Notes under the pieces: generated by a model
Database searches by the model: none
The model's input: only the letters and a program-made list of their open reading frames with translations
What the model was told of the DNA's origin: nothing
Source: Burkholderiales bacterium
GTDB taxonomy: Bacteria > Pseudomonadota > Gammaproteobacteria > Burkholderiales > Burkholderiaceae_C
NCBI GenBank assembly: GCA_016195825.1
Contig: JACPYV010000158.1
Coordinates: forward strand, 1 to 64,000
Direction of reading: 5' to 3'
Length of the DNA stretch: 64,000 nucleotides
Shown: positions 1 through 64,000 of the stretch, piece after piece
Position numbering within the stretch: position 1 is the first letter of the stretch
Layout of the letters: every line of letters starts with the position of its first letter
Made by a program: the position numbers and the translations under genes

Positions 1-1376
1 TTGCCGAAGTCGGAGTAGCGGTCGTGGCGCAGGCCCGCCGTCAGCGTCCAGTCCTTAGCCACGCTCCATTCGTCCTGCAAGTAGACATAGCTGACGGTGC
101 GTCGTTGCGGCTCGGCGAAGGATCCTGAGGCCGGGAATTCCTCGACCTGGCCGCTGGGCAGCGGCACGGGCAGGCCAGTGGCGGGGCCGCTGGCGACGAT
201 GGTGAAGTTCTTGAACTCCTGCGTTCGGTACATGTCGAGGTCGTCATGCCCGGCACCGAGCCGCAGGTTGTGGCCTTGGAAGCCGCCGTAGGACGCCACC
301 GCGGCGAGCCGGATCTGCTGCTCCCAGGTGTTGGGCGCACCCAGCATGCCCTTCGGGAACGAGCCAGCGAAGGCGCCGGGCGGGAACAGCTGCAGCGGCA
401 CGTTGAAGGTCTGCTGGTAATGCAGATAGCTGGCCGAGAGCGTGCCCCGCCAATCGTTGCCGAGGTCGATGTCGGACCAGGACAGGTCCGACGTGATGCG
501 CTCGATGCGGTAGCGTCCGACCGGGTCCAGTGCACCGGCGACACCGGCGCCCGTCTGCAGGTCGTCGCGCAACTTGTAGCTGCCGCGCAGGCGCAGGCTG
601 CCGCGGCTGACGTCGGCGTTGGCGTCGACGGCCTTGAAGCCCACGTTCATGGGCCCGGGGGCCAGGCTGGCTTTGGTGCCGAAGGCGCCGTCCAGAAACG
701 TCTGTTGGTCGGCGCTGACGACCTCGTGCTGGCCGTCGGTGCTGCCGACGCGCAGGTAGGCCGCCACGTCATAGCTGCCCAGCTTGCCGCCGTACTGCAG
801 CCAGCCGTCGCGGCTCTTGAACGAGCCGACGCGGGCGCCGATCTCCGCGCCCGCCACGTCGGCCGCGGTCTTGGTGATGACGTTGATGACGCCCGAGAAC
901 GCATCGGCGCCGTACAGCGCTGAGCCGGGGCCGCGGATGATCTCGATGCGGGCGATGTTCTCCACCGGCATGTCGCCCCAGCCCAGCCCGCGGTTGCCCA
1001 CGAACAGGGTGGTCAGCGGAACACCGTTGAGCAGCATCAGCGTCTGGGCGTTGAACTCGCTGTGGATGCCGCGGATCAGGTAGAGCGGCGCGAAGGTGTT
1101 GTTGCTGCGACTGACGTGGATGCCCGGCACGCTCTCCAGCACCTCGTCGATGCCCGTCGCGCCCATGGCCGCGATGTCCTGCGCCGTGATGACGGTGGCC
1201 ACGGCCGGCGCGCGGCGCAAGGCCTGGGGTGCACCGGTGGCGATGCTGATGGTCGTCTTATCGGCGTAGACCTGGGCAAGCTCGTCTTCGTCGGTCAGCG
1301 CCTGGGCTACGGCCATCGAGTGTGCTGCCAGCCAGCACGCGCCCACCAGGCTCACCGGACGAAAGAAAAGTCGCAT
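1..1376 (-). CDS. TonB-dependent outer membrane receptor, C-terminus cut by window edge
   Basis: About 458 N-terminal residues are visible and the frame is open to base 1, so the rest of the beta-barrel lies outside the window. The ATG at 1376 starts a signal peptide (MRLFFRPVSLVGACWLAAHS...AQA). A plug domain follows with the family pattern VITAQDIAAMGA, then RIEIIRGPGSALYGADA and GVINVITK, and then barrel strands rich in alternating aromatic and charged residues. Such receptors import ligands across the outer membrane with TonB energy. The ORF track lists only shadow frames here because the real frame has no stop inside the window. It is transcribed divergently from a periplasmic binding protein and a sensor kinase, which suggests shared ligand or shared control. 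The ligand cannot be read from the sequence. Confidence 0.9.
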   Translation of the reverse strand, partial: MRLFFRPVSLVGACWLAAHSMAVAQALTDEDELAQVYADKTTISIATGAPQALRRAPAVATVITAQDIAAMGATGIDEVLESVPGIHVSRSNNTFAPLYLIRGIHSEFNAQTLMLLNGVPLTTLFVGNRGLGWGDMPVENIARIEIIRGPGSALYGADAFSGVINVITKTAADVAGAEIGARVGSFKSRDGWLQYGGKLGSYDVAAYLRVGSTDGQHEVVSADQQTFLDGAFGTKASLAPGPMNVGFKAVDANADVSRGSLRLRGSYKLRDDLQTGAGVAGALDPVGRYRIERITSDLSWSDIDLGNDWRGTLSASYLHYQQTFNVPLQLFPPGAFAGSFPKGMLGAPNTWEQQIRLAAVASYGGFQGHNLRLGAGHDDLDMYRTQEFKNFTIVASGPATGLPVPLPSGQVEEFPASGSFAEPQRRTVSYVYLQDEWSVAKDWTLTAGLRHDRYSDFG

Positions 1377-1474
1377 CTTCAGCTGCTCCGAGGTGGACGG
1401 GGATGAGGACTATTGTGCGTGGTCGCCGAAGATCGGCAGGCGGAAATGCGCCCGGATTGCAGCGCATCAACGAC

Positions 1475-1501
1475 GTGGCGGGGTCTGCATAATCCCGCCA
1501 C
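1475..1501. promoter_or_regulatory. 8-bp inverted repeat in the TonB receptor / binding protein divergent region
   Basis: GTGGCGGG and CCCGCCAC form perfect arms separated by 11 bases. The spacer contains TGCATAAT, which resembles an extended -10 element on the plus strand. It lies about 35 bp before the TTG start of the binding-protein gene and about 100 bp before the receptor start. It could be an operator overlapping a promoter, or a chance GC-rich dyad. No convincing -35 box was found. Confidence 0.3.
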
Positions 1502-1534
1502 TTTGCACCCGCACCGCAACGCAGTAGACCTCAC

Positions 1535-2509
1535 TTGACTGACCCAGGTTGCCCCTCAGACGCCACCCGCCGAGCCCTGCTGCTGCAGGCCCTGGGTGGC
1601 GTCGCTGCAATGGCCGGGGGCGCTGCGTGGGCGGCGGACGCGGGGCGCGCCTTGGGCGTGGTCTACCCTGATCTCGGCGAGCCGTTCCGCCAGATCTTCA
1701 CCACCATCATTGAAGGCATGGAGGACCGGCTGGGCGCGCCGGTGGCGGCCTTTGCGGTGGCCAACAACGCCGTGCCGTCGCAGGTGGCCGAGGACATCCG
1801 CAAGCGCGACGTGCAAGTGCTGGTGGGCCTGGGCCGTGGCGGCATGCGCATCGCGGCGGCGCTGGCAGGCGAGCTGGCGGTGCTGGTCGGCTGCGTCGTG
1901 TCCGTGCAGGAGTCAGAGGCGCGCAGTTTCCCGGTCCACACACTCGCACCCGACCCGGCACTGCTGCTGGCGCGGCTGCGGCGCCTGCGGCCCGCCGGGC
2001 GGCGGGTGCATCTGGTCTACGACCCGCGCCTGAACGGCTGGCTGGTGCGCCTCGCACGCGAGGCGGCCCGCGCCGAAGGGCTGGAGTTGCTGGCCCAGGA
2101 GGCCCTGGACCAACCCGAGGCGCTGCGGGCCTATGCGCAACTGCTGGCCGCGGCCGACCCCGCCCGCGACGCGGTGTGGCTGCCGCAGGACCCCACGACC
2201 GTGGACGACAACGCCGTGCTGTCGCTGGTGCTCAAGGAGGGCTGGAACCGCAACATCACGGTGTTCTCCAGCCACGTGGCCCATGTGAAGCGCGGCGCGC
2301 TGTTCTCGTTCTACCCCGACAACCATGAGCTGGGCCGCTCGCTTGCGACGTCGGCCCAGCGCTTGGCCGTCTCACCCCGGGCTGCGGTCTCCGGGGTGTT
2401 GCCGTTGCGGCAGGTGCGCGCTGCCATCAACATCCGCACCGCCGCGCATCTGGGCATCGATGTGGCGGCGGCGCAGGCCGGATTCGATCTGGTCTATCCA
2501 TCTACCTGA
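1535..2509 (+). CDS. ABC-type periplasmic substrate-binding protein (ABC_sub_bind-like)
   Basis: This 324-aa protein begins with a Tat/Sec-like leader (ATRRALLLQALGG...AWA) and continues as a two-lobe periplasmic binding fold. Visible landmarks are LGVVYPDLGEPFRQIF, LVGLGRGGMRIAAAL and, near the end, RAAINIRTAAHLGIDV, which resembles the C-terminus of the ABC_sub_bind family. No permease or ATPase gene accompanies it. Its stop lies 8 bp before a CHASE8-type histidine kinase, so I infer that it feeds ligand information to that kinase rather than to a transporter. The start is a TTG with no strong Shine-Dalgarno sequence, and the next in-frame Met is inside the leader, so the TTG is kept with some doubt. 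Confidence 0.75.
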   Translation: MTDPGCPSDATRRALLLQALGGVAAMAGGAAWAADAGRALGVVYPDLGEPFRQIFTTIIEGMEDRLGAPVAAFAVANNAVPSQVAEDIRKRDVQVLVGLGRGGMRIAAALAGELAVLVGCVVSVQESEARSFPVHTLAPDPALLLARLRRLRPAGRRVHLVYDPRLNGWLVRLAREAARAEGLELLAQEALDQPEALRAYAQLLAAADPARDAVWLPQDPTTVDDNAVLSLVLKEGWNRNITVFSSHVAHVKRGALFSFYPDNHELGRSLATSAQRLAVSPRAAVSGVLPLRQVRAAINIRTAAHLGIDVAAAQAGFDLVYPST

Positions 2510-2517
2510 GGCCCAGA

Positions 2518-4179
2518 TTGACGCCCCACCCACTCGACAGCCAGTCGCCCAGCCTCCTGCGGGATGACAGCGCGGGAGCGTCCACGCCACCGCGGCCGTG
2601 GCCGGTGCGCGTCTACGCGCGCTGGCTGCGCGAGGCTTCGTTCCGCCGTCATTTGAGCGTGGCCGTCACGCTGGGCGCCTTGTGCCTGGCCTTGCTGATG
2701 GCCGCCGTCAACGCCTGGCAGGGTGGCCGGCAGGTGCGGGCCATGTTGATGGAGCAGGGCGGGCGCGTGGCCGCCAACCTGGCCTCCAACAGCTCGCTGG
2801 CGCTGATCTATGCGGCGGCCGACAACGCCGAGGAGGCCGTGCGTGCGTCGCTGGCCTTCCCGGACGTGACGGCCATCGAGATCCGCGACACCACGGGCCG
2901 CCTGCTGCTGGCGCTGGGCGCCGAGGGCGCCCGCCCGGCCGCCGCGGCCGCCGCGCCGCCGACCCGTGCGGCCAGCGAGCCCTGGCTGGACCAGGAGACC
3001 GAGGACAGCTGGGCCTTTGCCGCGCCGGTCTGGACCCGGCCGGAGGCCTCGCCCTTTGACGTCACGGTGAGGCCGGCGCAGCTGCTGGGCCATGTGCGCG
3101 TGATCCAGAGCAAGGCGACGCTGCACCGCACGCAGGCCTCGCTGTTCATTGCCAACTTCGGCGTGGCGCTGCTGTTCGCGCTGCTGTTCCTGGTGGCGGT
3201 GCGCTTCCTGGCCCTGCGCCTGACCCGGCCGCTGGCCGCGCTGGCCGATGCGATGGAGCGGGTCGAGCGCGGCGACAGCGATGCACGCGCGCCGGCTGGC
3301 GGCCCGCGCGACATCGCGGCCATGGCCGACACCTTCAATCGCATGATCGCTGCGCTGCAGGAGCGCGAGGCCGAGTTGGGCGCGCACCGCGACCACCTGG
3401 AAGACCTGGTGCGCGAGCGCACGCTGGAGCTCAGCGAGGCCAAGGAACGCGCCGAGATCGCGAACCAGGCCAAGAGCCAGTTCCTGGCGCGCATGAGCCA
3501 TGAGCTGCGCACGCCGCTGAACGCGGTCATGGGCTATGCGCAGATCCTGAAGATGGACGCCGCCGTGACGCCCAAGCAGCGCACGGGGCTGGACATCATC
3601 CACAGCAGCGGTCAGCACCTGCTGACGCTGATCGTCGACATCCTGGATCTGGCGCGCATCGAGGCCGGCAAGGCGGAGCTGCGCGTCGGCCCGGTCGAGC
3701 TGGCCACTCGGCTACAGGCGATGGTCGACATCGTGCGCGTCATGGCCGTGGGCAAGCAGATCGAGCTGGACCTGGTGCTGGACCCGCAACTGCCCGCCGT
3801 GGTGCTGGCCGACGACAAGCGGCTGAGTCAGATTCTGCTGAACCTGCTGGGCAATGCGGTGAAGTTCACCCACGCCGGTGGCGTGACGCTGCGCGCGCAG
3901 CTCGTGCCGTCCGCCGACTTGGAGGCGGGCCATGTGCTGCTGCGCTTCGAGGTCCAGGACACCGGCGTGGGCATTGCCGAAGACCAGGCCGAGCGCCTGT
4001 TCGAGCCCTTCGAGCAGGCGGGCAACGCGGAGCAGCGCGTGGGTGGCACCGGCCTGGGGCTGGCCATCAGCCGCCAGCTGGTGCGCATGATGGGCGGCGA
4101 GATCCGCCTGGAGAGCCGGCCCGAGCAGGGCAGCAGGTTCTGGTTCGAGATCAGCGTGCCGGTACAGACCCCGGCCTGA
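2518..4179 (+). CDS. Membrane sensor histidine kinase (CHASE8-like, HAMP, HisKA, HATPase)
   Basis: The 553-aa protein has a first membrane segment near residues 48-64, a periplasmic region resembling CHASE8 (LIYAAADNAEEAVRASLA), a second membrane segment near 210-232 and a HAMP linker. The kinase core follows: the H-box FLARMSHELRTPLNAVMGYA with the phosphorylatable His near residue 328, the N-box NLLGNAVKFT, the G1 box DTGVGIAE and the G2 box GGTGLGLAIS. No receiver domain is attached and no response regulator lies nearby, so its partner is elsewhere. The start is TTG, supported by GAGG 6 nt upstream overlapping the stop region of the previous gene. The 8-bp gap implies co-transcription with the binding protein. 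Confidence 0.9.
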   Translation: MTPHPLDSQSPSLLRDDSAGASTPPRPWPVRVYARWLREASFRRHLSVAVTLGALCLALLMAAVNAWQGGRQVRAMLMEQGGRVAANLASNSSLALIYAAADNAEEAVRASLAFPDVTAIEIRDTTGRLLLALGAEGARPAAAAAAPPTRAASEPWLDQETEDSWAFAAPVWTRPEASPFDVTVRPAQLLGHVRVIQSKATLHRTQASLFIANFGVALLFALLFLVAVRFLALRLTRPLAALADAMERVERGDSDARAPAGGPRDIAAMADTFNRMIAALQEREAELGAHRDHLEDLVRERTLELSEAKERAEIANQAKSQFLARMSHELRTPLNAVMGYAQILKMDAAVTPKQRTGLDIIHSSGQHLLTLIVDILDLARIEAGKAELRVGPVELATRLQAMVDIVRVMAVGKQIELDLVLDPQLPAVVLADDKRLSQILLNLLGNAVKFTHAGGVTLRAQLVPSADLEAGHVLLRFEVQDTGVGIAEDQAERLFEPFEQAGNAEQRVGGTGLGLAISRQLVRMMGGEIRLESRPEQGSRFWFEISVPVQTPA

Positions 4180-4198
4180 AGGCTGGGCCGACGGCGCG

Positions 4199-5314
4199 CT
4201 ACGCAGTGGGTGCGCCCATCGCCGGCGCGCGCGCCGGGCCGCCCAGGCGGTCGCGCAGCCGCAGGCAGGGTCGCTCCACGGCGTGGTGCAGGACGGCCCC
4301 CACCAGCAGGACGGCAGCCGCGTAGACGGCAAACAGCGCCAGCCCTTGCAGCGGCCATGCCGTCTCCAGCCATTCGTGCACGGCGTGCATGACCAGCTTG
4401 TGGCTCAGATAGAGGCTGTAGGACGTGGCGGCCACCCAGCCCGCGCCGGGCACGGTCCAGCGCCCCAGCCAGCCCCTCGGCGCCGTGGCCGACAGCACCA
4501 GCAGCCCGAAGCCCAGAGACAGCAGCGGCCAGCCGACCGTGTTGGCCACCAGGCCGGTGCGGTTGCGGAACAGCCAAAGTGCCGCAGCGGCTACAGCCAG
4601 GCCGCCGAGCAGCAGCCAGGTCGAGCGTGCCTGCAGGCGGGCCCACTGCGCGGGCCGGTAGACGCGCAGTGCGGCCAGCATGACCCCCATCAGCAGGCCG
4701 TCCAGCCGCATCCAAGTGGGGTAGTAGATGTCCTCGATGAACCAGTTGCGAGCGGGTTGCAAGGCGTCGTCGTGCAGCCAGACGCCGGCGCGCAGCGCCA
4801 TGCCCAGCAGCACCAGACCCGCGCACAGCGCCGTGAAGCGCGTGGCCGACGGCCGGCGCGTCACCCACCAGGCCAGCAGCGGGAAGAGCAGGTAGAAGTG
4901 CTCCTCCACGCACAGCGACCAGGCGTGCGAGAAGGCCTGGTTGCGGCTGTAGTCGATCAGCAGGTTCTGCGTGAAGGTGGCGAAGGTCCACCAGGCCTCC
5001 AGGCCGGGCGCCTCGCGCAGCGCCGGGAAGGCCACGTAGACCGCCAGCACGAAGGCAAAGGCGGGCAGGATGCGCCAGGCCCGGCGCCAGTAGAAGCCGC
5101 GCAGCGACAACGGTTCGCCGCGCTGCAGCGTGCGCAGCAGTTGCGAGCCAATCAGGAAGCCGCTGAGCACGAAGAAGATGTCCACGCCGGCCCAACCGAA
5201 GCGGGACAGCCAGGCAAAGTCCGGCCCCAGGCCGCCGACCAGGAAGGAATGGAACAGCATCACCCAGAGGATGGCGACGCTGCGCAGCAGGTCGAGGCCG
5301 GGAAGTCGGTGCAT
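4199..5314 (-). CDS. Acyltransferase 3 family membrane protein (OafA/YrhL-like)
   Basis: This 371-aa integral membrane protein has about ten hydrophobic helices. The N-terminus LPGLDLLRSVAILWVMLFHS carries the conserved Arg and the His of acyltransferase 3 enzymes, and GVDIFFVLSGFLIG is the family signature. Members O-acetylate sugars of LPS, capsule or other surface glycans from the cytoplasmic side. The gene converges on the sensor kinase with only 19 bp between stops and stands alone, so the acceptor cannot be inferred. Confidence 0.88.
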   Translation of the reverse strand: MHRLPGLDLLRSVAILWVMLFHSFLVGGLGPDFAWLSRFGWAGVDIFFVLSGFLIGSQLLRTLQRGEPLSLRGFYWRRAWRILPAFAFVLAVYVAFPALREAPGLEAWWTFATFTQNLLIDYSRNQAFSHAWSLCVEEHFYLLFPLLAWWVTRRPSATRFTALCAGLVLLGMALRAGVWLHDDALQPARNWFIEDIYYPTWMRLDGLLMGVMLAALRVYRPAQWARLQARSTWLLLGGLAVAAAALWLFRNRTGLVANTVGWPLLSLGFGLLVLSATAPRGWLGRWTVPGAGWVAATSYSLYLSHKLVMHAVHEWLETAWPLQGLALFAVYAAAVLLVGAVLHHAVERPCLRLRDRLGGPARAPAMGAPTA

Positions 5315-5401
5315 GGGGCGAGAGGGTGGGACGGCTGAACGGGGGCGCGAGCCTAGCGCTGCGGTCGACCGCAGCCATTGGTCAGGGCGCGGCGCGTGCG
5401 G

Positions 5402-5920
5402 TCAGCGGTTCAGCGTGATGTCGCCGCAGTCCTGGTCCAGTCCCTGGTGCCGGGCGCGCTGGCGCGGCGGGCGCGGCGAGCTGCCGACGATGACATCGTG
5501 CCAATGCCAGCCCGCCTTCAGGTGCAGCGGTCCGGCGCCGACCGGAAGCGCGTAGGCGTCGGCCAGCGACAGTTCGGCGTCCAGGGACTGGCCGGCGCGC
5601 AGCAGCAGATAGTCCTGCGCCGAAGGGTCGCCGCGTTTGCGCAGGGCGCCCTGGAAGGGCAGTTCGCCCTGCGGCGTGCTGGCTTGCACGAACCGGCCGA
5701 ACCAGCCGCCTTCGAAGGGGCTGCCCCAGCGCAGCAGATGCAGGTCGTGCCGGCCCGCGTTGCGCAGCGTGAAGTGCAGGCTCACCTGGCCGGCGGCGTC
5801 GACATCGGCCTTGAACTGGCACATCAGGTCGGCGGGCTGGAGGGCGGGATGGGCTTGGGCCATGGTCAGCGGCAGCAGCAGGAGGCTGGTGGCGTGGCGC
5901 AGCAGGGTTCGGCGGCTCAT
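5402..5920 (-). CDS. Exported protein resembling the pro-domain of the adjacent M35 peptidase
   Basis: The start at 5920 gives MSRRTLLRHATSLLLLPLTMAQA, a clean signal peptide; the ORF-track start 48 bp upstream adds a non-signal-like segment and is rejected. The mature part of about 150 aa aligns by eye with the N-terminal domain of the M35 peptidase encoded just upstream: LHLLRWGSPFEG matches VHVLRWQLPSDS, and FQGALRKRGDPSAQDYLLLRAG matches YTGAVVKRAAPQAKDYVEIAAG. It has no HExxH and no catalytic domain. I infer a stand-alone propeptide-like protein that could act as chaperone or inhibitor of the protease, or a simple partial duplication. It lies 88 bp downstream of the peptidase on the same strand, beyond a strong hairpin. 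Confidence 0.7.
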   Translation of the reverse strand: MSRRTLLRHATSLLLLPLTMAQAHPALQPADLMCQFKADVDAAGQVSLHFTLRNAGRHDLHLLRWGSPFEGGWFGRFVQASTPQGELPFQGALRKRGDPSAQDYLLLRAGQSLDAELSLADAYALPVGAGPLHLKAGWHWHDVIVGSSPRPPRQRARHQGLDQDCGDITLNR

Positions 5921-5968
5921 GGCCGCGAGCCTAGCCGAGCGCGGCGCCGACGGCAGCCCCACGAACAA

Positions 5969-5987
5969 CGCCGCCCCGGGGGCGGCG
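5969..5987. terminator. GC hairpin between the M35 peptidase and its pro-domain paralogue
   Basis: CGCCGCCCC and GGGGCGGCG pair perfectly across a single central G. It lies 22 bp beyond the peptidase stop on the minus strand. No T-run follows, so it may attenuate transcription or stabilise mRNA ends rather than terminate fully. Confidence 0.45.
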
Positions 5988-6008
5988 CCTGTCGTTCGCC
6001 CGGTCCGG

Positions 6009-7079
6009 TCAGTTCTTGAACGGGTTGTTCTCGGCGAAGTATTCGTGGTTGTCGGAGTTGTCCAGCGCCTTGGTCGGGTTGGACTTGGCCAGGCTTTGCG
6101 CGGCGCTCTGGCCGTAGGCCCAGTCGTCGGTGCTGGCGATGACGTTGAAGTGCATCATCTCGTGCACCAGCGTACCGCCCTTGCTGTCGGTGCCGGTCAT
6201 GGGTGCGCTCCAGAAGGCGCCGCAGACGTAGATCTTGTACGGCTGCGTCGGGTAGACGTAGGCATAGGTGCCGCTGTCCTTGCAGCTGCAGTCCAGTGTC
6301 AAGGCTGCGGTCTGGAAGGCGTTGCGGGCCTTGACGAAGTGATCCTTGGCCGTGGCCCAGCGCGACGAGCTGTAGGCGCCGAACCAGCTCGTGTAGCGGG
6401 GCGTGCCCGACGGCGCGCCGCTCAGGTAGGTGGCCGAGGACGAGGCGTAGTTCGTTGCGGCGGTCACGGCCTGGGACAGCTGGGACTTCTGGCTGCTGGT
6501 GCAGGAGCCGGTGTAGGCGATGCTGGCGGCGGCGGCCGTGGCGCTGGCCCGGGCGGTCGGTGCGTCGTCCAGCAGCGTGGCGGCGTCCAGCTTCTCGTCG
6601 CGGCCCTGCGTCCATAAGTAGGCCGGCGCGGCGCTGTGCAGGGACTGCGCGCCGGAGCCGTGCGTGCCGCGGTCGCTGTGGAACTCGATGGCGTAGCGGC
6701 CGTTCCTGCTGAAGTCGTAGTGGCCGGTCAGCTCGACCTGGTAATTCAGCGTCGTGCCGGCGGCGATCTCGACGTAGTCCTTGGCCTGCGGCGCCGCGCG
6801 CTTGACGACGGCACCGGTGTAGCGCACCGGGCGGTCGTCGCGGGTGACGCTGAACAGGGCGCCGCTCATGCTGTCGCTGGGCAACTGCCAGCGCAGCACG
6901 TGCACCGGCGTGCGGCACACGTTGGTCACGGCAACGTCCACGTGGACGTCCACGTCGCCTTGCACGACCGGGTTGGCGCTGCTCAGGCGCACATCCAGGC
7001 ATTGGGTGCCGGCGGCCTGGCTGGTGCCGGTCGCGATGACGACAAAGGCGGCGGCGGTCATCTTGAACCACGTCTTCAT
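6009..7079 (-). CDS. Secreted M35-family peptidyl-Lys metalloendopeptidase (deuterolysin type)
   Basis: This 356-aa secreted zinc protease starts at ATG 7079, with AGGAG correctly spaced and the signal peptide MKTWFKMTAAAFVVIATGTSQA. The ORF-track start 126 bp upstream is not credible. Residues about 25-170 form a beta-rich pro-domain (VHVLRWQLP, DYVEIAAG). The catalytic half contains GGTLVHEMMHFNVIASTDD, giving the HExxH zinc ligands and the downstream Asp typical of aspzincins. CNKR-type fungal and Aeromonas relatives cleave before Lys; that specificity here is family inference only. The following gene repeats the pro-domain. Confidence 0.88.
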   Translation of the reverse strand: MKTWFKMTAAAFVVIATGTSQAAGTQCLDVRLSSANPVVQGDVDVHVDVAVTNVCRTPVHVLRWQLPSDSMSGALFSVTRDDRPVRYTGAVVKRAAPQAKDYVEIAAGTTLNYQVELTGHYDFSRNGRYAIEFHSDRGTHGSGAQSLHSAAPAYLWTQGRDEKLDAATLLDDAPTARASATAAAASIAYTGSCTSSQKSQLSQAVTAATNYASSSATYLSGAPSGTPRYTSWFGAYSSSRWATAKDHFVKARNAFQTAALTLDCSCKDSGTYAYVYPTQPYKIYVCGAFWSAPMTGTDSKGGTLVHEMMHFNVIASTDDWAYGQSAAQSLAKSNPTKALDNSDNHEYFAENNPFKN

Positions 7080-7160
7080 GCAAGCTCCTGTGGGCCCCCG
7101 ATCGGGGCGCTGGGTTGAAGAAGCCGCGGATTCTGGTGAGCCGTGCGGGAGGCGCATCGT

Positions 7161-7176
7161 GGGACAAACCTGTCCC
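7161..7176. promoter_or_regulatory. Small dyad upstream of the M35 peptidase
   Basis: GGGACA and TGTCCC are perfect 6-bp arms around AACC, about 85 bp upstream of the peptidase start. It could be a regulator site or part of the leader. No convincing promoter elements were recognised around it. The rest of the 7080-7230 gap shows nothing else. Confidence 0.2.
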
Positions 7177-7231
7177 TCGAAAGTTGCGGCAGCTCGTCTC
7201 GACAAGTGACGGCCCGCGCGGTATCCGCGCG

Positions 7232-7262
7232 AAAAAAGGCGCCCCCTGTGAACTGGGCGCCT
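7232..7262 (-). terminator. Rho-independent terminator of acnA
   Basis: On the minus strand the stem AGGCGCCC / GGGCGCCT with a 10-nt loop is followed by TTTTTT. It lies 18 bp past the acnA stop, exactly where a terminator is expected. Confidence 0.85.
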
Positions 7263-7280
7263 CTGTATCGAGCGGCGACC

Positions 7281-9992
<2,712 letters not shown>

Positions 9993-10069
9993 GGTTACTC
10001 CTTTACGATTCCGGCCCATTCTGGCGAGCTTGTCGTGACTTGTGTGAATTCCGTCCATAGGACTCGGCC

Positions 10070-11419
10070 ATGACGGCCTTGCCCGCTCGCCCCCGTCTCT
10101 TTGCGTTGACCTGGCCCATGCTGCTGGAGCTGCTGCTGGGCATCGGCATCGGCATCATCGGCACCGCGCTGGCCGCGCGGCTTTCGGACAACAGTGGCGC
10201 GGCTTTCGGACTGGCCAACCAGGTGTTCGCGGCGGTCTTCGTGCTGTTTCGCGTCATCGGCGCCGGTGTCAGCGTGGCCGTGACGCAGGCGCTGGGCGCC
10301 GGCCGGCGCGAGCAGGCGGATGCCGTGGCCCGCGCCGTGGTGGGTGCCAGCAGCTGGCTGGGCGTGGGTGGGGCCGTGGTGGCCTTGCTGGCGGCGGGCC
10401 CGCTGCTCAGCCTGGTGAATGCGCCGCCCGAGGTTGCCCCGCTGGCCAAGACGCTGTTGCAGGCCCTCGCGCCCGCTCTGATGCTGGACGCCTGGAATGC
10501 CAACATGTCCAGCGTCATGCGCTCCCATCTGCGCAGCCGCGAGGCGCTGGCCGTCGTCGTGGTCATCCAGGTCGTGACGCTGGTAGTGGCGCTGCTGGCC
10601 ATGCCGCGCCTGGGCCTGGTGGGCTACGCGCTGGCCTGCACGCTGGGCCGCGGCGTGGGCCTGGCCCTGCACATCTTCCTGTGGCGCACGCGGTTGAGCC
10701 TGCGCCTGCGCGCCGCCGACTGGTGGCGGTTGGTGCGCGCACCGCTGGCGGCCGTGCTGCACATCGGCATCCCCGGCGCGGCCGAGAACATCTCCTGGCG
10801 CCTGGCCTTCATGACCAGCCTCGCGGCCATCGCCCAGCTGGGTGCCCATGCGCTGGCGACCCATGCCTACACGATGCAGTTCCTGCACGTGATCCTGATG
10901 TTCAGCCTGGCGATCAGCTTCGCGGTCGAGATCATGGTCGGCCACATGATCGGCGCGGGCAAGCTGCATGCGGCCAACCGGCTGGTGCGGCGTTCGCTGG
11001 CGCTGGGCATCGCACTGGCGCTGGTTGTCTCGACGGCCTTCGCGCTGGCCGGCCCATGGTTGCTGACGCGCTTCACGTCCGACCCGGCCATCGTGGCGCT
11101 GGGCTGCACGCTGCTGTGGTGGACGGTGCTGGTCGAGCCGGGGCGCTCCTTCAACCTGGTCGTCATCAACGCCTTGCGCGCCGCCGGGGATGCACGCTAT
11201 CCCGTCGTCGTGGGCTCGGCCTCCATGGCCATCGTGCTGGCGGGGGGTAGCTGGTTCATGGGGGTTTACCTGGGTTGGGGCCTGGTTGGCGTGTGGATTG
11301 CTTATGCCGCTGATGAATGGATTCGCGGCCTCCTGATGTGGCGTCGTTGGGCGACACTGGGGTGGCTGCCCCATGCCCGAGCGTCGCACCGCAAGCTGCG
11401 CCACGCGAAGGCGGGGTGA
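10070..11419 (+). CDS. MATE family efflux transporter
   Basis: This 449-aa inner membrane protein has about twelve hydrophobic segments in two repeated halves. The first half contains [20 protein letters not shown] and the ANQVFAAVF region; the second half contains the matching [20 protein letters not shown] proteins export cationic drugs or metabolites with Na+ or H+ antiport. The gene is divergent from acnA with 77 bp between starts. Its substrate cannot be deduced. Confidence 0.88.
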
Positions 11420-11497
11420 ATTGGTATTTTCCTACCCAGTAAAACTTGAGGGATGTTTTCTACAATGCGCCCCTTTCGCCTTGTCCACCCCACGCCC

Positions 11498-12475
11498 ATG
11501 ACGACCTCTCTGCCCCGTCTTGCTGCCCTGACCCTGCTGGTCGCGTCGGCCATGGCCCAGGCCCAGCAGCCTGCGGTGATCTTCGACATGGGCGGCAAGT
11601 TCGACAAATCCTTCAACCAGGCCGGCTACCAGGGCGCCGAGCAATGGAAGAAGGAGACCGGCAAGACCTATCTCGAGTTCGAGATCAGCAACGACACCCA
11701 GCGCGTGCAGGCCATCCGGCGCATGGCCGAGCGCGGCGCGAGCCCCATCATCAGCATCGGCTTCGCCCAGGCGTCGGCGCTGCAGCAGGTGGCCAAGGAC
11801 TTCCCCAAGACCCAGTTCGCCATCATCGACGCCAAGGTCGACCTGCCCAATGTGCAGTCGCTGCTGTTCAAGGAGCATGAAGGCAGCTACGTCGTCGGTG
11901 CCATGGCGGCCCTGGTCAGCAAGACCGGCAAGGTCGGCTTCGTGGGCGGCATGGACATCCCGCTGATCCGCAAGTTCCAGTGCGGCTACGAGCAGGGCGC
12001 CAAGGCGACCAACGCCAAGATCGAGGTGTTCTCCAACATGACGGGCACCACCTCCACGGCCTGGAACGACCCCACCCGTGGTGGTGAGCTGGCCAAGAGC
12101 CAGTTCGCCAAGGGCTCGGACGTCGTCTTCGCCGCGGCCGGCGGCACCGGCGTGGGCGTCTACCAGGCCGCCAAGGACGCCGGCAAGTTCGCCATCGGCG
12201 TGGACAGCAACCAGAACCACATCCAGCCCGGCACCATGCTGACCTCCATGGTCAAGCGCGTGGACGTGGCCGTCTACAACGTGCTCAAGGGCTGGAAGCC
12301 TGGGGTCAGCGTGCTGGGCCTGAAGGAAGGCGGCGTGGACTACGCCGTGGACGACAACAACGCCAAGCTGCTGAACCCGGCGCTGAAGGCCAAGGTCGAT
12401 GCCGTGAAGGCCGACATCATTGCCGGCAAGGTGAAGGTGGCCGACTACATGGCGGACAACGCTTGTAAGTTCTGA
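11498..12475 (+). CDS. BMP-family nucleoside-binding periplasmic protein of an ABC importer
   Basis: The protein is about 325 aa and starts at 11498 with signal peptide MTTSLPRLAALTLLVASAMAQA; the ORF-track start at 11453 adds a non-signal-like 15 residues. It belongs to the BMP/PnrA-like lipoprotein family of nucleoside-binding proteins: VIFDMGGKFDKSFNQAGYQG is the N-terminal signature, and GVDSNQNHIQPGTMLTSMVKR is the C-terminal one. It has no lipobox Cys. It is the first gene of a run encoding an ATPase, two permeases and nucleoside-degrading enzymes, which supports purine/pyrimidine nucleoside uptake. A possible -10 element TACAAT lies at 11461 without a clear -35. Confidence 0.92.
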   Translation: MTTSLPRLAALTLLVASAMAQAQQPAVIFDMGGKFDKSFNQAGYQGAEQWKKETGKTYLEFEISNDTQRVQAIRRMAERGASPIISIGFAQASALQQVAKDFPKTQFAIIDAKVDLPNVQSLLFKEHEGSYVVGAMAALVSKTGKVGFVGGMDIPLIRKFQCGYEQGAKATNAKIEVFSNMTGTTSTAWNDPTRGGELAKSQFAKGSDVVFAAAGGTGVGVYQAAKDAGKFAIGVDSNQNHIQPGTMLTSMVKRVDVAVYNVLKGWKPGVSVLGLKEGGVDYAVDDNNAKLLNPALKAKVDAVKADIIAGKVKVADYMADNACKF

Positions 12476-12483
12476 GGGGCGCA

Positions 12484-14016
12484 ATGACGCCCGCCGTTCG
12501 CCTCCAGGCGATTTCCAAGCGCTTCGGCGCGGTCCAGGCCAACCGTGAGGTGTCGTTCGACATCGCGGCTGGCAGCGTGCATGGCCTCGTCGGCGAGAAC
12601 GGCGCGGGCAAGAGCACGCTGATGGCCATTCTTTACGGCTACTACCACGCCGACTCAGGCACCATCGAGGTCGACGGCCAGCCCGTCCACATCGCCAACT
12701 CGCAGCAGGCGATTGCGCTAGGCATCGGCATGGTCCACCAGCACTTCATGCTGGTGGACACGCTGAGCTGCCTGGAGAACGTCATGCTCGGCGCGGAAGG
12801 GGGCTTCTTCCTCAGCGCCTCCAAGGCCAAGGTCCGGGCGACGCTGGAAGCGCTGATGGCCGAGACCGGCCTGCACGTTCAGCTGGACGCTCTCGTCAGC
12901 GAGCTGCCGGTGGGTGAGCTGCAGCGGCTGGAGATCCTGAAGGCGCTGTACCGCGGCGCCCGCATCCTCATCCTTGACGAGCCGACTGCCGTGCTGACGC
13001 CGCAGGAGACCGACCAGCTCTTCGTCACGCTGCGCCGGCTGAAGGAGCGCGGCACCACGCTCATCCTCATCACGCACAAGCTCAGGGAAGTCATGAGCCT
13101 GTGCGGCGCCGTCACGGTGATGCGCGCCGGTCAGGTCGTCGAGACGCGGCCCATCGCCGACTGGAGCGAGGAGGCGCTGGCTGAGTCCATGGTGGGCCGC
13201 AAGGTCACGCTGGGTCGGCCCGAGGGGCTGGAGGTGCATGCCGGGGAGGTGCGCCTGCAGGCGGCGGGCCTGAGCCTGAAGCATGCCAATGGCGTCCCGG
13301 CGCTGAAGGACGTCAGCCTCACGCTCAGGGCCGGCGAAATCGTCGGCGTTGCCGGTGTGTCGGGCAATGGCCAGAGCGAGTTGCTGGAAGTGCTGTCCGG
13401 CCTGCGGGCGCCCGAGGGCGGCCGCCTGCAACTGGGCGGCGCGTCGTTCACGCCGGACGCGTGGCTGGACACAGCCCAGGCCCGCCCGCTGCGCCTGGCC
13501 CATGTGCCCGAGGACCGGCATGCGGTGGGCCTGGTGATGAGCTTCCCGGCCTGGGAGTCCGCCGTGCTGGGCTACCAGAACCTGTCCAAGTACCGCCGCG
13601 GCGCGTCCATGGACCATGCGGCGATGCGCGAGGCCACGCGCCAGATGCAGGAGCGCTTCGACGTGCGCCCGCGCGACGAGAACCTGGGTTCGTCCAAGTT
13701 CTCCGGTGGCAACCAGCAAAAGCTCATCCTTGCGCGCGAGATTGGCGAGCAGCCGACCGTGCTGCTGGTGGGCCAGCCCACGCGCGGCGTCGACATCGGC
13801 GCCATCGAATTCATCCACGGCCAGCTGCGCGCGCTGCGCGACGCCGGCTGTGCGGTGCTGCTGGTCAGCAGCGAGCTGGACGAGATCCTGGCGCTGGCCG
13901 ACCGCGTCGTCGTCATGAACTGCGGTCGTATCACCGGCGAACTGGCCATCGAGGACTGCGATGAAAAACGCCTGGGCCTTTTGATGGCCGCACAAGAAGA
14001 AAGGGCGGCTGCATGA
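12484..14016 (+). CDS. ABC transporter ATP-binding protein with two nucleotide-binding domains (nucleoside import)
   Basis: The 510-aa cytoplasmic ATPase has two ABC cassettes. The first carries Walker A GENGAGKSTLM, signature LPVGELQRLEIL and Walker B ILILDEPTAVLTP. The second carries a degenerate Walker A (GVSGNGQSELLEVL), the signature FSGGNQQKLILARE and a Walker B reading LLVGQPTRGVD. The degenerate second site, including Q for the catalytic Glu, is normal for the YufO/RbsA-type nucleoside subgroup and not a defect. It lies 8 bp behind the binding protein. Confidence 0.93.
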   Translation: MTPAVRLQAISKRFGAVQANREVSFDIAAGSVHGLVGENGAGKSTLMAILYGYYHADSGTIEVDGQPVHIANSQQAIALGIGMVHQHFMLVDTLSCLENVMLGAEGGFFLSASKAKVRATLEALMAETGLHVQLDALVSELPVGELQRLEILKALYRGARILILDEPTAVLTPQETDQLFVTLRRLKERGTTLILITHKLREVMSLCGAVTVMRAGQVVETRPIADWSEEALAESMVGRKVTLGRPEGLEVHAGEVRLQAAGLSLKHANGVPALKDVSLTLRAGEIVGVAGVSGNGQSELLEVLSGLRAPEGGRLQLGGASFTPDAWLDTAQARPLRLAHVPEDRHAVGLVMSFPAWESAVLGYQNLSKYRRGASMDHAAMREATRQMQERFDVRPRDENLGSSKFSGGNQQKLILAREIGEQPTVLLVGQPTRGVDIGAIEFIHGQLRALRDAGCAVLLVSSELDEILALADRVVVMNCGRITGELAIEDCDEKRLGLLMAAQEERAAA

Positions 14017-14069
14017 AGCGAGCCGAGCGCTGGGCCGCTCCCGAGGCGGCTCGCATCTCCTCGGGGGAT

Positions 14070-14091
14070 CGCCTGCGGTACTCCGCAGGCG
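14070..14091 (+). other. Intercistronic hairpin between ATPase and first permease
   Basis: CGCCTGCGG-TACT-CCGCAGGCG is a perfect 9-bp stem with a 4-nt loop, placed just before the permease ribosome-binding region (GAGGGGCGGA). Flanking GC-rich fragments (CCGAGGCGGC, TCCTCGGGG) suggest a small REP-like element. It may stabilise the upstream mRNA or tune permease expression. Confidence 0.5.
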
Positions 14092-14101
14092 AGGGGCGGA
14101 C

Positions 14102-15205
14102 ATGAGCCAACCCTTGACTCTCCCTCGTTGGATCGACATCGGCCTGCTGCCGTTGTGGAACCTGGCCATCGCACTGGTCGTGGCCGGCCTGGTCGTCATG
14201 GTCATCGGGCACAGCCCGCTGCAGGCGCTGACCGTGCTGCTGAATGGCGCCCTGGGCAGCGTGCGCGGCCTGGGTTATTCGCTGTACTACGCGACCACCT
14301 TCATCTTTACGGGCCTCGCCGTCGCCGTGGCCATCCATGCCGGCCTGTTCAACATCGGTGGCGAAGGCCAGGCCACGCTCGGCGGCGTGGGCGTGGCGCT
14401 GGTCGCACTGTGGCTGGGCGCCAAATTGCCGGCCATCGTCATGTTGCCGCTGCTGGTCGTCGCCGCCGCATTGTTCGGCATGCTGTGGGCAGCCCTGCCT
14501 GCATATCTGCAGGCCTGGCGCGGCAGCCACATCGTCATCACGACCATCATGTTTAACTTCCTAGGCGCCGCGCTGAACGCCTATCTACTGGTGAACTGGC
14601 TGCGCCCGGCCGGCAGCATGTCGGTTGAGTCGGCCGAGTTTGCCGAGAGCGCCCGCATGCCGGCGCTGCACCAGATGGCGGCTGCGCTGGGCTACGAACT
14701 GCCGTCGTCACCGCTCAACCTCAGCCTGGTCATCGCGTTGATTGCCTGCGTGGCGGTGGGCTGGTTCCTGTGGAAGAGCGCGGCCGGCTACGCGGTCCGC
14801 TCGGTCGGCAGCGCACCGCGCGCCGCGCACTACGCCGGCATCCGCCCGCGGGCGCAGGTCATGATCGCGATGGCCATCTCCGGCGCACTGGCTGGCATGG
14901 TGGGCATCAACGAGATCTCAGGCGTGCAGGGCAAGCTGACGCTGGACTTCGTCGCCGGTGCCGGTTTCACTGGCATTGCCGTGTCGCTGATGGGCCGCAA
15001 CCATCCGGTCGGCATCGTGTTGGCGTCGCTGCTGTTCGGCGTGCTCTACCAGGGCGGCGTCGAGGTGTCGTTCGAGCTGCAGGGCTTCAGCCGCGAGATG
15101 GTCGTCACGGCCCAGGGCCTGATCGTGCTGTTCTCGGGCGCGATGGCCACGGTCAGTGCGCCGCTGTTCGCGCGCATTTACGCGGCAGTCAAGGGAGGCC
15201 GCTGA
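14102..15205 (+). CDS. ABC transporter permease, nucleoside import (BPD_transp_2)
   Basis: This 367-aa permease has about ten transmembrane segments. The characteristic YYATTFIFTGLAVAVAIHAG and FNIGGEGQATLGG segments match the YufP/BMP-linked permease family. It starts 11 bp after an intercistronic hairpin and its stop overlaps the next permease start (TGATG), giving translational coupling. Confidence 0.92.
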   Translation: MSQPLTLPRWIDIGLLPLWNLAIALVVAGLVVMVIGHSPLQALTVLLNGALGSVRGLGYSLYYATTFIFTGLAVAVAIHAGLFNIGGEGQATLGGVGVALVALWLGAKLPAIVMLPLLVVAAALFGMLWAALPAYLQAWRGSHIVITTIMFNFLGAALNAYLLVNWLRPAGSMSVESAEFAESARMPALHQMAAALGYELPSSPLNLSLVIALIACVAVGWFLWKSAAGYAVRSVGSAPRAAHYAGIRPRAQVMIAMAISGALAGMVGINEISGVQGKLTLDFVAGAGFTGIAVSLMGRNHPVGIVLASLLFGVLYQGGVEVSFELQGFSREMVVTAQGLIVLFSGAMATVSAPLFARIYAAVKGGR

Positions 15206-16170
15206 TGGATGAGGTCCTGATCGCCTCAGTGCTGGCGTCCACGTTGCGCGTCAGCGCGCCGCTGCTGCTGTGCGCGATGGCGGGCGTGCTGTCCGAGCGC
15301 GCCGGCGTCGTCGACCTGGGCCTGGAAGGCAAGATGCTGTTCGCGGCGTTTGCTGCCGCGGCGATCGCCTCGGTCACGCATTCCACGGGGCTGGGCTTGC
15401 TGGCCGCCATCGCCGTGGCCAGCCTGGCGTCCATGCTGCACGGCTTTGCCTGCGTGACCAACCGCGGCGACCAGGTCGTCTCCGGCGTCGCGCTGAACAT
15501 GATCGCTGCAGGCCTCACGGTCGTGCTGGGCATTGCCTGGTTCCAGCAGGGCGGCCAGACGCCGCCCATTGAGCCCGACGTGCGCCTGACGGCGCTCGCC
15601 AAGGGTTTCGCCGAGCCGCAGCCGGGCAACTGGTTCGCGTCCGTCATCGGCCATGGATTGCTGAGCCACAACGTGCTGGTCTACGTCGCCTTCCTGATGG
15701 TGGCGGCCGTCTGGTTCTTCCTGGAGCGCACACGGCCGGGCCTGCGCCTGCGCGCGGTGGGCGAGAACCCAGCCATGGTCGAAGCCGCCGGCATGTCTGT
15801 CCAGGGCCTGCGCTACCAGGCGCTGCTGATGAATGGCGTGCTCTGTGGCCTGGCAGGCTCCTACCTGACGCTGGCGCAGAACGCGTCCTTCTCGCCCAAC
15901 ATGACGGCCGGCCGCGGCTTCATCGCGCTGGCCGCGATGATCTTCGGCAAGTGGAAACCGCTGCCGACCATGGGCGCCTGCCTGCTGTTCGGCTTCCTGG
16001 ACGCAGTGGCCATCCGGATGCAGGGCGTGCAGCTCCCGGGCATCGGGGAAGTGCCGGTGCAGCTGATCCAGGCGCTGCCCTACATCCTGACCGTCGTGCT
16101 GTTGGCCGGTTTCATTGGTTCGGCAATTGCCCCCAAGGCTTTGGGCAAGCCCTACGTGAAGGAGCGCTGA
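15205..16170 (+). CDS. ABC transporter permease, nucleoside import (second subunit)
   Basis: The 321-aa permease starts at ATG 15205 inside the TGATG overlap with the preceding gene. The ORF-track entry beginning at 14770 is just upstream frame extension. The motif LSERAGVVDLGLEGKMLF is the signature of the YufQ-type partner permease, followed by RGDQVVSGVALNMIAAG and AVGENPAMVEAAGM. With the first permease it forms the membrane channel of the nucleoside importer. GGGAGG lies upstream. Confidence 0.93.
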   Translation: MDEVLIASVLASTLRVSAPLLLCAMAGVLSERAGVVDLGLEGKMLFAAFAAAAIASVTHSTGLGLLAAIAVASLASMLHGFACVTNRGDQVVSGVALNMIAAGLTVVLGIAWFQQGGQTPPIEPDVRLTALAKGFAEPQPGNWFASVIGHGLLSHNVLVYVAFLMVAAVWFFLERTRPGLRLRAVGENPAMVEAAGMSVQGLRYQALLMNGVLCGLAGSYLTLAQNASFSPNMTAGRGFIALAAMIFGKWKPLPTMGACLLFGFLDAVAIRMQGVQLPGIGEVPVQLIQALPYILTVVLLAGFIGSAIAPKALGKPYVKER

Positions 16171-16171
16171 G

Positions 16172-16588
16172 ATGGAACTTTCCCCGGACCTGCTGAACCG
16201 CCTGCTCGCCGAGTCGCTGCGCGCCCGCGAGTTCTCGCATTCCCCTTACTCCAAGTACAAGGTCGGCGCCGCCATCCTCGACGAGCAGGGCCGCATCCAC
16301 CTCGGCGCCAACATGGAGAACGCGTCCTATCCACAAGGGTGGTGCGCTGAGCCCTCCGCGCTGACGGCCATGATCATGGCCGGCGGCAAACGGGCCGTTG
16401 CGGTCCTGGTGACCGGCCCGGGCCCCGACGTCATCACCCCCTGCGGCGGCTGCCGCCAGAAGCTGCGGGAGTTCTCCGTTCCGGAAGAACTTGTCATCAT
16501 TGCTGGCGATCCTGGCGGCATCCGCCAACGCTGGACCCTGGCCGAACTGCTGCCCCACAGCTTCGGGCCGGCTCACCTGAACATCTGA
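16172..16588 (+). CDS. cdd: Cytidine deaminase
   Basis: The 138-aa enzyme deaminates (deoxy)cytidine to (deoxy)uridine. The zinc site is complete: NMENASYPQGWCAEPSAL supplies the first Cys and catalytic Glu, and PCGGCRQKL supplies the other two Cys. The length fits the homotetrameric short form. It starts 1 bp after the permease stop, with GGAGCG upstream, so it is part of the import operon and processes imported cytidine. Confidence 0.96.
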   Translation: MELSPDLLNRLLAESLRAREFSHSPYSKYKVGAAILDEQGRIHLGANMENASYPQGWCAEPSALTAMIMAGGKRAVAVLVTGPGPDVITPCGGCRQKLREFSVPEELVIIAGDPGGIRQRWTLAELLPHSFGPAHLNI

Positions 16589-16596
16589 GGTTCCCC

Positions 16597-17433
16597 ATGA
16601 TCAACAACACCCAGCTCGACGTCGCGATCACCGCGAGCGTCGAGAAGCTGCAATCCCTGTTCGGCAACGCCCCTGAAGTTGCCGTCGTGCTCGGCTCCGG
16701 CTGGGCCGGTGCGGTCAGCCATGTGCAGGACGCCAAGAACCTGCCGTACACCGAACTGCCGGCCTTCCCGCAGCCCAAGGTCGAAGGCCACGTCAACGAG
16801 ATCGTCGTCGGCAACATTGGCAACCAGCGCGTCATCTTCCTGCGCGGCCGCGCCCACACCTACGAGAGCGGTGACTGCACCGGCATGGCCGGTGCGCTGC
16901 GTACGCTCAAGCGCTGGGGCGTGAAGCTGGTCGTGCAGACCAACGCCTCCGGCTCGCTGCGCGGCCACATGCCGCCCGGTAGCCTGATGCTGATCGCCGA
17001 CCACATCAATGCGCCGCAACGCAGCCCGTTGGTCGGCGAGCAGGGCAGCCACCGCTTCGTCGACATGGTCAACGCCTACGACGCCGACCTGCGCAAGCAC
17101 GCGCTGGCGCTGGCCAAGCGCGAGAACCTGATGCTGGGCGAGGGCACCTATTGCTGGGCGCTGGGCCCGCAGTTCGAGACGCCGGCCGAGATCCGCATGT
17201 TCGCCGCCTGGGGCGCCGACGCCGTCGGCATGAGCACCGTGCCCGAGACCATCCTGGCCCGCCATGCCGGCCTCAAGGTCATGGGGGTGGCGCTGATGAC
17301 CAACATGGCTGCCGGCCTGTCCGCCGAGGCGCTGACGCACGACCTGACGCTGAAGCAGGCGCAGATGTCGGGCGAGCGCGCGTCGGCCTTCCTGGCGGCG
17401 CTGGTCGCCAGCTTTGCGGACCTGGCGCTGTGA
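16597..17433 (+). CDS. Purine-nucleoside phosphorylase (trimeric, PNP family 2)
   Basis: The 278-aa enzyme phosphorolyses purine nucleosides to base and (deoxy)ribose-1-phosphate. The phosphate-binding VVLGSGWAGAVS, FLRGRAHTYESGD and the later GADAVGMSTVPETILA are signatures of the trimeric PunA/XapA-type family rather than the hexameric DeoD. It follows cdd by 8 bp. The 70-bp gap that follows carries only GC-rich inverted segments and the deoC ribosome-binding site. Confidence 0.93.
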   Translation: MINNTQLDVAITASVEKLQSLFGNAPEVAVVLGSGWAGAVSHVQDAKNLPYTELPAFPQPKVEGHVNEIVVGNIGNQRVIFLRGRAHTYESGDCTGMAGALRTLKRWGVKLVVQTNASGSLRGHMPPGSLMLIADHINAPQRSPLVGEQGSHRFVDMVNAYDADLRKHALALAKRENLMLGEGTYCWALGPQFETPAEIRMFAAWGADAVGMSTVPETILARHAGLKVMGVALMTNMAAGLSAEALTHDLTLKQAQMSGERASAFLAALVASFADLAL

Positions 17434-17503
17434 GCCCCGCACGGCCGCCCGAGAGGGCTCAGCTCCCGCTGGGCGGGACAGCGTGCAGCGCTAAGGGTGC
17501 ACC

Positions 17504-18268
<765 letters not shown>

Positions 18269-18271
18269 ACC

Positions 18272-19582
18272 ATGCTTGCCCAAGAAATCATCCGCGCCAA
18301 GCGCGACGGTCAGGCGCTCGACGAAGCGCAGATCAACCACTTCGTCCGCGGCCTGGTCGACAACTCGTGGAGCGAAGGCCAGGTCGCCGCGCTCGGCATG
18401 GCCGTGTTCCTGAAGGGCATGGGCCGCGACGAAGCCGTGCTGCTGACCCGCGCGATGATGAACTCCGGGCGCGTCATGCGCTGGCCCGACATGCCCGGCC
18501 CCGTACTGGACAAGCACAGCAGCGGCGGCGTGGGCGACAAGGTCAGCCTGATGCTGGCGCCTATGGTGGCCGCCTGCGGCGGCTATGTGCCGATGATCGC
18601 CGGCCGCGGCCTGGGCCACACCGGTGGCACTGTCGACAAGCTGGAAGCCATCCCCGGCTACACGACCACGCCCGACCCTGCTAAGTTCGACCAGATCGTG
18701 CGCACGCTGGGATGCGCCATCATCGGCCAGACGGCCGACCTGGCGCCCGCCGACAAACGTTTCTATGCGACGCGCGACGTGACGGCCACGGTGGAAAGCG
18801 TGCCGCTGATCACCGCCAGCATCCTCTCAAAGAAGCTGGCCGCAGGCCTCGAAGGCCTGGCCATGGACATCAAGTGCGGCAACGGCGCTTTCGCGTCCAC
18901 GCCCGAGTTCGCCAGGGAACTGGCCGAGAGCATCGTCGCCGTGGCCGGTGGCGCGGGCCTGAAGACGCGCGCACTGATCACCGACATGAACCAGATCCTC
19001 GGCAGCGAGGTGGGCAATGCGCTGGAGATCGCCGAGACGGTGCGTTACCTGACGGGTGAATGGCGTGAGCCGCGGCTGCACGAGATCACGCTGGCGCTGT
19101 GCGCCGAGATGCTGGTCCTCGGTGGCCTGGCCGCAGACACCGCCGCTGCGCGCATCAAGCTGCAGGCCGGCCTGGACAGCGGCCTCGCAGCCGAGAAGTT
19201 CGCCAAGATGGTGGCGGCCCTGGGCGGCCCGGCCGACCTGCTGGAGCGGCCCGAGGCCTACCTCGCGGCGGCACCCGTCACCAAGCCAGTGCCTGCGCCG
19301 CGCGACGGTCATCTGGCCGGCATGGCGACGCGCGACCTTGGCGTGCTCATCGTCGAGCTGGGCGGCGGCCGCCGCAAGGCCGGTGATGCCATCGACATGC
19401 GTGTCGGTTACTCGGCCGTGAAGCCGGTCGGTACCGTGTTCAAGGCCGGTGAGCCGCTGGCCTTCATCCACGCTGCCGACGACGCTGCCGCCGACCGTGC
19501 CGTGGCGGCCTATCTGTCCGCCTGCCGCATCACCGACGCAGCGCCGGCAGCGGCGCCCCTGGTGCTGGCCGAGGTGGGCTGA
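18272..19582 (+). CDS. deoA: Thymidine phosphorylase
   Basis: The 436-aa protein has the family glycine-rich signature [17 protein letters not shown] and the substrate motif [15 protein letters not shown], and its length is standard. It phosphorolyses thymidine and deoxyuridine. It starts 3 bp after deoC and its stop overlaps trmB (TGATG), so nucleoside catabolism is transcriptionally joined to a housekeeping block. Confidence 0.97.
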
Positions 19583-20313
19583 TGTCGGAGGACACTGTGC
19601 CCGAGTCCACTCCCAAGCCCGAGGCCGACGCCGCACTCAAGCGCCGCGCCATCAAGAGCTTTGTGACCCGACCCGGCCGCATGGGCACGGGGCAGATCAA
19701 GGCCTTGACCGAGCTCGGCCCCAAGTTCGTGCTGCCCTACAGCACACAGCGGCTGGACGCTGCTGCCATCTTTGGCCGCAGCGCGCCGCTGGTGCTGGAG
19801 ATCGGCTTCGGCATGGGCGCGGCCACGGCCGACATTGCGGCCACCTTGCCCGACCATGATTTCATCGGCTGTGAGGTGCACGAACCCGGTGTCGGCGCAT
19901 TGCTGAAACTGATCGGCGAGCGCGAGCTGACCAACATCCGCATCGTCCAGCACGATGCGGTCGAGGTGCTGCGCGACATGATCGGCCCCGACCTGCTGGC
20001 CGGCGTGCACATCTTCTTTCCCGATCCCTGGCACAAGAAGCGTCACAACAAGCGCCGCCTGATACAGCCCGGCTTCGTCGCCAACCTGGTGCAGCACATC
20101 AAGCCCGGTGGCTACCTGCACTGCGCGACCGACTGGCAGCCCTATGCCGAGCAGATGCTGGAAGTTCTGTCGGCCGAAGCAGCCCTCCTGAACACCGCGG
20201 CGGCTGCATCGGGTTACGCTGACAAGCCCGCCTACCGCCCGCTGACCAAGTTCGAGGCCCGAGGCCTGCGCCTTGGCCACGGGGTCTGGGACCTGGTGTT
20301 TAGGAAGCGTTGA
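19582..20313 (+). CDS. trmB: tRNA (guanine-N7-)-methyltransferase
   Basis: The 243-aa SAM-dependent enzyme makes m7G46 in tRNA. The SAM site [17 protein letters not shown] and the later [19 protein letters not shown] are diagnostic of TrmB. The start overlaps the deoA stop and the stop overlaps the coaBC ATG, so translation is coupled on both sides. Confidence 0.96.
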
Positions 20314-21527
20314 TGACTTCACCCCTTCACGGCAAACACATCCTCCTCGCCATGACCGGCGGCATCGCCGGCTACAAGATCGCCGAGCTGACGCGGCTCT
20401 TCGTGAAGGGCGGCGCCACCGTGCAGGTCATGATGACCGAGGGCGCCGAAGCCTTCATCACCGCGGTGACCATGCATGCGCTGTCCGGTCGCCCGGTTTA
20501 CACCAGCCAGTGGGATGCGCGGCCCGACAACAACATGGCACACATCAACCTCAGTCGTGACGCCGACGTGATGGTGGTGGCGCCCGCCAGCGCCGACGCG
20601 ATCGCCGCGCTGGCGCAGGGCAGGGCGGACGACCTCGTCGGCCTGACCGCGCTGGCGCGCCGCATCCACGAGTGCCCGCTGCTGGTCGTGCCGGCCATGA
20701 ACCGCGAGATGTGGGCCCATCCGGCCACGCAGCGCAACGTCGCGCAGATCACTGCGGACGGCGCCACCGTCATCGGCCCGGCCAACGGCGACCAGGCCTG
20801 TGGCGAGATCGGTGACGGCCGCATGCTGGAGGCGCAGGAAATCTTCGACGACGTCGAGGCCTTCCTGGCCCCTAAACCGCTGCGCGGCAAGAAGCTGCTC
20901 ATCACCGCCGGCCCCACCTTCGAGCCCATCGATCCGGTGCGCGGCATCACCAACCACAGCAGCGGCAAGATGGGCTTTGCCATCGCCCGTGCGGCGGCTG
21001 AAGCTGGCGCCGACGTGACCCTGGTGGCTGGCCCGGTTCACCTGGCCACGCCGCGTGGCGTGCAGCGCCTCAACGTACAGAGCGCGCAGCAGATGTTCGA
21101 CGCCGTGCTGCCGCTCGCCAGCCACCAGCACGCCTTCATCGCCACCGCCGCCGTTGCCGACTGGCGCCCCGCGCAGACGCACGAGCACAAGCTGAAGAAG
21201 GCCGAAGGCGGGGCGACGGCACCCACCATCGCGATGGCCGAGAACCCCGACATCCTGGCCGCGGTCGCCAGGCTGCCCAAGCCGCCCTACTGCGTCGGCT
21301 TCGCCGCCGAAAGCGAGAAGCTCGCCGAGCACGCCGACGCCAAGCGCCGCCGCAAGGGCATCCCGCTCATCGTCGCCAACCTAGGCCCGGCCACCTTCGG
21401 CCGTGACGACAACGCGCTGCTGCTCATCGACGAGCAGGGCCAGCGTGAACTGCCTGAAATGGGAGGTCGGGCCGACAAGCTCAGCCTCGCGCGCGAGCTG
21501 ATCGCCGAACTCTCGAAACGACTCTGA
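20313..21527 (+). CDS. coaBC: Bifunctional phosphopantothenoylcysteine decarboxylase / phosphopantothenate-cysteine ligase
   Basis: The protein is about 404 aa. The N-terminal CoaC flavoprotein domain has [13 protein letters not shown] and [10 protein letters not shown]; the C-terminal CoaB domain has [22 protein letters not shown] and the [10 protein letters not shown] motif. It catalyses two consecutive steps of coenzyme A synthesis. I take ATG 20313 (TGATG overlap) rather than the TTG one codon earlier. The stop overlaps dut. Confidence 0.96.
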
Positions 21528-21976
21528 TGACCCCGATTGACCTGCAAGTGCTCGACGCCCGCATGGCCGAGCAGATCCCCGCCTACGCCACGCCCGGCAG
21601 CGCCGGCCTCGACCTGCGCGCCTGCCTGGACGAAGCGATCACGCTGGTTCCCGGCCAGACGACGCTGATCCCGACCGGCCTGGCCATCCACATCGCCGAC
21701 CCCGGCCTGGCGGCCATCATCCTGCCGCGCTCTGGCCTGGGCCACAAACACGGCATCGTGCTGGGCAACCTGGTCGGCCTGATCGACAGCGACTACCAGG
21801 GCCAGCTGATGGTCAGTTGCTGGAACCGCGGTCAGACCGAGTTCACCGTCCAGCCCTTCGAGCGCATCGCGCAGCTCGTCATCGTGCCGGTCGTTCAGGC
21901 GACTTTCCGCCGCGTGGACAGCTTCAACGCGTCCAGCCGTGGCGAGGGCGGCTTCGGCTCCACGGGCAAGGCGTAA
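21527..21976 (+). CDS. dut: dUTP diphosphatase
   Basis: The 149-aa trimeric enzyme hydrolyses dUTP to dUMP. The five conserved motifs are recognisable, including [38 protein letters not shown] and the flexible C-terminal [10 protein letters not shown]. coaBC-dut adjacency is widespread in proteobacteria. It is the last gene of the run and is followed by a hairpin. Confidence 0.97.
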
Positions 21977-21979
21977 AGA

Positions 21980-21997
21980 AGGCGCCGTGAGGCGCCT
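21980..21997. terminator. Hairpin between convergent dut and FKBP genes
   Basis: AGGCGCC-GTGA-GGCGCCT is a perfect 7-bp stem with a tetraloop, between the two stop codons. The tails are weak (GTCCTTC on plus, TCTTTAC on minus). It probably serves both genes. Confidence 0.5.
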
Positions 21998-22002
21998 GTC
22001 CT

Positions 22003-22524
22003 TCAGTGAAGCGGTTCGTCCGGGGGCGCGCTGGTCTGCACCATGAAGATGGGCTCGCCCACCGAGCCGGCTTCCACCTCCTGCTCGGTTGCCGCGCGCA
22101 CGTCCAGCAGCGTCAGGTGCATGCGCAGCCCGATGCCGGCCAGCGGGTGGTTGCCGTCCAGCACGACGTGCTGGGGATAGACCTCCGTAACCGTGTAGAC
22201 CACGTCTGCAGGCATGCCTTCGGTGGCCGCGCCTTCAGGCAGCCCTTCGATCTGCAGGCCGGGTTCCACGCCATCGGGGAACAGGCTGCTCGCCTCGAAG
22301 CAGACCAGGCTGGAGTCGTAGTCGCCGAAGGCTTCCTCGGGCTGCAGCGCCAGGCTGGTTTCGAAGCCGACTTCCTGGCCGTCCAGCGCTTCCTCGACCT
22401 TGGCGAACAGGTCGTCACCCCCAAGCAGGAATTCCATGGGCTCGGTCAACTCGTCGATGAGTTGGCCTTGGGCATCTTCGAGTCTCCAGCGCAGGGAGAC
22501 GACACAGGGGCGGGTCGCTTGCAT
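22003..22524 (-). CDS. FKBP-type peptidyl-prolyl cis-trans isomerase, SlyD-like
   Basis: The start at 22524 gives a 173-aa protein beginning MQATRPCVVSLRWRLEDAQG; the longer ORF-track entry runs antisense into roxA and is rejected. The SlyD architecture is visible: FLLGGDDLFAKVEEALDGQEVG, an inserted IF domain, then VVLDGNHPLAGIGLRMHL. It lacks the His-rich metal-binding tail of E. coli SlyD. It acts as a cytoplasmic prolyl isomerase and chaperone. It is divergent from roxA with 40 bp between starts. Confidence 0.9.
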   Translation of the reverse strand: MQATRPCVVSLRWRLEDAQGQLIDELTEPMEFLLGGDDLFAKVEEALDGQEVGFETSLALQPEEAFGDYDSSLVCFEASSLFPDGVEPGLQIEGLPEGAATEGMPADVVYTVTEVYPQHVVLDGNHPLAGIGLRMHLTLLDVRAATEQEVEAGSVGEPIFMVQTSAPPDEPLH

Positions 22525-22564
22525 GACCGAGATTTTCGCACGCAGCCCTCGGCACAATGGCCGT

Positions 22565-23680
22565 ATGCAGATCGCCCTCCCCACCCCGATGCTCGCCGGC
22601 CTGAGCCCGGCGCAGTTCATGCGCAAGCACTGGCAGAAGAAGCCGCTGCTTGTGCGACAGGCTTTTGCCGGTGCAGCGCCGCCGGCTTCATTGAAGGACC
22701 TGGCCTTGCTGGCCGCCCGCGACGACGTCGAATCGCGCCTTGTCACGGCCTTCGACGGCCAGTGGAGGCTCAAGCACGGCCCGATCGCGCGCCTGCCGGC
22801 CATGAGCAAGCCGGGCTGGACCCTGCTCGTGCAAGGCCTGGACCAGCACCTCGCCGAGGCCCGGGCACTGCTGGACCTGTTCCGCTTCGTGCCCGATGCG
22901 CGGCTGGACGACCTGATGCTGTCCATCGCGAGCGACGGCGGCGGCGTCGGCCCGCATTTCGACTCCTACGACGTCTTTCTCATCCAGCTGGCCGGGCGCC
23001 GGCGCTGGCGTATCGCGCCCCAGCGAGACGCTGTGCTGCGGGACGACGTGCCGCTGAAGATCATTGCCAACTTCAAGCCCGAGCAGGACTTCGTGCTGGA
23101 GGCTGGCGACATGTTGTACCTGCCCCCGGGCTGGGCGCATGACGGCATCGCCGTCGGCCCCGGCTGCGTGACAGCCTCGGTGGGCTTTCGCGCGTCGACG
23201 GTGGAGGGACTGGCGGCCGAACTGCTGCCGCGACTGCTCGACGAGGTCGACAGCGCCGGCAAGCTCTACGCCGACCCGCGCCAGGAGGCCGTCACCGACC
23301 CTGCCCGGGTGCCCACCGCGCTGCTGGATTTCGCCCGCCGCGCCGTCGAGGCCGCCATGCAGCGGCCCTTGGCGCTGGAGCGTGCGCTGGGCGAGGCGCT
23401 GACCGAGCCCAAGGCCAAGGTCTGGTTCGAGCCGGGCGAGCCGCTGCCGCCGGGGCAGGGCGCCGTGCTGGATCGTCGCAGCCGCATGCTTTACGACGCG
23501 GCCCATGTCTTCCTGAACGGCGAGAGTTTCCGCGCGGCGGGCCGTGATGCCGCCCTGATGCGTGGCCTGGCGGACAGCCGGCAGCTGTCCGCCGCCGAGG
23601 TGTTGCGGCTATCGGCGGGTGCGCGCGAGCTGCTCGACCAGTGGACCGAGGACGGCTGGGTGCAGCCGCTGGGGTCATGA
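22565..23680 (+). CDS. roxA: JmjC/cupin ribosomal protein L16 arginine hydroxylase (RoxA/YcfD type)
   Basis: The 371-aa protein is a 2-oxoglutarate- and Fe(II)-dependent oxygenase. The N-terminal MQKKP-type segment (FMRKHWQKKPLLVRQAF) and the HxD iron motif in GPHFDSYDVFLIQLAGRRRW match the bacterial RoxA group, which hydroxylates an arginine of ribosomal protein uL16. A C-terminal winged-helix part follows. The start at 22565 is the first Met after the divergent promoter region; the ORF-track start overlaps the FKBP gene. Its stop overlaps the next gene in ATGA. Confidence 0.88.
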   Translation: MQIALPTPMLAGLSPAQFMRKHWQKKPLLVRQAFAGAAPPASLKDLALLAARDDVESRLVTAFDGQWRLKHGPIARLPAMSKPGWTLLVQGLDQHLAEARALLDLFRFVPDARLDDLMLSIASDGGGVGPHFDSYDVFLIQLAGRRRWRIAPQRDAVLRDDVPLKIIANFKPEQDFVLEAGDMLYLPPGWAHDGIAVGPGCVTASVGFRASTVEGLAAELLPRLLDEVDSAGKLYADPRQEAVTDPARVPTALLDFARRAVEAAMQRPLALERALGEALTEPKAKVWFEPGEPLPPGQGAVLDRRSRMLYDAAHVFLNGESFRAAGRDAALMRGLADSRQLSAAEVLRLSAGARELLDQWTEDGWVQPLGS

Positions 23681-24171
23681 CGCCGCAGTCCTTTGCAAGC
23701 CGCGCGGACTTCCAGCGCCTGACCGTCGAGGCGATGGCCTGGGCCAGTGCACAGGGCTGCCGCGAGCTGCATGCTTGGGATGCGAGCTTCGTCGACTGGC
23801 CCTTGTCCGAGTTGTCGCTGTTGCAAGGCCTGACGGCCTGGGCCGGCCCGGGGCGCCAGTTGCACCTGCTTGCGCTGCAGTACGACGACCTCGCGCGCCG
23901 TCACCCGCGCTTCGTGCGCTGGCGCCGGGACTATGCGCATTGCGTGACGGCACGTGCCGTGGAGCCCGAACTCAGGCTGGAGGCCGCGCCGGAAAGCTTG
24001 CTGCTGGCTGTCGGGCCGCAGGCGTGCCTGAGCCTGCGACTGTTCGACCGTCACCTGTGGCGCGGTGAACTGAGTCTGGATATGGCCCAGCGCCTGCGTG
24101 GCCTGGAGTGGTTTGATGCCCTGGCGCAACGTTCCAGCGAATCATTTGCGCCGACAACTTTGGGCCTCTGA
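23677..24171 (+). CDS. Uncharacterised 164-aa protein coupled to roxA
   Basis: The ATG overlaps the roxA stop (ATGA), so the two are translated together. The protein has no signal peptide or membrane segment. The pattern FQRLTVEAMAWASAQGCRELHAWD, then WPLSELSLLQGLTAWAG and HPRFVRWRRDY, recalls the DUF7931 phospholipase-D-like fold by eye, but no HKD motif is present, so catalytic activity is not supported. Function is unknown. The pairing with roxA hints at a ribosome- or RNA-related role, which is speculation. Confidence 0.7.
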   Translation: MTPQSFASRADFQRLTVEAMAWASAQGCRELHAWDASFVDWPLSELSLLQGLTAWAGPGRQLHLLALQYDDLARRHPRFVRWRRDYAHCVTARAVEPELRLEAAPESLLLAVGPQACLSLRLFDRHLWRGELSLDMAQRLRGLEWFDALAQRSSESFAPTTLGL

Positions 24172-24193
24172 AACTTTGTGACATCGGTAGCCC

Positions 24194-24199
24194 TATAAT
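24194..24199 (+). promoter_or_regulatory. Consensus -10 box upstream of the small lipoprotein gene
   Basis: TATAAT is a perfect sigma70 -10 hexamer 25 bp after the preceding stop. No good -35 was found at 16-18 bp spacing, so the promoter may depend on an activator. A start near 24206 would give a leader of about 130 nt. Confidence 0.5.
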
Positions 24200-24249
24200 C
24201 GTTGGCTAGGCGAGGGAAGCGCTCGAGGTTTTCCGCGTCTTGTTCTGTC

Positions 24250-24291
24250 GGGGTCGCCCGTTGGTGCAGGAAAGCACTGGCGCTCGACCCC
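24250..24291 (+). other. Structured 5' leader of the lipoprotein mRNA
   Basis: GGGGTCG pairs with CGACCCC to close a hairpin, and inside it GGTGC pairs with GCACT around AGGAAA. The 163-bp gap 24172-24334 therefore has a promoter-like box and a stable RNA fold ahead of a 67-aa ORF. It could be a cis-regulator or overlap a small RNA; no known riboswitch family is recognised. Confidence 0.4.
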
Positions 24292-24334
24292 AAAGTTATG
24301 GTGTGCACCGTCGTTTAAACGTTTGAGGACAAGT

Positions 24335-24538
24335 ATGAATAAGTCGATCCTGTTGGCTTCCCTGCTGGCTGCTGTTGCTCTGACCGCCTGCAGCAAGAAG
24401 GAAGAACCCAAGGTTGAGGCCCCCGCTGTGACCGCCCCGGCCCCGGCCGCTTCGGAAGCTGCTTCGGCCGCTGCCAGCGCTGCTGATGCTGCCGCTTCGG
24501 CCGTCGTCGACGCCGCTGCCTCGGCCGCTTCGAAGTAA
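24335..24538 (+). CDS. Small Ala-rich outer membrane lipoprotein
   Basis: This 67-aa protein starts at ATG 24335 with GAGGA 7 nt upstream. The signal peptide ends in the lipobox ALTAC, so Cys19 is the lipidated residue. After KKEEP comes a low-complexity alpha-helical region of Ala, Ser and occasional Asp/Val, ending in a C-terminal Lys. The shape (lipidated N-terminus, Ala-rich helix, terminal Lys) resembles Braun lipoprotein Lpp, whose terminal Lys is attached to peptidoglycan; that role is inferred only. It is monocistronic, with its own leader and terminator, as expected for a highly expressed gene. Confidence 0.82.
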   Translation: MNKSILLASLLAAVALTACSKKEEPKVEAPAVTAPAPAASEAASAAASAADAAASAVVDAAASAASK

Positions 24539-24556
24539 TCACTTCGTCCCCACGGG

Positions 24557-24593
24557 AAAAGCCGTCGCTGCTCACGCAGCGGCGGCTTTTTTC
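24557..24593 (+). terminator. Rho-independent terminator of the small lipoprotein gene
   Basis: AAAAGCCGTCGCTG, a short CTCACG loop, and CAGCGGCGGC form the stem, followed by TTTTTT. It ends 19-55 bp beyond the stop codon. Confidence 0.9.
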
Positions 24594-24658
24594 CTTTGTG
24601 CGACGCTGAATGACGTTCAGCGGATCGAATTACAAAACTTTGCGCTCGATGGTTTGGG

Positions 24659-25441
24659 TCAGCCGATGACCAGCCAGTCGCAACCCAGCACCGGGTCGGC
24701 CACCCGAATATCTCCGGGGGTGCAATCCAGTGCTGCAGCCAGCGCTTCGCGCGCCAAGGTGGGCGAGTTGTTTCGCTCGCTCAGGTGGGCCGCCACGACG
24801 GCGCCAAGCGCGTCATGCCGGCAGCGCGCCAGCAGGTCCGCGGCAGCCTCGTTGGACAGATGTCCATGCGTGCCCAGGATGCGACGCTTGAGCATGGGCG
24901 GGTAGGGCCCGGACCGCAGCATCGCCTCGTCATGGTTGCATTCCAGCAGCAAGGCCTGGCAATGCTGCAGGGCTTGGGCCACGGTGCCCGGTGCGCTGCC
25001 GAGATCGGTCACCACGCCCAGGCGCACCGCGCCATCACTCAGACACAGCTGCAGCGGCTCCTGCGCGTCATGCGGCACGGCGAAGGGCTGCAGTTCCAGG
25101 TCCCCCAGCGCGATCGTCTCGCCGTCATGGGCCAGGCGCAGTAAGCCGGCGTCGCATTCCTCGCGCGCGATCGCGCGCCAGGTGCCGCGGCTGGTGATCA
25201 GCGGCTTGCGATGCCGACGCGCGAACGCGAGCGAGCAGCCGACGTGGTCGCCATGTTCGTGGGTGATGAAGACGGCGTCGACGTCGGCCGGCGTACAGCC
25301 GGCACGGGCCAGCCGCCGCGTCAGTTCACGCTCGCTGAAGCCCGCGTCGATGAGGACGCGGGTGGTCGTGATGCCCTGGCTGGCCTCGACCAACGTGGCA
25401 TTGCCAGCGCTGCCGCTGCCGAGGCTGCAAAAGCGCATCAC
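24659..25441 (-). CDS. MBL-fold metallo-hydrolase (YycJ/WalJ-like)
   Basis: The 260-aa protein starts MMRFCSLGSGSAGNATLVEA and has the metallo-beta-lactamase motif VFITHEHGDHVG plus LECNHDEAML and LGTHGHLSNEA. These features match the YycJ/WalJ group of exonuclease-like hydrolases. It is the last gene of the dapA-bamC run on the minus strand, 24 bp after bamC. Confidence 0.88.
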   Translation of the reverse strand: MMRFCSLGSGSAGNATLVEASQGITTTRVLIDAGFSERELTRRLARAGCTPADVDAVFITHEHGDHVGCSLAFARRHRKPLITSRGTWRAIAREECDAGLLRLAHDGETIALGDLELQPFAVPHDAQEPLQLCLSDGAVRLGVVTDLGSAPGTVAQALQHCQALLLECNHDEAMLRSGPYPPMLKRRILGTHGHLSNEAAADLLARCRHDALGAVVAAHLSERNNSPTLAREALAAALDCTPGDIRVADPVLGCDWLVIG

Positions 25442-25465
25442 GGCAGGGGTGCGTGACGCCGCGCC

Positions 25466-26638
25466 TCAGCGCAGATCGTCCATCAGCAGGCTGAGGATGC
25501 GCTTGGCGTTGTCGTCGGTGATGGCCTGGCCGCGTTCGTCCAGCACGCGGACCGTGCTCTTGTCGCCCTCGGCCTTGACGGAGACGCGGTAGCGCACCGG
25601 CGTCGCAGCCTTGGCGCCGAACAGGCGCTGGAAGAAGTTGGGCTCGTCCTTACCGGCTTGCTCGGGGTCGGCGTAGCGCAGGTAGAACAGGCCGGCTGCG
25701 CGGTCGCGGTCCTCGATCGTGAAGCCGTGGCGGTCCAGCGACAGGCCCACACGGCGCCAGGCGCGGTCGAAGCCGTCGGCGACGCTGAGGCTGTCGGGCA
25801 CTTCGGACAGCGGGCGGCGGGCGCGTTGCGCGTCGCCACCCACGGCCAACGACGACGGCTTGGTGGTGGCCGCCGCTGCGGGCGTCTCGGCCACGACGGC
25901 CTTGGCCGCCGTCTCTTGGCCGCCGAGCTTGAGCATCAGGCGCGACAGCATCTCAGCTTCCAGCGACGGATCGCTGGGGCGGTTCTGCCACGAGGTGGAG
26001 TCACGGCTTTGCGAGGTGTAGACCTCCTGCAGGCCGCGGTGGCTGATGAAGATGTCGGTGCCGCTGGCGCTGCGCTCGATGCGGGTACGGTACATGTCGC
26101 GCTCCCCGGTCGAGTACAGGCCGTCGAAGACCTTGCCGATGGTCTGGCGGATGAAGTCCTGCGGCAGCTTGGCGCGGTTCTCGGCCCAGTTGGTCTCCAT
26201 GACGCCGACCTCGGGCTGTTCCTTGGTGACCTCCAGGCCACGCTCCTGCCAGAACGTGCGCAGTTGGGGCCAGAGCTGCTCGGGCGTGGCCGAGGTGTGC
26301 AGCCAGCGCTCGGTGCCGGCGCGCTCGATGCGCACGTCGCCGGCGGCGTTGGGCGCGACGCTGTTGGCTGACATGCCGGGGCTCGTGCTGCCCACGTTGG
26401 GCTTGGCCGCAGACAGGGCCGACGCAGTGATGGAGCCGCCTTGCACCTGCGCGCGGTTGTCCTTGGCGAGCTGGGTCAGGTCGGGCGGGACTTCCAGGCC
26501 CTGGGTCTGGCGCGAGGCCGCCTTGTAGTCGACCTTGTCCGACGAGAAGATGTCGATGGAGCTGCAGCCGGCGAGCGACAGGACGAAGGCCGTGCAGGCC
26601 AGGCGGGTCGCCGTGGGGCGAAGCGAGGAAACAGACAT
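25466..26638 (-). CDS. bamC: Outer membrane protein assembly factor BamC
   Basis: This 390-aa lipoprotein has the signal peptide and lipobox SLAGCSS (Cys about 25). It continues with an unstructured N-terminal part containing YKAASRQTQGLEVPPDLTQ, the conserved segment that binds BamD, and two helix-grip domains. BamC is the accessory lipoprotein of the Bam complex. The start at 26638 is chosen for the signal peptide. The dapA-bamC order matches E. coli dapA-nlpB. Confidence 0.93.
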   Translation of the reverse strand: MSVSSLRPTATRLACTAFVLSLAGCSSIDIFSSDKVDYKAASRQTQGLEVPPDLTQLAKDNRAQVQGGSITASALSAAKPNVGSTSPGMSANSVAPNAAGDVRIERAGTERWLHTSATPEQLWPQLRTFWQERGLEVTKEQPEVGVMETNWAENRAKLPQDFIRQTIGKVFDGLYSTGERDMYRTRIERSASGTDIFISHRGLQEVYTSQSRDSTSWQNRPSDPSLEAEMLSRLMLKLGGQETAAKAVVAETPAAAATTKPSSLAVGGDAQRARRPLSEVPDSLSVADGFDRAWRRVGLSLDRHGFTIEDRDRAAGLFYLRYADPEQAGKDEPNFFQRLFGAKAATPVRYRVSVKAEGDKSTVRVLDERGQAITDDNAKRILSLLMDDLR

Positions 26639-26708
26639 CACGCTGGAAATCTCCGGGGAACAAAGACGCCGGTCTTGGCCGGCGCAGCCGCGCATTAGAC
26701 CAGAGGAC

Positions 26709-27590
26709 TCAGAGCAGGCCGGCTTCGATCAAGGCCTGCCCGACGCTGGCCTGACCGGCGGCCGTCAGCGGCGTGATCGGCAGGCGCAATGCCGCACCGC
26801 AGCGGCCCAGGCGGGACAGGGCCCACTTGGCCGGGCCGGGGCTGGGTTCGCAGAACAGCTGCTTATGCAGGCCCAGCAGCTTCAGGTGGACTTTGCGGGC
26901 CTCGATGGCGTTGCCTTCGAGGGCCAGGCGGCACAGCTCGGCCATCTGGCGCGGGGCGACGTTGGCCGTCACGCTGACGTTGCCATGGCCGCCCAGCAGC
27001 ATCAGCGCCACGGCGGTGCCGTCGTCACCCGAGTAGATGTGGAAGCCCTCCGGCGCGTGCTTGATGAGGGTGGCGGCACGCTCGATGTTGCCGGTCGCTT
27101 CCTTGATGCCGAAGACGCCGGGCAGGCTGGCGCAGCGAAGCGCGGTCTCGGGCGCCATGTCCGCAACGGTCCGGCCGGGCACGTTGTAGAGCATCATGGG
27201 GATGTCCACGGCCTCGGCGATGGCCTTGAAGTGCTGGTAGATGCCTTCCTGAGACGGCTTGTTGTAGTAGGGCACGACGGACAGCGTGCAGTCCGCGCCG
27301 ACTTCCTTCGCGTAGCGGCTCAGCTCGATGGCCTCGGCCGTGGAGTTGGCGCCGGTGCCGGCCAGGATGGGTACGCGGCCCCTGGCATGCTCCACCGCGA
27401 CCCGGATGATCTCGCGGTTCTCGGCCATGCTGACCGTGGGCGACTCGCCCGTGGTGCCGACGACGCCGACGCAGGCCGTGCCTTCCTCGACATGCCAGTC
27501 GATCAGGCGGCGCAGGGCCGGGTAGTCGATGCTGCCGTCCTCGTTCATGGGCGTGACGAGGGCGACGATGCTGCCGAGGATGGGCTTCAT
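26709..27590 (-). CDS. dapA: 4-hydroxy-tetrahydrodipicolinate synthase
   Basis: The 293-aa TIM-barrel enzyme condenses pyruvate and aspartate semialdehyde in lysine and diaminopimelate synthesis. The Schiff-base Lys is in [13 protein letters not shown], the catalytic Tyr in MLYNVPGRT, and [10 protein letters not shown] binds substrate. It lies 30 bp after a methyltransferase and 70 bp before bamC on the same strand. Confidence 0.97.
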
Positions 27591-27620
27591 GGTGGGAATG
27601 TCTTGAGGGTTTTGGTCATT

Positions 27621-28124
27621 TTAGGCCGCTGACGGCGGTCGAATGGCGGCAACGCGCTGGACGAAGCGAGGGTTGACGCCACCTTCGATCAGGTCTTCGT
27701 AAGCCACGATGTGCCAGTCGCGGCAGACCTGCAGCAATTCACCGCGCCGCAGCAGGAAATCCGGCCGTGAAGGCCGGCCTAGGGTCTGCTGGCCGTCGGC
27801 AAAGGTCTCCCAGACCAGCCAGCCGCCGGGCTGAACGGTCGACTTGATCGTGTCGAACAGCGGGCGCCAAAGGTAGTTGCAGACCACGACCAGGTCGAAC
27901 CCGCGGCCGGCGAGGGGCCACGGTTCGTGCTCGATGTCGGCTTCGACGATCTCCGCCAGAGGCCGCAGCGGCGCGGTGGCCGCGGTGTCGCAGTCGACGC
28001 CGGTGACCTGCCAGCCCGCCTGGGCCAGCCAGCGCAGGTTGCGGCCCGAGCCGCAAGCGACGTCCAGCGCCGTGCCAGGCGGCCGGGGCGCGAAGCGCTG
28101 CAGCCAGGCCGAAGGCTCGCTCAT
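27621..28124 (-). CDS. Class I SAM-dependent methyltransferase (small, TehB-like)
   Basis: The 167-aa protein has motif I LDVACGSGRNLRWLAQAGW, an acidic motif II (VTGVDCD) and FDLVVVCNYLWRPLF as the post-I strand. The substrate is unknown. Its ATG overlaps the stop of a 41-aa ORF (ATGA), which itself overlaps an MFS transporter. Confidence 0.85.
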   Translation of the reverse strand: MSEPSAWLQRFAPRPPGTALDVACGSGRNLRWLAQAGWQVTGVDCDTAATAPLRPLAEIVEADIEHEPWPLAGRGFDLVVVCNYLWRPLFDTIKSTVQPGGWLVWETFADGQQTLGRPSRPDFLLRRGELLQVCRDWHIVAYEDLIEGGVNPRFVQRVAAIRPPSAA

Positions 28125-28246
28125 CCGAAGCAGGCCCAGACCTGCTCGCTGAGCTGGATCATGACCGCTGGGTGGCGGTAGGCCATCACCGTGGCCGCCA
28201 ACACCGCCGCCACCAGGGCCGGTGCGATCCAGCGGCGCGGCTTCAT
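28121..28246 (-). CDS. 41-aa single-span membrane microprotein between MFS and methyltransferase genes
   Basis: The ORF reads MKPRRWIAPALVAAVLAATVMAYRHPAVMI and ends WACFG. It has a basic N-terminus and one hydrophobic helix (about residues 8-22), so it is probably an inner membrane peptide. It overlaps both neighbours by ATGA (28243-28246 and 28121-28124), a strong sign of real translation by re-initiation. It does not appear as its own entry in the ORF track. Function is unknown. Confidence 0.65.
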   Translation of the reverse strand: MKPRRWIAPALVAAVLAATVMAYRHPAVMIQLSEQVWACFG

Positions 28247-29466
28247 GCGGGCTGCGCCTTCGCCGCCCGCAGGATGGGCGTTTCGCGCACCGGCAGGTTG
28301 GCCAACATGGCCATCACGCCCAGTGCGATGGCGAGCCACCAGACAACGTCGTAGCTTCCGGTCTTGTCGTAGAGCTTGCCGCCCAGCCAGACGCCCAGGA
28401 AGCTTCCGATCTGGTGGCTGAAGAACACGAAGCCGCCCAGCATGGACAGGTGCTGAGCGCCGAAGATCTGCGCCACGACGGCGTTGGTTGGCGGGACCGT
28501 GGACAGCCACAGGAAGCCAATGACGGCGGCGAAGAGGTAGACGCTGATCGGCGTCAGCGGCACGGAAATGAAGATGACGATGGTCACCGCGCGCAGCCCG
28601 TAGATGGCCGACAACAGGTAGCGCTTGGGGAAGCGCTGGCCCAGCATGCCGGCGGCATAGGTGCCGAAGATGTTAAACAGGCCGATCAGCATCAGTGCAC
28701 CGGTCGACACCTCGATGCCCAGCCCGTGGTCCTTCAGGTAGCTGGGCAGGTGCACGCCGATGAAGACCACCTGGAAGCCGCAGACGAAATAGCCCAGCAT
28801 CAGCAGCTGAAAGCTGCGGTAGCCGAAGGCCTCGCGCAGCGCCTGGCTGATGCTCTGGTGGGCGCCGCTGAAGGCAGTGACGCTGCGCTCGCGCACGCCC
28901 AGCGCCAGCGGCAGGATCAGCAGCGCAGCGGCAGCCAGCAGGTACAGCGCTCCCTGCCAGCCGAAGTGGCTGATCAGCCAGGTCTCGATGGGGATCATGA
29001 CGAACTGGCCGAAGGAGCCGGCCGCCGCCGCGACGCCGAAGGCCCAGGAGCGCTTCTCGGCCGACACGGTGCGGCCCAGCACACCGTAGATGACGGCGTA
29101 GGTCGAACCAGACTGGGCGATGCCGATCAGGACGCCGGCACCGAGCGTGAAGCTCAACGGGTGGCTGGTCACGGCCATCAGCAGCAGGCCGCCCGCGTAG
29201 AGCAGGCCGCCGGCGATCAACACCTTCCAGGCGCCGAAGCGGTCGGCCAGCATGCCGGCGATGGGCCCGGCAATGCCCCAGGACAGGTTCTGCACTGCCA
29301 TCGCGAAGGAGAAGGTCTCGCGGGTCCAGCCGCGCTCCGTGATGACAGGCTGCAGCCAGAAGCCAAAGCCGTGGCGTATGCCCATGGACAGCGTGACGAT
29401 CATGGCGCCGCACAGCAGCACCTGTTGCACGGACAGGCCGGGGGACGCGGGGCGTGGGGTGTTCAT
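28243..29466 (-). CDS. MFS transporter (OFA/monocarboxylate-type)
   Basis: The 407-aa protein has twelve hydrophobic segments with a central cytoplasmic loop. GMLADRFGAWKVLIAGG is the loop 2-3 MFS signature, and GFGFWLQPVITERGWTRETFSFA is typical of the oxalate/formate-antiporter-like group. The substrate is unknown. It heads a chain: microprotein, methyltransferase, dapA, bamC, MBL hydrolase. Confidence 0.88.
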   Translation of the reverse strand: MNTPRPASPGLSVQQVLLCGAMIVTLSMGIRHGFGFWLQPVITERGWTRETFSFAMAVQNLSWGIAGPIAGMLADRFGAWKVLIAGGLLYAGGLLLMAVTSHPLSFTLGAGVLIGIAQSGSTYAVIYGVLGRTVSAEKRSWAFGVAAAAGSFGQFVMIPIETWLISHFGWQGALYLLAAAALLILPLALGVRERSVTAFSGAHQSISQALREAFGYRSFQLLMLGYFVCGFQVVFIGVHLPSYLKDHGLGIEVSTGALMLIGLFNIFGTYAAGMLGQRFPKRYLLSAIYGLRAVTIVIFISVPLTPISVYLFAAVIGFLWLSTVPPTNAVVAQIFGAQHLSMLGGFVFFSHQIGSFLGVWLGGKLYDKTGSYDVVWWLAIALGVMAMLANLPVRETPILRAAKAQPA

Positions 29467-29479
29467 CCAGCGACTGTAA

Positions 29480-30850
29480 TCAGCGCCGTTTGGCCTTGCT
29501 GGAGGTCTTGGCTTTCGCGGACTTCTTCTTGGCCGCGGCCTTCTTCGGCGCGTCGGCGGTGGAGGTGCTGACCTGGGAGCTGGCGGCGGCCACCTCGGCC
29601 AGCCGCGTCAGCAGCCGGCCTTGCTTGACGCGCAGCAGCGGCATGTCGAGCAGGGCGGGGTCGGCCAGCGGGTCGCCGCCCAGCACCAGGAAGCTGGCTT
29701 CGCAACCGGGCTCGAAGCAGCCCAGCCTGCGGCCCGGGAACAGCGCGCGCGGCGTGTCCTGCGTGGCCAGGCGCAGCAGCGTGGTGCGGTCCAGTCCCAG
29801 GGCATCCAGCGCGCGCAGTTCAGCGCGGGCGGTGCCTACGAAAACGTCCGAGCCGATCAGCAACTGCACGCCCGCCGCCTGCAGCCGGGCCAGGTTGGCG
29901 CGCTGCACGTCCCTGAGCGCGGCCAGTGCGGCGTCATCCAGCTTGAACAGCGCGGTTGCCGCCGAGGTCGTGATGACGGCGGTGTGCTGGCGAGCCGCCT
30001 GTGCCGCTGCGGCGTCGCTGATGGCGAAATGCTCCGGCGCCTCGTCCAGCGTGTTGGCATAGCCGGGCAGGTGGGCGATGGCATCGACACCGGCGGCCAG
30101 CGCCGCGTCGAAGTCGGCCGCGCTCTCCACGTGGGCCACGACGCGCCGGCCGTCGGCATGGGCCAGCCGGGTCAGCGCGCTGGCCGTGTCCGGGCGCAGG
30201 CCCAGGCGGCCGAAATATGCCGGTTGGCCGCGCAGCTCGGTCCGTTCGCTGTGCGCCAGCACGATGCGCAGCCAGCCCGGGCCCCGGGCCTTGATGGATG
30301 GCCATTGCGCCACGGCCTGCTCGGGGCTGTCGACGAGGACGATCTGCTGCTGCGCCGCGGCCGCCTCGGGGCTGGGGTCGGGCAGCACGGCGGCCAGCGG
30401 GTAGCCATCGGGCGAGGTGATGCAGGCGGTCACGAAGCTGACGTCCGGCGCCGCAGGCGTGGCCGCCAGCGGCCGGACCTCGGCGACGCTCTTGGGGTCG
30501 CCGCACAGCATGGCCGCGTAGAAGACGCCTTCGTCCAGGTAGGTCTGGGCGTACTGGCCCCAGCCCCAGGCGGTCTGCAGGTTGTGGTTGTGCGCCTCGC
30601 CCAGCGGGTTGATGAGCACTTGCTGGCCGCGCATGTCCATCTTGCGGTTGACCTTGGCCGGCTTCCTGGCGACGAAGACGCCGTTCTCGACGTAGAGGTT
30701 CCCGCGTTGGATCTTCTGGCCGTCGAACCAGCGGGCGTTCTTCAACTCCCAGCTCAGCGGCGCGCTGGCCTCGAAGGGCTGGGCCAGGCAGGCGGTGGAC
30801 AGCAGGGCGGACGTCGCGGCAATCAGGGCACGGAGCAGGAGCAGGGGCAT
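29480..30850 (-). CDS. Exported amidohydrolase-family protein with a Lys/Ala-rich C-terminal tail
   Basis: The 456-aa protein has a signal peptide (MPLLLLRALIAATSALLSTACLA). The amidohydrolase TIM-barrel is visible: the first metal His pair in NPLGEAHNHNLQTAWG, a His in VVAHVESAADFDAALAAG, IAHLPGYAN, and an Asp in LLIGSDVFVG. It resembles imidazolonepropionase-like exported hydrolases of unknown substrate. The last 30 residues are strikingly basic (APKKAAAKKKSAKAKTSS), like histone H1-type tails, which is unusual for an exported enzyme. Confidence 0.82.
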   Translation of the reverse strand: MPLLLLRALIAATSALLSTACLAQPFEASAPLSWELKNARWFDGQKIQRGNLYVENGVFVARKPAKVNRKMDMRGQQVLINPLGEAHNHNLQTAWGWGQYAQTYLDEGVFYAAMLCGDPKSVAEVRPLAATPAAPDVSFVTACITSPDGYPLAAVLPDPSPEAAAAQQQIVLVDSPEQAVAQWPSIKARGPGWLRIVLAHSERTELRGQPAYFGRLGLRPDTASALTRLAHADGRRVVAHVESAADFDAALAAGVDAIAHLPGYANTLDEAPEHFAISDAAAAQAARQHTAVITTSAATALFKLDDAALAALRDVQRANLARLQAAGVQLLIGSDVFVGTARAELRALDALGLDRTTLLRLATQDTPRALFPGRRLGCFEPGCEASFLVLGGDPLADPALLDMPLLRVKQGRLLTRLAEVAAASSQVSTSTADAPKKAAAKKKSAKAKTSSKAKRR

Positions 30851-30963
30851 GGACGGGGCAGGGGCGCCGCCACGGCGGCGGACGTCAGGGCGGGCATCCT
30901 AGCCAATGCCGGGCCCGCGCCCCGGCTGGGCGTTGTCAGACTTTGTGTCCCGCCCCGGCCGGC

Positions 30964-31923
30964 TCATTGCACCTGGAACCGCCAGCGCACGGTCAGCGTG
31001 CCGCCGTCCTCGTTGGCGCCGCCGAACTTACGCGTCTGCACGCCGCTCTGGCTGCGCCAGCCGCCCGTCAGCGGCACGATGAAGGCGGGCGCCATGGGCT
31101 GGCCGTCGGCCTGCAGGAAAACCCGCTGCCGCTGCTGCGGGCCCTTGGGCGTGGGCACGGAGTGGGTGCCCTCGGGCTCGTCAGTGGTGATGGTCTCGGT
31201 GTAGGCCAACGCCTCGGCCGCCATGGGCAGCTGCAGGCTGAGGGTGGATTTTCCGGTGTCGACCTCGGCCATCGCCGCGCTGCCCTTGATGGCCGCCAGC
31301 GGGCCGCTGCCCTGGCGTACTTCGTCGCGGGTGCAGCGCTGGCGGGGCAGGCTCATGCAGATCGGGTCGGCGTGAACGATGTGCAGCTTCTCGTCGATGC
31401 GATAGCTGCCGGTCTGGGATTAGCCCTGCCAGGCTTGGTAGCGGGCTGCATCGGGCTGCAGGGCGGCGGCCGTCTGCCGGCCGGACTTGAGCGTGGCATC
31501 CAGCTGCGGGGTGCCGGCCATGCCCTGGCCCATTCGCATCGCCTCGCGCTCCATGCATTTCTCGTCGTTGCCGCACTTGGCCACGATGGCCTCTGCGCTG
31601 GCCATCATCGGCGCGGCCTGTTCGGCGAACTTGCCGGCCTGGGTCGCCTGTTGCTGGAGGCGGGCTTGCTGGCCGGCCTCAAGCGGCTGCAGGGCCGGCG
31701 TGGGCGCCGGCGCCGCGGCGCTCAACTGGGCGTCGATGTGCAGGGTGCGCAGCAGCTTCCATTCGCGCAGGTCGTATTTGTCGGCCTTGCGGCCGGCGGC
31801 CTCGTAGCTGAAGTCCACGCTCAGCAGGGCCCGGCCGCCCTTGGGGGCGAAGTCGGCGGCCTGGGCGAGGCCGCCGGCCGCGGCCAGCGTCAGCAGGGCC
31901 AGGTGGGAGATGAGGGTGGGCAT
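30964..31923 (-). pseudogene. Exported protein of unknown function interrupted by an in-frame TAA
   Basis: From ATG 31923 a signal peptide (MPTLISHLALLTLAAAGGLAQA) leads into a 167-aa segment ending YQAWQG at TAA 31420-31422. The same frame then continues without a break through SQTGSYRIDEKLHIVHADPI and on to 30964, where it ends in a beta-rich segment (TLTVRWRFQVQ). Codon bias is the same on both sides, so one ancestral gene of about 319 codons is split by a single stop. It may be a recent nonsense mutation, a sequencing error, or readthrough. The ORF track lists the two pieces separately. No family was recognised. Confidence 0.72.
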
Positions 31924-32072
31924 GTCTGGGGTGGGCAATGGTGCAGTGGGCGGATTGGACGGGGCACCTGCGGGCCAGTCCATCCCGTGACGGGATGAGA
32001 GGCGAATGTCCGGTTTTGCCGATCGGGACCGCCCGGGGGGGTGCAAGACCCCCTGCATAGAATCCCGCCCCT

Positions 32073-34492
<2,420 letters not shown>

Positions 34493-34496
<4 letters not shown>

Positions 34497-35146
34497 AAGC
34501 CTGGCTGCTGTCCTTCGCCTGTGTTGCGCTGCCTGCCCATGCGGAGCTGTGGGGCTACGTCGACGCGGCAGGCGTGGCGCACTTCGCGCCGCGACAGATC
34601 AACGCCCGCTACGCGCCCGTGCTGGGTGGCGTCGGCATGCAGCGCGTGCCGGGCAAGACCGACGCCGGCCTGGCCCTGCTGAACTGGCTGGACATCGCGC
34701 CCGAGGTTAAGGCCGTGCAGCCCTGGGTGCGCGAGGCCGCCGCCCAGCATGGCGTGGACGCCGAGCTGCTGAAGGCCGTCATCGCGGTTGAATCCGGCTA
34801 CCAGCGCGGTGCCGTGTCGCCCCGTGGCGCGATGGGTCTGATGCAGATCACGCCCGAGACGGCCAGCCGCTACGCGACGGCTGCCGACGCCGCACGGCTC
34901 ATCGAGCCGCGCATCAACATCCACACAGGCGCACGCATGCTGGCCGACCTGATCCGCCGCTTCGGCCGCATCGACGCGGCGCTGGCGGCCTGGAACTGCG
35001 GCGAGGGCGCCGTGCGCCGCGCCGGCAACCGCGTGCCCGACATCGACGAAACCCAGGCCCATGTGCATCTCGTGCTCGAGCTGTACTGGGCCCTGCTGCA
35101 ACAGAGCCAACCGGCCCGCGCGCAGCGACTGACCCTGCATCCATGA
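34493..35146 (+). CDS. Lytic transglycosylase-like protein (SLT domain) between parE and parC
   Basis: The 217-aa exported protein has a signal peptide (MKAWLLSFACVALPAHA), a short DUF4124-like start (LWGYVDAAGVAHFA) and an SLT domain with AVIAVESGYQRGAVSPRGAMGLMQITPETA, where the Glu of VESGY is the catalytic acid. Such enzymes cleave peptidoglycan to 1,6-anhydromuropeptides. Its start overlaps parE and its stop overlaps parC, both by ATGA, so a wall enzyme is coupled to chromosome decatenation genes. Confidence 0.9.
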
Positions 35147-37476
35147 CCTCCCAGACCACGATCGATTTCAGCGGCCCCACCGATGGCGGTGGCGGTGACG
35201 ACAGCGCACTTACGCTGGCCAACTACGCCCAGCAGGCCTACCTCGAATACGCGCTCAGCGTCGTCAAGGGCCGCGCCCTGCCGTCCTATGCCGACGGCCA
35301 GAAGCCCGTGCAGCGCCGCATCCTTTATTCCATGCACCGGCTGGGCCTGGGCTGGAGTGGCAACTCCGGCGCCAAGCCCGTCAAGGGCGCCAAGGTCGTC
35401 GGCGACGTTCTGGGCAGCTTCCACCCGCACGGTGACCAGTCGGTCTACGACGCGCTGGTGCGCATGGCGCAGGACTTCTCGCTGCGCTACCCGCTGATCG
35501 ACGGCCACGGCAACTTCGGCAGCCGTGACGGCGACGGCGCGGCGGCGATGCGCTACACGGAAGCGCGCCTGGCGCCCATCGCCCGGCTCGTGCTGGACGA
35601 GATCGACGAAGGCACGGTGGACTTCCGCCCCAACTACGACGGCACGACGCAGGAGCCGGTGGAGCTGCCGGCGCGGCTGCCCTTCGTGCTGCTGAACGGC
35701 GCCAGCGGCATTGCCGTGGGCCTGGCGACCGAGATCCCCAGCCACAACCTGCGCGAAGTGGCCGCCGCGGCGGTCGCGCTGCTCAAAGACGACAAGCTCG
35801 CCGATGACGCGCTGTTCGAGCTGATTCCCGGCCCGGATTTCCCCGGCGGCGGCCAGCTCATCAGCGCGCCGGAGGAGATCCGTACGGCCTACCTGTCCGG
35901 TCGTGGCAGCCTGAAGGTGCGCGCCCGCTGGAAGATTGAGGACCTGGCCCGCGGCCAATGGCAGCTCGTCGTCACCGAGCTGCCCCACGGCACCAGCGCG
36001 CAGAAGGTGCTGGAAGAGATCGAGGAGCTGTCCAACCCCAAGGTCAAGGCCGGAAAGAAGACGCTGTCTGCCGAGCAGTTGCAGCTCAAGGCCAGCCTGC
36101 TGGCCGTGCTGGACGGTGTCCGCGACGAGTCCAGCAAGGACGCGGCCGTGCGCATCGTCTTCGAGCCCAAGAGCCGTACCGTCGAGCAGCAGGACCTCAT
36201 CAACACGCTGCTGGCCCACACCAGCCTGGAGAGCAGCGCGCCCGTCAACCTGACGATGATCGGCGACGACGGCCGGCCGACGCAGAAGAGCCTGCGTGCG
36301 GTGCTGACCGAGTGGGTGGGCTTTCGCCAGACGACGGTGCGCCGCCGCACCGAGCACCGCCTGGCCCACGTCAACGACCGCATCCATGTGCTCGAAGGCC
36401 GGCAGCTGGTGCTGCTGAACATCGACGAGGTGATCCGCATCATCCGCGAGTCGGACGAGCCCAAGCCGGCGCTGATCGCGCACTTCAAGCTCAGCGACCG
36501 GCAAGCCGAAGACATCCTTGAAATTCGGCTGCGCCAGTTGGCGCGGCTGGAGGCGATCAAGATTGAGCAGGAGCTGTCCAAGCTGCGCGACGAGCGCGCC
36601 AAGCTGGAAGACATCCTGGGCTCGGCCGCCGCGCTGCGCCGGACCGTCATCAAGGAAATCGAGGCCGACGCCAAGCAGTATGGCGACGACCGTCGCACGC
36701 TGATCCAGGCCGAGAAGCGCGTCACCGCCGAGGTCAAGGTCGTCGACGAGCCGGTCACCGTCATCGTCAGCCAGAAGGGCTGGGCGAGGGCGCTCAAGGG
36801 CCACGAGGTGGACGTGGCGGCGCAGACCTTCAAGGCGGGCGATGCGCTGTGGGGAGCATTCCGCTGCCGCAGCGTGGACCCGCTCATCGTCATCGGCAGC
36901 AACGGCCGCGTCTATTCCGTGCCCGTGTCCGCCTTGCCGGGTGGCCGCGGCGACGGTCAGCCCATCACGACGCTGATCGAGCTGGAAAGCGGCACGCAGA
37001 TCGCGCACTACCTGGCCGCTGCGCCGGGCCAGCGCCTGGTCATGGCGGGATCGACCGGCTACGGCCTGATCGCCCAGGTCGGCGACCTGGTCGGCCGTCA
37101 GAAGGCCGGCAAGACCTTCCTCGCGCTGGACGAGGGCGAGGTGCCGCTGCTGGCGACCGTGCCCGGCGACGCCGTGGCCTTGCAGCTCGGCGTCCTGAGC
37201 GCCCAGGGGCGTCTGCTGACCTTTCCGCTGGATGAGCTCAAGCACCAGCCCAAGGGCGGCAAGGGCCTGATGCTGATGGATCTGGAGGCCAAGGACAGCG
37301 TGCTGTCGCTGGCCTGCTTCGCCCTGCTGTTGCGCGTCGAAGGCAGCGGCCGGGGCGGCAAGCCGCGCGAGGAAGTGCTCAAGAACCAGTCACTGGCCGC
37401 CCACGCCGGCAAGCGTGCCCGCAAGGGCAAGGCCGTGGAGGGGCTGCAGAAGGTGCTGCGTCTTGGCAGTGAATAG
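35143..37476 (+). CDS. parC: DNA topoisomerase IV subunit A
   Basis: The 777-aa protein has the breakage-reunion domain with HPHGDQSVYDALVRMAQD and the catalytic Tyr near residue 138 in AAMRYTEARL, followed by a beta-pinwheel C-terminal domain. With ParE it decatenates daughter chromosomes. Its start overlaps the transglycosylase stop (ATGA). The C-terminus is basic (AGKRARKGKAVEG). No clear terminator follows. Confidence 0.96.
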   Translation: MTSQTTIDFSGPTDGGGGDDSALTLANYAQQAYLEYALSVVKGRALPSYADGQKPVQRRILYSMHRLGLGWSGNSGAKPVKGAKVVGDVLGSFHPHGDQSVYDALVRMAQDFSLRYPLIDGHGNFGSRDGDGAAAMRYTEARLAPIARLVLDEIDEGTVDFRPNYDGTTQEPVELPARLPFVLLNGASGIAVGLATEIPSHNLREVAAAAVALLKDDKLADDALFELIPGPDFPGGGQLISAPEEIRTAYLSGRGSLKVRARWKIEDLARGQWQLVVTELPHGTSAQKVLEEIEELSNPKVKAGKKTLSAEQLQLKASLLAVLDGVRDESSKDAAVRIVFEPKSRTVEQQDLINTLLAHTSLESSAPVNLTMIGDDGRPTQKSLRAVLTEWVGFRQTTVRRRTEHRLAHVNDRIHVLEGRQLVLLNIDEVIRIIRESDEPKPALIAHFKLSDRQAEDILEIRLRQLARLEAIKIEQELSKLRDERAKLEDILGSAAALRRTVIKEIEADAKQYGDDRRTLIQAEKRVTAEVKVVDEPVTVIVSQKGWARALKGHEVDVAAQTFKAGDALWGAFRCRSVDPLIVIGSNGRVYSVPVSALPGGRGDGQPITTLIELESGTQIAHYLAAAPGQRLVMAGSTGYGLIAQVGDLVGRQKAGKTFLALDEGEVPLLATVPGDAVALQLGVLSAQGRLLTFPLDELKHQPKGGKGLMLMDLEAKDSVLSLACFALLLRVEGSGRGGKPREEVLKNQSLAAHAGKRARKGKAVEGLQKVLRLGSE

Positions 37477-37647
37477 TCACCCAAGGCCTTGATTTCTCAC
37501 GATGTGACAAGTTCAGCGGTACGTGTTTACAGACGGCTACAAGTAACTCGGTGTTCCCCCCTAGCTCGGAGGGTGTGCGGGACTTCACAGAATTTCGCTG
37601 CACTGCACAATGGATTCGTCCGCTCAATGCGATTCGAGGAGTAAGTC

Positions 37648-38166
37648 ATGAGTTTGAAGAAGTCCGCTGCAGTATTGGCCGCACTAGCGCTGGCCGGCGG
37701 TGCTGCACAAGCCGTCGTCGTTGACACCTTTGGCACCTTGACGGCCACCACGGCGCTCAAGTACGGCTCCGTGTCGCTGCCGACCTTCCTGGTGAACGAC
37801 GACTTCACCTTCTCCCTGTCGGCTGCGTCGACCGTGCAAAGCAACGTGGTGACCGCCTACGGCAGCATCACGCCGGCTTTCTACGGCATCTACAAGGCTG
37901 GTCCCGACGCCACCTTCGGCACGCCGGACGACATCCCGGTTGTGGGCCACACGTTCAGTGGCGTGTCCTCGCCGCAGTTCGACACCCTGGCTGCCGGCAA
38001 CTACTCTTTCAAGCTGTTCGGCCTGAACGCCGCACCGGTGTCCGTGTACGCGATCGCCGCTTCGGCCACCGCGCTGCCGGTGCCGGAACCCGAAACCTAC
38101 GCGCTGCTGGCCGCCGGCCTCGGCGTGATCGGTTTCGTGGCTTCGCGCCGTCGTCGCGACTACTGA
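37648..38166 (+). CDS. FxDxF-type PEP-CTERM surface protein
   Basis: The 172-aa exported protein begins MSLKKSAAVLAALALAGG with an SAQA-like cleavage site. The FLVNDDFTFSLSAAST segment fits the FxDxF PEP-CTERM family. The C-terminus has the sorting signal VPEPETYALLAAGLGVIGFVASRRRR. Exosortase (not in this window) would process it for surface attachment. It has its own 171-bp upstream gap, in which no convincing promoter was identified, and a strong terminator after it. Confidence 0.92.
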   Translation: MSLKKSAAVLAALALAGGAAQAVVVDTFGTLTATTALKYGSVSLPTFLVNDDFTFSLSAASTVQSNVVTAYGSITPAFYGIYKAGPDATFGTPDDIPVVGHTFSGVSSPQFDTLAAGNYSFKLFGLNAAPVSVYAIAASATALPVPEPETYALLAAGLGVIGFVASRRRRDY

Positions 38167-38221
38167 TCCACATTGAGCTTTGGCACACCCGCGAGGATGT
38201 GCCGGCGCTGATTGGGTCCAC

Positions 38222-38255
38222 AGCCCTGGCTGCTTAGAGCGCCAGGGCTTTTTTT
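38222..38255 (+). terminator. Rho-independent terminator of the PEP-CTERM gene
   Basis: AGCCCTGGC and GCCAGGGCT pair perfectly and are followed by TTTTTTT. It lies 56 bp beyond the stop. Confidence 0.92.
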
Positions 38256-38263
38256 ATGGAGGC

Positions 38264-38758
38264 TCAGTCGCCGAACGGGAACAGCCGGCTCGGAAACACC
38301 ATGCTCTGGCTGGTCCGCAGCACGACGCCGTCCTTGAAGTGGACGTTGAAACGCATGCCGTAGCCGGTCTGGTCGGGCTCGATGGTCCAGTCCCAGACGT
38401 CTTCGCCGCTCAGCTGGAAGAACACACGGCTGCGCTCGATCCCCAGCAGGCGGCTGACCTGTTCGGGCGTCATGCCCGGCTCGATGCGCGCGCGGTTGGC
38501 GGGGGACAGACCATCCTCTATGCCCACGAGCCGACCGTCCGCCGTCAGGCGCACCAGGTAGCAGTGCCGGCCCATGGGCTGGGTCGAGTACTCCAGCGTC
38601 CTGCCGCCATCGGCTTCGGGCCAGACGCGCCGGGGCTGGCCGTACAACGTGACGACGTCGGCCTCGCGGCTGCTGCCGGGCTGAAGCCGCGCGTCGCGGT
38701 CCTGCGTGGCGCAGCCGGCCAGCAGCGCGGCACACAGGGCAAGGGCGGTCAGTCGCAT
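38264..38758 (-). CDS. SmpA/BamE-like lipoprotein
   Basis: The 164-aa protein has a lipobox (LLAGC, Cys16). Two tandem SmpA/OmlA-like units can be seen: LQPGSSREADVVTLYGQPRR and IEPGMTPEQVSRLLGIERSR, each a helix leading into beta strands. BamE-like proteins support outer membrane protein assembly, though many paralogues have unknown roles. It lies 14 bp after pyrD on the same strand, so they are likely co-transcribed. Confidence 0.82.
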   Translation of the reverse strand: MRLTALALCAALLAGCATQDRDARLQPGSSREADVVTLYGQPRRVWPEADGGRTLEYSTQPMGRHCYLVRLTADGRLVGIEDGLSPANRARIEPGMTPEQVSRLLGIERSRVFFQLSGEDVWDWTIEPDQTGYGMRFNVHFKDGVVLRTSQSMVFPSRLFPFGD

Positions 38759-38772
38759 GGCTTGGGTGGTGT

Positions 38773-39813
38773 TCAGCGTCGGGCCAGGGCCTTGGCGCAG
38801 TCGGTGACCAGGGCCGGCCCCTTGTAGATCAGGCCGGTGTAGAGCTGCACGAGATCGGCGCCGGCCGCGATCTTCGCTCGGGCGTCCTCGCCGCTCAAGA
38901 CGCCGCCCACGCCGATGATGGGATAGCCCGCCGGCAGGGCGGTACGCAGCAGGCGGATGATGCGGTTGCTGGCATCGAAGACCGGCGCACCGGACAGGCC
39001 GCCTATCTCGTTGGCATGTGCCAGCCCCTGCACCTTGTCGCGGGCGATGGTCGTGTTGGTCGCGATGACGCCGTCGATGCCGTTGGCGGTCAGCGTGTTG
39101 GCGATGACGGCGACCTGGTCTTCCTCCAGGTCCGGTGCGATCTTGACGAACATCGGCACCTTGCGGCCGCTCTGGCTCTCCAACTGCAGCTTGCGTTGCT
39201 GCAGGCGGGACAGCAGCGCGTCAAGTGCTTCGTCGCTCTGCAGCGCGCGCAGGTTCTTGGTGTTGGGGCTGGAGATGTTCACGGTGACGTAGTCAGCATG
39301 CGGGAACACGCCGTCCAGCCCCAGCAGGTAGTCGTCCGCCGCGTTCTCGATGGGCGTGGCGGCGTTCTTGCCGATGTTCAAGCCCAGGATGCCGCCGGCC
39401 TTGCGGAAGCTATAGGCGCGCCGCACGTTGCCGATGAAGCTGGCCAGGCCCTCGTTGTTGAAGCCCAGGCGGTTGATTAGCGCGTTGGCCTCCGGCAGGC
39501 GAAACATGCGCGGCTTGTCGTTGCCGGGTTGGCCCTTGGGCGTCACGGTGCCCACCTCGATGAAGCCGAAGCCCATCGCGCCCAGGCCGTCGATGCAGCG
39601 GCCGTTCTTGTCCAGGCCGGCGGCCAGGCCGATGCGGTTGGGGAAGCGCAGGCCGGCGATGTTCACTGGGTCGCTGATGCGCTCGCCGCACCACAGCAGT
39701 TGTGCAGGCGTGTTCTGCAACCTGGCAATGCTGCCCAGTGTCAGCTCGTGGGCGTGTTCGGGGTCCAGGCCGAACAGGAAGGGGCGGGTGAGGGCGTAGG
39801 GGATCAGCGGCAT
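38773..39813 (-). CDS. pyrD: Dihydroorotate dehydrogenase (quinone), class 2
   Basis: The 346-aa membrane-associated flavoenzyme oxidises dihydroorotate in pyrimidine synthesis. The N-terminal helix [22 protein letters not shown], the FMN region [28 protein letters not shown] and the phosphate loop [15 protein letters not shown] mark class 2. Its length is normal. Confidence 0.97.
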
Positions 39814-39827
39814 AGCCCGTGATTGTC

Positions 39828-40781
39828 TCAGCCGGGCTCGTTCTCGCGGTCCCAGGGCGGCACGTCGCCCATCTTCTCCAGCATGAAGTCGATCAGCGCG
39901 CGCACCTTGGGCGCCGGGTGGCGGCTGGGCAGGTAGACGGCGTAGAGCGTGTTGGCATCGGCCAGGCCGCCAGTGGGTACCCAGCCGGGCAGCACAGCGC
40001 GCAGCCGGCCCGCGCGCAGGTCAGCGCCGACGGCATAGGTGGGCAGCACGGCCAGGCCCATGCCGGCCAGCGCGGCGACGCGCAGTGACTCGCTGCTGTT
40101 GGCCGTCAGTCCGCTCTCGAAGCGCAGCGCGCCGCGGGTCTCGACCTCCGCCTCGCCCTTTTCGGCGTGGCGAAAGCGCCAGCGGTCGGGCGATTGCAGA
40201 TAGCCGAAGCGCAGGCACCGGTGGCTGGCGATGTCTGCCACCGCCTGCGGTTCGCCATGCGCCTGCAGGTAGGCGGGCGAGGCGCACAGCACGAAGCGCA
40301 TGGCGGCCAGCCGCCTGGCCACCAGCCCTTCGGACGGCTTGTTCGTCAGCCGCAGCACTACGTCGAAGCCTTCCTCGGCCAGGTCTACGTAGCGGTCGTT
40401 CAGCCCCAGCACGACGTCCAACTGCGGGTGGCGGGCGCAGAACTCGGCCATCAGCGCGGTGAACTGCAGGTTGCCGAAAGCGGTGGAGGTGGACAGGCGC
40501 AGCACGCCGCGCGGCTCGTCGTGGCGGCCGGCCAGGTCAGCCTCTAGCGCCTGGGACTCGTCCAGCAGCCGCAGCGCCCGCTCGTAGACGGCGCGGCCCT
40601 CGGCCGTGGGGCTGACGCTGCGGGTCGTGCGATGCAGCAGCCGCGTGCCGAGTTGGTCCTCCAGCCGCACCACCTGCTTGCTGACGGCCGACTTGGTCGT
40701 GCCCAGCAGCCGAGCGGCACCGGAGAACCCGCGAGCGTCCACGACGCGGGCAAACGCTTGCAGGTCTTCGAGACGTCCCAT
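39828..40781 (-). CDS. LysR-family transcriptional regulator
   Basis: The 317-aa protein has an N-terminal winged helix-turn-helix ([27 protein letters not shown]) and a two-lobe effector domain. It resembles the AaeR/DsdC-like group that controls neighbouring exporters. It is divergent from an EamA transporter with 99 bp between starts, so it probably regulates that gene and itself. Confidence 0.92.
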
Positions 40782-40794
40782 GGAACTGTCCTCT

Positions 40795-40817
40795 ATTTGG
40801 AAACTCTGAATGGAAAT
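40795..40817. promoter_or_regulatory. Candidate LysR-binding dyad
   Basis: ATTT-N15-AAAT with two TGGAAA direct repeats lies just upstream of the putative EamA -35 box, which is where LysR activators usually bind (about -45 to -67). The dyad is short and AT-rich in a GC-rich context. Not tested. Confidence 0.3.
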
Positions 40818-40826
40818 TTTGCTGGA

Positions 40827-40855
40827 TTGTGTCTTTTCAAGCCGATTTCTACAGT
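40827..40855 (+). promoter_or_regulatory. Putative sigma70 promoter of the EamA gene
   Basis: TTGTGT and TACAGT are separated by 17 bp, with the transporter start about 25 bp further on. The -35 box is weak, which is consistent with activator dependence. Confidence 0.35.
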
Positions 40856-40880
40856 CCGGCCATCCCCTCCAGGAGTTGCC

Positions 40881-41804
40881 ATGAGCACCTTGTCACCCTG
40901 CCTGCCGGCCCGCTCATTCCGCCCCAGCCTGCTGGACCGGCTGGTGTCCGGCCTGGCTGCGCTGAGCCTGCCGATGCTGTTCATCCTGCTGTGGAGCAGC
41001 GGCTACGTGGCCGGCAAGCTGGCCTTGCCTCACACCGGGCCGCTGACCCTGCTGACGCTGCGCTTCGGCCTCGCGGCCATCGTGCTGCTGGCCGCGGCGC
41101 TGACCACCCGCGCGCCGTGGCCGCGGCGGCGGGCGGACTGGGGCCATCTGGCCGTCGTGGGCCTGCTGATGCAGGTGCTGCACTTCTCGTGCATTTACTT
41201 CGCATTGCAGTGGGGCCTGACGGCCGGCGTGGCCGGGCTGCTGATCGGGCTGATGCCGCTGGCCACGGCGCTGGGGGCCCACTTGTGGCTGGCCGAGCAC
41301 ATCGGCCGGCGGCAGATGCTGGGTCTTGCCGGCGGCCTGGCCGGTGTTGCACTGGTCATTGCCGACAAGCCGCTGGGCGGTGCCTGGGCTGCCTACGGCA
41401 TGGCCGGCATCGGGCTGCTGGGCCTGGTGGCCGGCACGCTGTACCAAAAACGCTTCTGCGCCCACATGGACTTGCGCAGCGGCAGCGGCATCCAGATGGC
41501 CGTGTCGGCGCTGGCCGTGGCCGCTGTGGCCGGGCCGACGGAAGGCTTTGCGATCGCCTGGGCGCCCGAGCTCGTCGCGTCGACGCTGTGGCTGGGCCTG
41601 GTCAACTCGATTGGTGCCTTCAGCCTGATGTTCATCATGATCCGCCGCGGCCAGGCGGGGCAGGTGGCGCGGCTGTTCTTCCTGATCCCGGGCGTGTCGG
41701 CGCTGATGGGTTTCGTGCTGCTGGGCGAGCGGATGGAGCCACTGGCGCTGGCCGGTTTCGCGCTCTCTGCGCTGGCCGTGTGCGCGGCTGCCGCCAAGCG
41801 GTGA
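40881..41804 (+). CDS. EamA/DMT-family transporter
   Basis: The 307-aa inner membrane protein has ten hydrophobic segments in two EamA repeats (FILLWSSGYVAGKLALPHTG at the start of the first). The start at 40881 is chosen because AGGAG lies 6 nt upstream; the ORF-track start overlaps lysR. The divergent LysR gene is its likely regulator. Substrate unknown; many relatives export amino acids or metabolites. Confidence 0.9.
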   Translation: MSTLSPCLPARSFRPSLLDRLVSGLAALSLPMLFILLWSSGYVAGKLALPHTGPLTLLTLRFGLAAIVLLAAALTTRAPWPRRRADWGHLAVVGLLMQVLHFSCIYFALQWGLTAGVAGLLIGLMPLATALGAHLWLAEHIGRRQMLGLAGGLAGVALVIADKPLGGAWAAYGMAGIGLLGLVAGTLYQKRFCAHMDLRSGSGIQMAVSALAVAAVAGPTEGFAIAWAPELVASTLWLGLVNSIGAFSLMFIMIRRGQAGQVARLFFLIPGVSALMGFVLLGERMEPLALAGFALSALAVCAAAAKR

Positions 41805-41834
41805 AAATGTGAGGCTCACCCGGGAGCCTTTAAC

Positions 41835-42956
41835 ATGAAACCCCTCGACGACCCCCAACACGACCACGAAGCGGGCTCCCGCGACGAAACGCGCGACACC
41901 ACGCGCACCGACGACACCCGCATCGGCGCCGTGCGCGCGCTGATCAGCCCGGCGCTGCTGCTGGAAGAGCTGCCCATCCCCGATGCGACGCTGGAGCTGG
42001 TGGAGCGCGCCCGGCAGGAGATCAGCGCGATCCTGCACGGCCAGGACGACCGGCTGCTGGTCGTCGTGGGCCCCTGCTCCATCCACGACCACGACCAGGC
42101 GATGGACTACGCGCGGCTGCTGAAGACCGCCCGCGAAGAGCTCAGCCGCGACCTGCTGGTGGTCATGCGCGTCTATTTCGAGAAGCCGCGCACGACGGTG
42201 GGTTGGAAGGGCTACATCAACGACCCGCGCCTGGACGGCAGCTTCCACATGAACGAGGGCCTGCGCTTGGCGCGCCAGCTGCTGCTGGACGTCAACGGCC
42301 TGGGCCTGCCGGCCGGCACCGAGTTCCTGGACCTGCTGTCGCCGCAGTACATCTCCGACCTGATCGCTTGGGGCGCCATCGGCGCGCGCACGACCGAGAG
42401 CCAGAGCCACCGCCAACTGGCGTCGGGCCTGAGCTGCCCGGTCGGCTTCAAGAACGGCACGGACGGCGGCATCAAGGTCGCCAGCGACGCCGTGCTGGCC
42501 GCCAGCTCGCCGCATGCCTTCATGGGCATGACCAAGATGGGCACTGCGGCGATCTTCGAGACCCGCGGCAACGCCGACTGCCACGTCATCCTGCGCGGTG
42601 GCAAGGCACCGAACTACGACGCGGCCTCGGTGCAGGCCGCCTGCGAGGCGCTGAAGGCCTCCAAGCTGCGCGAGCAGGTCATGATCGACTTCTCACACGC
42701 CAACTCCAGCAAGAAGTACGAGCGCCAGGTCGACGTGGGCCGTGACGTGGCGGGCCAGATCGCCGGCGGCGATCAGCGCATCACCGGTGTGATGATTGAG
42801 AGCCACCTGCAGCCGGGCCGGCAAGAGCTGGCCGAGGGCCAGACCAAGGCTGACCTCAAGCCCGGCGTGTCCATCACCGACGCCTGTCTGGGCTGGGCGC
42901 AGACCGAGCCGCTGCTGCGCGAGCTGGCGGCGGCTGTCCAACAGCGCCGCAGTTAA
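41835..42956 (+). CDS. 3-deoxy-7-phosphoheptulonate synthase (DAHP synthase, type I)
   Basis: The 373-aa enzyme makes the first committed step of aromatic amino acid synthesis from PEP and erythrose-4-phosphate. The motifs LLVVVGPCSIHDHDQAMDYA, GWKGYINDP and HVILRGGKAPNYD are those of the AroF/G/H group. The N-terminal 30 residues are charged and probably disordered. The feedback type (Phe, Tyr or Trp) cannot be assigned by eye. Confidence 0.95.
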   Translation: MKPLDDPQHDHEAGSRDETRDTTRTDDTRIGAVRALISPALLLEELPIPDATLELVERARQEISAILHGQDDRLLVVVGPCSIHDHDQAMDYARLLKTAREELSRDLLVVMRVYFEKPRTTVGWKGYINDPRLDGSFHMNEGLRLARQLLLDVNGLGLPAGTEFLDLLSPQYISDLIAWGAIGARTTESQSHRQLASGLSCPVGFKNGTDGGIKVASDAVLAASSPHAFMGMTKMGTAAIFETRGNADCHVILRGGKAPNYDAASVQAACEALKASKLREQVMIDFSHANSSKKYERQVDVGRDVAGQIAGGDQRITGVMIESHLQPGRQELAEGQTKADLKPGVSITDACLGWAQTEPLLRELAAAVQQRRS

Positions 42957-43056
42957 ACCGTTCGCGCCCGCAGGCGCCCACCCGTCGCAGCGCGCTCGCG
43001 CCGCGGCGGGGCGGTTTGCAGAATTCAGCCATCCCCACCGCTGAATCCTGGAGACC

Positions 43057-43497
43057 ATGATGAAACAAGCCCTTGCCACCGCCTTGTTCGCCCTGTCCGC
43101 GCTGCTGCCGCTGCGCGGCCACGCGGCCGACGTCACGCTGGAAGTCGAAGGCCTGGACGCCAGCCGGCTGCAGGGCGCCACGCTGATGGTCGCCGTGTTC
43201 ACCGAGCCGGCGAGCTGGCTGCGCCAGCCGCAGGCCGGCCGTCGCTTTTCCCTCGGTGCCGAGGCGTCAGGCGGCAAGGTGACCGTCGTGCTGAAGGACC
43301 TTCCCGACGGCCCGCTGGCTTTCAGCCTGTTCCAGGACGCCAACGCCAACGGCCGGCTGGACATGAACGCCATGGGCCTGCCCACCGAGCCCTACGGCTT
43401 CTCCAACAACGCCGCCGGCAACTTCGGCCCGCCGCAGTTCGAGCAGGCGGTGCTCACGCCCGTGGTCGGCGTGCCCGTCAAGGTCAAGCTGAACTGA
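43057..43497 (+). CDS. DUF2141 exported protein
   Basis: The 146-aa protein has a signal peptide (MMKQALATALFALSALLPLRGHA). The body VTLEVEGLDASRLQGATLMVAVF and the Ca-like loop FQDANANGRLDMNAMGLPTEPYGFSNNA are signatures of DUF2141, an uncharacterised secreted family. It precedes a carotenoid oxygenase by 11 bp, so the two form an operon. Confidence 0.88.
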   Translation: MMKQALATALFALSALLPLRGHAADVTLEVEGLDASRLQGATLMVAVFTEPASWLRQPQAGRRFSLGAEASGGKVTVVLKDLPDGPLAFSLFQDANANGRLDMNAMGLPTEPYGFSNNAAGNFGPPQFEQAVLTPVVGVPVKVKLN

Positions 43498-43508
43498 GGG
43501 AGAGGGCC

Positions 43509-45002
43509 ATGAACCGCATGCTGACCCGCCGTTCCGCCCTCGGCAGCCTGGGCGCCTTGTTCACCAGCGGCTTCAGCCCCGAGCTGCTGGCGCTGGGCCT
43601 GCCGCGCGATGGTTTTGCGGCCGACGCGCCGGAGCTGGCGCCCTTGCTTGGCCTGGACGGCCAGGGGCTAGACGGCGCCGCCGTCATCGAAGGCCGGCTG
43701 CCGGCTGCACTGCGCGGCCGCTACTTCCGCAACGGCCCCGGACTGATGCAGCGCGCCGGCCAGCGCTACCGCCACTGGTTCGACGGCGACGGCCTGGTGC
43801 AGAGCTGGACGCTGCACGACGGCCGCGTCAGCCACAAGGCGCGCTTCGTGCAAACGACCAAGTTCCGCGCCGAGCAGGACGCCGGCCGCTTCCTGCTGCC
43901 CGCCTTCGGCACGGCCATCAAGCCCGAGCGCCCGGTGCGCGGGCCCGACAGCGTCAACGCGGCCAACACCAGCGTGCTGATGCAGGGCGATCACCTCTAT
44001 GCGCTGTGGGAGGGCGGCAGTGCCTACGAGCTGGACCCGGCCACGCTGGCCACGCGCGGCGTCAAGACCTGGTCGCCCGAGCTGCGCGGCATGCCGTTCT
44101 CCGCCCACCCCAAGGTCGAGCCGGATGGCACGGTGTGGAACTTCGGCACCGCCAACGGCCGGCTCGCGGTCTACCAGCTCGACGCCGACGGTAGCGTGCG
44201 CCGCCATGCGCTGTTGGACGTGGGCGCCCCGGCCATGCTGCACGACTTCGCCGTGTCGCAGCACCACCTCGTGTTCCTGCTCGCGCCCATCACGCTGGAC
44301 ATCGCGGCGGTGCGTGCCGGCACGTCCATGCTTGACGCGATGCGCTGGGCCGGCGAGCAGCCCACCCGCGTGCTGGTGGTCGACAAGGCCGACTTCACCC
44401 GGCAGCGCATCTTCGAGATGCCCGCTGCCCACGTCTTCCATTTCGGCAACGCCTGGGACGACGGCCGCCTGCTGCGGTTGGACTATGTGCAGAGCACGCC
44501 GCTGCCCGAGTTCAACGCGGCGGCCCAGCAGATCATGCGCGGCGAGCGCTCCACGCGGGACGTGTCGACGCCGCGTGTGCTGGAGGTCGACCTGCAGACC
44601 GGGGTGCTGCGCGTCGCGTCCCGTGACGAGGCGGTCGAGTTCCCCGTCGTCGACCCGCGTGTCGTCGCGCAGCGGCATCGCTTTGTCTGGTACCCCACGG
44701 CGGTCGACACCGGTGCGCGTTGGGGCTTCAACGGGCTGATGCGGCTGGACATCGACAGTGGTGCGCGGGAGCGCTTCAGCTTCGGCAACGACGTGGTCGT
44801 CGAGGAGCATGTGCTGGTGCCCAGGCCTGGCAGCACCCGCGAAGGCGAGGGCTGGCTGGTCGGCATGGGGTATGACGTCAGGCGCCAGCGCAGCTTCCTC
44901 AGCGTGTTCGACGCCATGCGCCTGGCCGCTGGCCCGCTGGCCCGGGCCTGGCTGCCGTACTGGGTGCCGTACGGCTTTCACGGCCGCTTCTACGCAGCCT
45001 GA
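43509..45002 (+). CDS. Carotenoid oxygenase family protein, exported
   Basis: The 497-aa protein has a twin-arginine-like leader (LTRRSALGSLGALFTSG). The seven-bladed propeller and four iron His are visible: SAHPKVEPDG, MLHDFAVSQHH, HVFHFGNAWDDG and the C-terminal YGFHGRFYAA. The family cleaves carotenoids, apocarotenoids or stilbenes with Fe(II) and O2. The Tat-like leader suggests a folded periplasmic enzyme, unlike most cytoplasmic carotenoid oxygenases. Confidence 0.88.
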   Translation: MNRMLTRRSALGSLGALFTSGFSPELLALGLPRDGFAADAPELAPLLGLDGQGLDGAAVIEGRLPAALRGRYFRNGPGLMQRAGQRYRHWFDGDGLVQSWTLHDGRVSHKARFVQTTKFRAEQDAGRFLLPAFGTAIKPERPVRGPDSVNAANTSVLMQGDHLYALWEGGSAYELDPATLATRGVKTWSPELRGMPFSAHPKVEPDGTVWNFGTANGRLAVYQLDADGSVRRHALLDVGAPAMLHDFAVSQHHLVFLLAPITLDIAAVRAGTSMLDAMRWAGEQPTRVLVVDKADFTRQRIFEMPAAHVFHFGNAWDDGRLLRLDYVQSTPLPEFNAAAQQIMRGERSTRDVSTPRVLEVDLQTGVLRVASRDEAVEFPVVDPRVVAQRHRFVWYPTAVDTGARWGFNGLMRLDIDSGARERFSFGNDVVVEEHVLVPRPGSTREGEGWLVGMGYDVRRQRSFLSVFDAMRLAAGPLARAWLPYWVPYGFHGRFYAA

Positions 45003-45018
45003 GTCGCCTGGGCTGACG

Positions 45019-45047
45019 GTCCCCTGATCCTTGCGGGGACAGGGGAC
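45019..45047 (+). terminator. Possible terminator after the carotenoid oxygenase gene
   Basis: GTCCCCT can pair with AGGGGAC, or alternatively GTCCCC with the nearer GGGGAC. No T-run follows. It lies 17 bp past the stop and just before the glucan-locus promoter. Confidence 0.35.
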
Positions 45048-45053
45048 TCCGCA

Positions 45054-45082
45054 TTGACAGTCTGCTGCAAGGCCCATATGGT
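45054..45082 (+). promoter_or_regulatory. Sigma70 promoter of the glucan locus
   Basis: A perfect -35 TTGACA and a -10 TATGGT are separated by 17 bp. Transcription would start near 45089, immediately before the double palindrome. This is the best promoter in the window. Confidence 0.7.
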
Positions 45083-45092
45083 CGCGCCGTTT

Positions 45093-45121
45093 GTGAAAGC
45101 GCTTTCAGAAAGCGCTTTCAC
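45093..45121. promoter_or_regulatory. 29-bp double palindrome, LacI-family operator type
   Basis: GTGAAAGCGCTTTC-A-GAAAGCGCTTTCAC is a perfect inverted repeat. It consists of two 12-14-bp palindromes with central CG (TGAAAGCGCTTTCA and GAAAGCGCTTTC). Palindromes of this form with a central CpG are typical LacI/CcpA-type operators. It lies about +4 to +33 from the predicted start, where a bound repressor would block transcription. No LacI gene is in the window. Confidence 0.75.
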
Positions 45122-45193
45122 TTTCGGCGATTGACAGCAGTTCGTCGTCGCCTCGTCACGGGATCACCCCGTACCAAAAACCAAGGAGACGAC

Positions 45194-45862
45194 ATGCTGA
45201 ATCTGAAGACCCCTGTGGCCATCGCCACCCTTTTGCTTGCCGGCGCTGCCGGCGCGGCCACGAGCAACGGCATTGCCAATGGCGGGTTTGAGACCGTCAA
45301 CAGCGCCAACCAGCCTGTCGGCTGGGTAGGGGCGGACTCGTCCCCCGCGGTGCTGTCCAACGACGCCCACTCGGGCGCGCATTCCATGCTGCTGAGCGCA
45401 CCCGGCGGCTTCGGCGGTTCCGGGCTGCTGCAGGACTCCGTCGCTCACGGCGGCCTGCCGGCGTTGACGGGGGCCAATGTGGGCGACACGCCGGTACTGA
45501 GCTTCTGGGCCAAGGGCGATGCCAGCACCACCGGCAACGCCAAGTTCGCCCTGAGCTACATGGGTGACGGCGGCGGCGTCCTGTACGACAGCGGCCTGCA
45601 GTTCTTCCAGAACGACATCAACGGCAGCGGCTGGACACGGATCAGCTTCCAGGCTGCCGCCATCCCGGCCGGCACCAAGTCGGTCTACCTGCTGATGAAC
45701 ACAGCCGTCGGGCCGCTGCTGGATGGCCGCGCCAACGCGGTCTACATCGACGACATCCAGCTCACGCTGACCACCGCAGCCGTGCCCGAGCCCGAGAGCT
45801 ATGCGCTGCTGATCGCCGGTCTGGCGCTGGTCGGCGCAGTCGCTCGCCGCCGCCGCGCCTGA
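45194..45862 (+). CDS. PEP-CTERM protein with carbohydrate-binding-like jelly roll
   Basis: The 222-aa protein starts at ATG 45194 (AAGGAG upstream; signal MLNLKTPVAIATLLLAGAAGA). The pattern SNGIANGGFETVNSANQPVGW followed by GAHSMLLSAPG resembles the CBM4/9-like beta-sandwich. The C-terminus VPEPESYALLIAGLALVGAVARRRR is a PEP-CTERM sorting signal. It is first in a three-gene run with a GH16 glucanase, so I infer a surface-anchored glycan-binding protein. Confidence 0.88.
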   Translation: MLNLKTPVAIATLLLAGAAGAATSNGIANGGFETVNSANQPVGWVGADSSPAVLSNDAHSGAHSMLLSAPGGFGGSGLLQDSVAHGGLPALTGANVGDTPVLSFWAKGDASTTGNAKFALSYMGDGGGVLYDSGLQFFQNDINGSGWTRISFQAAAIPAGTKSVYLLMNTAVGPLLDGRANAVYIDDIQLTLTTAAVPEPESYALLIAGLALVGAVARRRRA

Positions 45863-45881
45863 GACCCCAGGAGACAAGCCC

Positions 45882-46523
45882 ATGAACACCCAGATCCACA
45901 CCCTCCCGAAGGTCGCCGCTGCGCTGCTGCTGTGCTGCCTCGCCGTCCACGCCAGCGCGCAGACCGTCGTGCTGGATTCCTATGGCCCTGATATCACCTT
46001 CCTGGACGGCTGGCCCAACCCGCTGACGGCGGGAAACAGCATCGCCGTGCCGTTCCAGATCACCAATGCCACGACAGTCCAATCCATCCTGACCGCCATC
46101 GAGCGCAACCCGGACTGGGCCAGCACGGGCGGTGTCACGCTGGGCATCGCGGCGCGGCAAGGCGCGCTGCCGACCGGCGCGGGTTGGCTCTACAGCACCC
46201 ACCTCAACGACCCGGCCGTCAACACGACGGTGGCGCCCAAGGGCTGGTCGCTGACGGCCGGCAGCTATTGGTTGGTCGCCACGGCCGACGCCGGCTTTGC
46301 CGGGCAGTGGATCAGCGCCACCCAGGACTACACCGGCAACTGGGCCTACACCACGGTGCCGGGTGTCTGGACGCAAGAGAGCTCGACCTTCCTCGGCATG
46401 CCGGGTGCGCGCATCACCGTCACCAGCGCCGTGCCGGAACCGTCTACCTACGGCCTCATGTTCGCCGGCGGCCTGTTGCTCGCCGCCGTCGCCCGCCGCA
46501 AGTCCAACGCCCAACAAGGATGA
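45882..46523 (+). CDS. PEP-CTERM surface protein, second of the glucan locus
   Basis: The 213-aa exported protein begins MNTQIHTLPKVAAALLLCCLAVHASAQ. A beta-rich body (VPFQITNATTVQSILTAIE) ends in VPEPSTYGLMFAGGLLLAAVARRKS. It starts 19 bp after its neighbour with GGAG upstream and its stop overlaps the first possible ATG of the GH16 gene. Function is unknown, but it is probably exposed on the surface. Confidence 0.88.
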   Translation: MNTQIHTLPKVAAALLLCCLAVHASAQTVVLDSYGPDITFLDGWPNPLTAGNSIAVPFQITNATTVQSILTAIERNPDWASTGGVTLGIAARQGALPTGAGWLYSTHLNDPAVNTTVAPKGWSLTAGSYWLVATADAGFAGQWISATQDYTGNWAYTTVPGVWTQESSTFLGMPGARITVTSAVPEPSTYGLMFAGGLLLAAVARRKSNAQQG

Positions 46524-46528
46524 ATGCC

Positions 46529-48304
46529 ATGACCCGTCAACCCATCGTTCGCGCTTTCAGCCGCGTGGTGGCCGGCGCCGCGCTGGTGGCCGTCAGCGCC
46601 GCCGCGTCCGCCAGCGTCACCAGCCCCGTCATCGGCAAGCTGCTCTGGTCCGAGGAGTTCAACGGCGCAAGCCTGGACACCACGCTGTGGACCGCCACCA
46701 CCGGCAACGGCTGCCAGATCGGCCTGTGCGGCTACGGCAACCAGGAGCTGCAGTACTACAGCCCCAACAACCTCAGCATCGCCAACGTGCCCTTCGAGCC
46801 GGGTACGCGCGCGCTGGCCATCACGGCCCGCCGAGAGACCGTCGGCAGCAACCAGTTCACCTCCGGCAAGATTGACACGTCGGGCAAGGTGCAAGTCAAG
46901 TACGGGCTGATCGAGGTCCGCATGGCCACGCCCAAGGTCGGCGTGGGCCTGTGGCCCGCCGCATGGATGCTGGGCACCAGTCCACAGTCCTGGCCGCGCA
47001 AAGGCGAGATCGACATCGTGGAGCAGGGCGGCCGGCAACCGGCCGGGCTGCCGGCGATCTCGCCGGACCAGTTCGTCGGGTCCAACGTCATCACCTTCGC
47101 GGACGCCGCCTGCGTGCCCGGCAACGAAAGCTGCGCCGCCTCCACCGCCTGGCAGACCAAGAACTGGTACACGCCGTCGCGCTCGCTGGCCAACCGCTTC
47201 GTCACCTACCGCCTCTATTGGACCGACACGCAGATCCGCTTCAGCGTGCTGGACAACGGCCGCGAGTACGACATGTACAAGGCGCCCATCTCCACGGTCA
47301 ATTCGCCCGCGCTGCAGGCGCCGTTCTACCTGTTGCTGAACATGGCGGTTGGCGGCAACTTCACGCCCGCCGCCACGCCGGAGCAGATCACCGCGCCGCT
47401 ACCGGGCACTACTTACGTGGACTACGTGCGCGTCTACGAACTGGATGGCAAGGGCGAGGTCAAGCTGGGGCTGGGCATCACGCCGGAGGTCGGCAAGTTC
47501 GGGGTCTTCACCGACAACACGCTGGTCGACAACAAGCAGGTGCCCGGCGTCTCGTCCGACATCTACATCTGGAACCAGGGCTCCATGACCTCTGGCGACA
47601 CGCCGCCCTACGAAGGGTCGGGCGTGCTGGCCTTCAAGTACTTCGCGCCGGGGCAGTGGTTCGGCGGCAGCATCCAGTCGCGCCAGGTGCACGACATGAG
47701 CGGTTTCCGGGGCGGCAACATCAAGCTCAAGATCAAGGCACCTGCCAACGTGGCCTTCCGCATAGGCATCTACGACACCTACACCAACCAGAGCGCGGTG
47801 ACCTTCCCAGCCAACACCACCGCCTACGGCCTGGTGCGCAACGGCGAATGGGGCACGGCCACCATCCCGGTGGCCGAGATTGCCGGGCCGAAGATCGCGC
47901 TGCAGTCCATGCTGGACCTGTTCCAGTTCTTCAGCGTGGACGGGGCGCTGCCGGGCGCGCAGTTCCAGATCGCCTTCGACGACATCGTCTGGGATTCGGG
48001 CGTCGCGAGCACGCCCCAGGTGACCGTCGCCAAGGCCGCCGCGCCGGCTCCCGCCGTGGTGACCGACGCTGCGCAGTCCGGTGCCAGCACGCTCGACTTC
48101 GCCGTGGCCGCCACCGGCTGGGCCGACGTGCACTACTCGGTCAATGGCGGCAGCGCCCAGACCGTGCGCCTGCGCCTGGATGGCAAGAGCAGCCGCTACA
48201 CCGCGGGTGGCTTGAAGAAGGGCGACGTGGTCGAGTACCGCTTCACCTACTGGAATGGCCAGGTGGCCGTCGACACCGCCGCCAAGACGGTGGTGCTGAA
48301 GTAA
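46529..48304 (+). CDS. GH16 endo-beta-1,3-glucanase with C-terminal CBM56
   Basis: The product is about 591 aa. I prefer ATG 46529 because AAGGA lies 8 nt upstream; ATG 46520 overlaps the previous stop and is too close to it. Domains: signal peptide; GH16 catalytic domain about residues 35-310 with the active-site motif [10 protein letters not shown] (ExDxxE) and [14 protein letters not shown]; a beta-sandwich about 315-490 ([13 protein letters not shown] ... FDDIVWDSG); and a CBM56-like module ([29 protein letters not shown]) that binds beta-1,3-glucan. The enzyme is secreted and probably degrades laminarin or curdlan. There is no PEP-CTERM tail. Confidence 0.92.
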
Positions 48305-48323
48305 GGCAAGCCCGAGAGAAAAC

Positions 48324-48345
48324 GGGGTGGACGCGCGTCCACCCC
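48324..48345. terminator. 22-bp perfect palindrome after the glucanase gene
   Basis: GGGGTGGACGC/GCGTCCACCCC is a perfect dyad without loop, 20 bp past the GH16 stop. On the minus strand it is followed by TTTTC, on the plus strand by GCGCAT. It probably separates the glucan locus from rpiA. Confidence 0.5.
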
Positions 48346-48351
48346 GCGCAT

Positions 48352-48366
48352 CCGCGAAAATCGCGG
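48352..48366 (+). other. Hairpin abutting the rpiA start codon
   Basis: CCGCGA-AAA-TCGCGG ends two bases before the rpiA ATG. No Shine-Dalgarno is visible, so this stem may limit or control translation initiation. Confidence 0.35.
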
Positions 48367-48368
48367 TC

Positions 48369-49028
48369 ATGAACCAAGACCAGCTCAAACAACTCGTCGG
48401 CCGCGCCGCGCTCAACCACGTCACGCCCGGCCAGATCGTCGGCGTGGGCACCGGCTCCACGGTGGACTGCTTCATCGATGCGCTGGCCACCAGCGGCATC
48501 GCCGTCGCGGGCGCCGTGTCCAGCTCGGAGCGTTCCACGCAGCGGCTGCTCAAGCACGGCATCAAGGTGCTGGACGCCGCCGAGGTCACCGGTCTCACCG
48601 TCTACATCGACGGCGCCGACGAAATCGATGGCAACGGATTCATGATCAAGGGCGGCGGTGCCGCGCTGACGCGCGAGAAGATCGTCGCCGACCTGGCCGA
48701 GCGCTTCGTCTGCATCGCCGACGAATCCAAGCTCGTGCAGACCCTCGGCCGCTTCCCGTTGCCGGTGGAAATCATCCCCATGGCCGCGGCGCAGCTGACG
48801 CGCCGCTTCGCCAAGCTGGGCGGCGTTGCCAGGCTGCGCGCCGGCGTCGTCACCGACAACGGCGGCCACATCCTCGACGTGACGGGCCTGTCCATCACCG
48901 ACCCGCTGGCCTTCGAGACCGAGGTCAATCAGTGGCCCGGCGTCGTCACGGTCGGCGTGTTTGCGCGGCACAAGGCGCAGGTCTGCCTGCTGGGTGGTGC
49001 GGACGGCGTGAAGACGCTGACCTTCTGA
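48369..49028 (+). CDS. rpiA: Ribose-5-phosphate isomerase A
   Basis: The 219-aa enzyme interconverts ribose-5-phosphate and ribulose-5-phosphate. [16 protein letters not shown] binds phosphate, [29 protein letters not shown] carries the catalytic Asp/Lys/Glu residues, and the end [20 protein letters not shown] is standard. The start at 48369 is the normal family N-terminus. Confidence 0.96.
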
Positions 49029-49039
49029 GCCGCGACCGC

Positions 49040-49621
49040 ATGCCCCGTGAGCCGCTGGGCTTCGACGCGGCGTCCCACGAGCGCCACCACTGGTGGCGCA
49101 GCCTGCTGTTCCGTTTGGTGCTGTGCGTCGGCGTGAGCGGCTTGCTCGGGTGGCTTGGCGGCTGGGTGGGTGTGCTGCCTAGCCTCATGCTGTGGGCGCG
49201 CGCCTTTGCCGCCGACCTGGTGGCCCTGGGCGAAACGGGCTGGCGGGGCCTGCGCCACCTGGCCTTCAAGCCGGTGCAGGGGCGCTTCTACCAGTTCAAG
49301 GGCCACCGCATCCGCGTCGTCGACGACGAGGTTGACGCGCAGCGCTGGCTCGCGCTGGCCGACCTCGCCACGGCGCTCGATGCGCCCATGCCCGCTGCCG
49401 TCTTCAGGCGGCGCCAGCCGCAGTCGCTGCGCGAGCTGCCCGACGGCGTCTACCTGCTCGACGAGGCCGCGCTGGCTTGGCTGCGTGCGCAGCGCAGCGA
49501 CCGCGCCGGCCGCCTGGCGCTGTGGGTAGAGCGCGAGGTCTGGTACCCAGCGCGTGGCCGCAAGGCCGGCTACACGCAAAAAGGGGTGTCCGGCACCCGG
49601 CCGGACACCCCTGTCGACTGA
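49040..49621 (+). CDS. Uncharacterised 193-aa membrane-anchored protein
   Basis: It starts at ATG 49040 (MPREPLGFDAASHERHHWW), 11 bp after rpiA. Hydrophobic segments near residues 20-40 and 40-60 anchor it, followed by a soluble alpha/beta region (YQFKGHRIRVVDDEVDAQRW). No family was recognised. Its last codons are made of the terminator of the convergent M4 protease gene, so the C-terminal PDTPVD may be under RNA-structure rather than protein constraint. Confidence 0.7.
   Translation: MPREPLGFDAASHERHHWWRSLLFRLVLCVGVSGLLGWLGGWVGVLPSLMLWARAFAADLVALGETGWRGLRHLAFKPVQGRFYQFKGHRIRVVDDEVDAQRWLALADLATALDAPMPAAVFRRRQPQSLRELPDGVYLLDEAALAWLRAQRSDRAGRLALWVEREVWYPARGRKAGYTQKGVSGTRPDTPVD
49578..49612 (-). 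terminator. Terminator of the M4 protease gene, inside a coding sequence
   Basis: AGGGGTGTCCGG and CCGGACACCCCT form a 12-bp stem. Read on the minus strand, TTTTT follows, so it terminates the M4 protease mRNA. It lies within the last codons of the convergent plus-strand gene. Confidence 0.85.
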
Positions 49622-49631
49622 ACTGCAGGGC

Positions 49632-51185
49632 TCAGTTGCGGCCGACCGCGCTCCAGGCGGCGGCCACCTGGGCCGAGTAGTCGGCCCCCAGGGTGCCGAC
49701 CAGCTCGGCAGCGGCGGCAATGGTCGCAGCGCGGGCGCCCGCGTAGTTGGTGCTGGACGTCATCTTCGTCGTCAGGGCCCGGTACCAGATCTTGGCGGCG
49801 GCGTTGCGGCCGATGCCCGTCAGCGTGCCCGTGCCGGTGGCGACGCGGGTGTTGCCGCTCACGCAGGTCGGGCTCTTGCCGTAGCTGCTGTTGGTGCCTT
49901 CGGCGAGCAGGAAGAAGAAGTGGTTGGCCACGCCCGAGCTGTAGTGCACGTCCAGGCTGCCGACGCCGGAGTACCAGCAGTCCGCTGAGCCACCGTCGGA
50001 GCTGGGCTTGACCATGCTGCGCAGCGAGCCGCCACCGACCATGATCTTCTCGCCGATCAGGTAGTCGCCCGGGTCGTTGGCATTGGCCGCGTAGAACTCG
50101 ACCATGGAGCCGAAGATGTCCGACGTGGCCTCGTTCAGGCCGCCGGACTCGCCCGAGTAGGTCAGGTTGGCCGTACGGCTGGTGACGCCGTGGGTCATCT
50201 CGTGGCCGGCCACGTCCAGAGACACCAGCGCCTTCAGGCTGGTGCCGTCACCGTCGCCGTAGGTCATGCAGAAGCACGAGTCCGACCAGTAGGCGTTGGC
50301 GTAGTTGCGGCTGTAGTGCACGCGGTTGTAGGCGCCCTTGCCGTCGTTGGCGATGCCGGTGCGGCCATGCACGTTCTTGTAGTAGTCCCAGGTCACGGCG
50401 GTGCCGTACTGCGCATCGGCGCCGGCGCTGGCCGTGTCGCTGGTGCTGTTGTTGCCCCAGGTGTTGTCGGCGTCCGTGAAGATGGTGCCACCGCTGGTGC
50501 GGTTCTTCAGGTTGATGGTGTAGGTGTTGCCGCGGCTCGGGTCGCGCAGCTCGTAGCCGCCGCTGACGCTGTTGGTCGTCAGCGTGACGTTGCCGCTGTA
50601 GATCGTCTTGCCAGTGCCCGTGGCGGCGGCCGTGTGGATGTCGTCCCACAGGTCGAGCTGGCTGCCGGTGGCGGCGTCGACGATGACATGCTTCTCGAAC
50701 GGCGTGCCGTCGGCGCTCTCGCCGGACACCGGCACGTCCCAGGCCAGCGCGGGCACCTGGTCGCGGGCGTAGAGCACCAGCTCTGGCTTGCCGACGGTGC
50801 CGTCCTGGGTACGGGTCACCACCATCGCGGCGCGCTGTGCGTTCAGCGTGGGCTTGCCGGTGGCGCCGGCCTGCCAGCGCATGGTGTGGTGCATCGCACG
50901 CAGGTTGCCCATGCGGTCGGTCTGCACGACCAGGTCGCCGCCGATGACGCGCAGGCCGCCGATGCTGCGGTCCATACGCACGTGCTGGCCGCCATCGGCG
51001 TCGACGACGATGTCGCGCACGTGGTAGCGGTGGTCGGCGCCGTGCATGCTGAGGCCGGGGAACTGGCGCACATGGCCTTCCGCGCGGCTCTGGACCTGGG
51101 CGAAGTCGGGGCGTTGGGTCTGGGCCTGGGCCATGGCGGCCGAAAGCGCCACGCTCAGCAGCGTGAGGCGAAAGATGGAATGCAT
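49632..51185 (-). CDS. M4-family secreted metalloprotease (thermolysin/vibriolysin type)
   Basis: The 517-aa preproprotein starts at 51185 with CAGGAG upstream (MHSIFRLTLLSVALSAAMAQA). The FTP/PepSY propeptide covers about residues 25-190 (LNAQRAAMVV). The catalytic domain has AGHEMTHGVTSRTANLTYSG (HExxH), then GGLNEATSDIFG with the third zinc ligand Glu, and DVHYSSGVANHFFFLLAEG near the active-site His. It degrades extracellular protein. Its terminator overlaps the neighbouring gene. The 269-bp upstream gap holds a CCCCGGC/GCCGGGG hairpin (51266-51282) but no clear promoter. Confidence 0.92.
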   Translation of the reverse strand: MHSIFRLTLLSVALSAAMAQAQTQRPDFAQVQSRAEGHVRQFPGLSMHGADHRYHVRDIVVDADGGQHVRMDRSIGGLRVIGGDLVVQTDRMGNLRAMHHTMRWQAGATGKPTLNAQRAAMVVTRTQDGTVGKPELVLYARDQVPALAWDVPVSGESADGTPFEKHVIVDAATGSQLDLWDDIHTAAATGTGKTIYSGNVTLTTNSVSGGYELRDPSRGNTYTINLKNRTSGGTIFTDADNTWGNNSTSDTASAGADAQYGTAVTWDYYKNVHGRTGIANDGKGAYNRVHYSRNYANAYWSDSCFCMTYGDGDGTSLKALVSLDVAGHEMTHGVTSRTANLTYSGESGGLNEATSDIFGSMVEFYAANANDPGDYLIGEKIMVGGGSLRSMVKPSSDGGSADCWYSGVGSLDVHYSSGVANHFFFLLAEGTNSSYGKSPTCVSGNTRVATGTGTLTGIGRNAAAKIWYRALTTKMTSSTNYAGARAATIAAAAELVGTLGADYSAQVAAAWSAVGRN

Positions 51186-51454
51186 CGAAGACTCCTGTGT
51201 TGTTGGCTGCGCGGCGGATCGGCCGCTGTGCTGCGCCGGTGTGGCGCGACAGTGACTTTGCGCACCCCCGGCCTTGCCGGGGCACGGGGTCATCCCGAGT
51301 TGGCGTCCGGGCACAACAGCTGCGGGTGATTCCGCTTGCCGCAATACAGCCGCCGTCTCATGCCGTACGCAGGAGCCTGCAGGCCCGCAGCCATGATTCA
51401 GCGGCGGGCAGTCCCTGATTCACAAGCCCGCGAAAGCCGGGCAAGCGTGTGCGC

Positions 51455-53245
51455 TCAGAAGGTTTCCCAGTCGCTGTCGCTGGTGGGCGCGGGCGCCGGG
51501 GCGGCCGGCCGGGGGGCTGTGGCGGGGGCCGGCGCGGCCTGACGCAGTGGGGCTGCGGGCTTGGCGCCGGCAGTCTTGGCGGGTGCGGGTGTCGCGGGGC
51601 GCGCTGTTGGCTTGGATGCCGGTGCCTTCGCCTTTTGGGCAGCAGGCTTGGCGGTGGCCGGCGCCCTGGCCGGCGCTGCGCGCTGTGCCGTGCCGCTGAG
51701 CTTGAACACGCCGATGGCCTCGGCCATGCGCGCCGACTGCTCGCGCAGGCTCTCGGCCGCTGCGGCGGATTCCTCCACCAGCGCCGCGTTCTGCTGCGTC
51801 ATCTGGTCGAGCTGCACCACCGAGCCGTTGACGACACCGATGCCCTCGCTTTGCTCGCGGGCCGCCGCGCTGATCTCGGCAATGATGTCGGTCACGCGTT
51901 GCACGCTGTCGACGATCTCGGTCATCGTGGCGCCGGCCGCCTGCACCTGCTGGGTGCCGGAGTCCACGCGCTCGACGCTGGCCCCGATGAGGGTCTTGAT
52001 CTCCTTGGCTGCACCGGCCGAGCGTTGCGCCAGCGAGCGCACCTCGGCGGCCACGACCGCGAAGCCGCGACCCTGCTCACCTGCCCGAGCGGCTTCAACG
52101 GCCGCATTCAGCGCCAGGATGTTGGTCTGAAAGGCGATGCCGTCGATGACGCCGATGATGTCGTTGATCTTGCGCGAGCTCTGGCTGATCTCGTCCATGG
52201 TCGCGACGACCTGGGAGACTGCCTCGCCGCCCCGCTGGGCCACGCTGGCGGCCGAGCTGGCGAGCTGGTTGGCCGTCATGGCCGCGTCCGCCGTCTGCTT
52301 GACGGTGCCGGTCAGTTCGGACATGGACGACGCCGCGTTCTGCAGGTTGCTGGCCGTCTGCTCGGTGCGCTGGCTGAGGTCGAAGTTGCCGGTGGCGATC
52401 TCGGAGCTGGCCGTGCCGATGCTGTCGGCCGCGCCGCGCACCTCGCCGATGAGCTTCTGCAGCGCGGACTGCATGTTCTGCAGCGCCGTCAGCAGCCGGC
52501 CGACCTCGTCGTTGCCGCCGGCGGGAATGTCCTGGGTCAGGTCGAAATGGGCGATGGCCTCGGCCATCTCGGCGGCGCGGCGCAGCGGGCCGGTGATGGA
52601 GCGGCCCAGCGCCAGCGCCAGCCACATGGCCAGCGCCAGCGCGATCAGCGCGAACACGACCAGGCTGGTGCGGGCGCTGGCGTTGGCGCTGTCCAGCGTC
52701 TTGGCCGAGGCGTCTAGCTGGTCGCGCTGTGACTTGACGATGGCCAGCGTCACCGCCGTGAGCTTGGCCACGGCTGGTTGGAATTCGCTGGTATAGGCTT
52801 GCTTGGCAGCGGCTTCGTCGCCCGACTTCTTGGCCTTCATCAGCGCCTCGCGGCCGGTCCGGTAGCCGCCGCGCGCCTGGTCCAGCGCCTTCATCAAGGC
52901 TTGCTCGGCCTCGGTGTCCATCTGCGGTTCCAGCTTCTTGAAGATCGCGTTGGCGCCCTCGGTGGCGGCGGCGGCCGTCGGGGCCAACTGGTCGCCCAGC
53001 GTCAGGTCACCGGACAGCGCGATGGCCTGGGCCCGCGCCTCGCCACCGCTGACGAAGCGGTAGTACTCAGTAGCGTCCCGCTCGGCCTGCAGGTAGTCGC
53101 CATACATCGTGGCCGACTGCGCAGCGACCCGGCTCAGGCCCACGAAGCCGATGCCGGAGCCGATGAAAGAGATCAGCAACACCAACCCGAGCACGAGGGT
53201 CAGGCGTTGCGCGATGCTGCGTGAACCCAGCAAACCGTTGAACAT
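51455..53245 (-). CDS. Methyl-accepting chemotaxis protein with C-terminal CheR/CheB tether
   Basis: The 596-aa receptor has an N-terminal membrane helix (LTLVLGLVLLISFIGSGIGFVGL), a four-helix-bundle-like periplasmic domain, a second membrane helix near residue 190, HAMP, and a signalling domain with the hairpin IDGIAFQTNILALNAAVEAARAGEQG. After the coiled coil comes an Ala/Pro/Lys-rich linker of about 70 residues ending SDSDWETF, which matches the NWETF pentapeptide that binds CheR and CheB in Tar/Tsr-type receptors. Ligand unknown. Confidence 0.94.
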   Translation of the reverse strand: MFNGLLGSRSIAQRLTLVLGLVLLISFIGSGIGFVGLSRVAAQSATMYGDYLQAERDATEYYRFVSGGEARAQAIALSGDLTLGDQLAPTAAAATEGANAIFKKLEPQMDTEAEQALMKALDQARGGYRTGREALMKAKKSGDEAAAKQAYTSEFQPAVAKLTAVTLAIVKSQRDQLDASAKTLDSANASARTSLVVFALIALALAMWLALALGRSITGPLRRAAEMAEAIAHFDLTQDIPAGGNDEVGRLLTALQNMQSALQKLIGEVRGAADSIGTASSEIATGNFDLSQRTEQTASNLQNAASSMSELTGTVKQTADAAMTANQLASSAASVAQRGGEAVSQVVATMDEISQSSRKINDIIGVIDGIAFQTNILALNAAVEAARAGEQGRGFAVVAAEVRSLAQRSAGAAKEIKTLIGASVERVDSGTQQVQAAGATMTEIVDSVQRVTDIIAEISAAAREQSEGIGVVNGSVVQLDQMTQQNAALVEESAAAAESLREQSARMAEAIGVFKLSGTAQRAAPARAPATAKPAAQKAKAPASKPTARPATPAPAKTAGAKPAAPLRQAAPAPATAPRPAAPAPAPTSDSDWETF

Positions 53246-53332
53246 GTTGTCTCCTCTTGAGCCTTGTTACAACCAAGGAGTGTCCACCCCCATCTGCGGG
53301 ATGAACAGCAGGGCAGGGGCGTGAAAGCGGCG

Positions 53333-55210
53333 CTAAATCGCTGTTTTTGCACGCCGAGCGCGCCGCATCGAGAAGCGCAGCGGGTCGACGGCGTCGAGCA
53401 GCTCGGCCTCCAGCGGCCGGGGTGAGCCCAGCGCCAGCGCGGCGGTCAGCCGCCCGGCCAGCGCCGCCCAGCTGATGCCACGTGACGCGAAGGCCGTGCA
53501 GACGAGCAGGCCGGGCCGGCGCGGCTGCAGGCGCAACTGGTCGGCCGGTTCGCCGGGCGCGGCCAGCCCGCCGATCATGGGCAGGCGGTCCGGCGCGATG
53601 AGGCGCCAGCCAACGCGGCCCGCCAGCGGCACATCGGGCGGTGTAGCCAGGCCGGCCAGGCGTGAGTAGCGAGCCAGGTTGTCGGTCTGGTCTTCCTGGC
53701 GCAGCGCGCGGTCGAGGTCGCCATCCTGCGTGGTGGCCCCGCACCAAACGCCACCGCGGCCGTCGGCGATGGCGTAGCCGTCGCCGGCGACGGGCACCGC
53801 CGGGCACCAGGCCGCGTCGGCCAGGTGGGTGAGCTGGCCGCGCTGGACGACCAGGCCTTCGCCCAGGCCCAGGTCGCCGAGCAGTGGCAGCTGGCCGTGC
53901 CCGCCGGCCAGCACGACCAGCGGCGCGCTGTCGATGACGCTGCCGTCGGCGGCCAGCAGGCACCAGCTGTCGCCGTCCTCGCGCAGCGTGGCGACGGGCG
54001 TGTTCAGTCGCAGCGCTGCTCCACTCGCGGCCAGCATGGCTCGCGTGTAGGCGCCCGGATCGATGGCGCCGCCGCCGGGGTAGAACCAGGCCGGGTGGGC
54101 CAGCGCAGTACCGGCCAGCGCTGTAGCGGCCTCGGTGGACAGGGCCTCGACATAGCCCGCCGCGCCCTGCATCGCTGCCAATGGCAGCCGCGTCTCCAGC
54201 CTCAGCAGGCCGGGCTGATGTGGCAGGCCCAGCTCGGCCAGGGCGGTTTGCGTGGCCAGCGCCGCGGCGCGATTGAAGCGGGCGTGCGGACCGTCGTCCG
54301 GGTTGACGGTGCCGTGGAACAGGCCAGCCGGGTTGCCCGAGCTGGCCTGGGCCGGGCCGGGTAGGGCGTCGAGGACGGTGCAGGCCACGCCCTGGCGGGA
54401 CAAAGCCAACGCGCAGGCCGCGCCGCCCAGGCCCGCGCCGATGATGAGGGCGCGCCGGGCCCCCGGCGCCACCGGCTCGCGCCCGGCCGGGCGCTGCGGC
54501 GTGTGGCGAGGCGCGAAGCAGGCGACGGTCATCTCCGGCTTGTTGGCAAACCCCGGCGCCAGCTCGACCTCGAAGCCCAGCGCGGCAAGCGACCTGCGCA
54601 TGGGGCGCGAGATGCTCCACGTCGCTGCCGTCGTGCCGGGCGCCGCGTGGCGGGCCAGGCTCTTCAACAGCCATGCGTCCCACAGCTCCGGGTTGCGCGA
54701 GGGTGCGAAGCCGTCGAGGTAGAGGGCGTCGGCCTGCAGCACCAGTTGTTGCGCCAGCGCGCGCGCGTCGCCCAGGCCCAGAAGCAGCGCCACGCGCCCG
54801 CCCTCGAAGCTGAGGCTGTGGAGCCCGGGCGTCAGCGGCGGCCAGCGTTCGATGAGCTGCGCGGCCAGCGTGGGCAGCGGGCTGGCCGCATGCACCCGGG
54901 CCAGGTCGGCGCGCTTCAGCGGGTGTTTCTCGACGCTGACAAAGACGAGGCGTTCGCAGCGGGCCGGGTCTTGCCGCCAGGCGTCCCAGGTCGCGAGGAA
55001 GTTATTCCCCAGGCCGAAGCCGGTTTCCAGCACGACGAAGTGCTCGCGCCCTTGCCAGCGGCCCGGCAGGCCGTTGCCGGCGACGAACACGTGCCGGGCC
55101 TGGGGCAGTGCACCGGCCCGTGAGTGGTAGACGTCGCCGAAGTGGGGCGAGACCGGTGCGGCGGGGTCGGAGAAGTCGACCTCGGCAGGGACGATGGGGC
55201 CGGTTTTCAA
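53333..55210 (-). CDS. mnmC: Bifunctional tRNA mnm5s2U34 biosynthesis protein MnmC
   Basis: The 625-aa fusion has an N-terminal SAM methyltransferase (SPHFGDVYHSRAGALPQARHVF, FVVLETGFGLGNNFLATWDA) and a C-terminal FAD oxidoreductase with ALIIGAGLGGAACALALSRQG. It completes the wobble-uridine side chain in tRNA. Its start overlaps the stop of the MBL hydrolase (ATGA). Confidence 0.95.
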   Translation of the reverse strand: MKTGPIVPAEVDFSDPAAPVSPHFGDVYHSRAGALPQARHVFVAGNGLPGRWQGREHFVVLETGFGLGNNFLATWDAWRQDPARCERLVFVSVEKHPLKRADLARVHAASPLPTLAAQLIERWPPLTPGLHSLSFEGGRVALLLGLGDARALAQQLVLQADALYLDGFAPSRNPELWDAWLLKSLARHAAPGTTAATWSISRPMRRSLAALGFEVELAPGFANKPEMTVACFAPRHTPQRPAGREPVAPGARRALIIGAGLGGAACALALSRQGVACTVLDALPGPAQASSGNPAGLFHGTVNPDDGPHARFNRAAALATQTALAELGLPHQPGLLRLETRLPLAAMQGAAGYVEALSTEAATALAGTALAHPAWFYPGGGAIDPGAYTRAMLAASGAALRLNTPVATLREDGDSWCLLAADGSVIDSAPLVVLAGGHGQLPLLGDLGLGEGLVVQRGQLTHLADAAWCPAVPVAGDGYAIADGRGGVWCGATTQDGDLDRALRQEDQTDNLARYSRLAGLATPPDVPLAGRVGWRLIAPDRLPMIGGLAAPGEPADQLRLQPRRPGLLVCTAFASRGISWAALAGRLTAALALGSPRPLEAELLDAVDPLRFSMRRARRAKTAI

Positions 55211-56586
55211 AGCTCGACGGTTTCCCCGTGCTGCGGCACACGTACCGGCAGGCCCAGCTCGTCCTGAATGCGGCAGCGCAGCGCGTCAGCGGCGGCCGGC
55301 TCGCCGTGCACGACGTAGACCTGCTGCGGTGGACGGGGCAGGGCGCGCAACCATTGCAGCAGTCCGTCGGCGTCTGCGTGGCCGGAGAAGCCGTCCAGGT
55401 GGCTGATCTCGGCATTGACCGGCACCCAGCGCCCGCGGATCTTGATCTCGCGCTCGCCGGCCACCATGCGCGCACCGCGCGTGCCGCCGGCCTGGAAGCC
55501 GGGGAAGGCGATGTGGTGGCGGGCTTGGGGTGCCAGGGCCTCGATGTAGTTCAGCACCCGGCCGCCGGTGGCCATGCCGCTGGCCGAGATGACGATGGCC
55601 GGCCGCGCGCGTGGCTGGGCCAGCGAGGCGGCGAGCTTGAGGCTTTGCGCCTGCTTGGTGACGTAGCGCACGCGGTCGGTCAGGCTGCGCGCCTCGCTGG
55701 CGGGGATGCGCAGCAGCCGCGCGTGCTTGAGCGTGATCTCGGTGGCCTGCTCGGCCATGGGGCTGTCCAGCCAGATGGGCACGTCCAGCGGCAGTTCGCC
55801 GGCATTGCGCAGGCGCTGCAGGATCAGCAGCAGCGCCTGGGCGCGGCCCACCGCGAAACTGGGGAGCAGCACAGAGCCGCCGCGCTTGAAGGTGGTGCGG
55901 AGCACTTGGGCCAGCCGGGCCTGCACGTCCTCGGCCGGGTGCAGCCGGTTGCCGTAGGTGGACTCGATCAGCACCACGTCGGCGGCGGAGGGCACCTGAG
56001 GCTGGGGCATCAGCAGGTCACCCACACGGCCGATGTCGCCGGAGAACAGCAGCGAGCGGCCGCCGGGGCGGGTGTCGCTGACGTGGATGGAGCTGGCGCC
56101 CAGCAGGTGGCCGGCCGGTGTGAAGCGCACCTCGGTGGCGCCCAGCCTCAGCTTGCCGTCGCGAGGCAGCGGGGCGAACTGCTTGAGCGTCGCCTCGGCC
56201 TCGCGCACGCTGTACAGCGGCAAGGCCTTGTCGTGGCGTGTGGCCCCCTCGCGGTTGGCGCGGCGGGCGTCCTCCTCTTGCAGATGGGCGCTGTCGCGCA
56301 GCAGTACGTCGCAGAGGTCGCGCGTGGCGCTGGTCGCGTAGATGGGCCCGTGAAAGCCCTGGCGGCGCAGCGCGGGCAGGTAGCCGCAGTGGTCCAGGTG
56401 GGCGTGCGACAGCAACACGGCGTCGACTTGCATGGCCGAGGCACCCAACGGCATCCAGTTGCGCTCGCGCAGGGCCTTGAAGCCCTGGAACAGGCCGGCG
56501 TCGAGCAGCAGGCGCTGCTCGCCCAGCGTCAGCAGGTGGCGCGAGCCGGTGACGGTGTCGGCCGCGCCGAGAAAGGTCAGCTTCAT
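55207..56586 (-). CDS. Beta-CASP MBL-fold RNA-processing hydrolase
   Basis: The 459-aa protein has MKLTFLGAADTVTGSRHLLTLG, the metal motif LSHAHLDHCGYLPAL and the beta-CASP segments (VILIES, GMATGGRVLNYI, VHGEPAAADALR) of the CPSF73-like bacterial group. Members are RNA endo/exonucleases of uncertain target. It overlaps mnmC and the NAD-binding gene by ATGA, forming a three-gene unit. Confidence 0.9.
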   Translation of the reverse strand: MKLTFLGAADTVTGSRHLLTLGEQRLLLDAGLFQGFKALRERNWMPLGASAMQVDAVLLSHAHLDHCGYLPALRRQGFHGPIYATSATRDLCDVLLRDSAHLQEEDARRANREGATRHDKALPLYSVREAEATLKQFAPLPRDGKLRLGATEVRFTPAGHLLGASSIHVSDTRPGGRSLLFSGDIGRVGDLLMPQPQVPSAADVVLIESTYGNRLHPAEDVQARLAQVLRTTFKRGGSVLLPSFAVGRAQALLLILQRLRNAGELPLDVPIWLDSPMAEQATEITLKHARLLRIPASEARSLTDRVRYVTKQAQSLKLAASLAQPRARPAIVISASGMATGGRVLNYIEALAPQARHHIAFPGFQAGGTRGARMVAGEREIKIRGRWVPVNAEISHLDGFSGHADADGLLQWLRALPRPPQQVYVVHGEPAAADALRCRIQDELGLPVRVPQHGETVEL

Positions 56587-57242
56587 GGAGCCCCCAGGGA
56601 TTGCATTGCGCCGGATTCGAGCACCTGCACGGCCGGGCCGGGTTGCGCCAGCGCAAGCTGCAGGGCGCGGGCCACGCGCTGCGGCGCGATCGGCCGCCAG
56701 CGCGCCGGGATCAGGCCGGCGACGGGCCGGGTGAGGCGCAGCGTCCAGGCTTCGCCGCTGCGGCGAGGCTGGGCCAGACTGTCGCGTTCGCCGTCAAGCA
56801 GCGAGGGCCGCGCGATGACCAGGCGCTCGAAGCCCAGCGCGGTCAGTGCCTCCTCGGCCTCGCCCTTGACGCGGTTGTAGAACACCGCGGAGCGGGCGTC
56901 GGCCCCCAGGGCCGAGACCACGGCGCACTGCGTGGCCCCCGCCGCCCTGGCCGCGCGGGCGACGACCAGTACGGCGTCAAAGTCCACCGCGCGGAAGGCC
57001 GCCTGCGAGCCCGCCTGGGCCATGGTGGTGCCCAGCGCGATGAACACGCGCCGTGGCGCGGGTAGCGTGGCCGGCAGCGCGAGCAGGTCGACGATGGCCT
57101 CGCGGCGCGTGGCGCTGGCAGGCAAGCCGGCCAGCGGGCGGCGCACGAGGGCGAGCACGGGCTCGTCACGCAGCAAGGCCAGCAACTCGCGGCCGACGAG
57201 GCCGCTGCCGCCGGCTACCCAGGTCAGATCGGGGGAGGACAT
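56583..57242 (-). CDS. NAD(P)-binding atypical short-chain dehydrogenase-like protein
   Basis: The 219-aa protein has VAGGSGLVGRELLALL, a Rossmann GxxGxxG site, and VVSALGADARSAVFYNRVKGEAEEAL with the YxxxK of extended or atypical SDRs. It resembles HTATIP2/NmrA-like regulators or oxidoreductases. It heads the unit with the beta-CASP hydrolase and mnmC. Substrate unknown. Confidence 0.85.
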   Translation of the reverse strand: MSSPDLTWVAGGSGLVGRELLALLRDEPVLALVRRPLAGLPASATRREAIVDLLALPATLPAPRRVFIALGTTMAQAGSQAAFRAVDFDAVLVVARAARAAGATQCAVVSALGADARSAVFYNRVKGEAEEALTALGFERLVIARPSLLDGERDSLAQPRRSGEAWTLRLTRPVAGLIPARWRPIAPQRVARALQLALAQPGPAVQVLESGAMQSLGAP

Positions 57243-57263
57243 GCCCCCGATCTTAGAGAGCGC

Positions 57264-58340
57264 TCAGCGGCTGGCGCCGCGCCGCCGCGCCAGCCACAGT
57301 GCGGCCAGGCCCAGGGCCAGCATGGGCGCGGCTGGCAACTCGGGCACGGCGGCGACCGGGTTGCCGTGGAGGTTCAGCGCAGCGTTCTGGGCACCGAGGA
57401 AGTTGCCGAGCTCGCTGGCGTCCGGCCGGCTGTCGCCGAACAGTGGCTTGGCCTCGTGGTTCTGGGGATCGAATGCGCCGGTGTAGGCGAAGAACTCGTA
57501 GCGGCGCAGCACCGCCTCCTTGCCCGCGCCGACCGCACCGCCACCGCCGTTCTCCAGCACGCCGGCGTTGGGGTTGCCGGGGTCGGTCTGCAGAAGCTGC
57601 CATTCGATCTCGGTGTGCTCTCTGGCGGCTTTGACCTTGGCGTTCTCTCCCACCAGTTCCTCCAGGCCGATCGGGCCTTCGAGCTCGGTCGCATAGACCT
57701 TGACCCAGACCGGCGTGCCGAACTGGGGCTCAGGCGCCTCGGGCGGCGGCGGGGCCTGAATGTGCGCGACGACGATCGGGGGCGCGTTGACCACAGGGCT
57801 GGGCGTGACCGTCCAGTTGGGTGCGGGCAGTGCCGCGGCCACCGGCGCGAGCGTGCCCGAACCGGGGCTACTCTCGATCAGCCAGCTGTAGGTCGTGCGC
57901 GTGGCGTTGGCGCGCAGGCCCACGCCGAAGTGGTCACACGGCGTGGCGGCGCCGTAGCCGATGCCGCCGCCGGTCCAGCAGCTTTCGCCCGGCGTCGTGA
58001 AGACGCCGCTGGGTGTGCCAGTGCTCCATGTGCCGCCGGCGAAGCTGGCCGCGTAGGTCACGCGCACGCCGAAGCTGCTGCCGGTGTTGTAGGCGCTCAG
58101 CGTCGGCGCGCCGTAGCGCTCGACGCTGCTCGGGAATCCGCGGCCGGCGCCGCCGAAGGTGTCGGTGATGTCGGCGAGCTGCAGGCCTTCGAGGTCGATC
58201 TCGAAACCGTGGGCGTCGTGGCCAGTGTCGTTGACGACGTCGAAGTTGCCGAGGGTGCCGAAGACCGTGGCCTGGGCGGCGCTGGCGACGAACAGGGTGG
58301 CTGCTGACAGGGTGGCGAGGATGGGATTGAAGCGTTTCAT
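57264..58340 (-). CDS. Exported protein with a variant PEP-CTERM anchor
   Basis: The 358-aa protein starts at 58340 (signal MKRFNPILATLSAATLFVASAAQA; AGGAG upstream). A beta-rich body follows. The C-terminus reads VPELPAAPMLALGLAALWLARRRG: a helix and Arg cluster of the PEP-CTERM type but with VPELP instead of VPEP. Exosortase recognition is therefore likely but not certain. It is 22 bp downstream of the DUF5666 gene. Confidence 0.85.
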   Translation of the reverse strand: MKRFNPILATLSAATLFVASAAQATVFGTLGNFDVVNDTGHDAHGFEIDLEGLQLADITDTFGGAGRGFPSSVERYGAPTLSAYNTGSSFGVRVTYAASFAGGTWSTGTPSGVFTTPGESCWTGGGIGYGAATPCDHFGVGLRANATRTTYSWLIESSPGSGTLAPVAAALPAPNWTVTPSPVVNAPPIVVAHIQAPPPPEAPEPQFGTPVWVKVYATELEGPIGLEELVGENAKVKAAREHTEIEWQLLQTDPGNPNAGVLENGGGGAVGAGKEAVLRRYEFFAYTGAFDPQNHEAKPLFGDSRPDASELGNFLGAQNAALNLHGNPVAAVPELPAAPMLALGLAALWLARRRGASR

Positions 58341-58362
58341 CGGTGGGTCTCCTGGGTCAGGG

Positions 58363-59529
58363 TTATTCCAGCGTGATCTGCAGGGCCTGCAGTGCCGCGG
58401 CACCGGGCCGCCAGTTGCCGCGCACGGTCAGCTTGCGGCCGTTGCGCAGGCCCGGGCTGCCGCCACCGTTGAAGCGGGTGTTGGCCGTCCATTGCACTTG
58501 CCAGCCCTTGAGCATGAAACGCTGATGGGTGATGTCAAGGCCGGTCAGGCGCCCGCTGATTTCCAGCGGCTCGGGCGCCTGGGCGGCCACCTCGGTGGCG
58601 ACCAGCACGCCGTCGTGCATCGTGCCGTGCACCTCGGCCGAGGCACCGGCCTGCAGCTGGGCCAGGCCTTCTATCTGCGCGCGGCTGGCGTCCACCGGCA
58701 CCCCGTCCAGCGCAAATCGGCGCGCCGACGTGAACTGCGTGACCCGGCCCTCCAGCTCGACCGCCAGTCCGTCGGGCGGACGCAGTGCGTCGTCGCGGGC
58801 CTGCAGCAGCTGCCAGCTGCCGTCCGGTAGCGGCGCTCCGAGCACGAGGCGCACGACGGCGCCGGACGCGAGGCCGGCGGGGATGATGGATGCGTCCGCC
58901 GCGCGCGCCAGCAGGCTGCCGACCTGCAGCCAGTCGGTGCCGCGGTTGTCCAGCAGGCCGCGCAGCATGGGCGCATCGTTGGGCTGGGCGCGTTCTAGCC
59001 GTGTGGCGACGATGCGGCCCGCGCTCAGGTCGAGCTGGCCCCAGACCTGCACGTCGGGCGGTGTGCCGGCCGCGCCGGGGCCGCGCAGCGCGCCGGCCGG
59101 CACGCTGACGCGCTGGCCCAGCGCGAGCAGGGTGCGGCTGTCCAGCCAGCTGGCGCCGCCGATGATCTGCGTGTCGACGATGACCGAGTAGGCCCGCGCC
59201 GATGTGGCGACGATGGGGCCGGCCAGCACACGGGCCGTCATGCCGGGGGCGAGGTCGTTGCCGCGCAGCGGCTCGCCGTCGCCGTCGCTCAGCGCGGCGC
59301 CGCGCGTGTCCAGGCTGATGCCGCCAACGGTCAGCGGCGCGGTGCCCGTGACGGTGGCGCTGAGGAAGCTCTGCACGCGGCCGGTACCGCCGGTGGCGAC
59401 GCCCAGCGGATGGGCCGATGGCTGCTCGTCGGCCAGGTTGCCGCCGCCGCCGCAGGCGGTCAGGCTGGTGGCGCCGGCAAGGGCCAGCCACCGGCGGCGC
59501 GACAGCGGGGCTTCAGGGCGGTGGGTCAT
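58363..59529 (-). CDS. DUF5666 repeat lipoprotein
   Basis: The 388-aa protein has a leader with RRRWLALAGATSLTACGGGG, so either a Tat-like leader or a lipobox (LTAC). The body is four or more repeats of about 60-70 residues of DUF5666 type, each with a strand pattern such as VWGQLDLSAGRIVATRLER. The function is unknown; such beta-barrel-like repeats are secreted or outer-membrane-attached. Its start overlaps the DUF6502 gene by 17 bp, so the genes are co-transcribed. Confidence 0.85.
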   Translation of the reverse strand: MTHRPEAPLSRRRWLALAGATSLTACGGGGNLADEQPSAHPLGVATGGTGRVQSFLSATVTGTAPLTVGGISLDTRGAALSDGDGEPLRGNDLAPGMTARVLAGPIVATSARAYSVIVDTQIIGGASWLDSRTLLALGQRVSVPAGALRGPGAAGTPPDVQVWGQLDLSAGRIVATRLERAQPNDAPMLRGLLDNRGTDWLQVGSLLARAADASIIPAGLASGAVVRLVLGAPLPDGSWQLLQARDDALRPPDGLAVELEGRVTQFTSARRFALDGVPVDASRAQIEGLAQLQAGASAEVHGTMHDGVLVATEVAAQAPEPLEISGRLTGLDITHQRFMLKGWQVQWTANTRFNGGGSPGLRNGRKLTVRGNWRPGAAALQALQITLE

Positions 59530-60343
59530 GGGGTGTCTCCGGGTCGGGGGCGTGGAAGGTGAAGACGCCCAGGCGTGCGCGGTAGCCGCCGGGGCGGCCG
59601 GCCGCCTGGTCGGCGGCGATCAGGCGCTCCAGCTCGGGAATGAGTTCGGCCCGCAGCCTTGCCCAATGTGTGCGGGCCAGGTCGGCGATGGCGGCGGCGG
59701 ACTCTTCGCTCAGTTCGTCGGCGTAGATTGCTTGCTCGAAGTGGCGGCGGTCGCGGTGCACCACGTTGTCGGTGGCGGCAGCCAGGTGGTCGCCGACGTT
59801 GGCGCCGAGGAAGCCGAACATCTGCGCATCGTCCTGCGTGGGTGACACGCGGTCGGGCTCGAAGTACACGGCCTGGCCGTCATCCGAGAGCCGCGCCAGG
59901 CCCAGGCGCAGCATCTCGTCCAGCAGGCTGCGCGGGTGGACGTGGCGGGTGATGGACTGCGCCAGCGCCTCGAAGCTGGGCGCCGTGCCGCTGCGGGGCA
60001 GCGCCAGTGGCTTGCCGTCGGGGCCGGCGTAATCGGGGCTGGTCATCCAGTGGGCGTAGAGCCGCCCGGCGGGGCTGGGGCGCTGCGCCTGCAGCGGTGC
60101 GAGTTCACCGCTGAGGCGCGTCACCTCGCGCCGGCTCAGGCCGGTGGCGATGCTGACCTGGCTCACGTCGCGGCCCCCGGGGGCACCGCCGGCCTGGCGC
60201 GCGTCGCGCGCAGCCCGCACGAAGGCGCGCTTGAGCAACTCGTCGACTGGCACGAGCGGCAGCCCGTGGGCCACGCACAGGCGGGCCAGCGGCACGAGCA
60301 AGGCCTCCACGGCTTCAAGTAACAACTCATCACGTTTGTCCAT
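59513..60343 (-). CDS. DUF6502 protein with helix-turn-helix-like segment, possible regulator
   Basis: The 276-aa cytoplasmic protein starts at 60343 (MDKRDELLLEAVEALL); the ORF-track start adds 24 residues over the divergent promoter and is rejected. It has no signal peptide. DVSQVSIATGLSRREVTRLSGEL has the spacing of a helix-turn-helix. The 21-bp palindrome in the divergent gap, 31 bp from this start, fits autoregulation, which is an inference. It begins the DUF6502-DUF5666-PEP-CTERM-like unit. Confidence 0.82.
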   Translation of the reverse strand: MDKRDELLLEAVEALLVPLARLCVAHGLPLVPVDELLKRAFVRAARDARQAGGAPGGRDVSQVSIATGLSRREVTRLSGELAPLQAQRPSPAGRLYAHWMTSPDYAGPDGKPLALPRSGTAPSFEALAQSITRHVHPRSLLDEMLRLGLARLSDDGQAVYFEPDRVSPTQDDAQMFGFLGANVGDHLAAATDNVVHRDRRHFEQAIYADELSEESAAAIADLARTHWARLRAELIPELERLIAADQAAGRPGGYRARLGVFTFHAPDPETPHDPPP

Positions 60344-60373
60344 TTGACGGGTGAATTCTGGGCGCGCAACATG

Positions 60374-60394
60374 AAATGCGCAATTTGTGCATTT
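60374..60394. promoter_or_regulatory. Near-perfect 21-bp palindrome midway between DUF6502 and the hydroxylase genes
   Basis: AAATGCGCAA-T-TTGTGCATTT has 10-bp arms with one mismatch around a central T. Its centre (60384) is exactly halfway between the two start codons (60343 and 60425), so it is a strong operator candidate for both directions. Confidence 0.65.
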
Positions 60395-60424
60395 GTTCGA
60401 AATCGTAAGCGACAAGGAGTTGCC

Positions 60425-60865
60425 ATGCCGAGTTACACGTTGAACGTCAACGGCCGGGACCAGCCGGTCACGGTGAGCTCGGCGGACATGCCGCTGCTGT
60501 GGGTGCTACGGGACGTATTGGGCCTCACCGGCACCAAATACGGCTGCGGCATCGAGATCTGCGGCGCCTGCACGGTCTGGGTCGACGGCGAGCCGCAGAA
60601 GAGCTGCGACATGGACGTGTCCTCCGCGGCGGGCAAGCGCATCACCACCATCGAGGGTCTGTCCGCCGATCGCAGCCACCCGGCGCAGAAGGCCTGGATC
60701 GCTCACCAGGTGCCGCAGTGCGGCTACTGCCAGAGCGGCATGCTGATGCGCGTGGCTGGCGCGATGAACGCGGGCCACCACGGCACCGACATCGCCAGCG
60801 AGTGCAGCAACCTGTGCGTCTGCGGCACGTACCAGCGGATCAAGACGGCCGTGGCCGGGCTGTGA
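60425..60865 (+). CDS. [2Fe-2S] small subunit of a molybdenum hydroxylase (isoquinoline 1-oxidoreductase-like)
   Basis: The 146-aa protein has a plant-ferredoxin-type cluster (TKYGCGIEICGACTVWVDG) and a second [2Fe-2S] cluster (PQCGYCQSGMLM and CSNLCVCGTYQRIK). The length and motifs match IorA-type small subunits of aldehyde/isoquinoline oxidoreductases. The start at 60425 has AAGGAG upstream. The large subunit follows 11 bp later; no FAD subunit is present, as in the Ior group, where electrons go to a cytochrome or another acceptor. Confidence 0.93.
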   Translation: MPSYTLNVNGRDQPVTVSSADMPLLWVLRDVLGLTGTKYGCGIEICGACTVWVDGEPQKSCDMDVSSAAGKRITTIEGLSADRSHPAQKAWIAHQVPQCGYCQSGMLMRVAGAMNAGHHGTDIASECSNLCVCGTYQRIKTAVAGL

Positions 60866-60876
60866 CGGAGGCGACC

Positions 60877-63105
60877 ATGAATGCACGACTTCCCGACCCG
60901 ACCGGGCTGGACCGCCGCCAGTTTCTCGGCACCACTGGCGCACTGACCCTGGGCCTGACGCTGTCCGGCAAGGCCGAGGCTGCCGCCGCGACCCAGGTCA
61001 ACGCCTGGCTGAGCATCGCCAGCGACGGCAGTATCACGCTCGCCAGCGGCGCCTCCGACATGGGCCAGGGCTCGTTCTCGGGTCTGGCGCAGATCCTCTG
61101 CGAAGACCTGATGGTGGACCCGGCGCTGGTCCGTGTCGTGCCCGCGGCGCCGTCGCTGGCCAGCCCAGCGCCGGTGGGCGTGGCCATCAACACCGTGGGC
61201 TCCAGCGTCACGCGCAGCAACTTCTGGCGGCTGCGCGACGCGGGAGCCATCGCGCGCGAGATGCTGGTCAGCGCAGCGATGGTGGAGCTGGGCGATGCGA
61301 CGCGCGCCAACTACGCGGTGGCCAATGCGGTGGTGACCCATCTGCCGACGGGCCGGGCGCTGGGCTACGGCCAACTGGCCGCGCGCGCCGCGATGCTGCC
61401 CGTGCCGGCCTCGGCGCCGCTGGTGCCTGACGCCCAGCTGCGCTGCATCGGCAAGCCGCTGCCGCGCGCAGACATCCCGGCCAAGGTGGACGGCACCACG
61501 GTCTACGGCATCGACGTGCGCCGGCCGGGCATGGTCTACGCCGTCATCCGCCACTGCCCGACGCTGGGCGGCGTGCTCGCGGCCACGCCGGCCAGGCCAG
61601 GCGGCGCGCTGGCGCTGGTGCCCGTCAAGGTGGCACCGGGCACGGGGCGCGGGCTGGAGGCCGTGGGCAATGTCAACGCCGTGGCCGTGGTGGCCGGCAC
61701 GACCTGGGACGCCTGGCAGGCCGCCCGTCGCCTGAGCCCGAAGTGGACGCTGCCGGCCAACGCGGCGGCGCTGAACAGCACCCAGTTCATGGCCGACGCG
61801 CAGGCGCTGATGGTGAGCGCACCCGCGTTCGTCACCGGCGGCGCTAACCCGCCCGGCACGGCCTACACGGTCGAGCGCAGCGGCACGCCCGAGGCCGCCA
61901 TCGCCGCCAGCGACCTGAAGCTGGAGGCCAGCTACAGCCTGCCCTATGTGGCCCATGCCTGCATGGAAGTGTTGAACTGCACGGTCGACTTCCAGGCCGG
62001 CCTGCGCTGCGAGGTCTGGGCGCCGACGCAGTCGGCCAAGTCGGCGCTTGCGCTGGTGATTGCGCTCACGGGGCTGGCAGCCGACCAGGTGGCGGTGCAC
62101 GTCACGGCGCTGGGTGGCGGCCTGGGCCGAAAGGCCGAGCTGGACTTCATCAGCCAGGCGGTGCAGGTGGCGATGGCCATTGGCAAGCCGGTCAAGCTGA
62201 TGTGGCCGCGCGAGGAAGACTTCACCCACGACCAGTACCGCCCGATGGCACTGGTGCGGGTGCGCGCGGGGCTGAACAAGTCGGGCCAGGTGCTGGGCTG
62301 GACCTACCGCAACGTGTCGCCGTCCATCCTGGGCCAGCGCGGCGTGCCGCTGCCGGCCACGGGCGACAGCCAGGGCTACGAGGCCTCGCAGGCGCTGCCC
62401 TACGACTTCGGCGCGCGCCTCACCGAGTGGGTCAGCCACACGGCGCCCGTGCCGGTGGGTTTCTGGCGCTCGGTGGGCGCGTCCATCAACACATTCGCGG
62501 TGGAGTCCATGGTTGACGAGATGGCGCTGGCTGCCGGAGCCGACCCCTACCAGTACCGCCGCGCCCGGCTGACGAATGCACGCTGGCTGTCCGTGCTGGA
62601 CGCTGCCGCCCAGGCCGCCGGATGGAGCACCGCGCCGCCCCAGGGCCGGGCGCGGGGTATCGCCATCGGCACGGCCTTCAACACTATCGTGGCCCAGGTG
62701 GTGGAGGTCAGCGCGACGACGACCGGCCCCAAGGTCACGCGGGTCTGGCTGGCCATCGACTGCGGCTGGGTCGTCAACCCGAACTCGGTCGAGGCCCAGC
62801 TCATCGGCGGCGTGGTGCACGGCCTGAACGCGGCGCTCTACGGCAGGCAGACCTTCGTCAACGGCGCTGCCCAGGCGAAGAACTTCAACAACAGCCGCAT
62901 GATCCGGCTCGGCGAGATGCCGCAGGTCGTCGTCAAGCTGATGCCCCAGCCCGCCGTGCTGGACCGCGCGGCCGTGATGGGCGGCGTGGGCGAGCTCGGC
63001 GTGCCCACGCTGGCACCGGCGCTGGCAAACGCCTGGGCGCGGCTCAGCGGTAAGCGGGTCAGGGCGCTGCCCTTCTATCCGAATGCCACCATGAGCGACG
63101 GCTAA
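60877..63105 (+). CDS. Molybdopterin-binding large subunit of a molybdenum hydroxylase (IorB-like)
   Basis: The 742-aa protein begins with a twin-arginine leader (GLDRRQFLGTTGALTLG), so the heterodimer is probably exported folded. Two cofactor-binding repeats follow: SMASGASDMGQGSF-type near the N-terminus and LGGGLGRKAELDF, then GFWRSVGASINTFAVES. The active-site Glu is in MGGVGELGVPTLAPAL. Substrates of the family are N-heterocycles or aldehydes. The start at 60877 is chosen by the leader and the GGAG upstream. Confidence 0.92.
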   Translation: MNARLPDPTGLDRRQFLGTTGALTLGLTLSGKAEAAAATQVNAWLSIASDGSITLASGASDMGQGSFSGLAQILCEDLMVDPALVRVVPAAPSLASPAPVGVAINTVGSSVTRSNFWRLRDAGAIAREMLVSAAMVELGDATRANYAVANAVVTHLPTGRALGYGQLAARAAMLPVPASAPLVPDAQLRCIGKPLPRADIPAKVDGTTVYGIDVRRPGMVYAVIRHCPTLGGVLAATPARPGGALALVPVKVAPGTGRGLEAVGNVNAVAVVAGTTWDAWQAARRLSPKWTLPANAAALNSTQFMADAQALMVSAPAFVTGGANPPGTAYTVERSGTPEAAIAASDLKLEASYSLPYVAHACMEVLNCTVDFQAGLRCEVWAPTQSAKSALALVIALTGLAADQVAVHVTALGGGLGRKAELDFISQAVQVAMAIGKPVKLMWPREEDFTHDQYRPMALVRVRAGLNKSGQVLGWTYRNVSPSILGQRGVPLPATGDSQGYEASQALPYDFGARLTEWVSHTAPVPVGFWRSVGASINTFAVESMVDEMALAAGADPYQYRRARLTNARWLSVLDAAAQAAGWSTAPPQGRARGIAIGTAFNTIVAQVVEVSATTTGPKVTRVWLAIDCGWVVNPNSVEAQLIGGVVHGLNAALYGRQTFVNGAAQAKNFNNSRMIRLGEMPQVVVKLMPQPAVLDRAAVMGGVGELGVPTLAPALANAWARLSGKRVRALPFYPNATMSDG

Positions 63106-63120
63106 GGCGGCTGCTGCACG

Positions 63121-63140
63121 GGGGGCGCCGCGGCGCCCCC
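63121..63140 (+). terminator. Perfect 20-bp GC palindrome after the hydroxylase genes
   Basis: GGGGGCGCCG/CGGCGCCCCC is a loopless dyad 15 bp after the stop, with no T-run. It separates the hydroxylase operon from the convergent toxin gene. Confidence 0.45.
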
Positions 63141-63194
63141 TCCGCCATCACGGACGCCGCCATGAAAGGCTTGCTGTGACGAACTCAGGGCCGA

Positions 63195-63521
63195 TCAGCG
63201 CAGCACTTGCAGCAGGCGCCGGCTCAGCAGGCCGCGCAGGTCGCGCCGTTGGTCGCAGACGATGTGGGTGTAGACGACATCTGCCGTCGGCTCGTAGATG
63301 ACGCGGTTCTTGCCGGAGACGAGCTGGCGGTAGCGATCGCTGCCAAGTTCGGCGAGTTCGTCGGGCACCGCGCCCGACGGCGGGAAGACCTTCAGCGTAT
63401 CGACCGTGGTCCGCAGCCGGGCCAGCGTGTCAGCCCAGGCCGGCGCGCCGACTTTGTTCAGCACGTAGCGGCGAATGTCTTGCAGATGCTGCTCCGCACC
63501 GGGCAGGACGACCACCCTCAC
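63195..63521 (-). CDS. RelE/ParE-family toxin
   Basis: The 108-aa protein begins at GTG 63521 (MRVVVLPGAEQHLQDIRRYV) and ends with the basic ribosome/gyrase-binding type tail (SGKNRVIYEPTADVVYTHIVCDQRRDL). The length and fold match ParE/RelE toxins. Its start overlaps the old antitoxin stop (GTGA), so it was originally translationally coupled. The antitoxin is interrupted, so expression is uncertain. Confidence 0.85.
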   Translation of the reverse strand: MRVVVLPGAEQHLQDIRRYVLNKVGAPAWADTLARLRTTVDTLKVFPPSGAVPDELAELGSDRYRQLVSGKNRVIYEPTADVVYTHIVCDQRRDLRGLLSRRLLQVLR

Positions 63522-63787
63522 GCGGCGTCGCCCTTCTCAAGATCGGCGAACACGTCGTCGGCCTCGCGCCCACGCCCGGCGGCGATGTCGCGCTGGCCCA
63601 GCGATAGCAGCTTCAGCAGTGCCAGGGTCTCCTGCTGGCGCTCCTACGCATGCACGTCCATGACCACCAGCCGCGCCTCGCCGTTCTGGGTGATCAGCAG
63701 CGGCTCGCCAGACTCGGCAATGTCGTTGGCGATGCTGGCCGCATGGCTCTTCAGGCAGCTGATGGGTTTGACTTGTGCGGTGAGCAT
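63518..63787 (-). pseudogene. Phd/YefM-type antitoxin interrupted by an in-frame amber codon
   Basis: From ATG 63787 the frame reads MLTAQVKPISCLKSHAASIA and VVMDVHA, then TAG at 63644-63646, and then continues ERQQETLALLKLLSLGQRDI to 63518 in the same frame. The family pattern has Tyr at this place (VHAYE), so TAC to TAG is the simplest change. The DNA-binding half (47 aa) could still be made; the toxin-neutralising half would be lost. The ORF track does not list it. Confidence 0.75.
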
Positions 63788-63820
63788 GTCGGCGCCTTCG
63801 GGAGAGGGTGGTCGGGATAT

Positions 63821-63836
63821 AGACCCAATACGGTCT
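63821..63836. promoter_or_regulatory. Dyad in the antitoxin promoter region
   Basis: AGACC and GGTCT are perfect 5-bp arms around CAATAC, about 35 bp upstream of the antitoxin start. It could be the autoregulatory operator of the toxin-antitoxin pair. Confidence 0.3.
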
Positions 63837-64000
63837 TACTCATCGTCCAGCAGCGCGGCCAGCGCCGCGGCATCCAGCGGCGCGGCGCGGCCGTCGCCCT
63901 CCAGCATGCCTTCGGCCAGCCCGCGCTTGTCGCGATGCAGCTCGATGATGCGTTCCTCCACCGAGCCGGCCGTCACCAGCCGGTAGACGGTCACCGGCCG
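63836..64000 (-). CDS. C-terminus of an SNF2/DEAD-like helicase, partial
   Basis: Fifty-four residues are visible, beginning RPVTVYRLVTAGSVEERIIELHRDKRGLA and ending LLDDE. The pattern VTVYRLVTAGSVEE is the last helicase motif region of SNF2-family ATPases, followed by the normal C-terminal helix. The rest lies beyond the window. The stop is 49 bp before the antitoxin start. Confidence 0.8.
   Translation of the reverse strand, partial: RPVTVYRLVTAGSVEERIIELHRDKRGLAEGMLEGDGRAAPLDAAALAALLDDE

Follow-up and report, generated by a model that had tools for sequence, protein, structure and literature searches.

How is an operon controlled whose promoter runs directly into two overlapping palindromes, and which protein would read them? 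In the window, by which we mean the whole stretch of 64,000 nucleotides analysed here, a -35 box TTGACA (45054..45059, + strand) is followed after 17 bp by a -10 box TATGGT (45077..45082, + strand) and then by a 29-bp perfect inverted repeat (45093..45121, strandless), which we predict to be a tandem operator. The initial annotation had described this very arrangement, TTGACA-N17-TATGGT followed by a perfect repeat harbouring two palindromes, and its description holds at 45054-45082 and 45093-45121. The repeat reads GTGAAAGCGCTTTC-A-GAAAGCGCTTTCAC and contains the 12-mer palindrome GAAAGCGCTTTC twice, both times exactly and with 13 bp from centre to centre: putative operator copy 1 (45095..45106, strandless) lies within the 14-mer TGAAAGCGCTTTCA, and putative copy 2, likewise strandless, occupies 45108..45119. 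TGAAAGCGCTTTCA is an even palindrome with a central CG, the form by which LacI-family operators are recognised (PMC4052901). Since the -10 position predicts a transcription start at about 45089-45091, the operator would span about +3 to +31.

How much of this might arise by chance? Tandem copies of a palindrome automatically form an inverted repeat, so the 29-bp repeat carries no weight beyond that of the copies themselves. Taken by itself, the promoter match is weak evidence as well, because a search of 42000-50000 on both strands found one such site where 0.5 are expected in shuffles; judged by its sequence, the match appears modestly above chance unless conservation is counted. When the window was scanned for the 12-mer with up to two mismatches, the two exact copies were the sole matches, and this mismatch-tolerant count is at chance level; significance therefore rests on exact copies genome-wide. 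A second TTGACA at 45131, considered as a promoter, was rejected for want of a -10 partner and of conservation.

The operon and its conservation

The genes downstream are tightly packed. An SD-like AAGGAGA (45183-45189, + strand) precedes the first of them (45194..45862, + strand), encoding PEP-CTERM protein 1 (222 aa; Pfam PEP-CTERM, 31.5 bits). After a 19-nt gap follows the gene for PEP-CTERM protein 2 (45882..46523, + strand; 213 aa; 25.7 bits), which overlaps by 7 nt with the gene for a 595-aa GH16 glucanase carrying a C-terminal CBM56 (46517..48304, + strand; Pfam GH16 and CBM_56). The initial annotation had named two PEP-CTERM proteins and a GH16 glucanase; Pfam agrees and adds the CBM56. 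Between the GH16 gene and rpiA, which lies 3' of it, stands a GC-rich stem-loop (48322..48347, strandless) with a terminator-like call on the - strand; this is the likely operon boundary and may also act as a terminator on the + strand.

Because the genome encodes two exosortase (EpsH) genes, PEP-CTERM sorting is available in the host. Structure models of PEP-CTERM proteins 1 and 2 are weak (mean pLDDT 54 and 70, respectively). Weak fold matches of the low-confidence model of protein 1 (45194-45862) include CBM4/CBM16/CBM22 jelly rolls, which we regard as a lead only, and this protein is possibly an exported glucan-binding protein. Fold matches of the protein 2 model were uninformative.

The GH16-CBM56 gene is present in 10 of the 20 genomes of the genus, with orthologues in the 9 other genomes being 78-86% identical. 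The complete PEP-CTERM/PEP-CTERM/GH16 operon occurs in 12 genomes, namely all 10 of the genus and one each of two further genera (G224 and G298), and orthologues of both PEP-CTERM proteins are found in 12/12 of these operons. TTGACA and the 17-bp spacing between the -35 and -10 boxes are kept throughout; the -10 box reads TATGGT in 8 of the 12 and TAAGGT, TAACGT, TATTGT or TAGCCT in the rest. Across all 12 orthologues and the three genera they represent, both palindromes are retained, with an invariant 13-bp step and a start 9-13 bp past the -10 box. Mean pairwise identity amounts to 97% for copy 1 and 95% for copy 2, as compared to 41% for the N17 spacer and 34% for the downstream flank. Half of the orthologues (6/12) have a single substitution that affects just one of the copies and invariably falls on a symmetric outer base of the central GCGC. 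Genus g128 has the GH16-CBM56 gene without PEP-CTERM genes and with a single site only, so control of the enzyme in itself does not require a doubled site.

A β-1,3-glucan site set across the genome

Where else does the palindrome occur? The initial annotation had proposed a genome-wide search for further sites and for a LacI-family gene near glucan genes, and both turned up. Exact copies of GAAAGCGCTTTC number 8 in the 6.0-Mb genome, where about 0.3 are expected (0.28-0.37 with Markov models of first and second order); for its 25-bp double, the expectation is about 1e-8 copies. Two of the eight lie in the window, four on contig C76, one at a GH64-CBM56 gene and one at a thioredoxin-like/MFS gene pair. 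On C76, one site abuts the ABC sugar-binding protein gene at the head of an ABC-GH1-GH16 gene run, another stands ahead of a GH16-CBM6 gene, and two precede a TonB-dependent receptor gene, which adjoins the LacI-family gene P0001. The GH64-CBM56 β-1,3-glucanase gene is preceded by its exact site together with a 1-mismatch site 44 bp off. Glucan-enzyme targets of the set are hence GH16-CBM56, GH16-CBM6, GH64-CBM56 and GH1, and we take GH64, CBM56 and GH16 of this type to point to β-1,3-glucan as substrate. The remaining exact site, upstream of the thioredoxin-like gene and then the MFS gene, has no obvious glucan link and counts against the explanation that we favour below.

A LacI-family protein as probable regulator

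Which protein would bind these sites? The genome contains 11 LacI-type HTH genes, 0/11 of them on the window's contig, in agreement with the earlier view that no LacI gene is nearby and that the regulator is encoded elsewhere. Our candidate, P0001, is a LacI-family protein with LacI HTH and sugar-binding domains. It is encoded off the window's contig (G000:C76:18287-19342) in the β-1,3-glucan cluster with the four exact sites, amid GH16, GH1, ABC transporter, GH16-CBM6 and TonB receptor genes. That the genome has 10 LacI-type HTH genes besides P0001 is a point against a reading specific to this protein.

In a sample of 301 genomes from the taxonomic family, P0001 orthologues were called at a threshold of E<=1e-110. 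None of the 46 genomes with an orthologue lacks an exact site; they average 3.6, and 42 of them have two or more, as opposed to a mean of 0.29 in the 255 genomes without an orthologue, 197 of which have none. Because the genomes are related, the p-value of this contrast is not a true probability; the effect size is large. Even in distant genera, with orthologue identity of about 60-70%, sites still lie beside the P0001 orthologue and beside ABC, GH1 and TonB-receptor genes. From these sequence comparisons, P0001 is a well-supported candidate for the regulator of the window's operon.

The solved DNA-binding domain closest to P0001 is that of CcpA. The cre consensus is TGWNANCGNTNWCA, in which N falls on the substituted operator positions, the outer bases of the central GCGC. 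The optimum CcpA site is TGAAAGCGCTTTCA (PMC5483248), and the window site is identical to this cre optimum. P0001 was also considered as a CcpA itself and rejected, scoring 189.9 bits against an NCBIfam cut-off (TIGR01481) of 442.35.

Proposed mechanism

How might the operon be switched on and off? In our judgement it is very probable that P0001 represses the operon at its start site via the tandem operator and that a β-1,3-glucan breakdown product releases P0001, thereby inducing the glucanase genes together. The reading given in the initial annotation, in which a LacI-family repressor would act on this promoter, is thus well supported. P0001 would bind the two overlapping TGAAAGCGCTTTCA-type palindromes and block RNA polymerase at TTGACA-N17-TATGGT, leaving the PEP-CTERM/PEP-CTERM/GH16-CBM56 operon, with its secreted β-1,3-glucanase, silent. 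A repressor sitting at about +3 to +31 blocks initiation, in the manner of LacI at O1. Candidate inducers are a laminari-oligosaccharide, a beta-glucoside or glucose, probably imported by the TonB receptor and the ABC transporter that the C76 cluster itself encodes, and release of P0001 would lead to joint induction of all glucanase genes. Most likely, the gain from doubling would be that rebinding or double occupancy keeps more repressor at the start site. We infer P0001 binding, repression, the inducer and double occupancy, with the CcpA-like DNA-binding domain, the cre-like site and the substitutions at cre N positions as grounds for repression by P0001 and for release by a glucan product or glucose.

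The analogy behind such a release is GlyR3 of the celC-glyR3-licA system in Clostridium thermocellum, a LacI-family repressor that was shown experimentally to be released by laminaribiose (PMC5483248). Compared by description, not by regulator sequence, the GlyR3 and P0001 systems share a LacI-family protein, glucanase gene targets and a CcpA-like palindrome; the GlyR3 system differs in its Firmicute host, its single site TGAACGCGCGTACA and the absence of PEP-CTERM genes. CcpA/cre has the same site optimum and the closest solved DNA-binding domain, but P0001 falls below the NCBIfam cut-off and most of its sites stay close to glucan genes. BglR1-3 and GluR of Caulobacterales are also predicted LacI-TFs of Proteobacteria acting on beta-glucoside and glucose genes (PMC4052901); they differ from P0001 in lineage, and the likeness is one of description, not of motif or orthology. 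A P0001-type regulator with a β-1,3-glucanase/PEP-CTERM target found no match in the searched text of PMC4052901. LacI-family carbohydrate regulons and the 13-bp double operator are thus known types, and what appears to be new, and is well supported at the sequence level, is this β-1,3-glucan/PEP-CTERM instance with a named candidate regulator. The outcome is a multi-contig β-1,3-glucan regulon with a probable regulator in Roseateles/Pelomonas, and a tie between PEP-CTERM proteins of unknown function and glucan degradation.

Distribution and occupancy of the 13-bp double site

Intersite distances of LacI-family regulators peak at 13, 22 and 32 bp (Ravcheev et al. 2014, PMC4052901), and overlapping 13-bp pairs stand ahead of 110 operons, including E. 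coli gntKU, with dimers at this spacing judged hard to reconcile with structures (PMC4052901). Having been described there, the double-site layout is known but structurally unexplained. The window pair belongs to this class of 13-bp overlapping LacI-TF double operators, its spacing being conserved in 12/12 orthologues. As for GntR at gntKU and the other 13-bp pairs (PMC4052901), two palindromes about 13 bp apart share one promoter region and are conserved in orthologues; what sets the present pair apart is its fixed position right behind the -10 box in all 12. No match came from a literature search on LacI operators in tandem or overlapping arrangement, or on Roseateles and laminarin. The locus offers a clean conserved example of the 13-bp overlapping LacI-family operator, whose natural relatives include single-site and variant-copy forms.

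In the window's own family, exact pairs are spaced by 13, 24 or 26 bp only, and occur in 5 of the 301 genomes. When 84,980 species, each represented by one genome, were scanned for the exact double, 17 loci emerged: five orthologous ones of Roseateles type, several in Actinobacteria, one in Lachnoclostridium, and two on Chloroflexota contigs, where a LacI gene lies downstream. The 16 loci with enough flank have a TTGAC -35-like box 29-48 bp from the tandem on either strand, a recurrence to be read as a pattern and not as a statistic because the lineages are few and partly homologous.

Some of these loci deserve separate mention. At L047:5973-6010, from an Actinomycetes MAG, a third palindrome of GAAAGCGC type follows the same 13-bp step downstream of a TTGAC box, the array being laid out as GAAAGCGCATTC-A-GAAAGCGCTTTC-T-GAAAGCGCTTTC. 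Two record names look wrong: L041 is titled Methylotenera and has a Roseateles-type locus, and L046 is titled Rhodococcus rhodnii and closely resembles the Kibdelosporangium/Actinosynnema loci.

How would P0001 occupy two such copies? The confidences that we attach to the alternatives from here on are not exclusive of one another, and the first is a variant of the mechanism proposed above: P0001 may bind as one dimer at a time, at either palindrome, with the second copy serving as a spare or rebinding site. We regard this as a serious contender, falling just short of an even chance. Two dimers spaced by 13 bp are difficult to square with structures (PMC4052901), and half of the orthologues have one substituted copy, both of which would fit a single dimer; against this, 12 orthologues from 3 genera have kept the two copies at precisely 13 bp, the substituted copies differ solely at the least specific position, and L047 has its triple array at 13 bp.

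More tentatively, tandem palindromes at 13 bp right after the -10 box might form a distinct, repeatedly evolved operator class. At least two dimers would then be bound together, rotated about 85-90 degrees round the helix and with overlapping DNA contacts, a mode unseen in LacI-family structures, to give tight start-site repression. Such a class would predict what is seen in Roseateles, Actinobacteria and Chloroflexota, where this layout follows a TTGAC-type -35 box, as well as the L047 triple array.

Alternative regulators and modes of action

Could P0001 merely share its motif with the actual regulator, the palindromes being bound by another LacI-family protein or by a CcpA-like global catabolite regulator responding to glucose status? 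The match of TGAAAGCGCTTTCA to the optimum CcpA cre (PMC5483248) speaks for it, as do the similar recognition helices of several proteins among the 11 LacI-type HTH genes. We nevertheless consider it improbable, given that the sites cluster near P0001 and its orthologues in many genera, that site number tracks P0001 presence over the 301 genomes, that P0001 lies far below the NCBIfam ccpA cut-off (189.9 vs 442 bits), and that the targets are mostly glucan genes rather than a global set.

Somewhat less probable again is that P0001 acts on some of these promoters as an activator or in a dual role. LacI-family activators exist, as is general knowledge, and site pairs 44 bp (GH64) and roughly 160-215 bp (TonB receptor) apart at promoters would accommodate such a role; an operator 9-13 bp past the -10 box in 12/12 orthologues, however, is in a repressing position.

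That the inverted repeat acts as RNA, through a 5' hairpin affecting mRNA stability, attenuation or translation, is very improbable: the leader does fold into a hairpin with a 13-bp stem (z = -3.9 vs shuffles), but such folding is expected of any tandem palindrome, the one-sided substitutions in six orthologues are uncompensated, where an RNA stem calls for compensatory changes, promoters elsewhere in the regulon carry single palindromes, and no T-run follows the stem.

Further features of the regulon promoters

Several details of the site set bear mention beside the proposed repression by P0001. In some species, the β-1,3-glucan cluster includes two chitinase-like GH18 genes with CBM5/12 (L024:5878-9288, C76 cluster); as found in the C76 cluster, these genes suggest the cell wall of fungi as a possible natural substrate. 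GH64-CBM56 promoters (L025:7781-7836; orthologues L129, L131, L133, L134, L135 and L137) keep their site pair 43-44 bp apart, one copy being exact and the other bearing the same substitution throughout (GAAACCGCTTTC). At TonB-receptor promoters (L024:14503-14725; L111-L119), sites are retained about 160-215 bp apart, and in several species the proximal site is preceded, at a distance of 26 bp (2 x 13), by a degenerate copy; this spacing and the degenerate copy suggest looping or phased binding.

Ahead of the ABC sugar-binding protein gene (L024:5554-5571 and orthologues), the site ends about 5-6 bp before the ATG and therefore leaves no space for a normal Shine-Dalgarno sequence; the transcript may be leaderless. 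Finally, the thioredoxin-like gene (L026:7972-8535; L130, L136, L138) has a conserved exact site right after a TTGACA promoter-like sequence and would be an unexpected member of the regulon, with the MFS gene behind it in the genome of the window.
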